Source: Synechococcus sp. WH 8020
Lineage (GTDB): Bacteria; Cyanobacteriota; Cyanobacteriia; PCC-6307; Cyanobiaceae
NCBI RefSeq assembly: GCF_001040845.1
Contig: NZ_CP011941.1
Span: forward strand, 577,744-641,743
DNA length: 64,000 nucleotides
Direction: 5' to 3'
A program made the position numbers and the translations under genes. This document shows positions 1-64,000 of this stretch, piece by piece. Below the pieces are notes generated by a model that worked only from the letters and a program-made list of their open reading frames with translations, ran no database searches and was not told the DNA's origin. Every line of letters starts with the position of its first letter. The stretch's first letter is position 1.

Positions 1-384
1 TTCGTCGGTGCGGTTGATTCGCCCCTCGGGAAACACAACCACCTGCTCGCCAGCCGCCAGAAGATCGATTGCGAAGCGAAGCGTCGTCAGTGTGGGGCGT
101 CCCTGGTCTACGGGAAAGCAGCCGAGCCGATAGAGGAACCAGCCCTGAAGTCCTTTCATTTCACTTCGCGTCACCATGAAGCGGCAATCACGACCTGTGA
201 TCCGTCGACCCGTTGCCATGGGCAAGATCAAGGCATCCCAGCGAGCTCGATGGGTCGGGGCCAAAAGCACAGGACCCTCTTTAGGCAAATGATGGGCCCC
301 GAGCACATATCGCTCTCGGAAATACCAAGGCAAAGCCAAGTCTTGCGTGAACAACATCGCAAGCGATGACCAGAAGGGATTCAT
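1..384 (-). CDS. 1-acyl-glycerol-3-phosphate acyltransferase (PlsC family), cut by window edge
   Basis: The N-terminal 128 residues of a lysophosphatidic acid acyltransferase-type enzyme are visible; the rest lies beyond base 1. The acyltransferase block I is present as H-x4-D (HRARWD) near residue 45 and block III as FPEGRIN near residue 121, right at the edge. The family transfers acyl chains from acyl-ACP to lysophosphatidate at the inner membrane during phospholipid synthesis. I start at the ATG at 384; a TTG at 396 lies 5 bases after a GAGGAG-like site and would add four residues. It is transcribed divergently from pdxJ. The fold assignment is secure, the exact substrate is not. Confidence 0.85.
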   Translation of the reverse strand, partial: MNPFWSSLAMLFTQDLALPWYFRERYVLGAHHLPKEGPVLLAPTHRARWDALILPMATGRRITGRDCRFMVTRSEMKGLQGWFLYRLGCFPVDQGRPTLTTLRFAIDLLAAGEQVVVFPEGRINRTDE

Positions 385-562
385 CGCTGAACCCAATACT
401 TCTCCTCTCGTTTTCAGAACACTGCCCACGGCTTAATACCGCTGTCCTACAGGGTTGAAATGTAGGCGGCTCATGTCTCCCTATCGCGCATGCTTGGGCA
501 GTTAGAGCGGCGTCTCGTTCGGAGACCACCCGCGCATACAGTTGAATCTTTGGACGAGGATT

Positions 563-1312
563 GTGGCCAGTCTCGGGGTCAACATTGATCACATTGCCAA
601 TGTTCGGCAAGCCAGGCGAACAGTCGAACCTGATCCCGTGCCGATGGCCTTGATGGCTGAGTTGGGTGGTGCTGACGGGATCACGATTCACCTCAGGGAA
701 GATCGCCGTCACATTCAAGATCGCGACCTAACCCTCTTACGTCAAACCGTTCGGACCCGTTTGAACTTGGAAATGGCTGCCACCACAGAGATGGTGGAGA
801 TTGCGCTGCGAGAACAACCAGACATGGTCACATTGGTTCCTGAACGGCGAGAAGAAGTCACAACAGAGGGAGGCTTAGACGTCCGCAGTCAGTGCAAAAG
901 CTTGTCTTCTCTGATTGATACGCTCCAGAGCAACGACATTCCCGTCAGTTTGTTCGTGGATCCAGATCGCAACCAGCTGGAGGCTTGTCAGCAAAGTGGC
1001 GCCCGTTGGGTTGAACTTCATACCGGACGCTATGCGCAGGCCAGCTGGAGGGAACAACCCATGACCTTGGCGCGTCTTGTCGAGGCGACGGAACAGGCTC
1101 GGTCGATGGGGTTGCGGGTGAATGCAGGCCATGGATTGACCTATCAAAACGTGGAGCCCATTGCTGCAATCGCAGGAATGGAGGAGCTCAACATCGGTCA
1201 TACCATTGTGGCCCGGGCTCTTTCTGTGGGCTTACAAGAAGCCGTAAGAGAAATGAAGTGTCTGGTTCAGAATCCACGACGTGACCCCTTGTTCGGAAGC
1301 ACTAGCTCATGA
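563..1312 (+). CDS. pdxJ: Pyridoxine 5'-phosphate synthase PdxJ
   Basis: PdxJ condenses 1-deoxyxylulose 5-phosphate with 3-amino-2-oxopropyl phosphate to give pyridoxine 5'-phosphate, the last ring-forming step of the DXP-dependent vitamin B6 pathway. The protein opens with the family's [16 protein letters not shown], followed by the [14 protein letters not shown] segment, ELHTGRYA and VNAGHGLTY, all conserved TIM-barrel active-site regions. Length is 249 residues, normal for the family. I start at GTG 563 (V-A-S-L-G), which matches the usual N-terminus; an in-frame TTG at 542 would add seven residues. Its stop overlaps the ATG of ycf54 by four bases, so the two are very probably co-transcribed. 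Confidence 0.95.
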
Positions 1313-1629
1313 CCATCCATCATTTTGTTGCAGCGAGTGCTCGCTTCTTAACGGAAGAAGAACCTCTCGATGAAGTGCTTAAGGAAAGACGCAGGCATTA
1401 CGGCGAACAAGGCAAGGAAATTGATTTTTGGCTTGTTCACAATCCAAGTTTCTTGAATGCGCCTGAATTGTCTGAGATCAAAGCGAAGCTGCCACAACCT
1501 TCAGCAGCAGTGGTCTCCACAGATTCCACCTTCATCACATTCATGAAGTTGCGTCTGGAATATGTACTCGAGGGACAATTCGATGCTCCGACCGACTCTA
1601 TTCCAGACCCTCTTGCAGAGGAGAGCTGA
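1309..1629 (+). CDS. ycf54: Ycf54 (DUF2488), Mg-protoporphyrin IX monomethyl ester cyclase subunit
   Basis: A 106-residue protein matching Ycf54 along its whole length: [62 protein letters not shown] and the IPDPLA terminus are family hallmarks. Ycf54 is an auxiliary subunit of the aerobic cyclase that forms ring E of chlorophyll by converting Mg-protoporphyrin monomethyl ester to protochlorophyllide. It is restricted to oxygenic phototrophs, so it supports a cyanobacterial source. Translation is probably coupled to pdxJ through the ATGA overlap at 1309-1312, which places a B6 gene and a chlorophyll gene in one transcript. Confidence 0.93.
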
Positions 1630-1728
1630 CGCTAAAGGATTGAGACCCAAATTAAAGAGTGAGATCTAGGTTCATGGAGCTGTGTTTTTCTTAGTGCATA
1701 ATAATAAAGAAGACCTAAGGGCGATCTG

Positions 1729-1935
1729 ATGGAGTTTAGTCGAAGACAAATTATCAAAGCGCTATGCAATGAATACAATCAGTTGTTCAAAGATGCCTAT
1801 GATCCTGGGATTGATCTTTCGTTTGAAGAGTATCAATCAGCAATGGAAGCTAAGACTCTTGATGAGTTGATCAAAGAAACCTCTACAGACAATGAGTTCT
1901 ACACGCTTGACAACTTTATGAAGCGTTATGGGTAA
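1729..1935 (+). CDS. Small hypothetical protein, 68 aa
   Basis: A short acidic and aromatic protein I do not recognise. It starts at ATG 1729, 100 bases after ycf54, with a weak purine-rich stretch (AAGACCTAAGGGCG) upstream. It begins with a basic MEFSRRQIIKAL and continues with predicted helices (FEEYQSAMEAKTLDELIKE) and a YTLDNFMKRYG tail, with no signal peptide or membrane segment. Codon use and the absence of an open frame on the other strand favour a real gene. No function is proposed. Confidence 0.55.
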   Translation: MEFSRRQIIKALCNEYNQLFKDAYDPGIDLSFEEYQSAMEAKTLDELIKETSTDNEFYTLDNFMKRYG

Positions 1936-2070
1936 TCAAAGAATGTGACTCGTCAAATCACCGCTAATGGTTGATCCATGCTCGATCAGCGTCTTTGATC
2001 AGGAAGGCAGCACAGATGCTGGCGCCCTGCTTGAAAGTTGTTAGTAATAACTTGGTAGCAACCTCCACTG

Positions 2071-2247
2071 ATGCAGATCAGTATCGCCTCATCGCAGCCC
2101 ATTGGCACCGTGATTCGTGAGGGAGAGCACAAGCCCTTTAAAGCCTCTGCATGCCCAATTCATGCCCTTGAGTATGACGAATCGCAGATGAGGGATGATG
2201 ATGTGATTAGGCGCCAACAGCGTTCAGAAGTGGAATATGACTGCTGA
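2071..2247 (+). CDS. Candidate small protein, 58 aa
   Basis: An ATG-started frame encodes a hydrophilic peptide (MQISIASSQPIGTVIREGEH at the start, EVEYDC at the end). There is no convincing Shine-Dalgarno sequence and I recognise no family. Its amino-acid mix looks like a soluble protein rather than random reading, but at this length coding status cannot be decided from one sequence. Confidence 0.3.
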   Translation: MQISIASSQPIGTVIREGEHKPFKASACPIHALEYDESQMRDDDVIRRQQRSEVEYDC

Positions 2248-2477
2248 CATTCAATTGTGATTAGGTTGATCAGAACAACTGTGAGATCTGGTGACAGCGT
2301 TGTCTTGCAATTCTCTTCTCATCCAACGCTTGTTTGCACGAGCTGTGCCTCAACGAGTTACTAGTTCGATTCTGTTTCATGGTATCCATCGCAGAAAGGA
2401 TTAGTCGTAATTCACTGCCTTTCTCGTAACATGTTGGCTCGGGCTTCTTTCAAAATTGGCCTCCAAGCAATCAAATC

Positions 2478-2654
2478 ATGCCTGTTTTGCCTAAGCTTAC
2501 GATGGAGCAAGAGCGTCAAGAACTTGTGAAAAAGATGGCAAAGCCTTTTAGGAAAGAACCCAATTATTTGCAAACGAAACACTCATTCACCTGTTTTGTA
2601 TCTCAACTGTCGGCCCCAAATGTTTTGCATTGCCTTGCAGTGATGGGGGAGTAG
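2478..2654 (+). CDS. Candidate small protein, 58 aa
   Basis: An ATG-started frame gives a basic helix-like N-terminal half (LTMEQERQELVKKMAKPFRK) and a more hydrophobic C-terminal half with two cysteines. There is no clear ribosome-binding site and no recognised family. It may be one of the many lineage-specific small proteins of marine picocyanobacteria, or spurious. Confidence 0.3.
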   Translation: MPVLPKLTMEQERQELVKKMAKPFRKEPNYLQTKHSFTCFVSQLSAPNVLHCLAVMGE

Positions 2655-2819
2655 GGACTTTCTTTCTGAGCCCTTCGCTACAATTGAATTCAATATTTTT
2701 CATTTTTTTGTTGCCTTATTCTTGCTCATCAGTGCTTGCAAAAGCAAGTTGCTTTGACTAGGCCATTGATTGACATCGGAAATGTCTCGGTGACACCCTC
2801 TCCACTTGAGTGACGACCT

Positions 2820-3251
2820 TTGAGTGACTACGATCAGCAAACGATCTACGGTTTCATGCAGCAACTCACTTGGAGCCAATTTGATTGGGCAGTTGAGGAA
2901 ATCACTGCTCGCTATGCCTCTCACTCATTCATAGGTGTTTATGGAGTTCCGCGCGGTGGTGTTTGTTTAGCAGTGGCATTGAGTCACACACTCTCTCTTC
3001 CTTGGCTCACAGAACCAAAGGATGGTTGTCTTGTCGTGGACGATGTGTATGAAACTGGCCAGACCTTGAGGGCGATCCGCCAACAGGTTGATGCCACTTT
3101 TGTGGTTTGGATGAGCAAGTGCTCTCCAGAATGGTGGAATACTGCAACAACCATTTCACCCGATCAATGGTTGGTCTTTCCTTGGGAAAATTTGGACCTT
3201 GCGGCAGAGGATGAAGGTCGCTATCGGGCCTCTCGATCCATCGCTCACTGA
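2820..3251 (+). CDS. Phosphoribosyltransferase-like protein
   Basis: A 143-residue type I phosphoribosyltransferase-fold protein. The PRPP-binding loop is clear as LVVDDVYETGQT around residues 71-82, with two adjacent Asp residues and the T-G-x-T core; the earlier VPRGG loop at about residue 43 fits the pyrophosphate-binding loop. Such enzymes join a nucleobase to PRPP or cleave the product. It lies 9 bases upstream of a nucleoside deoxyribosyltransferase gene, which supports a role in nucleobase salvage. The start is uncertain: TTG 2820 is used here, ATG 2856 is an alternative that keeps all motifs. The base specificity cannot be read from the sequence. Confidence 0.75.
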   Translation: MSDYDQQTIYGFMQQLTWSQFDWAVEEITARYASHSFIGVYGVPRGGVCLAVALSHTLSLPWLTEPKDGCLVVDDVYETGQTLRAIRQQVDATFVVWMSKCSPEWWNTATTISPDQWLVFPWENLDLAAEDEGRYRASRSIAH

Positions 3252-3260
3252 AACTTCTTC

Positions 3261-3725
3261 ATGACATCGAAAACGATTTATTTGGCTTCTCCTTATGGGT
3301 TCTCTGCTCAGTGCAAACGTCTTTTAATTCCTGAGTTTGTTGCTGCTTTGTCCCAGCTTGGCCTTACGGTCTGGGAGCCATTTGAGCGGAATGGAAATGT
3401 TGATACCACCAAGCCTGGATGGGCCTATCGCGTGGCCCAGCAATGCATGCAGGATGTACGAGCCGCTGATGGCGTGTTTGCCATCGTCAATGGAACCCCA
3501 CCAGATGAGGGAGTGATGGTGGAGGTTGGAGCTGCCTATGCTCTGAACAAGCCTGTTTTCTTGTTCCGTGATGACTTCCGCCGTTGCACTGATTCTGATC
3601 AGTACCCTCTGAATTTGATGTTGTTCGCCGGTTTGCCTGCATCGAATTGGCAAGAGATGGTGTACGACTCAGTGGATGCGATTCAAAACCGGGAAAGGCC
3701 CTTAGGGCAATGGGCTCAATCCTGA
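3261..3725 (+). CDS. Nucleoside 2-deoxyribosyltransferase family protein
   Basis: A 154-residue protein of the nucleoside 2-deoxyribosyltransferase/DNPH1-like family. It starts with the typical IYLASPYGFS, then has a mid-region WAYRVAQQCMQDVRAADGVFAIVNG and the catalytic segment PPDEGVMVEVGAAYAL near residues 78-93; a Glu there serves as nucleophile in the family. It ends with the YPLNLMLF segment that often contributes to the active site. These enzymes exchange the base of, or hydrolyse, 2'-deoxynucleosides or nucleotides. Tight linkage to the upstream phosphoribosyltransferase suggests a two-gene salvage or housecleaning unit. Confidence 0.8.
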   Translation: MTSKTIYLASPYGFSAQCKRLLIPEFVAALSQLGLTVWEPFERNGNVDTTKPGWAYRVAQQCMQDVRAADGVFAIVNGTPPDEGVMVEVGAAYALNKPVFLFRDDFRRCTDSDQYPLNLMLFAGLPASNWQEMVYDSVDAIQNRERPLGQWAQS

Positions 3726-3740
3726 TCATTGCTTTGGGGT

Positions 3741-4367
3741 TCAATTGGGTGACTTAATCCAACGATCTGACAAAGGACAAAGAGCACCTGCTGTGTTGTA
3801 CAGACGCAAAATCTGATGGGTGATTCCGTTGTGATCGCGCCAACGAATCCCACAGCCTGTAATGTCTCCTTGCTGTCGATTTCTGGGATCAAGAAATAAT
3901 TCAACGCCTGGTTCTGGGCTCCAAATCAATAGCGATCCAAAGGATTTTGATTGGCATTGCAGTGGTTGTGGTGTGTTTTGCTGCACTGCACCTTGTTTTG
4001 TTTCTACAACATAAATGACGCGATCCAGTCCACTCACATCGTGCCGAACGATCATCCGCCGTCGTTGTTGTTGATTGACGACGCAGAGTTCTGCAACCCA
4101 GTTCCATGGTGTGATGAAACTTGGACCTGTTGACCAATGCCCTGTCTGTGTGACCTGCATCGATGGAGGTAACGATGCGAAGTTCATCGACTGTTGACGT
4201 CCATTGTCTTTGTAGGTCAAACAGGTTTGAATGACGCCATCAGTCTCCCTCACGTCAAGGGAAGTGAAAAAGCGTTCCTGTTCTTTTCCAGTGTGATTCA
4301 GCCTGACAAAGCATCCTTGCCAAATTCCGCTGTTATATATGAGCAATGTACTTCGAAGATCATTCAT
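3741..4367 (-). CDS. DUF3598-like cyanobacterial protein
   Basis: A 208-residue soluble protein resembling the cyanobacterial DUF3598/calycin-like group: the N-terminal SGIWQGCFVRLNHTGKEQER, the beta-rich middle and the closing pattern (GIRWRDHNGITHQILRLYN) fit a lipocalin-type barrel. Members have no agreed function; some relatives bind tetrapyrroles or act in phycobilin attachment, which I cannot claim here. It converges on the deoxyribosyltransferase gene with a 15-base gap. No signal peptide is seen. Family assignment is from memory of the motif layout and is moderate. Confidence 0.6.
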   Translation of the reverse strand: MNDLRSTLLIYNSGIWQGCFVRLNHTGKEQERFFTSLDVRETDGVIQTCLTYKDNGRQQSMNFASLPPSMQVTQTGHWSTGPSFITPWNWVAELCVVNQQQRRRMIVRHDVSGLDRVIYVVETKQGAVQQNTPQPLQCQSKSFGSLLIWSPEPGVELFLDPRNRQQGDITGCGIRWRDHNGITHQILRLYNTAGALCPLSDRWIKSPN

Positions 4368-4495
4368 CAGTGGGTGGGATAGATGTTAATTCTTAAGTCT
4401 ATTCATTATTAAAAACAAACTGAAAGTCTGATTTGTTTAATGCCCCCATTGATTGACGCTTGTTCTGTTTCTTTTGGTCCTATGCTTATGCAGCT

Positions 4496-5077
4496 TTAGG
4501 CGAGTCCCATCACTTTTTGATAGGCAGGTCGTTCGCGAGTGGCTTGGATTAAAGTGTTGACTGCTGGGTATGCACTAAGGTCCTCATTGGGAAAGAATAA
4601 TTTGATATAAGCTAAGTAAGATGTAATGGCGCAATCAGCTGCACCCCACTTGTTGTTGATGAAATATCCTTTTGTGATCTTTGAATCAAGTTCACTTAGA
4701 AGTCTCGGTAAGGTTTTTTGCTTTTGATCAGGAACAAAAATTGCAAAGGCCAATGTTGAATTAGCGAAATGTGTCCACTGGCTGATTAATGATCGATCAC
4801 CAGGTTGCTGGATCTCATCTCCATGATGCTCTGCTAAATGCAAAAGGATGGCTCCGGATTCAAATAAAACGAGTGGATGACCATTGGAATCAAGGACAGA
4901 ATCATCTTTCATGGCAGGAAGTTTTCCGAAAGGATTGATCGCCAGGAAATCCTCCTTAAGATTTTGCCCCTCAGCGAGTGATAGTTCTACAAGATCGTAG
5001 GGAATTCCCTTCTCTTCCATGTACCAGCGGGGCATGGAGGCTCGTGTTTGGGGACCGCCGTAAAGGGTGATTGCCAC
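4496..5077 (-). CDS. Glutathione S-transferase family protein (copy 1)
   Basis: A 193-residue cytosolic GST. The thioredoxin-like domain runs from MAITLYGGPQTRAS through PFGKLPAM (cis-Pro motif) to the FESGAILLHLAE glutathione-binding motif at about residue 73, followed by the helical C-terminal domain with the conserved WGAADCAITSYLAY. GSTs conjugate glutathione to electrophiles or reduce peroxides. A clear paralogue lies at 11581-12165 with the same length and the same motifs, so the two arose by duplication. The substrate is unknown. Confidence 0.88.
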   Translation of the reverse strand: MAITLYGGPQTRASMPRWYMEEKGIPYDLVELSLAEGQNLKEDFLAINPFGKLPAMKDDSVLDSNGHPLVLFESGAILLHLAEHHGDEIQQPGDRSLISQWTHFANSTLAFAIFVPDQKQKTLPRLLSELDSKITKGYFINNKWGAADCAITSYLAYIKLFFPNEDLSAYPAVNTLIQATRERPAYQKVMGLA

Positions 5078-5490
5078 TGCTGATTAGATCTTCGTTGTTC
5101 AGATAATGCTAGTGGATGATTGGTTTCATCCGCTGGTTTCAAGCATTTGATAGAGACTTGTTTCCATTCTCTAATTCCCTTTGTTATGTGGGTGGATCAC
5201 CGTGTGATTGAAGTCTTCTTGGATATCCATGGATTTCATGAGTGTTTTAGATGCGTTGTATTGGCATCTGTATTTTTGTTCCTCCAAGTACTACCCCTAA
5301 ACTCCCAGCTGGTAATTTCAGCACATAGTGCTCCCCGTCTTTGATTTGACGTTGAGCACACCAAGATTGACTTATTCAACCAGGAGATTGTCACCCTTGT
5401 TTGGATGAGCGAAATTCTTTCGTTTTTTTTGAAGACTGCTTTGCTCATTTAGCGTGTCTTTATAGATCCTATTCTGTGATGCTGTTTCTC
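5078..5490. other. 413-bp gap with a possible gene fragment
   Basis: No complete gene is supported here. On the minus strand the frame 5375-5247 is open without a start codon and reads KDGEHYVLKLPAGSLGVVLG followed by GTKIQMPIQRI, which looks protein-like and may be the decayed end of a small gene. The open frames at 5120-5344 (+) and 5236-5448 (-) have atypical composition and are not called. Confidence 0.35.
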
Positions 5491-6507
5491 TTAGTTGCAT
5501 TCGATTGAGTGGCATTCAAGCAACTTATGCTCGATCAGGTCTTTGCTCAGTGTCCACAACTCTTCGCCAAGTTTTTCATTCTTCCCTTCCTGGCTTGTTT
5601 CTGTTTTTTTGAAAATATGGCGTCCAGGGCTGATCAGTTGATTGCTGATGTATTGGAATCCGTTCTGTTCATCGTTACTCCCATCCGCGAGGTCCGCAAG
5701 TAAGGCTCCTGCTTTTTCCACTGTTTCTGTCAGTCGTAGTAAATCTCTCGCAACGAAAGAGAAGAGAGCTAGACCAATGGGGTTGTGTTGGCGACTGGTT
5801 CGGAAAAATCCTCCGCTTCCTTTGGGAATCACCAGTCCTGGGCTCCATGTGATGACCGGTATTTCCTGACCCTTTTGCTTGAGTTTGTTGGCAAGGTATC
5901 GTGCCATCAGGATGTTGCAGAGCTTGCTGTCTTTGTAGGCTTTATCAGCGTCAAAAATGGTTTGACCATTGATCATTGCGACATGCTTGTGGTGTCTTAA
6001 TCCATCGAGTGTTCCAAGTGTTGCTGGTTTGCCAACCCGTCCTCCTCCGCTCATTGGGTTGTGGACTTCTGAGCTTGTGATCACAAGTCGTGGCTTTTTA
6101 CTTTTGAGTAGTAATGGCAACAAACGCATGACAATGTGTTGATGTGCGAGGTGATTCACACAGAATGTCTCTTCTATCGTTTGTTTTGTGAATTGTGGCT
6201 TTTTAAGCCCTACATTTTGAATCCCTGCATTTAAAATGATGGTATCGATTGGTTCATTTTTTTGCAGGAGTGTGCCACAACCCGTTTCAACGCTTTGAAG
6301 ATCTTGAAGGTTGATGGTTAGTCCCTCTGCTGAAGCCCGCTCCGCTCTCTCGGCGGATAGGGTTTTCATTGTTTCCAGACAACGCTTTTCTGTGCGGCAA
6401 AGAAGTGTGAGCTGATGCCCTTTTTGAATTAACCGTTTGCTTGCTTCGAGTCCGATTCCAGAACTTCCTCCTGTGATCAGGATTCGTTGTGGTGTCTCGG
6501 ACTGCAT
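5491..6507 (-). CDS. Short-chain dehydrogenase related to light-dependent protochlorophyllide reductase
   Basis: A 338-residue SDR. The Rossmann motif TGGSSGIG is at residues 12-19, NAGIQ near residue 93 and the catalytic Tyr/Lys motif appears as YKDSK near residue 193. The sequence YKDSKLCN and the following long C-terminal region resemble protochlorophyllide oxidoreductase (POR) more than ordinary SDRs. Lys-rich segments near 285-320 are unusual for POR, so it is probably a POR-like paralogue acting on another tetrapyrrole or pigment, not the main chlorophyll enzyme. No neighbour in its strand suggests an operon. Confidence 0.8.
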   Translation of the reverse strand: MQSETPQRILITGGSSGIGLEASKRLIQKGHQLTLLCRTEKRCLETMKTLSAERAERASAEGLTINLQDLQSVETGCGTLLQKNEPIDTIILNAGIQNVGLKKPQFTKQTIEETFCVNHLAHQHIVMRLLPLLLKSKKPRLVITSSEVHNPMSGGGRVGKPATLGTLDGLRHHKHVAMINGQTIFDADKAYKDSKLCNILMARYLANKLKQKGQEIPVITWSPGLVIPKGSGGFFRTSRQHNPIGLALFSFVARDLLRLTETVEKAGALLADLADGSNDEQNGFQYISNQLISPGRHIFKKTETSQEGKNEKLGEELWTLSKDLIEHKLLECHSIECN

Positions 6508-6789
6508 TTAGGGGTGTGTCGGTTTAGTTTCACATGAGAGTAGCCGTATTTCTTTTCGATGGCATTCGTCTTATGTTTATATGCTCAGATTACGCTTCTG
6601 AATGATGACCTTACAGTTGACTGTGATTCATGTTTTATCGTTTGTTGGTTCGTTGTCTTAATGAACGATCTTGATGCCTGATTAAGAGCTTATTGAGATC
6701 ACTCTTTGGCTCTCGATTAAAAGGCTTGGTTTTTGAGTTTCGATTGACCCTGAGACCAAGCTCTTTGATGCTGTTTTTTGGTGATTTTA

Positions 6790-7026
6790 TTACTGTGAAA
6801 TCCGGTCCCACCACGATGGCTTTAGAAATGTGTCTTCACGGTCTGTTTCTATGAGGTCGCCATTATTGAATTGATCAAAGTCATGGGGATGAATATCAAA
6901 TCCTTTCTCTTTGGCAACATTGCATTGATCATCAACATCAGCGCATTGGCTTGATGCGCAGAGCGCTTTCAACGTTGGATCCGCTTTGATTGCGTTGGCA
7001 AGGTCGATGACGGCCTGAGTGGACAT
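6790..7026 (-). CDS. Nif11-like small protein
   Basis: A 78-residue protein with the Nif11 pattern: STQAVIDLANAIKADPTLKA, a short linker, then VAKEKGFDIHPHDF. The Nif11 fold occurs in nitrogen-fixation-linked proteins and, in marine picocyanobacteria, as leader regions of ribosomal peptides. No Gly-Gly cleavage site and no lanthionine synthetase gene are seen nearby, and there are only three Cys, all in the N-terminal half, so it is more likely a stand-alone Nif11 protein than a peptide precursor. I start at ATG 7026; the frame stays open upstream to 7131 but that extension is low-complexity. Confidence 0.6.
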   Translation of the reverse strand: MSTQAVIDLANAIKADPTLKALCASSQCADVDDQCNVAKEKGFDIHPHDFDQFNNGDLIETDREDTFLKPSWWDRISQ

Positions 7027-7244
7027 TGGCTTTCTGGGTGTGTCACTCCTTGTTAGCGACGATTTTTGCCGTTGGGGCTGGTTGTTGCTGGTCGAGAATG
7101 GATCTGTGATGGACCTGGTTGCATCCTTCAACGGCTTGAGTTCCGTGGGCAGCTGCGGACACTCATGGTTCGCAGCGTTTCGTGTCCTTGATGACGTTCG
7201 GCTTGCGGTCTTGCTATGCCGAAGTCAGTCATGGCTTGGAAGCG

Positions 7245-7595
7245 ATGAAAGGACTGCGCTTGGCTCTCTGCGTCTTGCCATTCCTGAGTGTTGGCGCTGG
7301 CTTCGCCGACTCCATTTCTTCTTCGACAGTGCAATTGCAAGTGGGTCAGTCGATTCGCGCGGCAGATGCATCGTTATTGGCATCAGGCTGGTTGCCACAA
7401 CCTGATCCATCCATTCAGGCCCTTGCGCAAGATCCATCGGGATCAGCACTTCCTGCTCTCTCCTCTTGTTCTGGTACTGGTGTTGGCTTTTGTCGCTACG
7501 ACTATGCCCGTGATCGACAGCGGCTTTCGGTGGTCACAGTTCCTTCCCCCTCGTCTGATGTGTCTGAATTGGTTCAGCGTTGGTGGATCGATTAG
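7245..7595 (+). CDS. Small secreted protein, unknown function
   Basis: A 116-residue protein with a signal peptide: MKGLRLALCVLPFLSVGAGF then A-D-S. The mature part carries a short helix-like stretch (VGQSIRAADASLLASGWLP) and two cysteines about ten residues apart (SSCSGTGVGFC) that could form a disulphide, and ends in VQRWWID. The ATG at 7245 follows a GGAAG at about 7238-7242. It overlaps nothing and is divergent from the Nif11-like gene. I do not recognise a family; periplasmic or extracellular location is inferred from the signal peptide. Confidence 0.55.
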   Translation: MKGLRLALCVLPFLSVGAGFADSISSSTVQLQVGQSIRAADASLLASGWLPQPDPSIQALAQDPSGSALPALSSCSGTGVGFCRYDYARDRQRLSVVTVPSPSSDVSELVQRWWID

Positions 7596-7602
7596 CGACT
7601 GC

Positions 7603-7839
7603 TCAGCCAATGGTGTTTGTAAGCCTCAGTGTTCCCCATAGATCAAAAACGCAGAAGACCACTCCGATCACGATTAAGTCCCAGGCGCGATGACGGATCG
7701 CCCAAGGTGCAAGGAAGATTTCAGCAACACCGTGTAGGGCTGTGCCAAGCGCCACGTACTCGAGCACGAGTAATCCGTGTGCCAGCAGGAACAGCCCACT
7801 CGCTACAAAGCGCATCAACACTCGCCAGGAGGTAGACAC
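7603..7839 (-). CDS. Small membrane protein, 78 aa
   Basis: A hydrophobic protein with two or three predicted membrane spans (FVASGLFLLAHGLLVLEYVA and AWDLIVIGVVFCVFDLW). It starts at ATG 7839 and ends 7 bases from the stop of the convergent secreted-protein gene. No family is recognised. It reads divergently from the Fur-family gene, with about 90 bases between the two starts that must hold both promoters. Confidence 0.55.
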   Translation of the reverse strand: MSTSWRVLMRFVASGLFLLAHGLLVLEYVALGTALHGVAEIFLAPWAIRHRAWDLIVIGVVFCVFDLWGTLRLTNTIG

Positions 7840-7932
7840 AGCGATTGAAAAACAGATTTAAACCTTACCGGTCTTTCTCCCAGCCATGTTCTCCTCTCGC
7901 ATTAATGGGTACTGTTGAGAAGAGTTGTTCCG

Positions 7933-8391
7933 GTGCAAACGCCAATGGCTTCATTGCCAGTTCCGGTTGAAGGACCCCTTGAGCGTGGATTGCATCTGGA
8001 TGGCAGGCGCTTAACGCCACAGCGTCGACTGATCCTCGACCTGTTCGAGCAGATCGGTGGAGGCACTCACCTCAGTGCTGAGGATGTCCATCGTTTGCTG
8101 GTGGATTCAAAGGCCAGGGTCTCATTGGCAACGATTTATCGAACCCTGAGACTGCTTGTTGAGATGGGGTTTCTGCAAGAACTTGAACTCAGTGACGGAG
8201 GTCGTCGGTTTGAGCTTGCAAGCGATGATCATGGCGATCATCACCATTTGATTTGCGTTCGTTGCGGACGCACTGAAGAATTTGAAAGCACCTCAGTTCT
8301 TGAGGCTGGCCGTGAAGCAGCCAAACGTTTCAATTTTGAACTGATCGAATCGAGTTTGACCGTTCGAGCTATCTGTCCTAACTGCCGTTAA
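7933..8391 (+). CDS. Fur-family transcriptional regulator (Fur/PerR/Zur type)
   Basis: A 152-residue metalloregulator. The N-terminal winged helix includes LTPQRRLILDLFEQ and the recognition helix VSLATIYRTLRLLVEMGFL; the C-terminal dimerisation domain has the HHHLICVRCGRTEEF metal site and a second Cys pair (ICPNC) at the terminus that would form a structural zinc site. Length is normal. I chose GTG 7933 because an AGAAGAG sequence lies 8 bases upstream; TTG 7915 and ATG 7945 are alternatives. Whether it senses iron, zinc or peroxide cannot be decided here. Its stop directly abuts the convergent DUF3721 gene. Confidence 0.88.
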   Translation: MQTPMASLPVPVEGPLERGLHLDGRRLTPQRRLILDLFEQIGGGTHLSAEDVHRLLVDSKARVSLATIYRTLRLLVEMGFLQELELSDGGRRFELASDDHGDHHHLICVRCGRTEEFESTSVLEAGREAAKRFNFELIESSLTVRAICPNCR

Positions 8392-8865
8392 TCATTGCTC
8401 GCTTGTTGGATGCTCTGAGCAGGGCATCCAGAAGTCACCCATCGCGTGAGCCCCTTTGCAGCCTTGAGCCTCGGCCTGGGCTTCTGCTTCGGCCCGTGTT
8501 GGGTAGGCCAAGAACCTCGGGTCATCACCATCTTGATGTTGGTTTGTGTGGCCATGGTGATGACCGCTGTGGTCCGTTGTGCTCTTGCCTAGTTGAACGA
8601 GACCCATGCTCATCGGTCCTGCTGTCCAAACGCCCATGGTGTTGACCCCGATCGCCAACAGTCCCATCCCCACGACGGACAGGTTGATGACGCCCATCGC
8701 AACGACCCCGATCGAGACAACCCCCATCGGAACAACTCCTATACAAATCACCCCCATGGGAACAATTCCGATGGAGACCGTTCCAAGCGGAGCAATTCCG
8801 ATTGCGAATTTTTTTGGCTTGGTGCCGCAGTGTCCCCCGTCGGTCTTTGGATCTGAATCAATCAT
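8392..8865 (-). CDS. Decapeptide-repeat, His-rich protein with C-terminal DUF3721
   Basis: A 157-residue modular protein. Residues 22-91 are about seven tandem ten-residue units with consensus IGVVPMGVVS, very rich in Gly, Met, Val and Ile. Then comes a His-rich linker (SGHHHGHTNQH) and, from about residue 119, a DUF3721 domain with its Cys pair (GCKGAHAMGDFWMPC). The His and Met content suggests metal binding and the repeats suggest a beta-solenoid or a membrane-associated sheet; both are inference. It ends exactly where the Fur-family gene ends (convergent, zero gap). No signal peptide is obvious. Confidence 0.75.
   Translation of the reverse strand: MIDSDPKTDGGHCGTKPKKFAIGIAPLGTVSIGIVPMGVICIGVVPMGVVSIGVVAMGVINLSVVGMGLLAIGVNTMGVWTAGPMSMGLVQLGKSTTDHSGHHHGHTNQHQDGDDPRFLAYPTRAEAEAQAEAQGCKGAHAMGDFWMPCSEHPTSEQ
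8593..8802 (-). repeat. Tandem 30-bp coding repeat (seven decapeptide units)
   Basis: DNA encoding the IGVVPMGVVS-type units of the DUF3721 protein. Copies are diverged but keep the 30-bp period and the I-G and M-G positions. The repeat makes long false open frames on the opposite strand. Confidence 0.75.
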
Positions 8866-8914
8866 TGATTAATTATTACTGCTCTTGTGGCGAGCAGAAG
8901 GTTCCGTCAATCTG

Positions 8915-9184
8915 GTGAGTATGGACCTTTCTGGTGTTTCTGGCTTTCACGAAATTCTCGTTCTCACACCTCGCGGATTCGAGGAGGGGTTGGATGCGGT
9001 GATGGCTGTACGTGAACAACGCACTGTTCTGCTCAATCTCTCAGAGATGGAAGCAAAACTCGCTCAGCGCACGGCTGACTTTGTTTCTGGTGGTGTCTAT
9101 GCCCTTCAGGGGCAAGAGCGTCGAGTTGGAGAGAGGGTGTTGTTATTCGCGCCAGCTTCTGTTGATATCGATCAGCTCAGTTGA
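8915..9184 (+). CDS. Short SepF-like protein
   Basis: An 89-residue protein corresponding to the SepF core domain only: LTPRGFEEGLDAVMAVREQR, VLLNLSEMEAKLAQRTADFV, then SGGVYALQGQERRVGERV and LFAPASVDI. In full-length cyanobacterial SepF (Cdv2) this core polymerises and anchors FtsZ, but it is preceded by a membrane helix and a linker, which are absent here. It may therefore be a paralogue that modulates division or a protein of another role. Start is uncertain (GTG 8915 or ATG 8921; TTG 8885 would add a non-conserved stretch). Its last eight bases overlap the end of the convergent arsS gene. Confidence 0.7.
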   Translation: MSMDLSGVSGFHEILVLTPRGFEEGLDAVMAVREQRTVLLNLSEMEAKLAQRTADFVSGGVYALQGQERRVGERVLLFAPASVDIDQLS

Positions 9185-10157
9185 GTGCTCCACCACAACT
9201 GGAACCTCCTCCAGCAGTGCATCCAAAACAGTGAGAGCCAACAGCAATCGATTGGTTGTTGATGGTTTCAGCTTGATTCAGAAGCTCATTCAGGGTTTTT
9301 GGCCCAGAACCCACAGGAATGCCTAATTGCTGGTTGAAATCGCAGTCGAACAACATCCCTGTCCAACTCACACTGATCAAACTTCTGCACATCACTGAGT
9401 TTAGATTTTTGTCGCGATGAGCTTGATGAAGCAAGGAGTAATAATCATCTAGTTCACCCCGGGCTTTCAACGTTTGTGCAAACCTCTGGATCGGCATATT
9501 TGTGATAGTTAATAATTTGCTGAAATGAATGCCATAGTTCTTAAATAACTTGTCGCGATATGTGTGTTCTAATTCTCCTTGAGCTGGGGGTAGCTGTGCC
9601 CCTGAAGGATTGAATACTAAATCTAGTTCAAGGTCAGTATTCGGCATTCCATAACCTCTTGCATTCAAGCTTTGTAATCCAGAAATGCTTCGCTGGAAAA
9701 CACCCAAGCCTCGTTGCTTATCCACTCGCTCCTCTTCAAAACAAGGCAGAGAAGCAACCACTTTTACTCCTTCATTGGCTAAGAATGCGGCTAAGTCTTC
9801 TTGGCCAGGTTCTTGCAAAATCGTCAGATTGCAGCGATCAATCACTTGAACGCCAAGAGCCTTTGCCTCTTGTACAAGGGATCGGAACTGGGGATGCAGT
9901 TCTGGAGCGCCTCCTGTTAGGTCAAGGCAGTTGAGATTCAGGGTTTGGAGAACTTTGGGAATCAGCTTGATCTGCTCCTCCTCCATCATTTCCGTGCGCC
10001 ACGGTCCTGCATTCACATGGCAGTGGCTGCAGCTTTGATTGCAGCGATAGCCGAGATTGACTTGAAGCGTTTGAAGCTCGCCACGGTTGAGTGCGGGGAA
10101 AGCAGTGGCGCTGCTTTGTTGGGATGGCCGATCAGTTGCTGAAGAGATAGAAGTCAA
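9177..10157 (-). CDS. arsS: Arsenosugar biosynthesis radical SAM protein ArsS-like
   Basis: A 326-residue radical SAM enzyme. The [4Fe-4S]/SAM motif is CNQSCSHC around residues 39-46, followed by HVNAGPWRTEMM, typical of the ArsS (DUF3641) branch; the C-terminal CFGCTAGGGSSCGG cluster is also diagnostic. ArsS is assigned to arsenosugar synthesis, acting on dimethylarsenite with SAM-derived deoxyadenosine. No arsM methyltransferase is adjacent, so the partner gene would be elsewhere. It faces the SepF-like gene with an eight-base tail overlap and is followed upstream by stpA on the same strand, 109 bases apart. Confidence 0.85.
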   Translation of the reverse strand: MTSISSATDRPSQQSSATAFPALNRGELQTLQVNLGYRCNQSCSHCHVNAGPWRTEMMEEEQIKLIPKVLQTLNLNCLDLTGGAPELHPQFRSLVQEAKALGVQVIDRCNLTILQEPGQEDLAAFLANEGVKVVASLPCFEEERVDKQRGLGVFQRSISGLQSLNARGYGMPNTDLELDLVFNPSGAQLPPAQGELEHTYRDKLFKNYGIHFSKLLTITNMPIQRFAQTLKARGELDDYYSLLHQAHRDKNLNSVMCRSLISVSWTGMLFDCDFNQQLGIPVGSGPKTLNELLNQAETINNQSIAVGSHCFGCTAGGGSSCGGALN

Positions 10158-10266
10158 GGTGATGGGCTAGGGGAGAGTGCCTGATTTTTCTTTTGAGATT
10201 CAATCTCCATTGTTGGTTAGCGGGGTGCTGTGTGTGGAGTAAGCCCCATCGCTCGTTGGAAAATGA

Positions 10267-11463
10267 TCAACATTGAGGCAACGTCTTAAACCAGTCGACA
10301 TAGGCCTCTGGACCGCCCTTGACGAGGCAATCAAAACGGAGTGGGTCGTCTGGATCGCTGATCCCTGAGAGCTTGCTGTCACTCAGATTCGGGCGATCGA
10401 CTTCACCATGACTGCTATCGACAAGAACAACACGGGATGGGCGGTCGTAGCTTGCACCTAGTTGTTGAAGAAGAGTCAGAAACCCTCTGTCACTGCCGCC
10501 TCGGAGCCAACCATCGCCCAATGGGCAAGGTGTGGATGTCACGGTGTCACCAACTCCAACCAGCATGGGCATGGCCTCCCGTTCAATGTGCTGATGACAT
10601 AGATCCAGCAGGGCTTGTTGGTCATGGGGGGCGTTGCGCACATTGAAAGTGTCACCGAGCGGCGCCGTACCAGTTTTTTGAGCGATGTGCCGATTGATCA
10701 GCACCAGCAAACCCACTTCTTTAATGGCTCCCTTCAGCATGAATTGAATGTCCGTGGTGCCAACATCTCCAGGTTCCGCCGGTTTGATTCTTTCCTGACC
10801 GGAAGCATCGTGTCCCAGGTTTGGAGCAACGTGTAGAAAAAATGACTGGGGAAGTCCAGCCGCTGTTGCCGCTGACATCAGTGAATCCATCAAATCTGAC
10901 AACATCAATTGCAGTTGCTTTTGCCGCTTTACATCTCCTTTTATCTTGTTAAAAAGACTATTTAGGTTGATCGTTGGAGAGACCTGGGTGTCAAGAATTG
11001 CGAGCTTAAGTTCTTCCTCGAGAGCTTGGCCTTGCAGCTCTGGCATGACTTGACTCAGTTTGATACGCAACAGATCGCTCATCCGTTGAGGGACGGATTC
11101 CAGGAAGCTCATTTCCAGATCGCTCACTCCCGGGTGTGAGACCACTCCAAAACGATCTTGAAATTGAACGCCTCCGGCTGCCAGTCCTGGCAGGTAAAGA
11201 CCTTCTCGTTTCGCCTTCTGGTCGTCGCCTAAAGCTTTCTCAACGAGTCGATTGACGCCACGACGACCCTCATGTTCTCCGTTGGTCAGAACGCTGAACT
11301 TGTTTTGCATGGCTGCCGCAGCCTGCACATAGTCAGCACGAAGGCTGCGTGTCAGTGGATCTTTGACGAGCGGCATGCAAACTCCATCGAGGTCTTGCAC
11401 GATTAACAAGTCGGTCTCCGCCCTCATTTCGTCGCGGAGTGCATCAAGGCTTAGTGGTGCCAT
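10267..11463 (-). CDS. stpA: Glucosylglycerol-3-phosphate phosphatase
   Basis: A 398-residue HAD-like phosphatase matching StpA/GgpP. The N-terminal DLDGVCMPLVKDP holds the nucleophilic Asp motif, followed by conserved segments LTNGEHEGRRGVNRL, LYLPGLAAGGVQ, and in the C-terminal part VGVGDTVTSTPCPLG and GGSDRGFLTLLQQLG. It removes phosphate from glucosylglycerol-phosphate made by GgpS, yielding the compatible solute used in salt acclimation, in keeping with a marine habitat. ggpS is not in the window. The ATG at 11463 is supported by the conserved N-terminal region. Confidence 0.92.
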   Translation of the reverse strand: MAPLSLDALRDEMRAETDLLIVQDLDGVCMPLVKDPLTRSLRADYVQAAAAMQNKFSVLTNGEHEGRRGVNRLVEKALGDDQKAKREGLYLPGLAAGGVQFQDRFGVVSHPGVSDLEMSFLESVPQRMSDLLRIKLSQVMPELQGQALEEELKLAILDTQVSPTINLNSLFNKIKGDVKRQKQLQLMLSDLMDSLMSAATAAGLPQSFFLHVAPNLGHDASGQERIKPAEPGDVGTTDIQFMLKGAIKEVGLLVLINRHIAQKTGTAPLGDTFNVRNAPHDQQALLDLCHQHIEREAMPMLVGVGDTVTSTPCPLGDGWLRGGSDRGFLTLLQQLGASYDRPSRVVLVDSSHGEVDRPNLSDSKLSGISDPDDPLRFDCLVKGGPEAYVDWFKTLPQC

Positions 11464-11580
11464 TGTCTAAACGATGTCCTTGTAGGAGTGATGGAGAGGT
11501 TTGATTGCGCGATCTGGTGTCTTAACCCAGGTCCTCATCTGGGCTGACTGTCTTGAATTCTGTTCCATTGTGGAGACAAC

Positions 11581-12165
11581 TCAAGCTGCTCCGATGGCTT
11601 TTCGATAGGCGGGACGACGCACCACGGATTCGATCGTTGCTTGGATGGATGGATAGGGGGCTAGATCGACTTGGGGAAATAACCAAGGTAAGTAGGCTAG
11701 GTAGGCCTGAACAGCGCAATCTGCCGCTCCCCAGATGTTGCCTACTAAGGGTTGGTGGTTTTCTAATTGGTGATCTAGTTCTTTCATCAGCCGCGGAAAT
11801 TCTTTTTCTCGGTGACTTGGGACCAATAGGGCAATCGATAAAGTTGAGTTGACAAACTGCAGCCACTGGCTGGTTAATGCTTTGGTCTCAATTGTTTTGA
11901 TATCGTTGCTATATTGTTCTGCTAAATGCAAAAGAATTGCGCCGCTCTCAAAGAGTTTAAGAGGCTCCCCGTTTGGCGTGAAAATGTTCGAATCAATCAG
12001 TACTGGTAGTTTTCCGAACGGGTTAATCGCAAGGAATTCTGGTTGGAGATTTTCGCCTTCCTGGCGATTCAGTTCGATTAAGTTGTAGGAGATGTCTTTT
12101 TCTTCCATGTACCAGCGAGGCAGACTTGCCCTTGTTCTTTGACCTCCGTATAGCGTCAACACCAT
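11581..12165 (-). CDS. Glutathione S-transferase family protein (copy 2)
   Basis: A 194-residue GST with the same layout as the copy at 4496: VLTLYGGQRTRAS at the start, INPFGKLPVL, FESGAILLHLAEQ, and WGAADCAVQAYLAYLPW in the helical domain. Both end in RPAYxK. ATG 12165 is preceded by an excellent AGGAGG at 5 bases, deciding the start over TTG 12168. The two copies lie 7 kb apart in the same orientation and appear to be an old duplication. Substrate unknown. Confidence 0.9.
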   Translation of the reverse strand: MVLTLYGGQRTRASLPRWYMEEKDISYNLIELNRQEGENLQPEFLAINPFGKLPVLIDSNIFTPNGEPLKLFESGAILLHLAEQYSNDIKTIETKALTSQWLQFVNSTLSIALLVPSHREKEFPRLMKELDHQLENHQPLVGNIWGAADCAVQAYLAYLPWLFPQVDLAPYPSIQATIESVVRRPAYRKAIGAA

Positions 12166-12709
12166 CAAAGCCTCCTCTGATTTCTCTGGCTTGTGTTGCT
12201 GCTTCGAGGACCCATTTCTGTTGCGATTGATGTCTTATGGTTCATAGCAGAATGGGCTGGATCGCACTCGTCGATTCAACCACAGATGTTGGATGCGTTT
12301 TGGATTGATCTCTTGGTTGGAGCTTCCGGTCGTGGTTGATCGGCTTGAAACTAGCGTGCTTTATCCTTATGAATGGGAAGGATATCTCGGTTTTATGATG
12401 ACTCTTGAAAGGGCATTTGTGGATCATTTTCGTTTTCTGAATAGAGAAGCCTTTCTCTTTTTGCTCGCCCCTATCCTTTCTGTAGTTTTTATCTTTGTTT
12501 GATTTCTGTGTATTTGGCGTTGAACAGCAAGGCCACCCGACTGCTGGAGTTGTCTCACTGGCTGTGGTTGGGGGGGAAGGTTGTTTGAGATCCTGTCGCA
12601 GCGTGCCAGCTGTTGAGCTTTCACGGGGGCCTGTGGGGCTTCGTTTGGACCATCGAGCCCAGCCCAGCCAGGCCTTCTTTAGTGTTGGGGTGTGCATAGC
12701 GGTGAGTTG
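12166..12709. other. 544-bp gap, no supported gene
   Basis: Frames at 12242-12727 (-) and 12293-12502 (+) are open but have atypical composition, no ribosome-binding site and no family pattern. A short plus-strand frame ending near 12582 (LNSKATRLLELSHWLW) is protein-like but lacks a clear start. The region must carry the promoters of the divergent GST and the 509-aa gene. No RNA gene was recognised. Confidence 0.45.
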
Positions 12710-14239
12710 ATGGAGACGGTGCTGCATAGCAACTCATTTTTTTCACCGTCCCTGGATCGGGACGCTATCCAGCGCCGAATTTTGGAGCTGGAGAAAGGCA
12801 AGGTTGGCCTCTACAGCGTGGGGCTCTATCCCGCCTCCCTTGCCTACAACTGCGCCATGCAGAAAAACAGTGAGGGGCATCTTTTGTTGGCCCCTCGCCC
12901 AGGTCGGGATTTGCTTGGTGCTTTTCCTGATGATGTGATTCAAGGCATGGACGAAGTTCATGTTGCAACGATTGAGGCGATGGCCACCCACGAGCTTGCG
13001 GGCAAGCGGGTCACCAACTCCTTGGCCGACCTGCTCATGCGCTGTGAGTTGGTGATCCTCAGTGCCAACAGCAATCACGTTGAAGACGATCTTCGAGAGG
13101 CTTGCAGGCTGCGTTCGGAGCTCAATAGAGAGCAGGTGGTGATTGCTTGTCTTGCTGGCTCCTTTGGTCATGATCAAATTGCCAATGAGTCTTATGTTCT
13201 CTGCGAAAAAGAGCCCAATTTGGCTTTTTTCTCAGGTTTTCATCGTCATGGAGCCTTACGCAATCCCCTGGATAGTTTCACGGCCAACTTCTGTCATCCC
13301 AATGCATTAACGGCATTGTTGGGCGCGCGTTTGCTGGATCGCCTTTCACCCAATATTCAGGTTTCACCAGGTGTTCACAACGTGGAAGGCCAGTACATCA
13401 AGGCAGCTAAAAACATGGCGTCTGTGTTTGCAGGCTTTGGGTATTCGTTTCACAAACAGAATCCAGGCGTTTTGCCTACTTTGCTGACGCTTCTCTTGGA
13501 TCAATGCTTGGATCAAGCCGCCACGGTGTCGATGGCGCGCCGCGATCGTCAACGGCTCTATAACCGACAGCCTTTTTCCCTCACGGAATTGGGGTATGGG
13601 GTGCCGAGGATTGAAGCGGCCCTTGTGCGAGAGGGGGATATGGAGAAGGTTCGGGACCATACCTTTGCCCAGCTCACCGCGATGGTTGCTGATGTTCGAG
13701 GCAGCATGATGATGCCCGTTTCAGGTAAGCCAACGCGGAATTTTCAAGTTGGTCAGGTGCTCTCAGACCACATGCGTCTTGAGCAACGCTGTCCGGAGAG
13801 CATGGAGGAGCTGGAAGGGTGGTGTGAAGCTGCTGGTTTACGTAAGGGTGGCTTAGAGGGATTGAAAGCCTTGCGTTATTGGCCTCAAATTGCCCGCAAA
13901 TATTCCATTCCTGTTCATGATGCTTCCATGATTAATTTGCTTTATATGGCTATTTATGGTCGGCAAGCAACTAAAGATGTTGCTTTTTCAGTCATGACTG
14001 ATAGCCGGCAATTGTCTACCTATTGCCAGGAATCTGTTCGGCCCTCCCACAGCCGACGCTACGCAGAAGCTCTGCAAAATCTGGATCTGCCTGAAGCGAT
14101 GGATCTCATTGTTAATGCAGTGATTGCCGATAATGCACGACGCTTAATTCGGGGCGATTCAGGCTTTGAAGATATGGAGGTTGATGATGACCCTCCTGCC
14201 TACCTTCGCGCCATGAATGTTATTGAAAATGCGCTTTAA
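12710..14239 (+). CDS. Conserved hypothetical, possible NAD(P)-dependent dehydrogenase-like protein
   Basis: A 509-residue soluble protein. The order of segments recalls 6-phosphogluconate/glycerol-3-phosphate dehydrogenase-fold proteins: an N-terminal alpha/beta region (KGKVGLYSVGLYPASLAYNC, CELVILSANSNHVEDD, QVVIACLAGSFGHD) and then an all-helical region with VEGQYIKAAKNMASVFAGFG, where a Lys in KAAKN sits like the active-site Lys of G3P dehydrogenase. The classic GxGxxG is not present, so this is only a weak structural suggestion. I start at ATG 12710 (GGTGAG just upstream); GTG 12692 would add six residues. Its stop overlaps the stop of the convergent ATPase gene by four bases. Confidence 0.75.
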   Translation: METVLHSNSFFSPSLDRDAIQRRILELEKGKVGLYSVGLYPASLAYNCAMQKNSEGHLLLAPRPGRDLLGAFPDDVIQGMDEVHVATIEAMATHELAGKRVTNSLADLLMRCELVILSANSNHVEDDLREACRLRSELNREQVVIACLAGSFGHDQIANESYVLCEKEPNLAFFSGFHRHGALRNPLDSFTANFCHPNALTALLGARLLDRLSPNIQVSPGVHNVEGQYIKAAKNMASVFAGFGYSFHKQNPGVLPTLLTLLLDQCLDQAATVSMARRDRQRLYNRQPFSLTELGYGVPRIEAALVREGDMEKVRDHTFAQLTAMVADVRGSMMMPVSGKPTRNFQVGQVLSDHMRLEQRCPESMEELEGWCEAAGLRKGGLEGLKALRYWPQIARKYSIPVHDASMINLLYMAIYGRQATKDVAFSVMTDSRQLSTYCQESVRPSHSRRYAEALQNLDLPEAMDLIVNAVIADNARRLIRGDSGFEDMEVDDDPPAYLRAMNVIENAL

Positions 14240-16887
14240 TCAAGCATGATTACTTTGTTGGCGATAGATTTGTAGGGGTCGGGATCACAGCTCAGAACAA
14301 CGATCTGCAATCCTCTTGAAACGGCTTCCAGCAGCATCTTTAGAACTCCCTGCAGGCGCTGAGCGTCAGTGTTGGTGAAGGCGTCGTCGAAGAGCAGGGG
14401 AAGGCAGCCCCCATGACGTTCTTTGAGGGTGTCAGCGATGGCAATGCGTAGGGCTGCATTCAATTGTTCTTTCATCCCCCCGCTGAGTTGGTTAAAGGCA
14501 AAGAGTGTGCCCTCGCGATGTAAACTTAGATCTTTTAAACCATCTTGTGGGTCATAACTCAGGGAACAGCCTTCATTTGGATTTTCCAGTAAGGGTTGCA
14601 GGACCTGATTGATATTTGATTTCAAAGGATTGGAATAGCGCTGAGAGAGATCGTTGCGGGCTTTTTGAAAGCGTTGTAGTAGATGGCTACGCGCGCTGAT
14701 CAAGAGTGCTTCTTGCTGTTCAGCTTGCGTGGCTAAGTCGAGCTTTGCTGAAGCTTCGGCCACTGCTGAGTGGAGATCGCTTTGCCCAAGAGATTCGCAT
14801 CGTTCTAAGAGTGCACCACGCTGGACCCCAAGCTCATGACGCTGTTCTCTGAGCTGATGCTCTAGGCGATCTAGCGTCTCTAATTCTGCTTTTGGGTCGG
14901 AGTTTTTTGAGGATGGGATTGGTTGTCGAAGTTCCTGAATGTTGGCTTGCAATATTCGTTGCTGAGATGTCAATGATTCGATCGATTGTGTGAGTTGTTC
15001 CAGAGATCCCACCTCTCTTTCAAGTGATTGATGTTGGTCAATGCGTTGCTTTTGCTCTGCTTTGAGTCGCTCTTGTTGAAGGAGCTTTTGTTGCCATTGT
15101 TTCTGTTGAAAATCATGATGAGCCTCTAGTAGGCGAACTTGTTTTTGATGAGTATCGCTTTGGTCTTTTAGCTTTCGGTAGTGAGTTCGGCATTGATCCA
15201 GTTCTTTCTCATGATCTGAATCTGTTTTTAGATCTTTGGAGGGAAGGCCTTGATTGAGTGCGTCCAACTGGAGTCGTAACTCTGCGAGGTTGGGTGCTTG
15301 TTGTCCTGCGGGAGGGGCGAGTTGGGTGAGTTGGGCTTTGATCAACGCTTGTTCTTGGAGAAGAAGGTTGCGTTGTTCATTGCGTTGTTGAGCTTCTTCA
15401 AGGGAGCTTGCTTTCCACTTTTTTAATCCAGCTTTCAACGCGATTTGAAGGGATTTTTGTGTCTCCTTGAGTGGGGCAAGTCCTGTGCCTTCACCAGGGC
15501 TGATCTGAAGTCGGACCTGCTCTCCCACGTCAATCCGGAAGACACCTGCTTGCTCACACGATTCACCTTCCTTCAGCTGTGCCCCCTCAATGGCAATCGT
15601 TTGATCTGCAGATTCCACCAACACGCTTGTGGCCATGCTTTCGATGCGGATGGCTATGGCCTGAAGCTCTTCTCGCGTTTTGTTCAGTTGTTGAAGGTCT
15701 TGGGCCGTACCGCCTTCGATGTTGTTGAACGCCACATTGAGTTTGTGATGTTCTGCGGTTAAGCGTTGTCGTTCCTCATGTTGGCGATTCAGCCTCTCAA
15801 GGCGTTGATGAAGTTCATCGCGGTCCTTTCGTTGTCGAAGCAAAAGGCCTTGCTCTTCCAGGTTTTGTCGTTGTTGTTCGAGTTCTTCGCTCCGTTGCTG
15901 TGCCTTTTTGATGTGGTTCCTTTCCGCGTTGCAGGTCGTCTCCAAGGCTTGGAGTTCACGCCCCAGGTTGGCCAGGTTGAGTTGACAGGCCGTACTGTCT
16001 GCCGAAAGTTTGCGAAGAGTGGTGCAGCTTCTTTCGAGTTGTTGTTGCTGCAGGGTGAGTGGCTTCAATTGTTGAAGTGCTTCCTGCAGTTGAAGCAAGC
16101 GTTGGCGCTGTCGGCGGAGCTCAGGTAATTGCTCGAGTTCCAGGTTGCGCAGCTTGTCTTCAACCCGATCAAGCTCCTCACAGGACAGCTCAAAGTCCTG
16201 GAGTTGTTCAAGGCTTTCAGCGTGACGCTCCTTGGCCGCTTGAAGAGCCTCTTGACGCTTCCAAAGTTCGCTTTGGTGACGCACTCCTCGGCTACTCAAG
16301 CTTTCAGACACCAGGCGTTCGAGTTGGCTGTGAACCCGTTGATCCAGTGGCGACTGCAGTGATTGCTCAGCCTGTTGTTCCAAGCATTCGATTAAATTAT
16401 TGAGGTCGTAGTGGTCATGACTGAGGCTCAGCAAGTCGCGACCTGACTCGCCCTGCTTCACCCAAAGATGCGCCCAGCGGCTGGGCAATGTCTTGTTGAC
16501 CTGCCTGCTGTTGAGGATCTCGTCAACGCCGAGCAGATGGGCTAATTGATCCTCAGCTGCTGATCCAATCAGGGCCACCTGTCCCTTGGTTTCCAATTGG
16601 GTGGTGCCACTGGGACCGCTAAAGCGTTTGAGAAGGGTCCAGTGTTGGTCGCTGGTTTCAAATTCCACCTTGATTTGGGGATGGCCGGCATGAAGTTGGG
16701 ACCGCAAATCCTGCACTGCCGTCCCGCTGGAGGCAGCACGCACAAACAGCGTTCGATGCAGAGCCTCGACCAAGGAACTTTTGCCACTTTCGTTGGCTCC
16801 GCCAATGACCGTTAACCCTGGAGCAAAGTCCAGAGCCAAGTTTTGATGGCGGCGAACGCTTGCGAATTCACTGCGAATCAGCCGCAT
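14236..16887 (-). CDS. SMC/Rad50-like ATPase of the YhaN/SbcC type
   Basis: An 883-residue coiled-coil ATPase. The N-terminal half-site has the Walker A motif GGANESGKSSLVEAL at residues 33-47; the C-terminal half-site has the signature QLSGGMKEQLNAALRIA and Walker B PLLFDDAFTNTD. Long Gln/Glu/Leu-rich coiled coils fill the middle, interrupted by a beta-like insert around residues 425-475. No CxxC zinc hook is visible, unlike SbcC/Rad50, which points to the hookless YhaN group. It overlaps the stop of the upstream nuclease gene by ten bases, so the pair is translated together and very probably forms an ATP-dependent DNA-end nuclease. Confidence 0.85.
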   Translation of the reverse strand: MRLIRSEFASVRRHQNLALDFAPGLTVIGGANESGKSSLVEALHRTLFVRAASSGTAVQDLRSQLHAGHPQIKVEFETSDQHWTLLKRFSGPSGTTQLETKGQVALIGSAAEDQLAHLLGVDEILNSRQVNKTLPSRWAHLWVKQGESGRDLLSLSHDHYDLNNLIECLEQQAEQSLQSPLDQRVHSQLERLVSESLSSRGVRHQSELWKRQEALQAAKERHAESLEQLQDFELSCEELDRVEDKLRNLELEQLPELRRQRQRLLQLQEALQQLKPLTLQQQQLERSCTTLRKLSADSTACQLNLANLGRELQALETTCNAERNHIKKAQQRSEELEQQRQNLEEQGLLLRQRKDRDELHQRLERLNRQHEERQRLTAEHHKLNVAFNNIEGGTAQDLQQLNKTREELQAIAIRIESMATSVLVESADQTIAIEGAQLKEGESCEQAGVFRIDVGEQVRLQISPGEGTGLAPLKETQKSLQIALKAGLKKWKASSLEEAQQRNEQRNLLLQEQALIKAQLTQLAPPAGQQAPNLAELRLQLDALNQGLPSKDLKTDSDHEKELDQCRTHYRKLKDQSDTHQKQVRLLEAHHDFQQKQWQQKLLQQERLKAEQKQRIDQHQSLEREVGSLEQLTQSIESLTSQQRILQANIQELRQPIPSSKNSDPKAELETLDRLEHQLREQRHELGVQRGALLERCESLGQSDLHSAVAEASAKLDLATQAEQQEALLISARSHLLQRFQKARNDLSQRYSNPLKSNINQVLQPLLENPNEGCSLSYDPQDGLKDLSLHREGTLFAFNQLSGGMKEQLNAALRIAIADTLKERHGGCLPLLFDDAFTNTDAQRLQGVLKMLLEAVSRGLQIVVLSCDPDPYKSIANKVIMLD

Positions 16888-18071
16888 GAAGCCTCCTGCG
16901 CTTCCGCTTCTTCCAGCACAATCCTTTGCAGTTCAAGCATCGCTTGTTCGAGCATGGCTCGATCCAATCCCTTGTGTTCAGCGTTGGAGGTGCTGTTGGC
17001 TTCCAACTCAGATGCAAGATCTTTCGTGATGCCCTGGATTAATGGCGCATCGTCACGTTGCAGAAACGTTTGAAATTCTCCTGGCTCAGGCCTGCGATCG
17101 GGCATCCCGCGGATTCTGAGGTGGAGCAGTTGTTGCTCTAAATCTTGTAACAGCTGTTGCAACTGTTGATGCTCTTGAAAAGACAGTTGGCCGCTTAGCT
17201 CAATCCTCAATAAATCTTTCCCAACCTTGCGCCCCACGCAGGATTCGATCGTTGTTTTAAGGCGTTGAAGATCAGCCCCACTGCTCACCTTGGACTCGAT
17301 CCTGTGCCAGGAGATGGCACCGATTGGAATTGGTGTGACCTGCGGGGGCTGGTGTCGTTTGAGGTCAACCAGAAGTGCTTGCGAGCGTTGGTCTTGATCA
17401 CTGGTGGGGAAACGATCGGGTTCAGGGGTGCCGCAATACCAAGCGCGCGGGTTGAGTTGAGTTAGGGCATGCCAATCCCCCAGAGCGATGTAGTCCACCT
17501 CTTGCTCAGGCCATCGATTGTGATGCAGTTGGTTGATCTGTTCTTCAGCACCAAAGGCCTGCACGGAGCCATGGGCGAGAACGACCCTGGGTTGATCCTG
17601 GGGCAACGAACTCCAGTTCAAAGAGTCCAGCCAATCTGCGGGGCTGCGACTGTCTCTTTGGCGCAGCAACGGGCAAGGGAGCAACACCATTTCTGCAATG
17701 ACCTGAGGCTCTGTATGAAGTAAGAGTTTCAAATTGGGGCAACGTTCCTGCATTTGTCGTTGCACATCTCGGCGCTGCCATATGCCACCGGCACCTCCAT
17801 GGTCATGGTTTCCAGGAATGACAAGTACGGGACATGGAATCGACGCGATTGCTTCCATCACCTCCATCACAAGGGCTGGAGCCACCGTGCTCGAGTCGAA
17901 TAGATCACCGGCCACCATCACGGCATCAAGGTTTTGTTCGCTGGCTGTGGCAGCAATACGTGAAACGGCGTTGACCCGTTCTTGCTGAACACGGGCACGT
18001 TTTTGCGGGTCCTCAATCCAGTGATAAGGCTTGCCGATTTGCCAGTCAGCAGTGTGTAGAAAGCGTGGCAC
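16878..18071 (-). CDS. DNA repair metallophosphoesterase of the YhaO/SbcD type
   Basis: A 397-residue nuclease subunit. All calcineurin-type phosphoesterase motifs are visible: LHTADWQIGKP (metal ligands D and H), VAGDLFDSS, IPGNHDHGG, VLAHGSVQ and YIALGDWHA. The C-terminal third is Gln/Leu-rich and probably binds the ATPase partner encoded immediately downstream. I start at GTG 18071, three residues before the conserved HTADW block; the frame remains open to 18206 but the extra 45 residues look non-coding and would cover the promoter region of the divergent kinase gene. Role: processing of DNA ends or hairpins (family knowledge). Confidence 0.85.
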   Translation of the reverse strand: MPRFLHTADWQIGKPYHWIEDPQKRARVQQERVNAVSRIAATASEQNLDAVMVAGDLFDSSTVAPALVMEVMEAIASIPCPVLVIPGNHDHGGAGGIWQRRDVQRQMQERCPNLKLLLHTEPQVIAEMVLLPCPLLRQRDSRSPADWLDSLNWSSLPQDQPRVVLAHGSVQAFGAEEQINQLHHNRWPEQEVDYIALGDWHALTQLNPRAWYCGTPEPDRFPTSDQDQRSQALLVDLKRHQPPQVTPIPIGAISWHRIESKVSSGADLQRLKTTIESCVGRKVGKDLLRIELSGQLSFQEHQQLQQLLQDLEQQLLHLRIRGMPDRRPEPGEFQTFLQRDDAPLIQGITKDLASELEANSTSNAEHKGLDRAMLEQAMLELQRIVLEEAEAQEASCG

Positions 18072-18180
18072 CGTTGCTGAGCGGTTGTTCTCACCCCATG
18101 CTGCCGCTTCCCGGCTCTTTTTCCGCACACTCAGCGCTGGCGGATCAGCAGATACACGGCATTGTTTCGTCGTGAGTCTC

Positions 18181-19347
18181 ATGCGATTCGTCATGGCCGA
18201 TGCCACTACTAGGCTTTACCCATCGCTCGATGCGATTGCCGGACTGTTTCACCCGCCCGAGCAAATCACCTCGATTGACACGCTGGGATCTGGAAATGTG
18301 AATGACACTTTTTTGGTGTCTTTAGCGGCGGATGCGGATTGTCGTGCCTTTGTGATGCAGCGTCTGAACACGAGCGTGTTCGAAAAGCCCGAGCTGGTGA
18401 TGCGCAATTTGCTTGCCCTCGGTACGCATGTGCAACAACGTTTGGCGACTGATCCTCCTGAATTGGCTGGACGACGTTGGGAGATTCCAAAGGTGCTCCC
18501 AACGCTCAATAGCGAAGGCCATTGGGTTGAGCACAACGGAGAGTTTTGGCGGTCGATTACCTACATCGGAGCGGCCACCACGAGTGATGTGATCCGTGAT
18601 TGTGGGCATGCGCGAGAGGTTGGATATGGATTGGGCATGTTCCATCACCTCATCAGTGATTTACCGATTTGCGATCTTGCAGACACTCTTGAGGGTTTTC
18701 ACATCGCCCCGAGCTACCTCAAGCAATACGACACTGTTTGCCGAGACCAATCTCAGTTGCTTGAGAAACGCTTATTGCTCGATCCGCGGCTGAAAAGTGC
18801 GCTTGATTTTGTGGAACGTCGCCGCAACTGCGTGGATGTGTTGGAAGCTGCTTGCGCTCGTGGCGAGCTCCAACGCCGTCCGATTCATGGCGACCCCAAA
18901 ATCAATAATGTGATGCTCGATGAGCTCAGTGGCCGCGCGGTGGGATTGATTGATCTCGATACCGTTAAGCCCGGTTTGGTTCATTACGACATCGGTGATT
19001 GCTTGCGTTCTTGCTGCAACCCTCTTGGAGAGGAGACCCTGCAGGTTGAGTTGGTGTCGTTCGATCTCAAGCTCTGTCGGGCGATTCTTGAGGGCTATTT
19101 GACGATGGGAAGGTCCTTCCTTTCGGAGCAAGATTTTCGCTACCTACCAGACTGCATTCGCCTAATTCCGTTTGAGCTTGGGTTGCGCTTTTTAACCGAC
19201 TACCTCAATGGCGATTCTTACTTTCGTACAGAACGTCCTTCTCACAATTTGGATCGAGCCTTGGTGCAATTTGCTCTGACCCAATCGATCGAAGCTCAGG
19301 GGGATGACCTAAAACTCATGATTCGCGAACTTTCAGGAGCGAGCTGA
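18181..19347 (+). CDS. Phosphotransferase (APH/NahK-like small-molecule kinase)
   Basis: A 388-residue kinase of the aminoglycoside-phosphotransferase fold. The catalytic loop is IHGDPKINNVML around residues 239-250 (H-G-D-x-K-x-x-N) and the metal-binding loop is GLIDLDTVKPG about 15 residues later. The nucleotide-binding strand region SGNVNDTFLV is at the N-terminus. Overall layout resembles N-acetylhexosamine 1-kinase and homologues that phosphorylate sugars; the true substrate is unknown. ATG 18181 follows GTGAG. Its stop lies one base before the GTG of the next gene, so they form an operon. Confidence 0.82.
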   Translation: MRFVMADATTRLYPSLDAIAGLFHPPEQITSIDTLGSGNVNDTFLVSLAADADCRAFVMQRLNTSVFEKPELVMRNLLALGTHVQQRLATDPPELAGRRWEIPKVLPTLNSEGHWVEHNGEFWRSITYIGAATTSDVIRDCGHAREVGYGLGMFHHLISDLPICDLADTLEGFHIAPSYLKQYDTVCRDQSQLLEKRLLLDPRLKSALDFVERRRNCVDVLEAACARGELQRRPIHGDPKINNVMLDELSGRAVGLIDLDTVKPGLVHYDIGDCLRSCCNPLGEETLQVELVSFDLKLCRAILEGYLTMGRSFLSEQDFRYLPDCIRLIPFELGLRFLTDYLNGDSYFRTERPSHNLDRALVQFALTQSIEAQGDDLKLMIRELSGAS

Positions 19348-19348
19348 A

Positions 19349-19933
19349 GTGTCGCGCCATCCTGTGATGGTCCGGCAGGTTTGCCCGCTCCTTCCTCAAA
19401 ATCCTCAAAATTCGCCTGATCTTCTGCTCAGTGCCGAGTTTGTTTGGAGCGAAGAAGGCCTCCTTGAACTCAGCTACAACCTTCGGCCGGCATACAGCGA
19501 TGGAGACTTGCTTTCTCTTGCGTTGCCTCCACTAGAGCCAGCGACCGTTCTGATGCATGGTGATCGCTGCGATGAGCTTTGGAAGCACAATTGCTTTGAG
19601 GCGTTCATCGGTTTGCCTGGTTCTCAGCAGTACTGGGAATTAAACGTATCGCCATTAGGTCACTGGAACCTCTACAGCTTCGAGAGCTATCGGCAGGCTG
19701 GATCTGAGTTGGTTGAGGCCTTGCCTCCATCCGTGACCGTTCGACAAACGCGACGGGACTGTCGTTGCGATGTGGTCTTGGATTTACGTCCCTGGTGGCC
19801 GATTGAGGAGATGCCAGAACTTGGTTTGGCGATGGTTGTGGAGGACAGAGATGGCCAACTCAGTTATTGGGCTCTTTCCCATCCAGGAAAGGTTGCAGAC
19901 TTCCATGACCGTCGCAGCTTTCTGATCTGTTGA
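19349..19933 (+). CDS. DOMON-like domain protein
   Basis: A 194-residue beta-sandwich protein of the cyanobacterial DOMON-like group. Recognisable blocks are DELWKHNCFEAFIG, YWELNVSPLGHWNLYSFESYR and, at the end, YWALSHPGKVADFHDRRSF. DOMON-type folds bind haem or sugars; binding here is inferred only from the fold. It starts at GTG 19349 immediately after the kinase, and is followed by a cell-wall lytic lipoprotein gene, so a sugar-related context is plausible. Confidence 0.78.
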   Translation: MSRHPVMVRQVCPLLPQNPQNSPDLLLSAEFVWSEEGLLELSYNLRPAYSDGDLLSLALPPLEPATVLMHGDRCDELWKHNCFEAFIGLPGSQQYWELNVSPLGHWNLYSFESYRQAGSELVEALPPSVTVRQTRRDCRCDVVLDLRPWWPIEEMPELGLAMVVEDRDGQLSYWALSHPGKVADFHDRRSFLIC

Positions 19934-19952
19934 TGGGTCGTTGAGGCTTTTG

Positions 19953-20948
19953 ATGATGACTTCAGTCCACCGCCTACTGATTTCTCTTCCCCTGTTGGTG
20001 ATTCCCCTGATCTGGGGCTGTAGGCGCTCAACCGCACTCCAGGCCAACCGGAATCAAGAACAAGCCGTCCTTGAACAGGTTGAACCAGTGGAACTCGCTG
20101 TTCCTGTGCTCCCTACAAGGCCAGATCTTCCCCGCTCTCCTTCTGGAGCGCACTATCCGCTGTTTCCGGTTCATTCCGATCAGCTGGCCCTGTTGTTGTC
20201 AGACATCGAGCTTGCGATTCGAAATCCCGAGGTCTCTCCTGAGGCCATTCCCCCTCTTGCGCATCAGCAGCAGGTGATCTATCGGGTGTTGTCGCATCGC
20301 CCTGCTCTCGCCGACCAGGTGCGCTCCAAGCTCGAGGACCGCTGGCGCTGGGTGTTTGATCAGCACCTCGCAGCGCGTCGCTCGTTTCTGGCCATGCATC
20401 GTGGCCCTGCTTCGTCCACCCTTCCCGCCTGGCGGATCCAAACCCCGGCTCCTCCTGATCAATTGCTCAAGGCTTATCGGAGTGCTTCAGCGTCGACAGG
20501 GATTGATTGGGAAGTCCTGGCTGCTGTGAATTTGGTCGAAACGGGAATGGGTCGCATTGATGGCATTTCAGTAGCCAATGCACAAGGTCCGATGCAATTT
20601 TTACCCACGACCTGGATGGAACCTGGGATTGGCCGTGGTGGTGACATTCGCGATCCTTGGGATGCCATCCATGCGGCAGCGCGTTACTTGGTTCGTCGTG
20701 GCGGCCTTCAGGACATCCGAAAAGGACTCTGGGGCTACAACAACAGCAATCACTACGGCAGGGCTGTTGTTCATTACGCCGACCTGCTGAAACGGGATCC
20801 TCTTGCTTATCGGGGTTTGTATCACTGGCAAATTCACTACGCCTCTTCGGCCGGGGATCTCTGGCTCCATGAGGGGTACAACCAGCAACGGCCCATCGAT
20901 GTCTTGTTGTATTTGCGTCAGAATCCGCACAGCCGTCCTGCAGGTTGA
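19953..20948 (+). CDS. Lytic transglycosylase-like lipoprotein
   Basis: A 331-residue envelope protein. It begins with a signal sequence ending in LIWGC, a probable lipobox, then a Pro-rich linker and helical region. The catalytic domain of the SLT type lies at residues 170-290: DWEVLAAVNLVETGMGRIDG with the likely catalytic Glu, NAQGPMQFLPTTW, DPWDAIHAAARYL and LWGYNNSNHYGRAVV. Such enzymes cleave peptidoglycan with formation of anhydromuropeptides. ATG 19953 is chosen because GAGG lies 6 bases upstream. It is 19 bases downstream of the DOMON-like gene. Confidence 0.85.
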   Translation: MMTSVHRLLISLPLLVIPLIWGCRRSTALQANRNQEQAVLEQVEPVELAVPVLPTRPDLPRSPSGAHYPLFPVHSDQLALLLSDIELAIRNPEVSPEAIPPLAHQQQVIYRVLSHRPALADQVRSKLEDRWRWVFDQHLAARRSFLAMHRGPASSTLPAWRIQTPAPPDQLLKAYRSASASTGIDWEVLAAVNLVETGMGRIDGISVANAQGPMQFLPTTWMEPGIGRGGDIRDPWDAIHAAARYLVRRGGLQDIRKGLWGYNNSNHYGRAVVHYADLLKRDPLAYRGLYHWQIHYASSAGDLWLHEGYNQQRPIDVLLYLRQNPHSRPAG

Positions 20949-20954
20949 CGTTGA

Positions 20955-21044
20955 GTGACTGGCGTGATCGCCTTTGACCTCTACGATTCCAATGAGATGA
21001 AGGCTGAGCTCTTTGGCGAAGGAACTGACGCATCGGGCCGATGA
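20955..21044 (+). CDS. Short overlapping frame, leader or frameshifted 5' end
   Basis: GTG 20955 opens a 29-residue frame (VIAFDLYDSNEMKAELFG, then EGTDASGR) that ends 32 bases inside the next gene in a different register. The composition is more protein-like than expected by chance, so it may be a coupled leader peptide or the real N-terminus separated by a frameshift. Confidence 0.3.
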   Translation: MTGVIAFDLYDSNEMKAELFGEGTDASGR

Positions 21045-21717
21045 GCTCAAGACACTGGGTTGGTCTACGGATGAAGTGGCGAGATACGCCGAGCTTTGGG
21101 ACTATCGCCAGCGTTGGGGAGCCATGAACCTCGAACGTGAAGATCGTTTGTTTCTGCGTAAGGCTGAAGCTGCTCTCCCTGCGATTGTTTCGGGCAAGGC
21201 CGCAGCGAAAAAGACGATTAACGAGAAGTCCTACTACCGCTGGCTCTGTTTTCACTTGGCGGCGATGGATGCGGCCGAAGCTGGGTATTCCTTACCCCAA
21301 GGATCCCGTGGCGCTTGGCCGATTGTGCTTGAGGAGGAACGACGTTTGCTCGATTACTACCAGCCAGTTCTTGGCCTTCCCGACACGATCAAAGCCAAAG
21401 CCTTTGATGCGGTTCGGGAGGAATTAGCAGCCCAGGCTGGTCCTCTCGCAGCTGCAGATGGCCAGATGAAGACGTACGACTTCATGTCGGCCTTAAAAGA
21501 GCTGAAGGCCCAAGAGAACAGCAAGTGGCGTCATCTGCGCGAGCAAGAGGGTGATCAGCCCTATCCAGTCCTCAGTGCGGAAGCGGCCAGTTCTTTCCGA
21601 TCTGAAGTGCGCAGTCGCCTGGCTCCTCTGATGCGTGACACGCTTCCATCCCTTGCTGAGACTGAAAAACCGGCACCTGACCACAATTGGAACCCTGCAA
21701 CGGAAGTTGCGAGCTAG
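21013..21717 (+). CDS. Conserved hypothetical protein, possible frameshifted N-terminus
   Basis: A 234-residue soluble, helix-rich protein (LTHRADELKTLGWSTDEVA, LWDYRQRWGAMNLEREDR, ALKELKAQENSKWRHLREQE). I do not recognise a named family. TTG 21013 follows AAGG at 9 bases. A 29-codon frame at 20955-21044 overlaps it in another register and reads FDLYDSNEMKAELFGEG, which looks like a plausible N-terminal extension; a single-base slip near 21015 would join the two. It precedes metY by 24 bases, so it may be co-transcribed with methionine synthesis, but no functional link is visible. Confidence 0.7.
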   Translation: MAKELTHRADELKTLGWSTDEVARYAELWDYRQRWGAMNLEREDRLFLRKAEAALPAIVSGKAAAKKTINEKSYYRWLCFHLAAMDAAEAGYSLPQGSRGAWPIVLEEERRLLDYYQPVLGLPDTIKAKAFDAVREELAAQAGPLAAADGQMKTYDFMSALKELKAQENSKWRHLREQEGDQPYPVLSAEAASSFRSEVRSRLAPLMRDTLPSLAETEKPAPDHNWNPATEVAS

Positions 21718-23064
<1,347 letters not shown>

Positions 23065-23277
23065 TTTTGTTAGTGGCGGTTGGTCACTTGGAGTCCAAGT
23101 CTGAGGTGATCAATCGCTTTGAGGATGGTTAGAACTTCCCATCATTTGACGCACGCTGACTGAAGTCAGGGGCATGAGCCCTGGCTACGTTGAACAGAGA
23201 CAACCTTGCATAAAAAAGGCCGCTCGTCATTGCATACATGATGAATCAAACTCAGTCATTGGAAGGGATCTGAGCTG
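23065..23277 (+). promoter_or_regulatory. Structured leader upstream of metA
   Basis: The 213-base leader contains stacked stems: TGACT-GA-AGTCA at about 23157-23168, CAGGG-GCATGAG-CCCTG at about 23167-23183 and CTCAG/CTGAG (23251-23255 with 23270-23274) that encloses the GGAAGGG ribosome-binding site. The GGGGCATGAGCCCTGGC core recalls the SAM-I/IV family but does not fit its full consensus. Because the gene makes a methionine precursor, a SAM-responsive RNA or attenuator is possible. This is inference from short stems only. Confidence 0.35.
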
Positions 23278-24171
23278 ATGGCACTGATACTTCCTCGGAA
23301 CTATCACAAGATCACCGCTGTTGAACGGAACCGGATCTCTTGGATTGAACCGGAGCAAGCCGAGCGTCAGGACATACGACCTCTGCGCATTGGCATTCTC
23401 AACATCATGCCTTTAGGGAAGCAGTACGAATTCAACCTGCTGCATCCTCTGGGTCTCTCGGTTCTTCAGATTGAACCGATCTGGATTCGCCTTCAATCCC
23501 ATGCTTACCGAAGCTGGGATCAAGCCCATCTCAACCAGCACTACGTGAGCTGGGATGAGGCACAGTCGCAGCGCTCATTGGATGGATTAATCATCACCGG
23601 TGCTCCAGTGGAGCACTTGGCGTTTGAAGACGTCACCTACTGGCCAGAACTGGTTGAACTGATCAACGAGGCTCGTCAATCTTGTGCCAGCACCCTCGGA
23701 CTTTGCTGGGCTGGATTTGCTCTGGCTTATCTCGCTGGAGTGAACAAGGTCACCTTTGATCGGAAATTGTTCGGGGTGTTTCCGATGCGCAGTCTGGTGC
23801 CTGGTCATCCCCTGATGGGGACCCAGGATGATCAATTTCTATGTCCCCAAAGCCGTCATGCGGGATTACCGGATGCGGCGATGGAATCGGCTCAACGCCA
23901 GGGTCGACTGAGGCTTCTCGCCTATGGAGAAAAGGTGGGCTACACCATCTTTGAAACGCCAGACCAGCGTCAGCTCATGCATCTCGGCCATCCCGAATAC
24001 AACGTTGGGAGGCTGCAGGGGGAAATGGAACGCGATCGAGCCCGCGGCGATGTTCCTCCACCTGAAAATTTCAACTCCGACCACCCCAGAACCCTGTGGC
24101 GTTCCCATCGCAATTTGCTTTTCCAGCAATGGTTATGGTTCTGTTACCAACGCGTCAGCCTTCAGTCCTGA
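23278..24171 (+). CDS. metA: Homoserine O-acyltransferase (MetA/HTS family)
   Basis: A 297-residue glutamine-amidotransferase-fold acyltransferase. Recognisable blocks: RPLRIGILNIMPLGK at the N-terminus, LDGLIITGAPVEHLAFEDV, the nucleophilic Cys in TLGLCWAGFAL near residue 142, and the His-Glu pair in MHLGHPEYN near residue 241. The enzyme activates homoserine with acetyl- or succinyl-CoA; neighbouring metY suggests the acetyl route, which is inference. ATG 23278 has GGAAGGG 12 bases upstream. Its last 39 bases overlap the convergent DUF723-like gene. Confidence 0.92.
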   Translation: MALILPRNYHKITAVERNRISWIEPEQAERQDIRPLRIGILNIMPLGKQYEFNLLHPLGLSVLQIEPIWIRLQSHAYRSWDQAHLNQHYVSWDEAQSQRSLDGLIITGAPVEHLAFEDVTYWPELVELINEARQSCASTLGLCWAGFALAYLAGVNKVTFDRKLFGVFPMRSLVPGHPLMGTQDDQFLCPQSRHAGLPDAAMESAQRQGRLRLLAYGEKVGYTIFETPDQRQLMHLGHPEYNVGRLQGEMERDRARGDVPPPENFNSDHPRTLWRSHRNLLFQQWLWFCYQRVSLQS

Positions 24172-24465
24172 AGCGGATAGTGGCTTCTTTTTTGCTGTTG
24201 TTTTGATTGGCCGCTGAGCGGCATCGCGATTGAGTTCCCGCTCCAAGGCGGCAATTCGTCGCTCCCTCAAGCAGTGACGACAGCCTCCTGTGGTTTGGAG
24301 ATGCTTCTCCGGAGTGATGCTGATCAGTTGTACCGGATGCTTGTTACAGCGGATTTTGACCGGGCTCTTGTAGCTGCGGTATTTGATCTCCGAATAATCG
24401 AAGTGATCACCGAAGCGCTCACGCGCCCGTTTCAGAAATTCCGCTTCCGTGATGCGAGCTGCCAT
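24133..24465 (-). CDS. DUF723-like zinc-ribbon protein
   Basis: A 110-residue basic protein. Residues 5-65 match the DUF723 pattern often found beside or inside homing endonucleases and phage proteins: AEFLKRARERFGDHFDYSEI, SPVKIRCNKHPVQ and TTGGCRHCLRER, with Cys/His pairs that could bind zinc. The C-terminal 45 residues are Lys/Arg/Ala-rich and probably disordered. A DNA-binding role is inferred. It overlaps the 3' end of metA and starts 86 bases from the divergent AlkB-like gene. Confidence 0.7.
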   Translation of the reverse strand: MAARITEAEFLKRARERFGDHFDYSEIKYRSYKSPVKIRCNKHPVQLISITPEKHLQTTGGCRHCLRERRIAALERELNRDAAQRPIKTTAKKKPLSASGLKADALVTEP

Positions 24466-24550
24466 GGGAAGAATGTATGGGGAGTTGCCTTGAAGTTTTC
24501 GTCTCTGTTATGGCTCGTTACTGGTTTATTTCAGGCAAGACCAACGATCG

Positions 24551-25138
24551 ATGAGCTGGAACCATCGTGTGGGCTGGCTTGAACCGCAGGCGTCTGCTTA
24601 CTGGTTTGGCCTTTGTCAAAAACAGATTGTCTGGGAGCAGCCCCTAGTTCGGGTCTACGGCAAATATCACCGTGTGCCGAGATTGTCCGCTTTTCTCGCC
24701 GATGCTTCGGTGTCTTACCGCTATAGCGGTGTGATTCATCAAGGCCAGGGCTGGCCTGACTGGTTTGCACCCTTGCTAAAGCAGGTGAATGAGAGTTGCT
24801 CTGCCCAATTCAATGGTTGTCTGTTCCATCTCTATCGGGATGGAGATGACCGCATGGGCTGGCATGCCGATGACGAACCGGAGATTGATGCCAGATGTCC
24901 AATCGCGTCCCTTTCTTTTGGTGCCACCAGGGCGTTGCAGTTTCGTCATCGCCAGAGTCGCAGTCGAGAGGAACTCGCACTTGCTGATGGCGACCTGCTG
25001 GTGATGGAACCTGACTGCCAACGGTTATGGATGCACGCTCTTCCGGTCCGCAAGAAGGTACGCACGGCAAGGTTGAACCTCACCTTCCGAGTCTTTCTCC
25101 CAATGTCTTCAGCAGCAAAGCCCAAATTGGCACCGTGA
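24551..25138 (+). CDS. AlkB-like 2-oxoglutarate/Fe(II) dioxygenase
   Basis: A 195-residue AlkB-fold enzyme. The iron ligands are visible in GWHADDEPE (H-x-D at about residues 98-100) and the distal His in LWMHALPVRK near residue 161; the 2-oxoglutarate-binding Arg is in ARLNLTFR near residue 176. NGCLFHLYRDGDDRMG upstream of HxD is typical of the ALKBH2/3-type bacterial branch that repairs N-alkylated bases. The ATG at 24551 fits the family length. Its last 59 bases overlap the convergent AEC transporter gene, an unusually long tail overlap. Confidence 0.88.
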   Translation: MSWNHRVGWLEPQASAYWFGLCQKQIVWEQPLVRVYGKYHRVPRLSAFLADASVSYRYSGVIHQGQGWPDWFAPLLKQVNESCSAQFNGCLFHLYRDGDDRMGWHADDEPEIDARCPIASLSFGATRALQFRHRQSRSREELALADGDLLVMEPDCQRLWMHALPVRKKVRTARLNLTFRVFLPMSSAAKPKLAP

Positions 25139-26027
25139 CGATCGCTAGGAGGGTGCTGCGCCAAATAAGTTGAGCGGCTGCCGAGCTGTCTGCCTCCTCG
25201 GTTTCTGCCATGAGGAGCACCGAAATGGCTGTGGGGGCTGCAGCTTGTAGGACAAGGGCCTGCCGCGCGAAAGCACCGAGAGGAAGGACCAGGCTGAGTC
25301 CCAAGACGAGTGCAGGAAACAGCAAAAGTTTGCACCCCAGAGCAGCATTCAATGCTTTGCTGGCCGCGCTCGGCGCTGCTGTGTTGTGAGTTGCTTCGGA
25401 TCTTTCCTCTGAAAGGCCGGCAAGTCGCATGCCTACAACGATCAAGGCCAACACGATCACAACCCTTGAAGGCATCCAGAGTGCGGTCGTAATCGTTGTT
25501 TGCCATGGCGTAGCCATCACAAGCAAGGCGCCCAGTAGTCCTCGTGACGCAGGACTTGAACTGAGGTGGTGGATCAACACACGCCAACGGTGCGGATGAG
25601 CCTCCTGACCTGATCCAGCCAGCCAGATCGGGCCTAGCCCCCAAGACAGGAGGGTTGCACCGAAGTCGTAACCGATGCTCACCGATAGGGCTTCCGGGGG
25701 AAGCAAGGCCAGAGCCACCGGAATTCCGAAATAAGCCGTGTTGCCGACACAACTCCCCAGTTGCAGCGTCGGCGACAGCCGCTGATCGCTCTCTCGGCGC
25801 CAACGTCTAAGCACGAGCAGCATGCCCATGATGGCGGCCGCGGCTGTGGCCGCCGTGCTGAGGAGTGAGCTGTTTAATCCACCTTTCAACAGCAATCCCA
25901 TCAGGCTGATCGGAACGCCATAGCGCACGAGCGGCGTTGCTAGGGGCTTGACCCACCCTGGTTTGAAGCGTCCCAGCAGATATCCGCCAAGAAGGCCTGG
26001 AATGAGTTCAACCAGGAGGCGAAGCAT
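25080..26027 (-). CDS. AEC-family auxin-efflux-carrier-like transporter
   Basis: A 315-residue membrane protein with about ten predicted spans in the arrangement of the auxin efflux carrier family (LIPGLLGGYLLGRF at the start, then LGSCVGNTAYFGIPVALALL with the family's conserved N-T-x-Y-F-G-I-P, and a C-terminal half ending in LLAIVTVPIWALLL). Bacterial members export organic acids or amino acids; the substrate is unknown. The start codon lies inside a 16-bp sequence that is repeated at 26475, so the upstream region may have been replaced by an insertion. Confidence 0.85.
   Translation of the reverse strand: MLRLLVELIPGLLGGYLLGRFKPGWVKPLATPLVRYGVPISLMGLLLKGGLNSSLLSTAATAAAAIMGMLLVLRRWRRESDQRLSPTLQLGSCVGNTAYFGIPVALALLPPEALSVSIGYDFGATLLSWGLGPIWLAGSGQEAHPHRWRVLIHHLSSSPASRGLLGALLVMATPWQTTITTALWMPSRVVIVLALIVVGMRLAGLSEERSEATHNTAAPSAASKALNAALGCKLLLFPALVLGLSLVLPLGAFARQALVLQAAAPTAISVLLMAETEEADSSAAAQLIWRSTLLAIVTVPIWALLLKTLGERLGR
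26012..26027. repeat. 16-bp direct repeat, copy 1 (at AEC start codon)
   Basis: CCAGGAGGCGAAGCAT, identical to the copy at 26475-26490 and in the same orientation. It covers the first five codons of the AEC gene read on the minus strand. With the integrase-like fragment between the copies it fits an attachment-site duplication. Confidence 0.7.
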
Positions 26028-26045
26028 GATTAACTCAGATCCAAG

Positions 26046-26393
26046 TCAGTGACAGCAAAGTGTCGTGGTTGGTGAAAAGACGCCAACCTGTATTTCTGTC
26101 GGCTCTATTGGTGGGAGCGGTCTATCTGTAGGTGGTCCATTCGGTTCCTCTAACTCTTGTTCCACCTGTTCCCGTAGGGATGGTGCGGAATTGCCTAGAG
26201 CCTCTGGCTCTTCCTCTAACTGCCTGTAAGTAGCTCCACACCTCACCCATGCTTCTGCATGTTGAGTGGTCTTCTGAGACCAAAATGAGAGTGCTTTGCC
26301 AACTGCCTTGCGGTTTTTCTCTGGAACCCACAGACGGACGTACCAAGTAGCACCTCCATTGAGTTGTATTGGACCTTTACGTCTCCTGACCAC
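26046..26393 (-). pseudogene. Tyrosine-integrase N-terminal remnant
   Basis: A 115-residue frame whose first 60 residues resemble the N-terminal arm-binding region of phage-type tyrosine integrases: GGATWYVRLWVPEKNRKAVG, then an alpha-helical QHAEAWVRCGATYRQLEEE. The remainder is Pro/Glu-rich and no catalytic domain (R...H-x-x-R...Y) follows, so this is a truncated remnant. It is enclosed by 16-bp direct repeats, consistent with a deleted integrated element. A small functional protein cannot be excluded. Confidence 0.5.
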
Positions 26394-26474
26394 GGATACC
26401 TAAAACGATAGCTAACACGATGCCGAAGGATTTTCAGTGATCACAAGCATTTTCGGCGAATCAATCGGTTCCAG

Positions 26475-26490
26475 CCAGGAGGCGAAGCAT
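26475..26490. repeat. 16-bp direct repeat, copy 2
   Basis: Second copy of CCAGGAGGCGAAGCAT, 463 bases from copy 1. The flanks differ on both sides, so the identity is limited to these 16 bases. Confidence 0.7.
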
Positions 26491-26574
26491 CGAGCTGCTT
26501 GCCAGATTTCAGTCAAGGTTAGGAACATTCGTGGCGATGTGCCAAAGTCTCATCTGTCCCACGACCGGTGTTCA

Positions 26575-26790
26575 GTGGCTGTTTCGGCTCCTTTCTGTTC
26601 CATTCCCCAGAGAGTTGTACGGCTCAGTGAAGCCTTGCAAGCGCGACGTGAGCGTTTACAGGAGCGTTTGGCTGAACAAATTAATAGCCTTCCCGTAGGC
26701 AATGAAAGCTGGCTGCAGACTGAAAGGGAGCTCGTGGCTGCAGAGCGCGCCCTGCACGAGTTGGATGGACGTTGTCAGTTAGTCATTTGA
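26575..26790 (+). CDS. Small coiled-coil hypothetical protein
   Basis: A 71-residue protein from GTG 26575, or longer if read from 26437. The C-terminal 55 residues form a clear amphipathic helix pair ([20 protein letters not shown], then [18 protein letters not shown]). The upstream part of the longer frame spans the direct repeat and is Cys/Ser-rich, so the shorter version is preferred. It overlaps the 3' end of the convergent aapP gene by 16 bases. No family is recognised. Confidence 0.4.
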
Positions 26791-27518
26791 TTGAGGAAGC
26801 GCCTGCTGCGCTCTTCTTTGGCATGACTGAAAAATGTCGTTGCATCTGACAGTTCCACCACTTTTCCTGCATCCATAAACAGCACCCTGTCAGCGACCTC
26901 ACGGGCAAATCCCAGCTCATGCGTGACGACCACCATGGTCATTCCTGCTGAGGCAAGCGTGCGCATGGCATCGAGAACTTCTTTCACGCGTTCTGGATCG
27001 AGTGCACTGGTTGGTTCGTCGAAGAGCATGACCTCTGGATCCATCGCCAAGGCTCTGGCGATCGCCACGCGTTGTTGCTGCCCGCCACTGAGTTGGGCAG
27101 GGCGTTTCATGGCCTGATCAGCAATCCCCATTTGGGTCAGCAACGACATCGCCCGGAGTTCGGCCTCTTTCTTCTTTGCCTTTTTGACGCGGATTGGCGC
27201 CAGTGTGATGTTCTCCAGGATGGAGAGATGGGGAAATAAATTGAACTGTTGAAAAACCATTCCAACTCTGCGCCGGATGCGTTTGATCTGTCGCTCGTCA
27301 TGGTTGGAATCCAGATGAATCCCTACGATTTCCAACTGGCCTTCATCAATGCTTTCCAAGCCATTGAAGGTGCGGATCAAGGTGCTTTTCCCTGAACCAG
27401 AGGGGCCCATGACAACGAGAACTTCGCCAAGGTTGACGCTGAGATTCACCTCATCAAGAGCTCGATGATCGTCGGAGTAAGACTTACTAATGGATTGCGC
27501 TTGGATAGCGATAGTCAT
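26775..27518 (-). CDS. aapP: Polar amino-acid ABC transporter, ATP-binding protein
   Basis: A 247-residue ATPase: Walker [10 protein letters not shown] at residues 39-47, Q-loop [15 protein letters not shown], signature [15 protein letters not shown], Walker [13 protein letters not shown] and H-loop [13 protein letters not shown]. This is the PAAT-family pattern for uptake of amino acids. ATG 27518 is chosen, since the frame upstream of it is non-conserved. It is the last gene of a minus-strand operon encoding binding protein, two permeases, an HdeD-like protein and this ATPase, the order of the Aap/Nat (N-II) broad-specificity system. The symbol rests on context and family, not on measured specificity. 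Confidence 0.88.
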
Positions 27519-27543
27519 AACTGTTGTGTGGGTACGAGCGGTC

Positions 27544-28572
27544 TTAAGAGCCAGTTGATAAGTGGCCTTGACGTTCAATTCGCTTTGCTAAGAGGGCCAT
27601 CCCTGAACAGAGCAACCAATACACACCGGCAAGCCAGATATAAGCCTCAAGATGACGTCCGATGTAGTCAGGATTTGCGAGCAAGCTTCGACTAATGCCT
27701 AGCAGCTCTATCAATCCGAGAATGGCCATCAAGCTGGTGTTTTGCAGCAATCCGATCGCTTGGTTGGTTAGAGCCGGAACAGCGATCCTTAATGCCTGGG
27801 GAAGAATGATCACTCTCATGGTGAGAGACCCATTGAGACCGAGTGCCGCTGCCGCTTCCGCTTGCGTGGGTGGGATGGATTGGAGTCCTCCGCGGACATC
27901 TTCTGCGACATAAGCAGCTGCAAACAGTGCAAAAGCCATCACAGCTCTCAACACTCTGTTGATTTCGATCTCAACTGGGAGGAACAGAGGTAGGAGCAGT
28001 TGTCCGAAAAACAGCACCGCAATGAGAGGAACGGCACGCATGAGGTCGATATAGATCCGGCAGAGCATCGCGACCAAACCCAAATTGGACGTTCTGCCAA
28101 TCGCAAGTCCTATGCCTAAGGGCAGAGCTAAAAACCCACTTGCTGTTGTCAATAGCAATGTGAGGGTGAGACCTCCCCAAGCGCGAGATGGCACTTCTTG
28201 AAGGTTTGCGGATCCAGCAAGCAGAACGACTCCCGTGGGCACCATCAGGATCCATGCCCAGGGAAGGAACGGTTGGAAGCGTTGTAGGGGTTTGGGTAAG
28301 TGATCACTGCCCAAGGTGGTGATCGTTAGCAACAGGAGAATGGCCATCCAAACCAAAGGCCTCCAGCGTTGATCAGCGGGGTAGCTGCCAAAAGCAAACA
28401 GCGGAAGGTTGTGAGTGACCACACGCCAATCAGCACCTGTGATCAGCCACGACCCCGTTGACCAAAGAGCCCAAACAATTAAGCCGAGAATGAGGAGGCT
28501 GAATGCGGCCTCAATCGGTTTTTGGCGCCAACGCCGAAAGCGCTGCTGCCGAGGTTGGAATTTGCTCGCCAT
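27544..28572 (-). CDS. aapM: Amino-acid ABC transporter permease (AapM-like)
   Basis: A 342-residue inner-membrane permease of the HisMQ family. About eight spans are predicted, more than in HisM, as is usual for AapM: an N-terminal extension with three spans followed by the core [20 protein letters not shown] and the EAA loop [20 protein letters not shown], which contacts the ATPase. It lies 25 bases upstream of aapP and overlaps the stop of the HdeD-like gene by one base (TAATG type), so translation is coupled. Confidence 0.85.
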
Positions 28573-29075
28573 TAGCTGGCGGCTGGTGGCGCATCCGTGG
28601 GCTTGAGCAAGTTCAAGGCGGATAGGAAAAGCGACACTCCAAAGATGGTTCCCAAAGCCCAGAGACTGTCAGAGGGCCATTCGATCACCAGCAGCAATCC
28701 GAGCACGGCGGTGACAATTCCATCCACTACCACAAGACCGCTTGCTGGTGCATGGGAACTGGCTCCCGTTGCTAATTCCATCAACCCTTCAACAAGCAAA
28801 AGGACGCCTGCAAAGAGCGTGAGGCTGATTTCACTATCGATAGGGTCGATCAAAATGAAGACAGAACCGCCGATGTACAGCAGACCTGACAACGCTTTAA
28901 AAAGTTTCCCTTGATTGCTTGGAATATCTCCAATCCGAAGCAGTTGATTCAGACCAGCCACGAACACAATCCCTCCCAATCCAATGGTTAGAAGGGTTGC
29001 TGAAGCAAAGGGCAGCAAAATCGCTGCAACAGACGCCACAATTAAAAGGACTGCAGCGATACGGCGAGTATTCAT
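28572..29075 (-). CDS. HdeD/DUF308-like membrane protein inside the ABC operon
   Basis: A 167-residue protein with six predicted membrane helices in three pairs, the pattern of the HdeD/DUF308 family: RIAAVLLIVASVAAILLPFA, then LLTIGLGGIVFVAGL, FKALSGLLYIGGSVFIL, SLTLFAGVLLLVEGL, DGIVTAVLGLLLVIEW and ALGTIFGVSLFLSALNLL. HdeD is an acid-stress membrane protein in enterics; the role here is unknown. The position between the two permease genes, with a one-base overlap downstream and 25 bases upstream, makes it part of the amino-acid transporter operon, which is unusual. Confidence 0.8.
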   Translation of the reverse strand: MNTRRIAAVLLIVASVAAILLPFASATLLTIGLGGIVFVAGLNQLLRIGDIPSNQGKLFKALSGLLYIGGSVFILIDPIDSEISLTLFAGVLLLVEGLMELATGASSHAPASGLVVVDGIVTAVLGLLLVIEWPSDSLWALGTIFGVSLFLSALNLLKPTDAPPAAS

Positions 29076-29100
29076 GAAAGTGGGCTGTTACAACTTCAGT

Positions 29101-30000
29101 TTAGTGATGGTGTTGGCTTTTTAAAACAGCTCGGTTCAGCAGCTGCATTCCTCCATTGATCAGCAAGTTCAGCAGTAGAAAACTCAGCAAAAGCAGCAAA
29201 AATCCTTCGATCGCTCGACCCGTTTGCGTGATGGTGGTGTCACTCACTGCGTAGAGATCGGCGTAGCCAACGGCAATTGCCAGGGTGCTGTTTTTGGCCA
29301 GATTCAAATATTGACTGCTGAGTGCCGGCAGAATTGCAGGAAGGGCCTGGGGAAGGACAATGCGGCGTAACCCAAGCCCCTCAGTCATGCCAAGACTGCG
29401 GAAGGCTTCCCACTGGCCGCGTGGGACGGCATCAAGACCTCCGCGAACCACTTCTGCAATCGATGCTCCCGTAAACACGCTGAGTCCGATCAGGACAGCT
29501 GCAAACTCCACACTGAGAGTCACTCCAAGCAAGCTGATGCCTTGATTGGACAGGTGGATCACGGCGCCAAGGGGGGCGAATGGCTCTGATGGAAGTCCCA
29601 GAAAGGCAACGAAGTACCAGAACAGAAGCTGCAATAGGAGAGGAATCTGACGAATGGATCCCACATAGAGAGCTGCTAACTGCCTTAACAACGGATTGAG
29701 GCTGCGGCGAGCAGCACCCGTGCTGACGCCAAGCAGGGTTGCTAACACAATTCCTGCCGCGATCACTCTCAAGCTGTTCAGCCATCCCATGAGCAGTGCC
29801 CATGCTGTGCTGTCTGAAGGTTGATAAGGAAGTGGGTGCTCACTCAGTGCAAAACCTGCGGGACGCCATAACCAATCAAAACTGAGCCCTAGCCCTGTTC
29901 TTATCAGATTGACGGCGAGGTTGTTGATCAGAATCCCCATCACTGTGAGGAGAACAAGCACGATGACGAGCTGCCACCACAAGCGTTTTGAACGATTCAT
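29101..30000 (-). CDS. aapQ: Amino-acid ABC transporter permease (AapQ-like)
   Basis: A 299-residue HisMQ-family permease. One N-terminal span is followed by the core domain: LLMGWLNSLRVIAAGIVLAT, IRQIPLLLQLLFWYF, and the EAA loop WEAFRSLGMTEGLGLRRIVL ahead of PQALPAILPALSSQYLN. It would form a heterodimer with the AapM-like permease. Its ATG overlaps the stop of the binding-protein gene by four bases (ATGA). Confidence 0.87.
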   Translation of the reverse strand: MNRSKRLWWQLVIVLVLLTVMGILINNLAVNLIRTGLGLSFDWLWRPAGFALSEHPLPYQPSDSTAWALLMGWLNSLRVIAAGIVLATLLGVSTGAARRSLNPLLRQLAALYVGSIRQIPLLLQLLFWYFVAFLGLPSEPFAPLGAVIHLSNQGISLLGVTLSVEFAAVLIGLSVFTGASIAEVVRGGLDAVPRGQWEAFRSLGMTEGLGLRRIVLPQALPAILPALSSQYLNLAKNSTLAIAVGYADLYAVSDTTITQTGRAIEGFLLLLLSFLLLNLLINGGMQLLNRAVLKSQHHH

Positions 30001-31049
30001 TGGAATGGGGGTGAGGTCAAGACTCCTCCATTCCTGTAGAGATTATTGAGGCCCCTTGGAATAGGAACGGCACTCTCCGGGCCGAGATGTCGATTATAGA
30101 TTTCACCGTAATTACCTACTGCTTGAATCACCTTCACAATAAAATCGTTGTTTAAACCTAGCTTTTCGCCTAAATCACCTTCAACGCCAAGAAAGCGCCT
30201 CAATTGTGTGAGTTCAGGTCGACGTTCGGCTTCTTCAAGTTTGTCTCCGATGTTTTGTTGTGTAATACCTAACTCTTCTGCAGCGATCAACGCATAGATC
30301 ACCCAGCGCATGGCGTCCGTCAGGCGCTGATCACCACCTGCTGCAAGGGGTGCGAGGGGTTCTTTGCTCAAAACTTCAGGGAGAATGACGTGTTGCTCAG
30401 GGTTGTTGAATCCGGATCGGGCCGCGGCGAGCTGAGAGCGATCGGACGTCATTGCACTGCAGCGACCTTGGAGGTAGCCAGCAATCACTTGGTTGAGATC
30501 CTGATACTTGATGGGCTTGTAGTCGATCCCTCTGGCCTGAAAAGCATCGTTGAGGTTTTGTTCTGTCGTGGTTCCTGAGCCCACGCAGATGGTTTTGCCT
30601 TTGAGGTTGTTGAGATTGGAGACCCCACTGCTGCGCTTCACTAAGAGGCCTTGCCCGTCATGGAAGACAACAGGAGCGAAGCTGACACCATTGCCTCCAG
30701 CGGCATCTCTGCTGAGGTTGAACGTGGTGTTACGCGATAGGAGATCAATTTCCCCAGTTCTAAGCGCTGTGAATCGCTCGGGAGCGGTTAGGGACCTGTA
30801 TTGCACCTGATCAGGGCTGCCAGTAATTGCCGCAGCAAAGGCACGACAGATGTCGACATCAAGTCCAGCGAAGGAACCATCCCTTTGCAGAAAACTAAAA
30901 CCGGGGATCTTGCCGCTCACTCCACACCGAAGCTCAGTTCTTCGTTTGATGAGATCGAGTCTTGACGCACCGCCTTCTCCAAGCGTGGCACATCCATTCA
31001 AAATGAATAGGAAAGAAACCAGCGGCAGCGCAAGAAGATGGATTCTCAT
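29997..31049 (-). CDS. aapJ: Amino-acid ABC transporter substrate-binding lipoprotein (AapJ-like)
   Basis: A 350-residue periplasmic binding protein. The signal peptide ends in ILNGCATL, a lipobox, so it is probably a lipoprotein. Conserved features are ELRCGVSGKIPGFSFLQRDG, GLDVDICRAFAAAI, LRTGEIDLLSRNTT and TICVGSGTTTEQNL, as in AapJ/BztA-type proteins binding broad L-amino acids. ATG 31049 gives a normal signal sequence; upstream in-frame codons are not conserved in character. It is the first gene of the transporter operon. Confidence 0.9.
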   Translation of the reverse strand: MRIHLLALPLVSFLFILNGCATLGEGGASRLDLIKRRTELRCGVSGKIPGFSFLQRDGSFAGLDVDICRAFAAAITGSPDQVQYRSLTAPERFTALRTGEIDLLSRNTTFNLSRDAAGGNGVSFAPVVFHDGQGLLVKRSSGVSNLNNLKGKTICVGSGTTTEQNLNDAFQARGIDYKPIKYQDLNQVIAGYLQGRCSAMTSDRSQLAAARSGFNNPEQHVILPEVLSKEPLAPLAAGGDQRLTDAMRWVIYALIAAEELGITQQNIGDKLEEAERRPELTQLRRFLGVEGDLGEKLGLNNDFIVKVIQAVGNYGEIYNRHLGPESAVPIPRGLNNLYRNGGVLTSPPFQ

Positions 31050-31142
31050 CTGTTTGTTTCTGGTAGAGAACAAGTGTGTCAGAGCTCGTTCATCTGGACT
31101 GATCGTTCTTGCCAATCAAAAGAACTGGTTTATTTTTCGGCA

Positions 31143-31484
31143 ATGTCCGTTAGCAGTTCGATGTTGCGAACCCTTGCGGGATCCGCCCTGTTTTCGGCAA
31201 TGTTTTTATTTGGGATAGTTTCCCCATCGATGGCTTGGGAGGAGACTGATCAACAAGCTTATTACAATAAAATGTCTCTTTTAAAAGTCATGCTTGAAGG
31301 GGCTCGGATGAGGGCTGTTGAAACAAATGATTTGGAAACACTGTGTCTCATTATGAGCATCGGCAATGACGTGACTGTTCGCTATGTCGAGTTAAATCCG
31401 AATGATGTTGAGATCAGTAAACGTCTTGATGGCATGCGGAATGATATGACGGCTTGTTTGGCACTCCTCTATAACAAGAAATAG
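31143..31484 (+). CDS. Small secreted protein
   Basis: A 113-residue protein with a signal peptide (MLRTLAGSALFSAMFLFGIV, cut after PSMA) and a helical mature region of about 85 residues with two Cys (ETLCLIMS and MTACLALL) that may be disulphide-linked. No family is recognised. It is divergent from the AapJ-like gene (93 bases apart) and converges on the SulP gene. Periplasmic location is inferred. Confidence 0.65.
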   Translation: MSVSSSMLRTLAGSALFSAMFLFGIVSPSMAWEETDQQAYYNKMSLLKVMLEGARMRAVETNDLETLCLIMSIGNDVTVRYVELNPNDVEISKRLDGMRNDMTACLALLYNKK

Positions 31485-31503
31485 TCATCAAGTTGCTTCT
31501 TGA

Positions 31504-33090
31504 TCATCCATGACTTCCCTCGGGTTGGCTGCCAATCCTTTCAAACAGATTCAAGCTTTCTTTGTTTAACCCCTCAACGTTTACGACGGATCCACCAAGT
31601 CTGAGCTTACGGATGAGTTGGTTAAGTGCTCCCACGCCGCTTTGGTCCCAAATATGTGCCTGGCTCATATCAATGGTGATTCGTGCTGGATGTTCGTGAA
31701 CATCAAATCCCTGCAGAAAATAAACTTTACTCACAAAGAACAATTGACCCCTTACGACATAGCGACATTCATCGTTGTTGATTTTAATCGCTTCAACGCG
31801 AATGACTTTTGCGACTTTGCGACTGAATAAAATACCTGCAAGGGCAACGCCGGCAAGGACGCCAAGTGCAAGATTGTGGGGAGTCGTGAGCATGGTGACT
31901 CCAAAAGTCATCACCATCACGGCAGTATCACTTTTAGGGATATTTCGGATATTCCGCAAGCCAGCCATGTCAGCGGTACTCACCGCAATCCCAATCATGA
32001 CAGCGACCAGAGCTGCCATGGGGATCTGCTTAAGCCAAGTACTAGCCAGTAAAATCATTGCCAAAAGGCTGATCCCAGACGACAGGGTGGAGAGGCGGGT
32101 ACGCCCACCGTTATCGATGTTCATAACTGATTGGCCCACTAACGCGCAGCCAGCCATCCCTCCAAAAAGCGAGGACACGATGTTTGCAATTCCCTGGCCC
32201 TTTGCTTCAGTATTTTTATTTGAATTGGAATCAGTTTTCTCGTCAAGAATGTCTTGAGTGAGGAATGTCTCCATCAAGCCAACCAGTGAGATCGATAACG
32301 CTGTTGGTAAGACAATCCCAAACGTTTCTAAACTAAAGGGAACTCTTTGATTGCTGACATCGCCAAAGGGAAGATTGAAAAAAGGTAGACCATTAGGAAG
32401 TTCTCCAAGGTCCATAACCTTAGGAATGTCTAGTTTTAGCCCCATACTGATAGCTGTAATCACAATGATTGCTACCAGCTGGGAAGGAAGAACGCGTGTA
32501 ATGCGTGGTAGGCCATAAATAATGAGAAGTCCAAGCAAGACGAGTGCCCACACAACGGGGATTTGACTTCCGCTTAGGGCGTGCATGGCATGGTCATTTC
32601 CAGCTTCCCCAAAGTGAAGATTGATCCCCAATTGAGGAAGTTGAGCCTGAAAGATCAATAAAGCAAGAGCATTCACAAACCCGCTTAAGACGCCCAGAGG
32701 CACGAATCTCATCTGATAGGCCAGACGTAAGTAACCCCAGAGAATTTGGAAGACACCGGTGAGAATGCCTGCCGCCATCAAGTAGGCCAGCCCTAGTCCT
32801 TCTCCTCTTGCATTCCCTGTCGCCACCAAACCAGTCATCAACAGGGCTGTTGATCCTGTGGCGGAGGTGATCATCGCTGTTCGTCCACCGACGAAGGCAA
32901 TCGTTATGGAGAGACAAAAGGCCCCAAACAGTCCAACCCTGGGATCCACGCCTGCAATCCCAGAGAATGCGATCGCTTCTGGAATCATCGCAAAGGCCAC
33001 CACTAGGCCTGAGAGAACATCACGTCTCGGATTGCTGAACCAGTTCTGAAGTCCCATTGCGGGAGAGGAAGTCATGGGCGTCTGTGCCAC
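31504..33090 (-). CDS. SulP-family anion transporter with STAS domain
   Basis: A 528-residue transporter. The SulP core is evident from [20 protein letters not shown] at residue 18, through [19 protein letters not shown], to the multi-span bundle ending near residue 415; a cytoplasmic STAS domain follows with [20 protein letters not shown]. SulP proteins carry sulfate, bicarbonate or other anions, usually with Na+ or H+. The N-terminal sequence differs from the bicarbonate transporter BicA as I remember it, so the substrate is left open. It is a single-gene unit. Confidence 0.85.
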
Positions 33091-33458
33091 TTTCTTGTCA
33101 AGGAACGCGTTAATGCTGAATATCCTGGTCAGAGGACATGCAGGCGCCGAAGGTTACCGCGGCTCTGCCTGGGTCATGCCAGACATGGCTCTGAGGCCAT
33201 GGGAACGCACCAGTTGCTGATGCCTAGGTTTCGACCCAAATGTCTGCTTCGCACTCTGAGCGTCGCGTTGGCTTCCCCAGGGGGCTTGAAGCGCGAATCA
33301 GTGATCAATGGGTCGCCATCACTACTGGGAGTTTTTGCCTGATCGCGTGGCTGAGACGAAAGAGCTTTTGCGGGCAGAAACGGATGACGCCGCAAAAGAG
33401 GATGCAGACGAGGAGAGATGGAAGACAAGGGCACCCTCTTCAGCCCATTGCAATACTT
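33091..33458. other. 368-bp gap with doubtful small frames
   Basis: Overlapping open frames exist on both strands (33174-33434 minus; 33240-33494 and 33308-33541 plus). The plus frame at 33308 starts MGRHHYWEFLPDRVAETKEL and has a charged, helix-like first half, but it runs into the TerB-like gene and lacks a ribosome-binding site. No frame is called. Confidence 0.35.
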
Positions 33459-33950
33459 TCAGCCCAGCCACCTCAAGAGCACTTGCCTCAATGACGGCAT
33501 GCTCCATTCTTGAAGTTCTTCATCAGCTGCCCACTGAATAGCTCGAACGCGTTCCGCTGGGCACTGAACTGCATCAGTGATTGTTTGAAAAAGATCGAGC
33601 TCCTTGGCATTCATGTCTGTTAAATCATCACGTTCTCGTGAAACCATGGCGGTGAGATACGCAAGTTTGACTGCAAGATCACGTTCTTCATTTGACTTAA
33701 GCGCGCTCAAGCGGTTTAAAAGCTCGCTCCGTTCAACTCTGTTGGCGCTTCCTCTTGCCACACTCGTATTAGTTGACAGTGACGAATAACCTTCAACCAG
33801 CCTGTTTTTCAAGGCATTACGATCTTCTTGAAGACCATAGCTATCAATAAGTGACATGATCAAATCCTCTTCTTCCTGCGACATTGAGCCATCGCAGTAG
33901 GCAACCTCCTGGATAAGTTGAAGCAGGGTTATGGAGCTGCTTTCGTTCAT
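33459..33950 (-). CDS. TerB-like protein
   Basis: A 163-residue all-helical protein of the TerB/DjlA-like group: an N-terminal helix pair with ITLLQLIQEVAYCDGSMSQE and EEEDLIMSLIDSYGL (acidic pocket typical of TerB), then a second bundle with ERDLAVKLAYLTAMVSRERD. TerB was named in tellurite resistance and probably senses metal or membrane stress; function here is unknown. ATG 33950 is preferred over an upstream frame extension to 33983. Confidence 0.65.
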   Translation of the reverse strand: MNESSSITLLQLIQEVAYCDGSMSQEEEDLIMSLIDSYGLQEDRNALKNRLVEGYSSLSTNTSVARGSANRVERSELLNRLSALKSNEERDLAVKLAYLTAMVSRERDDLTDMNAKELDLFQTITDAVQCPAERVRAIQWAADEELQEWSMPSLRQVLLRWLG

Positions 33951-34100
33951 ACTCCTGTCAGCTTCTTCTGGGATATATAGCATCTATTTGCCCTAGGCAT
34001 CACGCAGCCGCTTATTCATTGTTACTCAGACGAGGTCCATCTGTTCTTGGTTGAGGGCAATGCTGTCAGAAGGTTTTCAGCTATTACCACTCCTCCTGTT

Positions 34101-34361
34101 TCAGACGTTTGTCATCTTCTTAAGAGACCGATACGTGAGCGGTTTTTCAATCTTCACGACTCCATAACCGAGAGAAACAAGCTCCTGAACGGCCTCAGCA
34201 AACCTCTTAGATCCCATTCCTCTGATGGCTCTTGTCCCCTGCTGTTTTGCCACTTGCCATGTACAGCCATCAGCTTGGAAGCCGTGCTGATGCACATGGC
34301 GCATCAGCAGCATTCTCTCTGTGGCTTCCCCCCAAAGCTCGTCAGTCTTGACTTGAGTCAT
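34101..34361 (-). CDS. Small hypothetical protein with strong ribosome-binding site
   Basis: An 86-residue protein. The ATG at 34361 is preceded by AGGAGG with a four-base spacer, the best Shine-Dalgarno match among the small genes here, which supports expression. The protein is basic with a predicted helix (GSKRFAEAVQELVSLGYG) and an ending VVKIEKPLTYRSLKKM. No signal peptide and no recognised family. Confidence 0.65.
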   Translation of the reverse strand: MTQVKTDELWGEATERMLLMRHVHQHGFQADGCTWQVAKQQGTRAIRGMGSKRFAEAVQELVSLGYGVVKIEKPLTYRSLKKMTNV

Positions 34362-34760
34362 CTGTCCTCCTGTTCGTTATAGATAAGCATTTCGTCCTTG
34401 TTTTCTAAGTCTATTTCCATGGTGTAGCCATTTCAGGAGCGACCTAAGGCACTCTGTGCGCATGTCGTTGATGGCTACAAAGCTAGGCTAGCGGCTGGCA
34501 TAAATGTGCTCATCAGGGATCTACCTCTTGTTCAGTCAGAAGTACTTGCATTTAATCTCCGGCGCTGCAGCGGTTTCGGTTTTGGATCCATGTAAGCAAA
34601 ATCACAGCACTTTTGATGGTGGTCATCACCTCATCCATTGATTCGGGAGAGACTGTGTTCATCAAGGGGGGGGTAAGCCTTGCTTCTCACTTACACATTG
34701 ACAATTAATGACTACTTTATTGATGACTCAAATAATTGACTAAGAGCTGCAATTGATTGA
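34362..34760. other. 399-bp gap, no gene seen
   Basis: No open frame of note on either strand, no RNA gene recognised. It would hold the promoter of the small gene at 34361 and the 3' region of the flavin oxidase gene. A run of eight or nine G residues lies near 34665-34673. Confidence 0.4.
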
Positions 34761-35999
34761 TTATGCAATGGTGAGCGGTGGAAGTAATCCAAGGGGGTCC
34801 TGGTGGGACTTCAATTGAGTGAGGCCTGGAAGCCAGTCTTGAAAGGCGTCATTGAGTTCTTTTTGGTGGCAAGACAGATGTGGATGGATCTGAGCGAGGT
34901 GAACGCCAGGGCAATAGTCGGAGAGCAGGTTGTTGGTGCGCATCAACCATTCGAGTGCACGTTCTCGCCCCTTTGCATCACCAGCAGTCCAGGCTGCGCT
35001 GATCCATGGTTTCCAGATGGCATCGCGATGGATGAAAGATGTGCGTGAAACGGGAATCTGAGCACTCACTCCACCAAGTTGTTGAGCATTGATTTGGCAT
35101 CCGAGATGGGGACGGTGGCGCATGAGTTCATTGAGGTCTGCGATGAGTGATGGCAATCGCTGACTCCAGGCAGGCCCGAGCCTGCTGATCACTTCGTGAT
35201 GGAGGTGTCCTTGTGCAGTAGTCGACCTTGCCAACGTTCCAAATGGGGGCTGAGCATGTTGCCCGGCAACGATCGTCATGCTGGATTCAGCGCAGAAGCC
35301 GAGACGCGTTTTCAGCGACTCCACCGCTTGCATCGCGGCAGAATCGTCAGCGCAGCAAGTGATGAATAGCTCAATGTTTTCGTTCCAGGCCCATTGCAAG
35401 CTGCCACTGTGGTGCCATTGTTCTGCCTCCTCGATGGCGACGGCGAGTTGCTTAATGCTGCCTATGCTTCGCCAAATCACTAATGGTGTGATCTCCTGAG
35501 TGCGTAGTCGAATCGCAGTGACAACCGCCAGGAATGGAGCGGCACCGAGCAGTCCTCTCCACTGCTGATGCACTTCGTTGTCACTCTCTGTTTCAACGCT
35601 TGCTTGGTTGGCCGGGGCTGAAAGGTCGAAGGTGTCTCCGTTTCCCCAGACACCTCGCAGTCCCACGATGTGATCCATGGCAAGGCCTTGGGATCGGGTT
35701 AGGGGACCGATGCCCCCCGTTAAAACAAAGCCGCACCCTGGAATGGTGGATAGGCCAACCGGGATGGAGCGTCCACGGGTTTGAAGACCTTCTAAAACCT
35801 CAGCCATGCTGAGCCCGGTGCCAATCTCCACCTCATCTGTTTCTTCGCTGATGATCAGCTGGCGATGGCCCGCTCTTAAGTCGAGTGTCCAGAGCCCATC
35901 GGCAGCACAGCGACTGCTGGTGCCCCCTGCGCAAACCAACAAGGGGGTTGGCTGGATTCCTTGGCGTATCAGGTTGGACAGGGTGATTGCATCAGACAT
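34761..35999 (-). CDS. FAD-binding oxidase (FAD-linked oxidase family)
   Basis: A 412-residue flavoprotein of the PCMH/FAD_binding_4 type. The N-terminal PLLVCAGGTSSRCAADGLWTLDLRAG and the Gly-rich [20 protein letters not shown] with the following MDHIVGLRGV make the FAD-binding domain; the C-terminal substrate domain ends with YCPGVHLAQIHPHL, near the usual C-terminal BBE-like element. Substrate unknown; relatives oxidise sugars, alcohols or hydroxy acids. ATG 35999 gives the expected length; the open frame continues 27 codons upstream. Confidence 0.75.
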   Translation of the reverse strand: MSDAITLSNLIRQGIQPTPLLVCAGGTSSRCAADGLWTLDLRAGHRQLIISEETDEVEIGTGLSMAEVLEGLQTRGRSIPVGLSTIPGCGFVLTGGIGPLTRSQGLAMDHIVGLRGVWGNGDTFDLSAPANQASVETESDNEVHQQWRGLLGAAPFLAVVTAIRLRTQEITPLVIWRSIGSIKQLAVAIEEAEQWHHSGSLQWAWNENIELFITCCADDSAAMQAVESLKTRLGFCAESSMTIVAGQHAQPPFGTLARSTTAQGHLHHEVISRLGPAWSQRLPSLIADLNELMRHRPHLGCQINAQQLGGVSAQIPVSRTSFIHRDAIWKPWISAAWTAGDAKGRERALEWLMRTNNLLSDYCPGVHLAQIHPHLSCHQKELNDAFQDWLPGLTQLKSHQDPLGLLPPLTIA

Positions 36000-36156
36000 G
36001 ATCCAACCAGTTGGATGTGAATCCTCCGCCAATGGATTCCAAAGCGCAGCATGCTTTGTCACCTTGTGGATCCCCTGCAAGCCCTTGGTCGTGGCAAGAC
36101 CATCAAGCGCGATTCAACAACGCCGATGATAGTGTCGTGGGAGTGGAACGAACCGC

Positions 36157-37278
36157 GTGAGTTCAGAGCCGATTGCGTCGCAACCATCGCCCTACGGCGT
36201 TTTGATTTGTGGTCATGGGAGCAGGAATCGCTTAGCGGTTGAGGAATTTGAACGTCTTGCGATCGGCCTGCGCAGGCGCATGAGTCCTATTTCTGTTGAA
36301 CACGGGTTTTTGGAATTCGCCAATCCAATCCTTAGGGATGGTTTGGATCGCTTAAGAGAGCAAGGGGTGGAGCGGGTCTTGGCGATTCCGGCCATGTTGT
36401 TTGCAGCAGGCCACGCCAAAAATGACATCCCTTCTGTGCTGAACACCTATAGCGCTGAAACGGGATTGGAGATCGAGTACGGAAGAGAACTAGGTGTTGA
36501 TCGATTGATGATTGCAGCCGCAGGAGCTCGGATCCAAGAGGCGTTGGATGCCAATCCAGACGTTCCTTTGTCCGACACCATGTTGGTGGTTGTAGGACGA
36601 GGGTCATCGGACCCCGATGCCAATTCCAACGTCGCCAAGGTCGCGCGGATGTTGGTGGAAGGGTTTGGCTTTGGCTGGGGCGAAACCTTGTACTCCGGAG
36701 TGACGTTCCCGTTGGTGGAACCAGGGCTGCGACATGTGGTGCGCCTTGGTTTTAAGCGCATCATCGTGTTTCCCTATTTCCTGTTTTCTGGTGTTCTTGT
36801 GACCAGGATCCGCCAGCACAGTGAACGCGTCGCTAACGATCACCCCGAGGTGGAATTTGTGCATGCCTCCTATCTCGGAGACCACGCAAGGGTGCAAGAC
36901 ACGTTTGTAGAGCGTGTCGATGAGGTTCTTGGTGGTGAGACAGCGATGAATTGCTCACTCTGTAAATACAGAGCACAAGTGCTGGGTTTTGAGACTGAGG
37001 TGGGCCTAGCGCAGGCCAGCCACCATCACCACGTGGAGGGATTGACCGATGGCTGCGATCTGTGTGAGCTCGAGTGCACCGGTGCTTGTCAGCCCGATGG
37101 TGTCCCGATTCCGCTGGGGGGTGGGCATCACTCTCATACGCATGGAGACCACTCCAATGACCATGACCACTCCCATGACCATGGGCATCACCCCTACCCC
37201 CATGCAGAGCATCCCTTAGGTCCCAACACCCTTCGTGGTCGCCTTGCGGATTCAAAGACGGACGCCTCTGAACCATGA
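36157..37278 (+). CDS. cbiX: Sirohydrochlorin chelatase, CbiX family, with His-rich tail
   Basis: A 373-residue chelatase. Two CbiX half-domains follow each other: VLICGHGSRNRLAVEEF with the catalytic His, then PAMLFAAGHAKNDIP; and VVVGRGSSDPDANSNV with VFPYFLFSGVLVTRI. It inserts Co2+ or another divalent ion into sirohydrochlorin for the B12 or sirohaem route. After residue 265 there is a Cys-rich region (MNCSLCKYRAQ, CDLCELECTGAC) and a tail of alternating His/Asp (HSHDHGHH) that probably binds or stores metal, an extension also seen in other cyanobacterial members. GTG 36157 is the start. Confidence 0.88.
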   Translation: MSSEPIASQPSPYGVLICGHGSRNRLAVEEFERLAIGLRRRMSPISVEHGFLEFANPILRDGLDRLREQGVERVLAIPAMLFAAGHAKNDIPSVLNTYSAETGLEIEYGRELGVDRLMIAAAGARIQEALDANPDVPLSDTMLVVVGRGSSDPDANSNVAKVARMLVEGFGFGWGETLYSGVTFPLVEPGLRHVVRLGFKRIIVFPYFLFSGVLVTRIRQHSERVANDHPEVEFVHASYLGDHARVQDTFVERVDEVLGGETAMNCSLCKYRAQVLGFETEVGLAQASHHHHVEGLTDGCDLCELECTGACQPDGVPIPLGGGHHSHTHGDHSNDHDHSHDHGHHPYPHAEHPLGPNTLRGRLADSKTDASEP

Positions 37279-37638
37279 AGATCTGCTCAGATCACCCTCT
37301 TTTTGACGAATTCGTCTCAGGCAAGTCCAATGAGACTTGTGAATATAAGCGAGGCTAATCAATCAAGTTTTGAGCTTATTGTTCCTCTTTTTTCCACAGA
37401 TATTGCTTCGTTTTCCACCGGCTTTTGGGCTTGAACGTGGCTCGTTGCTGAGGGCCTGTGGGTTTTCCAATTTTGATTCAATTGAACTTGACACGAACTT
37501 GGAAGGCAGTTTGCGGTTTGAAAAACTGCTCCATGATTGTCGAAAACCATTGGGCTGGAACGATTCTCAGAAGTGCCTCTCATGAGACCACTTGATTGCT
37601 TCGACTTTGACGGTTACCCACATCGTGTGTCTTCCTAG
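37279..37638. other. 360-bp gap, no gene seen
   Basis: Frames at 37370-37585 (+) and 37359-37583 (-) are open but have non-protein-like composition and are not called. No repeat or RNA gene recognised. Confidence 0.4.
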
Positions 37639-37935
37639 GTGGAGTTCACCGCTGAGGATTTCCCCCACTCCATGGATCGATATCACCTTGAGCACTGCGA
37701 TACCTCTTTGGCTGAATCACTCAGTGACGTAGGACTTTCATTGGTGAGCATGGAAGCAGAAATCCCCGAAGTGCTTTATCGCGGAATGAAAGATTTCATT
37801 GGGTTAAATCCCCGTTGGGATCAATATCGTCTGCTTAGTTCTGCAATTGCTCAATTTTTAGTTCAAAACGGTTGTACTGATCGTGCAGTCACAGAACGCT
37901 ATCTCGACGATCTTTTCATGCGTTCTCAGGTCTGA
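37639..37935 (+). CDS. DUF2811 cyanobacterial protein
   Basis: A 98-residue protein whose second half matches the cyanobacterial DUF2811 family: SMEAEIPEVLYRGMKDFIGL, NPRWDQYRLLSSAIAQFLVQ and NGCTDRAVTERYLDDLF. Function is unknown; small size and predicted helices suggest a regulatory or DNA/RNA-associated role, but this is not shown. GTG 37639 is used; ATG 37672 is an alternative start that keeps the whole domain. It overlaps the 3' end of the convergent GMC oxidoreductase gene by 20 bases. Confidence 0.82.
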   Translation: MEFTAEDFPHSMDRYHLEHCDTSLAESLSDVGLSLVSMEAEIPEVLYRGMKDFIGLNPRWDQYRLLSSAIAQFLVQNGCTDRAVTERYLDDLFMRSQV

Positions 37936-39574
37936 GCGCCTGCTGGCAAGCTCTTCTCGTAATGGCCATCATCGTCAATGTTGGGCTTTGCCACGCTGAA
38001 GTGGTCCAACACGAGCCATCAACCACTAAGACGTTCGGACAGCGCCACAGGCGATTCCAGGCATCCACAACACTGTGATTTTCATCATTGCCCATCGGAG
38101 CTCCCCCGAGCTCATGCACGTAATAACCAGGTGGAGGAGCGCCTGCTTTCATGGCTTCCATGTTGCCGACTATGGGTTCGATCAGCGGCATCATGACCAG
38201 ATCGGTTAGTGGTTGAATCTCCCCTCCCCCGAGGGCAACAGCCTCATTCATCAAGGCGTGCATATGAGCCACCATTGCTGTCTCGTTCGTTCCCCATCGG
38301 CAGCTGATATGTGGGATGGGAACTCCCCAGCGATCTACTGTTTCCGACAACGTGACCCTGTTCTGATCGGAAGGAAGCACTTCCCCATGACCAATCAGAA
38401 AACCCAAACGGCAGTCAGGATTTCTTTTTAACCACGAGGGTGGATCGAAGCGATTGATCGCTCCCCAAAGTCCATACCCCCTGGAAAATGGCAGTAAGCC
38501 ATCGCGTTGTGGTGGAAGACTTCCAAAGGGAAGGAAAAAACTTCCGGCCCCCGACAACTGGCTTGAGGGATCAAGCTCTTGAAGGGATTGACGGCCACTC
38601 CTGCTTGGAACTTGAAAGAAGCGGCACGTTGAGACGTGATCCATTAAGTGCCGCCCCAGGCTTGCTGAGGGATCTTGAAAGCCTCCATGCGTCGTTGAGT
38701 GTTCTGAGAGCAATAGAAACCGCAGTGAGGCAATGGTGGAAGCACAGAGAACGACTAAAGGTGCCTCCAGCTCAATGCGCTCCCCGTTGCTTTGATCGAT
38801 GACAACCACTCCGCGGGCACGATTTTGATCCCTATTCATCACGAGGCGTTCTGCCAGGTGCCCTGACAGCATCTCTACGCGTCCAGTGGAAAGGGCCGCT
38901 TTGAGACTGCTGCCAGGACTGCTTGATGGCGGCCATGGGCACTCTGCCGATGGTTGATGGGCGGAAAAACCGCGTGAGTGAATCATCTGGATATCAGCCG
39001 AGTTCTGGAGGGCAGCAGCCAGCTGTTGTTCTTCTGGGGTGAAACTCAGGGGTGGTGTGGTGCAACCATCTGGGAGCTGCGTCAGTCCGTCTCTGTTGCC
39101 ATGCACAGCAAATTGCTTCTCCAGAGCGGAATAGTGCGGATCTAGATCTTGATGGGAAATAGGCCAGGAGTGCCCATAGCCATCCCGATCTGCAGCCTTG
39201 AATTCCAGATCCGAAAGTCGCAGGGTGATTCCACCCCAGGTCAAACTTCTCCCGCCAACTTGGCGCCCTTGGGTCCAGAGAAACGGTTGCCCTTTTGGGG
39301 TGGAGTAGGGGTAGCGCCGTTCATCGGCATAAAGAAGTGGATTGTGTTTCCAGTAGCCGGGATGTTGTGCTTGTTGTCGATGCTGACCGCTGAGAAGACC
39401 ACGGACGCGCCTCAGGCTGTTGGTCGGTTCGCCCCCCAGGGCTTCTTGGGCGCTCAGGTCGGGGCCTGTTTCCACCACCAAGACGCGAACCCCAGCTTCC
39501 GCCAGCGTTTGTGCTGCCACACCTCCTGTCGCACCTGAACCGATCACAATGGCTTCGAAGGGTTTCAGTGGCAC
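37916..39574 (-). CDS. GMC-family FAD-dependent oxidoreductase
   Basis: A 552-residue oxidoreductase. The dinucleotide motif VIGSGATGGVAAQTLAEAG is at residues 10-28; QGRQVGGRSLTWGGITLRL around residue 115 is the GMC signature region, and the C-terminal VVDGSCWTTSAWQSPTLTMM holds the FAD-binding GMC tail where the catalytic His/Asn are expected. Relatives oxidise sugars, alcohols or choline. The HELGGAPMGNDENHSV stretch matches the conserved HELGG motif of bacterial GMC dehydrogenases. No cytochrome or gluconate-2-dehydrogenase partner is adjacent. Confidence 0.85.
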   Translation of the reverse strand: MPLKPFEAIVIGSGATGGVAAQTLAEAGVRVLVVETGPDLSAQEALGGEPTNSLRRVRGLLSGQHRQQAQHPGYWKHNPLLYADERRYPYSTPKGQPFLWTQGRQVGGRSLTWGGITLRLSDLEFKAADRDGYGHSWPISHQDLDPHYSALEKQFAVHGNRDGLTQLPDGCTTPPLSFTPEEQQLAAALQNSADIQMIHSRGFSAHQPSAECPWPPSSSPGSSLKAALSTGRVEMLSGHLAERLVMNRDQNRARGVVVIDQSNGERIELEAPLVVLCASTIASLRFLLLSEHSTTHGGFQDPSASLGRHLMDHVSTCRFFQVPSRSGRQSLQELDPSSQLSGAGSFFLPFGSLPPQRDGLLPFSRGYGLWGAINRFDPPSWLKRNPDCRLGFLIGHGEVLPSDQNRVTLSETVDRWGVPIPHISCRWGTNETAMVAHMHALMNEAVALGGGEIQPLTDLVMMPLIEPIVGNMEAMKAGAPPPGYYVHELGGAPMGNDENHSVVDAWNRLWRCPNVLVVDGSCWTTSAWQSPTLTMMAITRRACQQALRPENA

Positions 39575-40036
39575 AGCTCAAGCGATGACCTGTTCTTAGT
39601 GTCCCTCTTCGTCAGCTGATCGTTTGAGCGGCGTGGATGTCAATAGTTCGATGATTTAATCAGCTGATTGAATTGACATGGTTTGAGGGCCCTGATATGC
39701 CTAAGTAGCTATAAGTCTGATGAGTCAGGAGTGGTTCAAACTGTTGGTCATGATGGGGTTCTTGATGTAATAGATGAAGGCTTTCTCGGTCTTGATTGCT
39801 GATGATCATTGAGGATTTAAGAGAAATTTTTGTTGGATTAATTGGATTATTTGGGATTAAGTATTGAGTAAATGATAGTCTGACCCCAATGTTTTTAGTC
39901 TGCTTTGTTTTGTGGCTGTGTTTGTCAAATGAACTTTTGTTCGGAATTCCTTTTAGGTGTTGTGAAATCCTCTTTCTAAGGATGCCAGTTTTGGCACGAT
40001 TCTTTAATTCTAAAAGTATTGAGAGATTCAGGCATC
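39575..40036. other. 462-bp gap, no supported gene
   Basis: Between the GMC gene and the tRNA terminator. Low GC, no ORF above 60 codons; a 21-codon hydrophobic frame at about 39801-39866 (MIIEDLREIFVGLIGLFGIK) is noted but has no ribosome-binding site. No RNA gene recognised here. Confidence 0.4.
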
Positions 40037-40064
40037 AAAAAACCCCTCATAAAGAGGGGTTTTG
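40037..40064 (-). terminator. Rho-independent terminator of the tRNA-Met gene
   Basis: Stem AACCCCTC/GAGGGGTT with a five-base loop and a run of six T on the minus strand, only a few bases past the tRNA 3' end. Confidence 0.85.
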
Positions 40065-40067
40065 ATT

Positions 40068-40144
<77 letters not shown>

Positions 40145-40197
40145 TTGACTCCAAAACTATACAACTTGGGGTTCGCAACTCCAGCGATTGTGGTGGT

Positions 40198-41169
40198 TTA
40201 CGCGCGTAGTTCTCCCTTCACTTCAAGTCTCACTCCTGGACCCATGATCAACATCTTGTCCTCCAGATCGTCCAGGCTCCCCTGCGTGATCCAATCAAGT
40301 TGGCGCAGGAGGTGGAGTGCTACAGCCTGTTTGGCACGGCGAGAGCCGTCTTCCACTTTGATCGCCACTCCTAGGCCATCGCCTGTTCTGCTCAGACACT
40401 GAACGCCTTCAGCGCCTCCTTTGCTGATCACTTGCTGATGCGAGCGAGACATGAGCTCAGTGTCGAAGCGGCCTTCTCCGGCAACAAGCTTGGGGTTCGC
40501 GAGCATGGCTCGGCTGATTTGCTCAAGCTCGGCATGGCTTGAAGCGCCGAGATGGGCATAGAGCAAGGCCATTTGCGAAAGTTGCAACAGCAGGGTGGGA
40601 GCACCGCAGTCATCGCGCTCTGCGACGAGTTCCTCTGCAGGCAGTCCAAGGAATTCCCCAACGCGTCGATTGATCTCTTGTTGCAGAGGATGGTCACCTT
40701 GCAGATAACTCTCCAATGGCCAGCCCATTTTTCTCGATGTGGCAAGGAATGCAGCATGCTTCCCTGAGCAGTTGTGCTCCAAGGGACTATGACCCCATCC
40801 AGGTATGGGGCACTGGAGAGAGTCTGTTTCTAATTGGGCGTTCCAAAGCAGTCGGAACGCTTCCCTGGCATGTTCAGCAGTTCCGGCATGAGAGGCGCAA
40901 CTAATCGCCAAGCCTCGATCGCCAAAGTCATAGTGTCCAGAGGCCCCGCTGCTGATAGCAGGCAAGGCTTGAAAGGGTTTAAGGGCTGATCTCACGAAGG
41001 TTTCATGATCAGCGTGTCCAGCTTTCATCAGGATTCTTCCCTTTGAATCACAGACAACGGCATGAACTCGATGGACAGATTCCACCGATGAACCTCTTTT
41101 CAGCACGACCTCAAAAGCAGGACAGCCTGAATGTCTGGAGGATCTGCCGTAGCCAGGAGGAAGTGTCAT
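40198..41169 (-). CDS. L-asparaginase II family protein
   Basis: A 323-residue protein of the asparaginase II (Rhizobium AnsA-type) family. Conserved blocks are ILMKAGHADHETFVRSALKP, AISCASHAGTAEH, NCSGKHAAFLATS near residue 133 and ERDDCGAPTLLL; this family, distinct from E. coli-type asparaginase, uses Ser/Lys and Cys residues in such motifs. It hydrolyses asparagine to aspartate and ammonia. It is the last of four minus-strand genes (DUF3318, rsfS, ycf36, this) spaced by 33 bases or less and so likely one operon. Confidence 0.87.
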   Translation of the reverse strand: MTLPPGYGRSSRHSGCPAFEVVLKRGSSVESVHRVHAVVCDSKGRILMKAGHADHETFVRSALKPFQALPAISSGASGHYDFGDRGLAISCASHAGTAEHAREAFRLLWNAQLETDSLQCPIPGWGHSPLEHNCSGKHAAFLATSRKMGWPLESYLQGDHPLQQEINRRVGEFLGLPAEELVAERDDCGAPTLLLQLSQMALLYAHLGASSHAELEQISRAMLANPKLVAGEGRFDTELMSRSHQQVISKGGAEGVQCLSRTGDGLGVAIKVEDGSRRAKQAVALHLLRQLDWITQGSLDDLEDKMLIMGPGVRLEVKGELRA

Positions 41170-41202
41170 ACAGGGAGTTTTGGAGAAGGAAGGTCAGCAA
41201 AG

Positions 41203-41697
41203 TCACAGGACCTGACAGAGGCTGGCTCCACCAAGAATGAGCCCCGTTGTTGTGGCCATGGCTCTGCCTAGCCGTCCAAGGATTGGGCGAACTTCATGTT
41301 GAGCAAGCAGCAGATCTCGCTCGCGCCAAGACAAGGGTTTTTCCCAAACTTGACCGTCATACCAACCCGATTCTTCGTATTCAACGCGTTCAGAAAGAAG
41401 CCGCTTGTGGACGTAACTCCAACCCAACCATTGGCGTACCAATAACAACATTGGCAAAACGAGCCCAGAAACAGCACCTGCGAGGACGAGACGGATTGGA
41501 TCGTGTCTCAAACTCAAACTACCGCTTGCAATCAGAACCGTGAGAGGAACGACCAGGAGCCAACTGAAGAGCAAAGCTTTGTCTAAATCAATTTGTCGAT
41601 GACGCGGCCAGCCAAAAAACCACGATTGGCTCAACTGGGTGAACTCTTCCTGAGGACGTTGGTCGGGAGGTACAGGACAGGAGATAGTCGCAGCCAT
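41203..41697 (-). CDS. ycf36: Ycf36/CGLD27 (DUF1230) membrane protein
   Basis: A 164-residue protein with the family opening CPVPPDQRPQEEFTQLSQSW, an FFGWP motif and two membrane spans (LLFSWLLVVPLTVLIASGSL; LAGAVSGLVLPMLLLVRQW), then LLSERVEYEESGWYDGQVWE. It is conserved in cyanobacteria and plastids (Chlamydomonas CGLD27), implicated in acclimation to iron or light stress, with no known reaction. It lies 11 bases after rsfS. Confidence 0.87.
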   Translation of the reverse strand: MAATISCPVPPDQRPQEEFTQLSQSWFFGWPRHRQIDLDKALLFSWLLVVPLTVLIASGSLSLRHDPIRLVLAGAVSGLVLPMLLLVRQWLGWSYVHKRLLSERVEYEESGWYDGQVWEKPLSWRERDLLLAQHEVRPILGRLGRAMATTTGLILGGASLCQVL

Positions 41698-41708
41698 ACG
41701 AACAGGTC

Positions 41709-42077
41709 TCAGTGGCCTACCGATGTTTCAGGCGCTAGATGGGGACGGCGTTCACCGTGACTCCAGAACGCTTCCAAGTCGTAGTAGCTGCGTTCGTGTG
41801 ATTGCAGGATGTGCACAATCAATTCGCCGTAATCGAGCAGTGCCCAGCGGCCTTCGTTCATCCCTTCTTTGCGTAAAGGGAGTCGTTTGGCTTCTTCTTC
41901 AAGACGGTCTTCCACGGATCGGGCCATTGCCTTGACTTGAACGTCGCTCTGACCGCCTGCAATCACCAGCCAATCGGCAAGGCTCGAAACCTCATCAACC
42001 CGAATGAGCTGGATATCGACACCCTTGCGATCGTCGCAAGCATCAGCTGCAAGCTCTGCCAGCTGTTCACTATCCAT
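41709..42077 (-). CDS. rsfS: Ribosome silencing factor RsfS (Iojap)
   Basis: A 122-residue RsfS protein. Characteristic segments: AADACDDRKGVDIQLIRVD, SLADWLVIAGGQSDVQVKAM and GRWALLDYGELIVHILQSHE. RsfS binds ribosomal protein uL14 and blocks joining of the subunits in starvation. Its first codons overlap the end of the upstream DUF3318 gene by eight bases, so they are translationally coupled. Confidence 0.93.
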   Translation of the reverse strand: MDSEQLAELAADACDDRKGVDIQLIRVDEVSSLADWLVIAGGQSDVQVKAMARSVEDRLEEEAKRLPLRKEGMNEGRWALLDYGELIVHILQSHERSYYDLEAFWSHGERRPHLAPETSVGH

Positions 42078-42705
42078 AGACGTTCTCGCTGGTCACAGAT
42101 TGTTTGGAGCCCTGTTGCTGAGCCATTTCTGCCCTGGCTTTGCCTGCACTTTTGCGAAGTGCCTCAAGACGATCCTCGTAAAAGCTCCTCTTTTTCTTTT
42201 TGCGTGTTTGTTCCACCAAATCCTTCAGTGCTCCACCCAAGCTTTTGTAGGCATTCGGAACGCTGTAGCCGAATCGGCAAGCCAGATCAATCGCCCGCTC
42301 GTCTGCCGAGATCGCATCACGAAGGCGTTTTTCGGCATTATTTTTTAAATAAAGGCGATAGCCAGCAAACCCAGACAAGCCAAGGGCCATCAACAACAGC
42401 AGACCGTCTTGGACCCAAAGCTCACCAATCGCACCGCCAAGGCCGATGGCTAGAGCAGCCATTTCCCAACCATCTCTAGGAATGGTGTCGTTTTGGATCC
42501 GACCCACCTCGTGCCAAAACAGCAGGTTTCTGTGATCAAGCGCAAAGCTGTCCCAAAGATCAAGATCCACCTGAATCTCGACCTCATCTCTGCCGATCTC
42601 TTCAAGAGTGATCAAAGCAGGTTCCACTGCAGCAGCAGCTTCCACGAACACCCAGCTCTGCATCTCTGGTGGCAGCAACCCTTTCAGTCGCTGGAGCTCA
42701 CTCAT
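42070..42705 (-). CDS. DUF3318 cyanobacterial membrane protein
   Basis: A 211-residue protein with an acidic N-terminal domain (LKGLLPPEMQSWVFVEAAAA; DEVEIQVDLDLWDSFALDHR), two hydrophobic segments (MAALAIGLGGAIGELWVQDG; LLLMALGLSGFAGYRLYL) and a basic C-terminal helix (KKKKRSFYEDRLEALRKSAG). The family is restricted to cyanobacteria and has no known function. It is the first gene of the four-gene minus-strand operon and is divergent from carB, 119 bases away. Confidence 0.78.
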   Translation of the reverse strand: MSELQRLKGLLPPEMQSWVFVEAAAAVEPALITLEEIGRDEVEIQVDLDLWDSFALDHRNLLFWHEVGRIQNDTIPRDGWEMAALAIGLGGAIGELWVQDGLLLLMALGLSGFAGYRLYLKNNAEKRLRDAISADERAIDLACRFGYSVPNAYKSLGGALKDLVEQTRKKKKRSFYEDRLEALRKSAGKARAEMAQQQGSKQSVTSENVYG

Positions 42706-42824
42706 GGTGGATTAAGCACTCCTTTCCCCCAACGCTAGCGACCAACCGACCCAAAAGGTTGCTGATGAAATCTTTCAAGGGCGCCACATGGGAGTATTGG
42801 CTGGTTTGGCTGTATTGAAGGCCC

Positions 42825-45800
42825 ATGCCCCGGCGGAACGATCTTCGTCGCATCCTCCTGTTGGGTTCCGGACCGATTGTGATCGGACAGGCCTGCGAGT
42901 TCGACTATTCAGGAACTCAGGCTTGTAAAGCCCTGAGGGCAGAAGGCTATGAGGTGATCTTGATCAACTCAAATCCGGCCTCGATCATGACGGATCCGGA
43001 AATGGCGGACCGCACCTACGTCGAGCCGCTCACCCCGGACGTTGTCACTCGTGTGATTGAACTCGAGCGTCCCGATGCGTTGCTCCCCACAATGGGAGGG
43101 CAGACCGCCCTCAATTTGGCGGTAACGCTTTCCAAAAATGGAACTCTGGATCGGTTTGGTGTTGAACTGATTGGTGCTGATCTCAAAGCGATTCAAAAAG
43201 CCGAAGACCGGCAGCTGTTCAAGCAGGCGATGGAGCGCATCGGTGTAAACGTTTGCCCCTCAGGAATCGCATCTAATTTGGAAGAAGCGGAAGCGGTTGG
43301 TGCTTCGATTAGCAGCTATCCGCGCATTATTCGACCTGCCTTTACGCTCGGCGGAAGCGGCGGAGGAATCGCTTACAACCCCGAGGAATTCAGCGCTATT
43401 TGCAAGACCGGTCTTGATGCCAGTCCTGTTTCTCAGATCTTGATTGAGAAATCTCTGCTCGGTTGGAAGGAGTTCGAGCTTGAGGTGATGCGTGATCTGG
43501 CAGACAACGTTGTGATTGTTTGCAGCATTGAGAATTTGGATCCAATGGGGGTCCATACCGGTGATTCGATCACCGTTGCACCGGCCCAAACGCTCACTGA
43601 TCGCGAATATCAAAGGCTAAGAGATCAATCGATCGCGATTATTCGTGAGATTGGTGTGGCCACTGGGGGAAGCAATATCCAGTTCGCCATCAATCCTGCT
43701 GACGGCGAAGTGGTGGTGATTGAAATGAATCCAAGGGTGAGTCGCTCTTCTGCGCTAGCGAGTAAGGCCACTGGATTTCCGATTGCCAAGATCGCTGCAA
43801 GGTTGGCAGTGGGGTACACCCTTGATGAGATTCTCAACGACATCACTGGTAAGACACCAGCCTGTTTCGAGCCCACCATTGACTACGTGGTCACGAAAGT
43901 TCCGCGTTTTGCATTCGAAAAGTTCCGTGGATCTCCCGCTGTTCTTACAACAGCGATGAAGTCGGTTGGTGAGGCGATGGCCATTGGTCGTTGTTTCGAA
44001 GAGTCGTTCCAGAAAGCCTTGCGATCACTTGAGACTGGCCTGTCCGGATGGGGAGGTGACCGACCTGAGCCAGTGTGCTCTAAAACGGATCTTGAACGCT
44101 CATTAAGGACACCATCCCCCGATCGGATTTTGGCTGTCCGTAGCGCAATGTTGTCAGGTATGACCGATGTTCACATTCATGAACTAAGCCATATTGATCC
44201 TTGGTTTCTTGCAAAATTAAGAGGATTGATTGTTGCTGAGTCTGATCTGTTGATGGGTAAAAGCCTTGAAGATCTTGATGAGACAGCGTTGTTTAAGCTC
44301 AAGGTGTTGGGGTATTCCGATCGGCAAATTGCCTGGTTTGTTGATAGTAAAGAGCTGGATGTGCGCGAACGTAGGGATCAGTTGGGTGTGACGCCTGTGT
44401 TTAAAACAGTCGATACCTGTGCCGCTGAATTTTCGTCTTCCACTCCTTATCACTACTCAACCTATGAACGTCCCCTTCTTCGTTTGAAGCCAGATGGACA
44501 ACTACAGCCTATGGCTCCATCCACTGAGGTTGTTCCTGAAACGAGACCCAAATTGATGATTTTGGGTGGTGGGCCTAATCGAATTGGGCAGGGTATTGAA
44601 TTCGATTATTGTTGTTGTCATGCTTCTTTTTCTGCTCAGGATCAGAATTTTGCGACGGTGATGTTAAACAGTAATCCCGAGACGGTCTCGACGGATTACG
44701 ACAGTAGTGACCGTCTTTATTTTGAGCCTCTAACGCTCGAAGACGTCTTGAATGTGATCGAGGCAGAGCGGCCCAATGGAGTGATTGTTCAATTCGGTGG
44801 GCAGACACCTCTCAAGCTCGCGTTGCCTCTCTTGAATTGGCTCACCACGCAGAAGGGGCTGTCGACCGGGACCCAGATTTGGGGAACCTCGCCAGAATCC
44901 ATCGATCTTGCGGAAGATCGGGAGCAGTTTGAGGCCATTCTTCGGACACTTGAGATCCGTCAACCCCGCAATGGACTAGCCCGAAGCGAAGTGGAGGCAC
45001 GGTCGATTGCTGAGAACGTTGGCTATCCCGTTGTCGTTCGCCCTTCTTATGTCTTGGGTGGGCGCGCTATGGAGGTCGTGTACGACGAGGCCGAGCTCAA
45101 TCGCTACATGAAGGAAGCTGTTCAAGTTGAGCCAGATCATCCTGTGCTCATTGATCAGTACTTAGAAAATGCGGTTGAAGTTGATGTTGATGCCCTTTGC
45201 GATAAGGAGGGAACGGTTGTGATCGGTGGGTTGATGGAACACATCGAGCCTGCAGGAATTCACTCCGGAGATTCAGCGTGTTGCTTGCCTGCCATCTCCC
45301 TTAGTGAAGAGGCCTTATCTCTGATTCGCCGTTGGAGTGAGGCATTGGCGGTCACATTGAAAGTTCAAGGACTGATTAACTTGCAATTTGCGGTTCAAAG
45401 AGCTGCAGATGGGGGCGAAAAAGTATTCATTATCGAAGCTAATCCTCGTGCCTCTCGCACTGTTCCCTTTGTGGCCAAAGCCACAGGTGTGCCTTTGGCA
45501 CGCCTTGCAACACGTTTGATGGCTGGTGAAACGTTGAGCCAGGTTGGTTTGCTGAAGGAGCCTGCCCCTCCTTTGCAGACCGTGAAGGAAGCGGTGCTTC
45601 CTTTTCGACGTTTTCCTGGGTCTGATTCTCTTCTTGGCCCCGAGATGCGTTCGACTGGAGAAGTGATGGGTTCTGCCTCCGATTTCGGTATGGCTTTCGC
45701 CAAGGCAGAACTAGCGGCAGGTGAAGCGCTTCCAACAACGGGAACTGTGTTTCTTTCTACCCACGATCGCGATAAGCCAGCTTTGGTGCCTGTGGCGCGC

Positions 45801-46148
45801 CAGCTCATCGGATTGGGTTTCCAATTGATCGCAACCTCTGGAACCGCTCAAGCGCTTCGTAAGGAAGGGTTGCAGGTGGAGTCCGTTCTCAAAGTGCATG
45901 AGGGACGGCCCAATATTGAGGACCTCATTCGTTCTGGCGGTGTGCAGTTGGTGATCAATACACCCATTGGACGCCAGGCTGCGCACGATGATCGCTACTT
46001 ACGCAGGGCTGCTCTCGATTATTCCGTTCCGACCCTCACTACCTTGGCTGGTGCGCGTGCTGCTGTAGAGGCCATTGAGGCCTTACAAACTCGAACAATC
46101 GTGATTCATGCTTTGCAAGACGTGCACGCATCGCTTTCTGGCCAGTAG
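42825..46148 (+). CDS. carB: Carbamoyl-phosphate synthase large subunit
   Basis: A 1107-residue CarB, usual length about 1070-1110. The first carboxyphosphate half starts at [20 protein letters not shown]; the second carbamate half at [20 protein letters not shown] near residue 576; each holds an ATP-grasp domain ([40 protein letters not shown]). The C-terminal MGS-like allosteric domain begins around residue 985 ([20 protein letters not shown]). With CarA (not in the window) it supplies carbamoyl phosphate for arginine and pyrimidines. Confidence 0.97.
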
Positions 46149-46174
46149 GGTTTTAAAAGCTTGCTGTTGATCCC

Positions 46175-46849
46175 TTGACTACGACCTCCGCGACAGTGAT
46201 TGCTCCAGGCAGCGATTGCCGGGATGCTTTTCGTGCTGCTTATCAAAACCGTTACACCTGGGATTCAGGATTTTCTGGATATTCAGGTCGCTGCATTTGG
46301 CTACAGGGCGATCGATCTGTTGAAGGAACCTTCCGTGTTGGCGCTGATTTAAAAGCCAAGGTTGAGGGGGTCTCTGACCCTGAAGTTGAAAAGGCGTTTG
46401 CCTCGCAATTGTGGGAAGTTTGTATTCATCGTGTGCGTCGTACATTTGAACAGACCCATTCTGAAAATACATTTACCGCTGGCGATTGCACCGATGAAGG
46501 TCTCGAAGTCATCATTGGCGGAAAAGGTCAAGGTGATAAATATCGAATTAAAGATGATGTTGTGACGATGGTTCACCGTCACATTCATGGAACCGTGGTC
46601 ACGATCCACACCATGAGTACAACTGATACTGGGGAGGGTTATCTAAGCCATACCTACACCAGCGAATATGCAGATCCCAAAACGGGTGAGCCAAAAGGTG
46701 GAAAAAGCACGTTCGAGGATCAGTTCGCTCCCCTTCCAGGAAATGGGCCTTGGACCCTTGCCTCACGTCGCATCACTACGGCTGCCGGCGCTGGCTCAGA
46801 GGCCTCTGAGCAGACGTTTTTGTTTGAAGACTTGCAGCCTCTGGCGTAA
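46175..46849 (+). CDS. DUF3386 cyanobacterial protein
   Basis: A 224-residue soluble beta-rich protein of the DUF3386 family. Its N-terminal SDCRDAFRAAYQNRYTWDSG and WLQGDRSVEGTF are family features; the C-terminal FAPLPGNGPWTLASRRITT is also typical. No function is established. It begins with TTG 46175, 26 bases after carB, and precedes the symporter gene by 43 bases, so it may be transcribed with either. Confidence 0.82.
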   Translation: MTTTSATVIAPGSDCRDAFRAAYQNRYTWDSGFSGYSGRCIWLQGDRSVEGTFRVGADLKAKVEGVSDPEVEKAFASQLWEVCIHRVRRTFEQTHSENTFTAGDCTDEGLEVIIGGKGQGDKYRIKDDVVTMVHRHIHGTVVTIHTMSTTDTGEGYLSHTYTSEYADPKTGEPKGGKSTFEDQFAPLPGNGPWTLASRRITTAAGAGSEASEQTFLFEDLQPLA

Positions 46850-46892
46850 CACGCCAAAAGCTGGGCATACTGCCCATAGCTTTTGATATTTA

Positions 46893-48248
46893 GTGAATTC
46901 TCTGCTTTCTGCAATTAATGGCTTCGTTTGGGGGCCGTTCACCCTTTGGTTAATCGGCCTCACTGGCTTGTATTTAATGTTGGGGCTGAAATTTCAGCCC
47001 CTACTCCGTATTGGATTTGGTTTTCGCGAAGCGATCGCATCCATCCGCAGTAGCAGTGGTGATGGTGATGTCAGTGCCTTTAAAAGTCTGACGACTGCGT
47101 TAGCTGCGACGATTGGCACGGGAAATGTTGCAGGCGTTGCAGGAGCAATTGCGGTTGGTGGTCCTGGGGCAGTGTTCTGGATGTGGCTGATCGCCCTTGT
47201 GGGTATGGCTACGAAATATGCGGAATCACTGTTGGCAGTTCATTACCGCGAAGTGGATGAGCTTGGTGAGCATGTAGGTGGTCCGATGTATTTCATACGC
47301 AATGGACTTGGTAAAAACTGGGCATGGATGGGTTGGTTGTTTGCCTTCTTTGGTGCCCTTGCTGGATTTGGGATCGGTAATGGGGTTCAAGCCAATGCGA
47401 TGGCTGAAGCCTTGCAAGTGTCGTTTGGGATCCCACCGTTGTTGACCGGCATCGTCGTCGCTTCGATCACCCTGGCGGTTCTGATTGGAGGAATTGAGAG
47501 GATTGGTCAGGTCACTCAGATTGTTGTACCTGTGATGGCAGCTGTGTATGTCATTGGAGCGCTAGTCATTCTCGTCGCCAATCTGGATCAGATTCCTGGA
47601 GCCTTTGGTCTTATTTTTTCCAATGCCTTCAATGGAGAGGCAGCTGCTGGTGGTTCACTCGGCGTGGTGATTCAGCGCGGTATTGCGCGTGGTGTGTTCT
47701 CGAATGAGTCAGGTTTGGGCACAGCGCCGATTGCTCAGGCTGCGGCAAAGCCAGGTGATCCTGTTCTTCAAGGCTCTGTGGCGATGATTGGAACGTTCAT
47801 CGACACCATCGTGATCTGTTCGATGACAGCTCTTGTGATCATTATTAGCGGTTTGTACTCCCAGGCGGATTATGTTTCAGGGGCTCAAAATGTATCTCTC
47901 ACAATCAATGCTTTTGGAGCTGCACTTCCTGGTTTTGATTGGATTGTTGTTTTCGGCACAATTTTCTTCACGTTGACAACAATCTTGGGATGGGGTTACT
48001 ACAGCGAGAAGTGTCTTGAATATATGGCTGGGGTGAAGGCAATTCGCCCTTTCAGGTTTGTATGGGTTGCTGTTGTTGTCTTTGGTGCTGTGGCTTCAGG
48101 AGGTGTGATCTGGACGATTGCCGAGATTCTTAATGGTCTGATGGCTATCCCCAACCTGATCGGATTGCTGTTGCTTTCCCCAGTCGTATTCCGATTGACA
48201 CGTTCCTACGACTTCAAGACTCGTCAACAATCAACCACAATCAGTTGA
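46893..48248 (+). CDS. Sodium:alanine symporter (AGCS family)
   Basis: A 451-residue Na+-coupled amino-acid symporter with about eleven spans. The family signature is clear: FKSLTTALAATIGTGNVAGV near residue 57, FWMWLIALVGMATKYAESL, YFIRNGLGKNW and FSNESGLGTAPIAQAAAKPG. AGCS proteins import alanine or glycine with Na+, as in marine bacteria with sodium-rich medium. It begins with GTG 46893. A bidirectional terminator follows at 48335. Confidence 0.92.
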   Translation: MNSLLSAINGFVWGPFTLWLIGLTGLYLMLGLKFQPLLRIGFGFREAIASIRSSSGDGDVSAFKSLTTALAATIGTGNVAGVAGAIAVGGPGAVFWMWLIALVGMATKYAESLLAVHYREVDELGEHVGGPMYFIRNGLGKNWAWMGWLFAFFGALAGFGIGNGVQANAMAEALQVSFGIPPLLTGIVVASITLAVLIGGIERIGQVTQIVVPVMAAVYVIGALVILVANLDQIPGAFGLIFSNAFNGEAAAGGSLGVVIQRGIARGVFSNESGLGTAPIAQAAAKPGDPVLQGSVAMIGTFIDTIVICSMTALVIIISGLYSQADYVSGAQNVSLTINAFGAALPGFDWIVVFGTIFFTLTTILGWGYYSEKCLEYMAGVKAIRPFRFVWVAVVVFGAVASGGVIWTIAEILNGLMAIPNLIGLLLLSPVVFRLTRSYDFKTRQQSTTIS

Positions 48249-48334
48249 GGGTTTTGCTGGTATCACAATGTCATTCAGATTGTTGATTCCTTAGCAATTT
48301 GTCTGGAACCAACACCAGTTTTCTTTCTAATAAA

Positions 48335-48368
48335 ACAGCCTCCCGGCAAGACCAGGAGGCTGTTTTTG
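48335..48368. terminator. Bidirectional rho-independent terminator
   Basis: Stem ACAGCCTCC/GGAGGCTGT with an 11-base loop and T-runs on both strands (TTTTT at 48364-48368; TTTTATT on the complement). It lies between the convergent symporter and DUF6447 genes and can serve both. Confidence 0.9.
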
Positions 48369-48399
48369 TGTGAAGAGAGAGACTCAGACAGTTGAAAGA

Positions 48400-48639
48400 T
48401 CAGGCTGCGTTCTCTAGAGGCGTGACGTCCTTGAGTCGTTCGTTGAGCTGCATGGCCATTGACTGGCGTCCAACGGCGAGCACTTTGAGGGTGTCCTCAT
48501 GCATACGGAGTTGGGCATCAGCAACCTGCATTCCTCTAACGAGCTCTTTGAGATCATCTGGGAGCTTATTGAGGTCGTAGCGTTTGCCTTCAAAAGTCAG
48601 AATTGGATTCTGGTCTTGGGAAACGGAAGAGCTGGTCAT
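48400..48639 (-). CDS. DUF6447-like small protein
   Basis: A 79-residue protein: ILTFEGKRYDLNKLPDDLKE, LVRGMQVADAQLRMHEDTLK, VLAVGRQSMAMQLNERLKDV. The pattern matches a small family common in marine Synechococcus and some phages. Function unknown. ATG 48639 is used; the frame remains open three codons upstream. Confidence 0.72.
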   Translation of the reverse strand: MTSSSVSQDQNPILTFEGKRYDLNKLPDDLKELVRGMQVADAQLRMHEDTLKVLAVGRQSMAMQLNERLKDVTPLENAA

Positions 48640-48692
48640 CAATGGCAAGCAAATGCCAAGATCCTATTGGCTGGTGCGTTGGTTGAAACCAT

Positions 48693-50432
48693 TCATTCGT
48701 TGATGCGGATGAATTGTCGTTCGCACAGTTCTCGATATCTGCCGCCCTGACTCATCAGATCGTCATGGCTGCCCTGTTGGCTAATTCGACCATGTTCAAG
48801 AACAACAATGAGATCGGCTTCTTGAACCGTTGCCAAACGATGGGCAATCACAATCACGGTTCGACCCAGCATGGCTTGCTTGAGCCCAAGTTGAACAGCG
48901 GCCTCCGCCTCTGCATCAAGGGCACTGGTCGCTTCGTCCAATAGCATCACAGCTGGATTTCCAAGCACTGCCCTCGCAATGGCAATGCGCTGTAGTTGTC
49001 CGCCTGAAACGTTGGTGCCTCGCTCTTGAAGACGGGTGTTGTAGCCGTCTGGAAGACGGATGATGAAGTCATGGGCGTTGGCAAGCTTTGCAGCTTGATG
49101 GAGCTGTTCCTGCGTGGCCTCTCGGCCAAATCGTATGGCTTCCGCGATCGTTCCAGAAAACACGCTGCTGCGTTGGGGAACAAGAGCCACTTGTTGTCTC
49201 AGGTCGCGCGCGCAGACCTGGCTGAGATCTTTGTCGTCAAAAAGAAGCTGACCTTGATTAACGCGATTAAACCGCAGGAGTAGAGAAAAAAGCGTCGTTT
49301 TTCCAGCGCCTGAAGGTCCAACGAGGGCCACCACCTGTCCGGCCTTAATGGAGAGGTTGAAGTCTTGAAGAACGGGTTGGCCTGGTATGTAAGAGAACTC
49401 GACTTGATCGAAGGTCAAATTTCCCTGCAGGCGACCAATAGGAATCGACGGGACAGGATCTGCCGGTTCCGAGGGTTCCTTTTCGATTTCACGCAAACGG
49501 CGCAGTGAGGATTGTCCCTGCTGAAATTCGTTGTAATTCGCAGTGACATGGGCGATTGGATCGATCAGCAGCACCAAGCCAGTGAGGTAGCTGATCAGTT
49601 CAGGGACTGAAAGATCACCGCTACTGATTCTGATCGCTGCTAAGACCAGGACTGTGGCGAAACCCAGGACCTCAATGATCCCGACTACGGGATGTTGGAG
49701 GGCAACAAGGCGATAGGTGTTGTAGCGAGCTTGCCGGTGCTGATCGATTTCTTCTTCAAAACGGCGTTCCAACCAGGGCTCTGCGGCAAAGGCACGGACG
49801 AGAGGTAGCCCTTCAATGGCCTCTCCCAGCAGACCTGCCAGTTCACTGACCTTTTTTTGACTTCGTTCAGTAGCGATCATCACCCTTGCCCCAAACAGGC
49901 TGATCAGCCACGCAACAAATGGGGCGAGGAGCAGGATCGCAAGCGTTAATTTCCAGTCAAGCCAAAGCATGTAGCCAAGTACAGCCACCAATTGCAGAGC
50001 ACTTGGGATGCTGTCGTGGAGAGTTTTGTAAATCACCTCGCTCACACGATCAGCATCTTCTGTGAGCCGGTAGGTGAGATCCCCGGACGACATTTTCTCC
50101 AAGGCACCGAGCTGCACCTTCTGAAGCCTTTGAAAGAGGTCTCTTCTCAGTGACTGGCTGACTTGTAAAGCGGGTCCTGCAAGCAGAGAGTCTTGGCCAA
50201 ATTGTGCCAGTTTTTGGATCGCGAAGACCAACAGAACGAGTCCGATGACCGGGAGGATTCGCTTGAGATCACCCGATCCCACATCGGGCAACAGCCTGCC
50301 CATCAGTCGCATCAACACCAGTTGGCTGCTGACAAAAACCAGCATGCAGAGAGTGCCGATCGTCAGCAGTCGCCTGTGAGGTCGCAGCAGTGGAATCAAC
50401 CTGCGGAATCCCGCTTCTGATGGCTTCAGCAT
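48693..50432 (-). CDS. ABC exporter, fused permease-ATPase
   Basis: A 579-residue half-transporter of the MsbA/lipid-exporter-like type. Six membrane spans fill residues 15-310; the ATPase domain is complete: Walker A ALVGPSGAGKTTLFSLLL near residue 369, Q-loop VALVPQRSSVFSGTI, signature VSGGQLQRIAIARAVL, Walker B VMLLDEATSALD and H-loop VIVIAHRLATVQ. It would form a homodimer. Substrate unknown. It is divergent from the S4-domain gene. Its intact ATPase motifs contrast sharply with the two degenerate exporters at 53762-57627. Confidence 0.9.
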   Translation of the reverse strand: MLKPSEAGFRRLIPLLRPHRRLLTIGTLCMLVFVSSQLVLMRLMGRLLPDVGSGDLKRILPVIGLVLLVFAIQKLAQFGQDSLLAGPALQVSQSLRRDLFQRLQKVQLGALEKMSSGDLTYRLTEDADRVSEVIYKTLHDSIPSALQLVAVLGYMLWLDWKLTLAILLLAPFVAWLISLFGARVMIATERSQKKVSELAGLLGEAIEGLPLVRAFAAEPWLERRFEEEIDQHRQARYNTYRLVALQHPVVGIIEVLGFATVLVLAAIRISSGDLSVPELISYLTGLVLLIDPIAHVTANYNEFQQGQSSLRRLREIEKEPSEPADPVPSIPIGRLQGNLTFDQVEFSYIPGQPVLQDFNLSIKAGQVVALVGPSGAGKTTLFSLLLRFNRVNQGQLLFDDKDLSQVCARDLRQQVALVPQRSSVFSGTIAEAIRFGREATQEQLHQAAKLANAHDFIIRLPDGYNTRLQERGTNVSGGQLQRIAIARAVLGNPAVMLLDEATSALDAEAEAAVQLGLKQAMLGRTVIVIAHRLATVQEADLIVVLEHGRISQQGSHDDLMSQGGRYRELCERQFIRINE

Positions 50433-50474
50433 CAGGTCAGACTATCAATGGCGATTGGACCGATTGGTGCAGGA

Positions 50475-50672
50475 ATGAGACTTGATCAATTCCTTAAATG
50501 GATGGGCTGGGTCGCGACGGGTGGAGAAGCCAAGTTGAGGATTCAGGGGGGTGACGTGTCCGTGAATGGCGAGCTTGAGCAACGGCGTGGCCGACAACTG
50601 AAAGCTGGTGATCGGGTCCAAATGGGTGTCGACTCTGCCGAAGTTTCGGATTCTTTTCAGGCTGGGCACTAA
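50475..50672 (+). CDS. S4-domain RNA-binding protein
   Basis: A 65-residue stand-alone S4 domain: MRLDQFLKWMGWVATGGEAK, LRIQGGDVSVNGELEQRRGR, QLKAGDRVQMGVDS. Such proteins (YaaA/RlbA type) bind structured RNA, often rRNA. ATG 50475 is chosen because it matches the family N-terminus; ATG 50448 would add nine residues. It precedes tpiA by 33 bases. Confidence 0.82.
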   Translation: MRLDQFLKWMGWVATGGEAKLRIQGGDVSVNGELEQRRGRQLKAGDRVQMGVDSAEVSDSFQAGH

Positions 50673-50705
50673 GTTGTCAGCTGCTGAGCTGCAGAGGAAG
50701 GAAGC

Positions 50706-51437
50706 GTGCGCAAACCGGTGATTGCTGGCAACTGGAAAATGCACATGACCTGTGCGCAAGCCAAGGCCTGGATTGGCACGTTTCTTCCCCTGATTGAAGA
50801 GCTGCCCAATGACCGACATCTGGTGGTGGCGCCCCCGTTTACGGCGATCAGCACGCTTGCTGAGCTGAGCCAAGGAACCCGCCTTGAACTGTCCAGCCAG
50901 AACGTGCACTGGGAGGGAGAGGGCGCTTACACCGCTGAGATATCCCCGAGCATGCTCAAGGAGCACAACGTCCAATATGCAATCGTTGGCCACAGTGAGC
51001 CTCGCAAGTATTTCAGCGAGAGTGATGAACAGATCAATCACCGGGCTCGATCAGCTCAAACCAATGGCTTAATCCCGATTGTTTGTGTCGGTGAAAGCGA
51101 CGAACAGCGCAATCGGGGTGAAGCGGAGCGGGTCATCCGTCGTCAGGTTGAGCAGGGCTTAGAAGGTCTGGACCCCAGCCAGCTTGTTGTGGCCTATGAG
51201 CCGATCTGGGCGATTGGTACCGGTAAAACGTGTGAAGCCAGTGAAGCCAATCGCATCTGTGGATTGATTCGTAGCTGGGTTGGCTCACCAGATTTGATCA
51301 TTCAGTACGGGGGGTCGGTGAAACCAGGCAACATTGATCAGTTGATGGGCATGAGTGATATCGATGGGGTCTTGGTTGGCGGTGCCTCCCTGGATCCTGA
51401 AGGTTTCGGGCGGATCGCGAATTACATCAAGAGCTGA
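50706..51437 (+). CDS. tpiA: Triosephosphate isomerase
   Basis: A 243-residue TIM. Catalytic elements are present: GNWKMHMT with the Lys near residue 10, the His in [13 protein letters not shown] near residue 95 and the Glu in [14 protein letters not shown] near residue 163; the phosphate loop [11 protein letters not shown] follows. The usual GHSERR is GHSEPR here, a local variation outside the catalytic residues. It starts with GTG 50706. Role: glycolysis and Calvin cycle in the cytosol. folP begins six bases later. Confidence 0.96.
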
Positions 51438-51443
51438 CGGTCG

Positions 51444-52277
51444 ATGCGCTGGCCGAAGGATTGGGGCACGCGCACTGCCGTGATGGGAGTGATCAACCTC
51501 ACTCCTGATTCCTTTAGCGATGGTGGTCAATTCAATCAATTAGAGAAGGCATTGGCTCAGGCATCGCGACAGATCGCTTGCGGGGCTGATTGTTTGGATC
51601 TGGGAGCTCAAAGCACCAGGCCTAATGCCATGGAAGTGGGAGCGGATGAGGAACTCAAGCGTCTCTTGCCAACGCTGAGGGCGATTCGTGCAGCTCACCC
51701 CAAGGTTTTGATTTCGGTTGATACCTTTCTTGCGAGAGTCGCCAACAAGGCTCTTGAGGCTGGTGCTGATTGGATTAACGATGTCAGTGGTGGACGACGT
51801 GATTCAGAGATGTTGTCTCTGATTGCCGATGCTGGCTGTCCATTTGTTCTGATGCATAGTCGCGGAACCAGCCAAACGATGGATCACTGCACGGATTACG
51901 GAGACCAAGGCGTTGTGCAAGGTGTGTTAGGCGAATTACGAGCAGCAACAAATTGTGCATTGAAGGCCGGCGTGCATTGTGACCAGTTGCTCTGGGATCC
52001 AGGTCTTGGCTTTGCCAAAACAACGGCACAAAACCTCACCCTGCTCCAACAGCTCGACACACTCGTGGCTGAGGGCATTCCTCTCTTAATAGGACCCTCG
52101 CGAAAACGTTTTATCGGGGCTGTCCTGGATGAACCAAGAGCCCGTGCCCGACTTTGGGGAACGGCAGCGGTCTGTGCCCGGGCTGTGGATGCTGGTGTGG
52201 CGGTCTTGCGTGTGCACGACGTAGGACCTATTCACCAAGTGGTGACCATGGCCTCAGCGATTGCATCGGATCGCTAG
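51444..52277 (+). CDS. folP: Dihydropteroate synthase
   Basis: A 277-residue TIM-barrel enzyme that joins 4-aminobenzoate to hydroxymethyldihydropterin in folate synthesis. Motifs: VMGVINLTPDSFSDGG, CLDLGAQSTRPNA, WINDVSGG, LLWDPGLGFAKT and LLIGPSRKRFIGAV, all standard. ATG 51444 lies six bases after tpiA. Length is normal. Confidence 0.96.
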   Translation: MRWPKDWGTRTAVMGVINLTPDSFSDGGQFNQLEKALAQASRQIACGADCLDLGAQSTRPNAMEVGADEELKRLLPTLRAIRAAHPKVLISVDTFLARVANKALEAGADWINDVSGGRRDSEMLSLIADAGCPFVLMHSRGTSQTMDHCTDYGDQGVVQGVLGELRAATNCALKAGVHCDQLLWDPGLGFAKTTAQNLTLLQQLDTLVAEGIPLLIGPSRKRFIGAVLDEPRARARLWGTAAVCARAVDAGVAVLRVHDVGPIHQVVTMASAIASDR

Positions 52278-52305
52278 AACAGTGGACTATTGACATGTGT
52301 TGACC

Positions 52306-52704
52306 ATGAGTGAACCAAGTCTCACTCTTTTGTACGACGGTGCTTGTCCGCTGTGTCTTCGTGAAGTCAGGTTTTTGAAACGCCGAGATCTACACGGAAA
52401 ACTTGCGTTTGTCGATATCGATCAGTCTGCATATGATCCTGACCAATGGCAGGGAATTAGTTATCGAAGTGCGATGGCTCGCATTCATGCCATTCGCTCT
52501 GATGGAGAGATTCTTAAGGATGTGGCAGTGTTTCGAGAGGCATATCGCTGCGTTGGCCTTGGTTGGATCTATGCACCAACCCAATGGCCCCTAATTGGAA
52601 CTTTGATTGATCAAATCTATGCACTATGGGCTGCACAACGTTTACGACTAACTAGGCGTGCAAGTCTCAATGAATTATGTCAATGCAAACGAAACGAACC
52701 ATAA
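52306..52704 (+). CDS. DCC-family thiol-disulfide oxidoreductase (DUF393)
   Basis: A 132-residue protein with the DCC motif YDGACPLCLREVRFLKR at residues 9-25 (Cys-x2-Cys), followed by LAFVDIDQSAYDPDQ and FREAYRCVGLGWIYAPTQWP. The family resembles thioredoxin-like redox proteins. ATG 52306 is chosen; GTG 52297 would add three residues. It is 28 bases past folP and is the last gene before the AT-rich region begins. Confidence 0.85.
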   Translation: MSEPSLTLLYDGACPLCLREVRFLKRRDLHGKLAFVDIDQSAYDPDQWQGISYRSAMARIHAIRSDGEILKDVAVFREAYRCVGLGWIYAPTQWPLIGTLIDQIYALWAAQRLRLTRRASLNELCQCKRNEP

Positions 52705-52860
52705 GACCCTCTTCATACGCAAGAAATCAAACCACATCAACAAACAGTTTTGAGGGTCAACTGATAAACAAAGCATTTTCTAAGGGTTCTTGAATCTGCT
52801 TAAACATTTAGCATGCGATTGATTATCAATTTGGTAAAATTTTATAGTCAAAGAACTTAT

Positions 52861-53529
52861 TTAAATAACAAACTGACCGTATTCATTTAGCTGTAATCTG
52901 GCAAAAAAATCTGTTAACTGACGATTGATAGCATTTTGAGCGACAAGTATATCACCAATACGACCACCATTAATACGTTGATGTTCAAGAGCTCGTTCTA
53001 CAGATGATTGGGAGACTAAACCGAGATTTGAAAGTCTTTCGCCAAGCTTTAAAGAATTAAAATCTAGACTTGCAAGGCTTTTTGTCAGAAAAAAATCAAG
53101 TATTTGGAAAGGGATATTCAAATTAAGTCGAAGAAATTCACCAAATCTTTGTGTATTTGAATATGGCTGAAATTTGTCGAGTAGTTCTTCAAGGTCTTCT
53201 TCAGAAAGCAAACCACAAAGAACTAACTTTTCCCCTAAAGCCTGAGAATTAAAATTACTTGATTGGTTTTCCTTATGATCATCAGAAAGGCTTCCTGAGA
53301 CCAATTCAGGCCCTTCAAACTTACTTTGAACCAACGAATCATTAGATAAGAAAGAATATAATCGATTAGGGTCTAAGCGTGTCGTTCCAAACTCCTGAAT
53401 AATGAGCTCTTCAATAAATGAAGACTCCGTGTAGGGGGCTACAATAGAAAAATTGAGGGGAAATGAATGACCATAACCTATAACCTCTACGCGAGTCACA
53501 TCACTTTTTAGAAGAAGTTTAACGGACAC
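52861..53529 (-). CDS. Stand-alone MshEN-like (putative c-di-GMP-binding) protein
   Basis: A 222-residue protein without ATPase. After a short alpha/beta N-terminal part (1-60) and a Ser/Asn-rich linker come two helical modules. The C-terminal module fits the MshEN layout exactly in length: a 24-residue motif at 161-184 (KLGERLSNLGLVSQ to EHQ), a 5-residue spacer (RINGG) and a second 24-residue motif at 190-213 (RIGDILVAQNAINRQ to RLQ). The module at 97-150 has the same pattern in degenerate form. MshEN domains bind c-di-GMP in type II/IV pilus ATPases; the first motif has Lys instead of Arg. It is divergent from the secretion genes (232 bases apart). Confidence 0.72.
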   Translation of the reverse strand: MSVKLLLKSDVTRVEVIGYGHSFPLNFSIVAPYTESSFIEELIIQEFGTTRLDPNRLYSFLSNDSLVQSKFEGPELVSGSLSDDHKENQSSNFNSQALGEKLVLCGLLSEEDLEELLDKFQPYSNTQRFGEFLRLNLNIPFQILDFFLTKSLASLDFNSLKLGERLSNLGLVSQSSVERALEHQRINGGRIGDILVAQNAINRQLTDFFARLQLNEYGQFVI

Positions 53530-53761
53530 GTATTTTTATTTTAAAATCATAATATAACGATAAGCCCGTTCTTGTTTGGTGAAAAAACACTGAGAAGAGC
53601 ATGAGTGAAGCCTAAGTGACTCCTAAATTTAGAATTATAGTATAATGAAAATTCAAAAAAATCCTTCAAAATGTAAGCAATTCGCACTTTTGGGGTCAAC
53701 TTAGTAGTGACAGCGTAAAAAAGTCACTAAAATAAATTTCAGATGCATCCAATGGTTATCT
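53530..53761. promoter_or_regulatory. Divergent AT-rich promoter region
   Basis: 232 bases between the MshEN-like gene and the first ABC gene. Very low GC with several TATAAT-like stretches (for example AATTATAGTATAATG near 53632-53646 on the plus strand). It must contain both promoters; no operator can be defined. Confidence 0.45.
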
Positions 53762-55471
53762 GTGAAGCAATTTATTTCTAATCTAAAAAGATATTTAAAA
53801 AATAAACAACAAAAATACAAGAATTTGTTGTATGAGTTGTATCATCATCAATACTTTCAGTCTTTAAAGCAATTCAGTTGGAATAAGTATCGAATTGGTC
53901 AAATAGTTATAGCTTCTATCTTGATCAATCTATTAGAGCTCTCAGCGCCTATTTATATTAATATTGTTTATTCAGTAATCCTTCCTAGACGAGCAACTGA
54001 AAGCTTGATCGTTCTGACAATTTTAGTTGTTGTTTTAATGACAATATCAGTTTGGTTAAAGATAATGAGACTTGATTTAGTCGGTGAAGACAGTGCAAGA
54101 GTTACCCATGAGAAACGAGTCAATGCAATTCGTCACTTTGTATCGATTCCGATTCGAAACTTTTTAGAATCATCTCCTTCAGAACATATATCGAGATTAA
54201 ACAGCATTAATTTATTGAAAGATAATTCAGCGTTGCAATCATTGACAACAGTCATTGATTTGATTTTTTCAATTATATTTATTCTGATTTTATTTGCAAT
54301 CGGTGGAATACTTGTTTTGCCTGTTGTGTTTGGTATTACTGTATTCTTTTTCAAGTCCTTATCATTTGCTAATGACTTTGAAATTGTTAGTAAAGAGCAG
54401 GATCAACTAGAAATCAATCGATTAAATACTCAGATTGATACTGTTGATTCTGCCGACCTCATTAAAGCCAATGGATTGAATACCCAGTATTTAACCTCTC
54501 TAGAGCCCTTACAGGAACGTCTGTCTTGGCGAAGAATGAAAAACAATCAATATCTTTTAAAACATCAAGCCTTCGGAAACCTAGTGAGTCAAGCAACGCT
54601 TGCAGCAGTCGCCACTCTCGGTGCAATTTTAGTGATCAACGATCGTTTGTTGGTTGGTGCTTTAGCTTCAGCAATTTTACTCATCGGTAAAATTTTCAAC
54701 CCTTGGCAAAGACTTTCCACGTTATGGAGCAGTTACAGAAGCTTAGTGCATTCACAGGATGAATACCAAGCACTCATGAGTACACCCATTATCGAGATCA
54801 ACAATATGAAATCTACGAATACCATCTCACCAACGGACTCGGGCAGTTTCACCATTACAACATCAGAACTTGGCAGGCTAGATATCTATCAAAATGAAAG
54901 CAATTGGATTAATTCTAAGTCTAATGCTATTGAGATAACAAAGATGTTTGAAAACATTGTTCTGGCAGACAACGATCAAATAATTCGATTGAATGATATT
55001 CCTCTAAGTGAATACTCTGGAACTGAAGTTATCAATCAAATAGCGTATGTAAATCCGTCTTTTAGATCTTTTGATGGTTCTTTAATGCAAAATTTAAGTT
55101 GCTTTCAGCCTTCAAAGTACAAACGAAGTGCTCTTTTCTGGTCATATTTACTCGGGATTGATGAAAAGATAAAAACTCTTCCCCTGGGGTACGAAACTAT
55201 CATTGGAAATCAGATGGGTTCAGGCTTAACTGCGGATGATGAAAAATTACTCCACATTATTTCTGGCTTGTCTAAAAATCCGCTGCTTCTTTTTATTGAT
55301 TTAAATGGATGTACGTTTGGAAAGTCTTTCATAGAAGGCTTGCAGACGATCATAAATTGTTGCAAAGGCCGTACAACATTAGTGATCTCAGGTGCAAGTC
55401 CGGTTCTGGGAAAAATATGCAATCAAACGATTCAACCATTATTAGCCACTAAAGTTGGAGGTGTTCAATGA
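53762..55471 (+). CDS. Type I secretion ABC half-transporter with degenerate ATPase domain
   Basis: A 569-residue membrane protein. A six-span ABC transmembrane domain (about 40-330) includes IASILINLLELSAPIYINIV and LVGALASAILLIGKIFNPWQ, typical of type I secretion exporters. The C-terminal domain has the length and order of an ATPase but not its motifs: at the Walker A position it reads NESNWINSKSNAIEITK, the Q-loop is VNPSFRSF, the signature LSGGQ is SGLTADDEKLL, Walker B is LLLFIDLNG without Glu, and no H-loop His is present. It probably works only in complex with the next gene's product, whose ATG overlaps its stop by four bases. It starts with GTG 53762. Confidence 0.82.
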   Translation: MKQFISNLKRYLKNKQQKYKNLLYELYHHQYFQSLKQFSWNKYRIGQIVIASILINLLELSAPIYINIVYSVILPRRATESLIVLTILVVVLMTISVWLKIMRLDLVGEDSARVTHEKRVNAIRHFVSIPIRNFLESSPSEHISRLNSINLLKDNSALQSLTTVIDLIFSIIFILILFAIGGILVLPVVFGITVFFFKSLSFANDFEIVSKEQDQLEINRLNTQIDTVDSADLIKANGLNTQYLTSLEPLQERLSWRRMKNNQYLLKHQAFGNLVSQATLAAVATLGAILVINDRLLVGALASAILLIGKIFNPWQRLSTLWSSYRSLVHSQDEYQALMSTPIIEINNMKSTNTISPTDSGSFTITTSELGRLDIYQNESNWINSKSNAIEITKMFENIVLADNDQIIRLNDIPLSEYSGTEVINQIAYVNPSFRSFDGSLMQNLSCFQPSKYKRSALFWSYLLGIDEKIKTLPLGYETIIGNQMGSGLTADDEKLLHIISGLSKNPLLLFIDLNGCTFGKSFIEGLQTIINCCKGRTTLVISGASPVLGKICNQTIQPLLATKVGGVQ

Positions 55472-57627
55472 AAACTTCAATTGAAAATTCCAAAACACTG
55501 GGACATTCAGAAAACAAACCACTGATACGAGATCTATCTCTTAGTCCTGATTTACCCCTTGTCTTTTGTATCAGGCTCCTTTTACAAGAAATTGAATGGA
55601 CAGGTTCAATTAACGAGATCGCGAATCTCATTGGAAGAAATCCAGAGGAAATGGATCTTGTAGATGCAAGAAATTTATTTTTACGACTTGGTTATAATTC
55701 TCAACTTAAAAACCTTAAAGATTTTAAATCAATCAATATCCATACATTACCAGCTTTATATATTGACCCTAGCAATCAACCCTTTGTTCTATTTACAGAA
55801 AATCAAGGTTTAATTGTCGCAGGAAATGCAAAAGGTCGATTTGACATTAACAATATTGAGCCTGGTGGATTACTTTTAATTCTGGATGAAATAAATTTCA
55901 ATGACGAAGTATCATTTATCAAAAATATAGCCTATCGATTCTCCAATAAAATTACTTTGCTTTATTGGATTAGTCTTGGGATATCATTGCTTGCTTTATC
56001 ATTGCCACTTTATTTGCGTGCAATTTACAATATTGCCATTCCAGGCGAAGCATTGGTCTCATCATTATTGTTATTCTTTGGAATTGGGGCTTTATTTATC
56101 CTCGAATTCAATATGCGTCAGTGGCGCTCAAATTTAATCAGTCAGATGGCTGGAAAGCTTGATTCATTATTTGGAATGAAAGTCACTCAGAAATTTTTAG
56201 GCCTTGATTACTCTCAAATCAAGAGTATCAATCTAAGTAACTACAACACGAGGATAAGAAATTTAGATGCAATGCTAAATTACCTAAAAGGACCGTTGGC
56301 TCTAGCGTTACTTGATTTCCCTTTTATCATCATTTATTTAATTGCAATCGGGCTTATTGCTGGAAATCTTGTTTTTGTTCCAATTGTTATTATGCTGATA
56401 AGTGGTTCGATAATTGTAGTTTTATCGAAGTATTATAGCGGTGCCGAAGAATTAAATATTAAAACAAGTGTTGGTATCTTGCAGGCTCAGTTGGAAATTG
56501 TTAGACGATTTAAGGAAATAAAACTTTCGCATCTTGAATTGATCTGGATACAACGTATCCGAGCTTTATCTGGTGAAAGTACTAAAAGTGGCTTGGTTCT
56601 TAATAAACAAGCAGGTGTTCTACAGATATTAACTTCAACCTCGTCTCAAATGGCTGGTACTCTTACTCTTGCTGTTGGGGCTTGGATAATGTTTACTAGT
56701 CCAGCAGGTAATAATGTACTTGGCAACTTAATTGCTGCCATGTTTATTGTGTGGCGTGTTTTTACTCCTTTTCAATATTTAATGAATGCATTGCTTCGTT
56801 TTGATACCATTAGTAAGCAATATGGTCAGCTTGACCGCTTCCTAAAACTAAGAAACTATTCTCCTGTTGCAAGACCAACTGTCAATACAAAATCAAGTTT
56901 ATACGGTTCAATTCAATTGGATTCAATATCTTGTCGAATTCCTACCACTTCACGGCTATTATTGGCAAAAATTGATCTTAGATTTGTTCCTAGTACCATT
57001 TATGCAATAACTGGTAAATCAGGATGTGGGAAATCAACATTGCTTAACGTCATTGCTCAACTGTATCCAATTGCAAATGGTAATCTTTCGTTTGACGGTA
57101 AAGATTATCGTCAGTTTACGAATGAAGATATTCAGAGTAATATTTCATATGTAATGAATAATAGTCAATTTCTCAAAGGAAGCCTATGGCAAAATTTAAC
57201 AGCAATGAATCCTGATGCATCCATAGATGCTGTTAAAGAAATATGTGAAATGATAGGCATTTATGATTATATTGAGAATCTTCCAGAGGGTTTTGATACT
57301 TATTTGGATAATGACATGAGTTATTATTTTCCTGTCGGAGTACAAAAGTTGATGAGTTTGGCTCAGGCTTTGATTAAGGACTCACCCATTCTACTGATTG
57401 ATGATATTAGTCAAGGTTTGACCCCTATTCAATTTGAGGCAGTTGTTAATGCGCTACCTCGGATAAAGCAATGCAGGTTTTCAAGAAAAGAGCGATGTAT
57501 CATTATGACAACATCTAATAATAAAATGCTTGGATTAGCTGATAATATTTGCATTATTGATAAGGGTGTTTCTACATTCCAGGGTACACAAAAAGAACTT
57601 GAAATGATGGTTCATTCTAAAACCTAG
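55468..57627 (+). CDS. Type I secretion ABC half-transporter, C39-like N-terminus and partly degenerate ATPase
   Basis: A 719-residue protein. Residues 30-140 resemble the C39-like domain of HlyB-type exporters but lack the catalytic Cys and His. Six spans follow (SLGISLLALSLPLYLRAIYN onward). The ATPase domain keeps Walker A (TGKSGCGKSTLLN, about 518-530) but the signature is YFPVGVQKLMSLAQAL instead of LSGGQ, Walker B is PILLIDDISQGL with Asp in place of Glu, the Q-loop is MNNSQFL and the H-loop is TTSNNK. It is translationally coupled to the previous gene. A heterodimer is inferred. Confidence 0.87.
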   Translation: MKTSIENSKTLGHSENKPLIRDLSLSPDLPLVFCIRLLLQEIEWTGSINEIANLIGRNPEEMDLVDARNLFLRLGYNSQLKNLKDFKSINIHTLPALYIDPSNQPFVLFTENQGLIVAGNAKGRFDINNIEPGGLLLILDEINFNDEVSFIKNIAYRFSNKITLLYWISLGISLLALSLPLYLRAIYNIAIPGEALVSSLLLFFGIGALFILEFNMRQWRSNLISQMAGKLDSLFGMKVTQKFLGLDYSQIKSINLSNYNTRIRNLDAMLNYLKGPLALALLDFPFIIIYLIAIGLIAGNLVFVPIVIMLISGSIIVVLSKYYSGAEELNIKTSVGILQAQLEIVRRFKEIKLSHLELIWIQRIRALSGESTKSGLVLNKQAGVLQILTSTSSQMAGTLTLAVGAWIMFTSPAGNNVLGNLIAAMFIVWRVFTPFQYLMNALLRFDTISKQYGQLDRFLKLRNYSPVARPTVNTKSSLYGSIQLDSISCRIPTTSRLLLAKIDLRFVPSTIYAITGKSGCGKSTLLNVIAQLYPIANGNLSFDGKDYRQFTNEDIQSNISYVMNNSQFLKGSLWQNLTAMNPDASIDAVKEICEMIGIYDYIENLPEGFDTYLDNDMSYYFPVGVQKLMSLAQALIKDSPILLIDDISQGLTPIQFEAVVNALPRIKQCRFSRKERCIIMTTSNNKMLGLADNICIIDKGVSTFQGTQKELEMMVHSKT

Positions 57628-57676
57628 CCTTTTAATTAATTCTCTGACACTACTTCACTCGCTTGCAACCTTTTTC

Positions 57677-59059
57677 ATGGCAAACTCTACTTCAAATGGA
57701 TTCACCCCAGAATCGAGTTCAAAGGTTTCCAATTCAGCTTCACTTTTTAGCAAACTTCCTGGTTTGTCAGCATCAGACTCTAATGCATTGATAGGTAGAA
57801 ATAGATTGGCTCAGGCCTTAGAGCTTGAAGATCCGCAGGATAATTTATTCGTTAAAAGAAGCCTTTATGTGTTAGGCGCAGCAGCTCTTATTTTCTTCCC
57901 ATGGGCTGCACTAACGCCCATCACCCAGGTTATCGAAGCTTCTGGTGAAGTCATACCTCAAGGTTCCGTTAATATCATTCAACATTTAGAAGGTGGTATT
58001 GTTTCGTCTGTTAACGTTAAAAATGGTCAGTCAGTCAGAAAGGGAGATGCTTTACTTCAATTAAACCCACAAATGGTAGGTAGTGAATTTTCTGCTACAA
58101 AATCTAAGTTGGATGCTCTCATTATTCAGCAACAACAGCTTCAAGCTGCAATTCGTGGAGACGATGTATTGCCCAGACAAAACAATATTGATGGTTTTAA
58201 TGAAAGTAAGGTAAGTGTTGCGCAACAGAATCTTCTTACTAGCCGATTAGAGAATGCATCAGATCAATTGAAGTCTGCTAACGCTGTTGTTGCTGAGAAA
58301 TCTGCGGAAATCAATGGTCTAAATAAACAGTTGAAACTACTAATTGAAGAAAGAGATATGTGGGCCTCACTGACAAAAGATGGTGCAAGCTCAAGGCTTC
58401 AACTTGTCAATGCTCAAGCACAAGTTGAGGAAATTCGTGGTGCACGTAATGAGGCGACAAAAGCATTTGCTCAAGCAAAAGCTAACCTTCAAAGCCTTCA
58501 ATCAGGCTTAGCACTCGAACAAAATTCAGAAATAGCATCCTTGGTCAATGAGGAATCAGTTGTTGCAGAAAACATCAAGAAAGTCCGTTTTCAACTTTCA
58601 CGAATGGTTGTCAAAGCACCAGTATCAGGAACAGTGAGTGACCTTCGTTTTTCTGCTCCCGGAGCTGTCGTAGCACCTGGAGCGGTGGTTGCGTCGGTTG
58701 TACCAGCTGGCACCACAAAATTAGTTGAAGCTCGAATCCCATCACAGGATATTGGTTTTGTTCATATCGGACAAGATGTCGAGGTTAATCTTCAGCCTTT
58801 TGATTCATCCATTTACGGCACTATTCCTGGACGTTTGACGTCCATTTCTGGGGATACTGTTCAAAATCCTGATGACCGTCAATTTTATTACAATGCAATG
58901 ATTGAGCTTGATCGGCAATACCTTGATTCCTCTAATCAAAAATACCCTGTACAGGTTGGAATGCCCGTCGTTGCAGATATCAAAGGGCAGCGAAGCAATG
59001 TTCTCCAATACTTATTCCATCCTTTTGTTCGGACGATCAATGGAGCGATGCGTGAATAG
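57677..59059 (+). CDS. HlyD-family membrane fusion protein
   Basis: A 460-residue type I secretion adaptor. A cytoplasmic N-terminal tail (1-60) precedes one membrane span (SLYVLGAAALIFFPWAALTP), then the lipoyl half EASGEVIPQGSVNIIQHLEG, GIVSSVNVKNGQSVRKGD, a long coiled coil (about 150-310) and the closing lipoyl/beta-barrel part VKAPVSGTVSDLRF and VEVNLQPFDSSIYG. It bridges the inner-membrane ABC exporter and the outer-membrane TolC, not encoded here. Gene order with the ABC pair is typical. Confidence 0.92.
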   Translation: MANSTSNGFTPESSSKVSNSASLFSKLPGLSASDSNALIGRNRLAQALELEDPQDNLFVKRSLYVLGAAALIFFPWAALTPITQVIEASGEVIPQGSVNIIQHLEGGIVSSVNVKNGQSVRKGDALLQLNPQMVGSEFSATKSKLDALIIQQQQLQAAIRGDDVLPRQNNIDGFNESKVSVAQQNLLTSRLENASDQLKSANAVVAEKSAEINGLNKQLKLLIEERDMWASLTKDGASSRLQLVNAQAQVEEIRGARNEATKAFAQAKANLQSLQSGLALEQNSEIASLVNEESVVAENIKKVRFQLSRMVVKAPVSGTVSDLRFSAPGAVVAPGAVVASVVPAGTTKLVEARIPSQDIGFVHIGQDVEVNLQPFDSSIYGTIPGRLTSISGDTVQNPDDRQFYYNAMIELDRQYLDSSNQKYPVQVGMPVVADIKGQRSNVLQYLFHPFVRTINGAMRE

Positions 59060-59228
59060 GTCAATCCTGAAATTCTCAGTTTACTTTCAGCTCTTTAGAT
59101 CCATTGCTGTACAACGACTTTCGGCTTATCGCTGGTCTTCCCGCTGACAGTTCAAGGTCGCATGCTTTCTGAAGATGATCTGCGATCTAAATAGCTAATT
59201 ACTATTTGATTAGTCGCACTCGGTTCGA

Positions 59229-63587
<4,359 letters not shown>

Positions 63588-63589
63588 CC

Positions 63590-63994
63590 ATGATTGACAT
63601 CACTTCTGCAGGCGCTGAAATTGAAGCATCGATCACTGATGTGGTCAGCCAGTTTTTGGATATGGCGCGTGGTGCTGAGATTGATTCGCCTGGTACGAGC
63701 ACCCGTCAAGCTGGTTTGATGTATGAGCTGGATAGCTTGGTCAGTGATTTTCTTGATCAGAATCAGATTTCTTCCGAAGAATACAATTCTCTCGAACAGC
63801 AGGTTCTCAATTCAGTAGCTGAAGAGCTCATTCTCGACTCCGACGATCATGATTCGCTTGATCTTCGTGCCGATGATCAAGGAAATTACGATGCCGAGTC
63901 GGTTATGGCAGCCATTGATCTAGACCTTAGCGCGGTTGATGACCTCAACCTTCCATCTATGATGTCAGATGGGTTTGACGGCTTCGATGTCTAA
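63590..63994 (+). CDS. Small acidic protein downstream of the giant repeat protein
   Basis: A 134-residue acidic protein. It begins two bases after the giant gene's stop, so it is in the same transcript. Two helical parts are seen (AEIEASITDVVSQFLDMARG; LMYELDSLVSDFLDQNQISS) and the C-terminus is Asp-rich, ending DGFDGFDV. The VSDFLDQN segment recalls VNQFMESN in the tail of the giant protein, so shared ancestry is possible. The acidic tail followed by hydrophobic residues could be a type I secretion signal, making it a second substrate or a chaperone; both are inference. It contains no Cys. Confidence 0.7.
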   Translation: MIDITSAGAEIEASITDVVSQFLDMARGAEIDSPGTSTRQAGLMYELDSLVSDFLDQNQISSEEYNSLEQQVLNSVAEELILDSDDHDSLDLRADDQGNYDAESVMAAIDLDLSAVDDLNLPSMMSDGFDGFDV

Positions 63995-64000
63995 GCTCAT

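Follow-up and report, generated by a model that had tools for sequence, protein, structure and literature searches.

The window under study is a stretch of 64,000 nt from Synechococcus sp. WH 8020 (NZ_CP011941.1, 577,744-641,743, forward strand). Two half-exporters of the type I kind are encoded on its plus strand. ABC1 (53762-55471, 569 aa) is composed of a transmembrane domain (TMD) and a pseudo-ATPase domain and has no C39-like domain. ABC2 (55468-57627, 719 aa) carries an N-terminal C39-like domain (CLD), a TMD and a catalytically substituted ATPase domain. The two genes overlap by 4 bases and both frames are open. Downstream of the pair lie a HlyD-type periplasmic adaptor (57677-59059, plus strand), which matched TIGR01843 with 282.5 bits against a cut-off of 208.65, and a 1452-aa repeat protein (59229-63587, plus strand). 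The latter is the putative substrate, and its match to TIGR03660 (4.1e-11, 43 bits) is below the cut-off of 66.05. A divergent companion gene (52861-53529, minus strand) encodes a protein of 222 aa with a MshE-N-like cyclic-di-GMP-binding motif (NCBIfam NF053729).

Both ABC1 and ABC2 show the type I exporter architecture, an ABC membrane domain fused to a nucleotide binding domain (NBD). Each half matched the LssB, HlyB and PrtD models of type I exporters, with scores far under the curated cut-offs. With LssB, ABC1 scored 149.8 bits and ABC2 245.4 bits against a cut-off of 693.1, which says little here because ordinary exporters also fall under it (it was exceeded in none of the four genomes scanned). 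In Pfam, ABC1 matched ABC_membrane and gave no ABC_tran match up to E=1; ABC2 matched ABC_tran at 1.5e-19. The AlphaFold2 model of ABC1 had a pLDDT of 81 and its top Foldseek match was HlyB chain B (TM 0.74). In the HlyB PDB entry, 700 residues are modelled in chain A and 570 in chain B. This asymmetry, with and without the CLD, may be the one encoded by ABC2 and ABC1. The ABC2 model was poor (pTM 0.43), and a NBD-like domain was predicted in both models. Compared to ordinary exporters, the conserved positions gained in the membrane-domain region are mostly acidic in ABC1 and mostly basic in ABC2.

The pair belongs to a family of two anciently split clades, and the window pair is a member of clade A. 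The motifs were read from alignments of 25 clade-A and 7 clade-B rows for ABC1 (L078, the fragment L085, the cut gene of G147 and the twice-present contigs L123, L126-L131 and L137 were excluded) and of 25 and 6 rows for ABC2 (L078, the split L138 and L088 were excluded). In ABC1, the Walker A position (54905-54949, alignment columns 382-396) has no P-loop and the Q-loop Gln is lost. The Walker B Asp513 (24/25 clade-A rows) is followed by Leu514 (25/25) in place of the catalytic Glu (55298-55303), and Gly544 (25/25 in clade A) stands for the H-loop His (55391-55393). Gly520 and Lys521 of the D-loop (55319-55324) are each found in 25/25 clade-A rows. The preliminary description had ABC1 without the P-loop, signature, Walker B Glu and H-loop His. 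All of these losses were reproduced excluding that of the signature, which is partly kept as a residual L-T/S-x-D in the 25 clade-A rows (55226-55240; GLTAD in the window). Leu489 and Asp492 are invariant there (25/25 each), and the residue at the T/S position is Ser in 24 rows and Thr in one.

ABC2 agrees with that description at every motif. Its Walker A, GKSGCGKST, is kept (57013-57039), with Lys522 in 25/25 clade-A rows. The signature position reads FPVGVQ for LSGGQ (57328-57345; Pro622 24/25, Gly624 25/25), and Walker B is Asp645-Asp646, in which Asp replaces the catalytic Glu (57400-57405; 25/25 each in clade A). Ser683 occupies the H-loop position instead of His (57514-57516), where the 25 rows have Asp (21), Ser (2) or Glu (2). 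At the Q-loop, Gln is absent from the window ABC2 both at the expected position and at the next one; a shifted Q-loop is possible in some relatives, since Gln is located one position later in 9/25 clade-A rows. The set expected of the HlyB/LssB/PrtD class, namely Walker A, LSGGQ, the Walker B Glu and the H-loop His, is incomplete in both halves, and the observation of two half-exporters both short of catalytic residues was confirmed. The claim that neither composite site is canonical holds as well, and more strongly in clade B. Clade A keeps one Walker A Lys, that of ABC2, whereas clade B has no P-loop Lys in either half: in clade-B ABC2 it is replaced by Thr (4) or Arg (2) in the six rows, and by Ser in WB4. 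As a control, 24/24 ordinary exporters of relatives (L018-L041) matched Walker A, the signature, the Walker B Glu and the H-loop, using loose patterns sought anywhere in the protein. The locus L165 was found to be a clade-B ABC2 and not an ordinary exporter.

The ABC1-ABC2 pair occurs in 31 of 400 Cyanobiaceae genomes, both marine and freshwater. Clade-A pairs are found in 26 of the 400 and five genomes are clade-B-only; the window genome holds a clade-B pair too. In the tree, ABC1 and ABC2 each form a single group (support 100/99). Both are divided into the same two clades, and therefore the two halves travelled as a pair. The profile searches covered Cyanobiaceae and cyanobacterial draws at the class and phylum levels. 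The class-level draw of 388 genomes gave the pair in 8 at E 1e-50, all Cyanobiaceae, and the phylum-level draw of 386 genomes gave it in 7, again all Cyanobiaceae; the remaining 14 of 21 matches in the latter were ordinary exporters. Across GTDB species genomes, a pattern-based scan returned 13 loci, comprising 10 with cyanobacterial titles, two weak ABC matches and L078, which is 88% identical, is titled as a Flavobacteriales MAG and is probably misbinned. The plasmid search gave no match to the pair. Divergent members may be missed in these counts, because the profile searches score three first-look candidates per genome and the GTDB scan needs either of two conserved peptides.

The substituted residues appear to be maintained. 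The dN/dS of the NBDs was 0.048-0.204 across five genome pairs, compared to 0.073 for the ordinary exporter NBD of G000/G020, the latter a close relative of the window genome, and that of the whole cluster genes was 0.029-0.177 over five genome pairs. Decay or sequencing error as the cause of the motif loss is very improbable and was rejected. In favour of decay, the ABC2 of G171 falls into two frames and the HlyD of CS-1328 is split, but the same substitutions are common to more than 20 assemblies and the dN/dS values are low. Canonical motifs in close homologues would have pointed to damaged frames; the close homologues share the same degenerate motifs. The earlier view that the system is maintained and not decayed is therefore strongly supported by its occurrence in 31 of 400 genomes, the NBD dN/dS and the near-invariant substituted residues.

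The companion protein scored 56.4 bits with NF053729 against a cut-off of 38, with the motif at residues 161-206, and gave no Pfam hit at E values of up to 1. The MshE-N-type region is conserved across 17 aligned sequences including that of the window. By this motif the protein is a candidate MshE-N-type c-di-GMP receptor, and its binding is putative. The companion gene is present in 26 of the 400 Cyanobiaceae genomes, the very ones that hold a clade-A pair, and it is adjacent and divergent in 21 of the 23 clade-A loci of relatives having upstream sequence. Since none of the five clade-B-only genomes has it, it can be no general gate. The repeat protein of the window has a T1SS-143-like repeat, an acidic C-terminus and an N-terminal segment common to relatives, whose repeat proteins at the same position contain DUF5801 or RTX repeats. 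A repeat-rich frame was located behind HlyD in 14/16 clade-A loci examined and beside the pair in 7/8 clade-B loci, and the repeat protein would be the substrate of the pair. OEP proteins, candidates for the TolC-like outer-membrane part of the system, are present in 4/4 genomes searched, away from the pair.

Our main reading, with a probability of about 0.45, is that the two halves are pseudo-ATPases that function only as an ABC1-ABC2 heterodimer, a gate or conduit by which giant repeat adhesins would cross the inner membrane. We infer the heterodimer, nucleotide binding, the absence of hydrolysis (from the residues in the sequences), the substrate, the gating and the energy source. The heterodimer would take the place of the HlyB homodimer in type I secretion, with the fold and the membrane conduit retained and the ATPase domains turned into pseudo-ATPases. 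In clade A, a single nucleotide site would be left, to which ABC2 contributes Walker A and the Walker B Asp, with the L-S-x-D remnant of ABC1 lying opposite; this remnant would be half of the site completed by the intact ABC2 Walker A. ATP or a different nucleotide may sit in this site as a ligand for structure or gating and be hydrolysed little, if at all; GTP and c-di-GMP are further candidate ligands, since the adenine-stacking position is not aromatic. Clade B would have lost even this site. A gate would control export, possibly the c-di-GMP-type companion protein in the case of clade A, and the driving force would be something other than hydrolysis in the pair, either proton motive force or adhesin folding outside. 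The full form of the idea is tentative and somewhat unlikely: type I secretion without an ATPase, in which both halves are pseudo-enzymes and a conduit, c-di-GMP-gated in clade A and nucleotide-free in clade B, passes adhesins on another energy source. Among the mechanisms offered in the preliminary description, the gated conduit fits best, and the co-occurring c-di-GMP-type gene adds a candidate gate-keeper. Several results stand against the main reading. The companion gene is missing from clade-B-only genomes, the genes split in G171 and CS-1328 and the poor ABC2 model weigh on it, and most pair genomes hold an ordinary exporter. According to PMC5018854, the H662A variant of E. coli HlyB binds ATP without hydrolysis and arrests HlyA secretion at an early stage, and no pulling by Ca2+ was seen. 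Therefore, no precedent was found for an unaided hydrolysis-dead exporter.

The unbroken conservation of Lys522, Asp645 and Asp646 in clade A could mean residual catalysis. Accordingly, the pair could be a rewired live ATPase, in which slow hydrolysis takes place at the clade-A ABC2 site, Asp646 acting as the base and other residues assisting, for example the D-loop Lys521 of ABC1. That Lys521 is equally invariant, that the L-S/T-x-D of ABC1 is kept and that the NBD dN/dS is low all agree with this. The replacement of the H-loop His, the ABC2 LSGGQ and the catalytic Glu, together with a Q-loop Gln lost or shifted, makes it unlikely, and it cannot explain clade B because the Walker A Lys is lost there. 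Hydrolysis could also be borrowed, the pair being passive in a mixed assembly while another ABC ATPase works. Zhao et al. are said to have described, in 2022, three ABC transporters in the HlyB/HlyD system. A strong match to the ordinary 1011-aa exporter is present in 30/31 pair-bearing genomes (best E 0 to 3.5e-220), which favours this proposal of the preliminary description; an ordinary type I exporter as the engine is weakened by G143 and could still apply in the other genomes. In G143, one contig and 99% complete, the pair, HlyD and OEP proteins are present, and a search for an intact C39-type exporter found none. Its best match to the 1011-aa exporter is a 705-aa frame, 35% identical over query residues 56-603, and appears to be an intact half-transporter lacking a domain of the C39 type. 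The sole C39-type exporter seen there besides the pair is a NHLP-type pair that is degenerate as well. Intact half-transporters of other kinds are also present in G143 and could serve as engines. A borrowed engine is quite unlikely overall. It is similarly improbable that the pair has ceased to export and, with HlyD, acts as a scaffold or sensor for keeping the adhesin at the surface or timing it there, with another system doing the secretion. The loss of catalysis with a kept fold and the strict companionship with the c-di-GMP-type gene in clade A would suit such a role. However, HlyD and the repeat protein adjoin the pair in most loci examined, and G143 offers no intact C39-type exporter to do the secretion.

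The preferred gate or conduit reading bears on a wider question. According to PMC5018854, type I secretion is described by two models, continuous ATP hydrolysis and a gating event only. A natural lineage in which each site is short of catalytic residues, and whose sister clade has no P-loop Lys either, would make this choice testable in a native system. If true, it also adds an exporter family tied to picocyanobacterial surface repeat proteins, with a c-di-GMP-type protein as a further link in one of the clades.

The pair resembles HlyB, LssB and PrtD in the TMD-NBD architecture, the C39-like domain of ABC2, the adjacent HlyD adaptor and the repeat-rich neighbour. It differs in being two dissimilar halves instead of a homodimer and in the loss of catalytic motifs from both. 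In a search of open-access journal papers, no report was found of a type I exporter in which both sites are degenerate. SbmA itself has no NBD and imports peptides. SbmA-like peptide transporters (SLiPT) are described in PMC13316013 as using an ABC-type membrane fold and the proton gradient without ATP hydrolysis. The pair, in contrast, has a HlyD adaptor and keeps its NBDs, a NBD-like domain being predicted in both halves. The SPI-4 system is alike in that a giant adhesin, SiiE, leaves by a type I route with a non-ATP accessory, the proton-channel SiiAB; PMC12607715 describes SiiF as the engine that hydrolyses ATP and SiiE secretion as unaffected by SiiAB loss. Among the genes of the cluster, none was recognised as SiiAB-like. 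TAP is a heterodimeric exporter with one degenerate site. The same is stated for TmrAB, TM287/288, ABCC1 and CFTR (PMC7756269), and TmrB has Asp at D500 for the catalytic Glu (PMC8277102). The pair would share with the TmrAB type an asymmetric heterodimer, and ABC2 has the Asp of TmrB. The TmrAB type keeps one canonical site, whereas no canonical composite site is present in clade A or clade B and the latter has no P-loop Lys at all. If the main reading is true, the pair would represent a further family of ABC exporters, distinct from those known with one degenerate site.

The cluster under study spans 52861–63587 of the window. It comprises a small divergent companion gene, the two half-exporter genes, which overlap each other, and genes for an HlyD adaptor and a 1452-aa repeat protein. 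ABC1 (53762–55471, plus strand, 569 aa) and ABC2 (55468–57627, plus strand, 719 aa) both matched the LssB, HlyB and PrtD type I secretion models. The N-terminal C39-like region was covered in ABC2 (HlyB model from position 3) and was not covered by the HlyB match to ABC1. Such pairs fall into two clades, A and B, and that of the window belongs to clade A. A separate ABC half-transporter of 579 aa (48693–50432) is found near the cluster, with tpiA and folP, in 17 of the 20 clade-A loci tested; this is probably a shared neighbourhood only.

The preliminary description had claimed that nearly all catalytic ATPase motifs are lost from both halves. This was borne out by an alignment of ABC1 and ABC2 with paralogues, relatives and one ordinary type I exporter from the same genome, in which columns were counted over 25 clade-A rows and, for clade B, seven rows of ABC1 and six of ABC2. 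In clade-A ABC2, Lys522 of Walker A and Asp645 of Walker B are present in 25/25 rows, and Asp646 replaces the catalytic Glu in 25/25. The H-loop His position is occupied by Asp (21 rows), Ser (2) or Glu (2). The LSGGQ signature is replaced, with Pro622 in 24/25 and Gly624 in 25/25. A Q-loop Gln is aligned in none of the rows, and nine of the 25 have a Gln one position later. Column 491, presumably the A-loop position, holds Leu in 20, Ile in three and Val in two of the 25; the A-loop position is aromatic in ordinary exporters. The P-loop is found in none of the 25 clade-A ABC1 rows. Asp513 of Walker B is kept in 24/25, Leu514 stands for Glu and Gly544 for His in 25/25, the remnant signature is L-S/T-x-D, and Gly520-Lys521 of the D-loop is invariant. 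In clade-B ABC2 (n = 6), the Walker A Lys is replaced by Thr (4) or Arg (2) and the catalytic Glu by His (4), Asp (1) or Ser (1). As a control, all four motif patterns were matched by 24/24 ordinary exporters from relatives.

The further claim that the pair is maintained also held. A profile built from seven ABC1 proteins detected members of the family in 31 of 400 Cyanobiaceae genomes; their E-values were ≤4.6e-89, clearly separated from the ≥4.4e-53 of ordinary exporters. Over five genome pairs, dN/dS was 0.048–0.204 for the ATPase domains of the pair and 0.029–0.177 for whole genes of the cluster. The ordinary exporter, compared between the window genome (G000) and G020, gave 0.073 for the ATPase domain, 0.029 for the membrane domain and 0.208 for the whole gene. 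The original observation is correct and extends further than claimed: type I exporter pairs that are degenerate in both halves make up a conserved family. Two frames encode ABC2 in G171 (514 + 176 aa; L138:7306–9435) and the cluster HlyD in Synechococcus sp. CS-1328 (L086:12674–14086), which is either decay or assembly error. Outside Cyanobiaceae, the family was not seen in class- and phylum-level genome draws or in a pattern scan of GTDB species genomes. A contig titled as a Flavobacteriales MAG (L078) carries a pair whose ABC2 is 88% identical to that of the window, but this contig is probably cyanobacterial and misbinned.

A tree of 30 rows placed ABC1 and ABC2 in one group each (100/99), and each group divided into clades A and B. 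Therefore, the unlike halves predate the split of the clades and stayed together. In an earlier tree that included one faulty row, the support of the ABC1 group was 77/34. The window genome has both clades. Its clade-B pair (L072:6610–11788; G000:C1:384.6–389.8 kb) is more degenerate, having lost the P-loop Lys in both halves, and is accompanied by an HlyD of its own and by a divergent gene for a repeat protein with DUF5801. tpiA and folP lie within the same 20-kb locus in 18/20 clade-A loci versus 0/6 clade-B loci tested. G106 has, besides a clade-A pair, an outlying clade-B-like pair in the order HlyD-ABC1-ABC2 downstream of a long repeat-rich frame (L140:7120–12404).

The companion gene (52861–53529, minus strand) is strict in one clade of the family. 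Its product has an MshE-N-type c-di-GMP motif above cut-off, which is conserved among relatives. It was found in 26 of 400 drawn Cyanobiaceae genomes, and these are the 26 with a clade-A pair. Here the two draws of 400 genomes were treated as identical, as their displayed handles agree, and G147, with a cut gene, was counted as clade A from 82% identity to a clade-A ABC1. The gene was absent from the match set in the five clade-B-only genomes G025, G027, G028, G223 and G276. Among the 23 relatives' loci with upstream sequence, 21 have it directly beside the pair in divergent orientation. Since it lies 7.5 kb from ABC1 in G106 and on a separate contig in G096, its link to the clade-A pair is more than adjacency.

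The ABC1 model (pLDDT 81, pTM 0.56) retains an ATPase-like domain. Its top Foldseek match was chain B of HlyB in the HlyB/HlyD complex (TM 0.74, 20% identity), an entry in which chain A has 700 residues and chain B 570. Judging from these chain lengths, the two separate genes seem to encode an asymmetry that HlyB already shows. The ABC2 model was poorer (pLDDT 74, pTM 0.43; TM 0.46–0.49 against HlyB chains A), and its predicted domain arrangement should not be trusted. The membrane-domain region was screened for positions with a charged residue in ≥90% of clade A and in <30% of the 24 ordinary exporters. ABC1 gave acidic E59, D110, D154, D214, E217, E248 and E252 and basic R119, R258, K310 and R326 (plus H116, H142 and H330). 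ABC2 gave basic R184, R217, R264, R347, R363, R365, R430 and R444 and acidic D247 and E350. This pattern fits an obligate heterodimer.

The putative substrates are repeat proteins. A frame rich in G/D/N/S/T opens 75–1023 bases downstream of HlyD (57677–59059 in the window) in 14 of the 16 clade-A loci examined; none was seen after HlyD in the other two, L134 and L139. These frames have 406 to 2154 aa, many running off the locus end. In clade B, a repeat-rich frame adjoins the pair, mostly divergently, in 7/8 loci, the eighth (L088) being short. DUF5801 was found in four of five repeat proteins tested, including that of G020, which also has RTX repeats; the fifth has DUF7507/DUF11. The window protein (59229–63587) has a T1SS-143-like repeat with a score under cut-off. 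Fourteen frames selected from clade A, otherwise dissimilar, share a short N-terminal segment around LAGN...GSxDNPxG (59229–59400 in the window); the mean column identity is 32%, and the segment is clear in some ten of them. Such a position is unexpected, since PMC5018854 describes the signals of type I substrates as C-terminal. A role in N-terminal recognition is possible. A gene with an OmpR-like C-terminal region, assigned by eye, lies behind the repeat protein in two genomes (L147:5278–5976, directly past the end of the window, and L148:8575–9273).

The motif losses suggest that the pair would work without ATP hydrolysis. Against an unaided dead exporter stands HlyB H662A, which, in the account of this mutant in PMC5018854, binds ATP without hydrolysing it and blocks HlyA secretion early. 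An ordinary exporter is present in 30 of the 31 pair-bearing genomes. The remaining one, G143 (one contig, 99% completeness), has the pair and OEP proteins, and its sole TIGR01843-type HlyD is that of the pair. Its closest match to the ordinary exporter is only 35% identical and looks like an intact half-transporter without a C39-type domain. G143 also has a second, separate exporter pair, which is of the NHLP peptide type (L173:5802–13647; G143:C1:115.8–123.6 kb; halves of 899 and 727 aa). With it are encoded a separate HlyD of NHLP type and, divergently, a 567-aa protein whose gene overlaps one OEP hit. Both halves keep the Walker A Lys, but neither retains the signature, Walker B Glu or H-loop His. 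In G266 (L177), a comparable NHLP pair has intact motifs, and the next best relatives among 251 Cyanobiaceae genomes are only 25–28% identical. Thus, an intact C39-type exporter was not found in G143. Since further intact ABC half-transporters are encoded there, an ABC ATPase of another kind may power export as a borrowed engine. PMC5018854 also lists the proton motive force and a model of an ATP-gated channel as possibilities. A single stroke from ATP binding alone is described for TmrAB in PMC7205462, and an ABC-type fold driven by a proton gradient for SbmA in PMC13316013.

Compared with known systems, the pair is a variant of type I secretion that stands outside the HlyB family proper, as its halves lack the ATPase motifs of that family. 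Nor does it belong to the class of exporters with one degenerate site.
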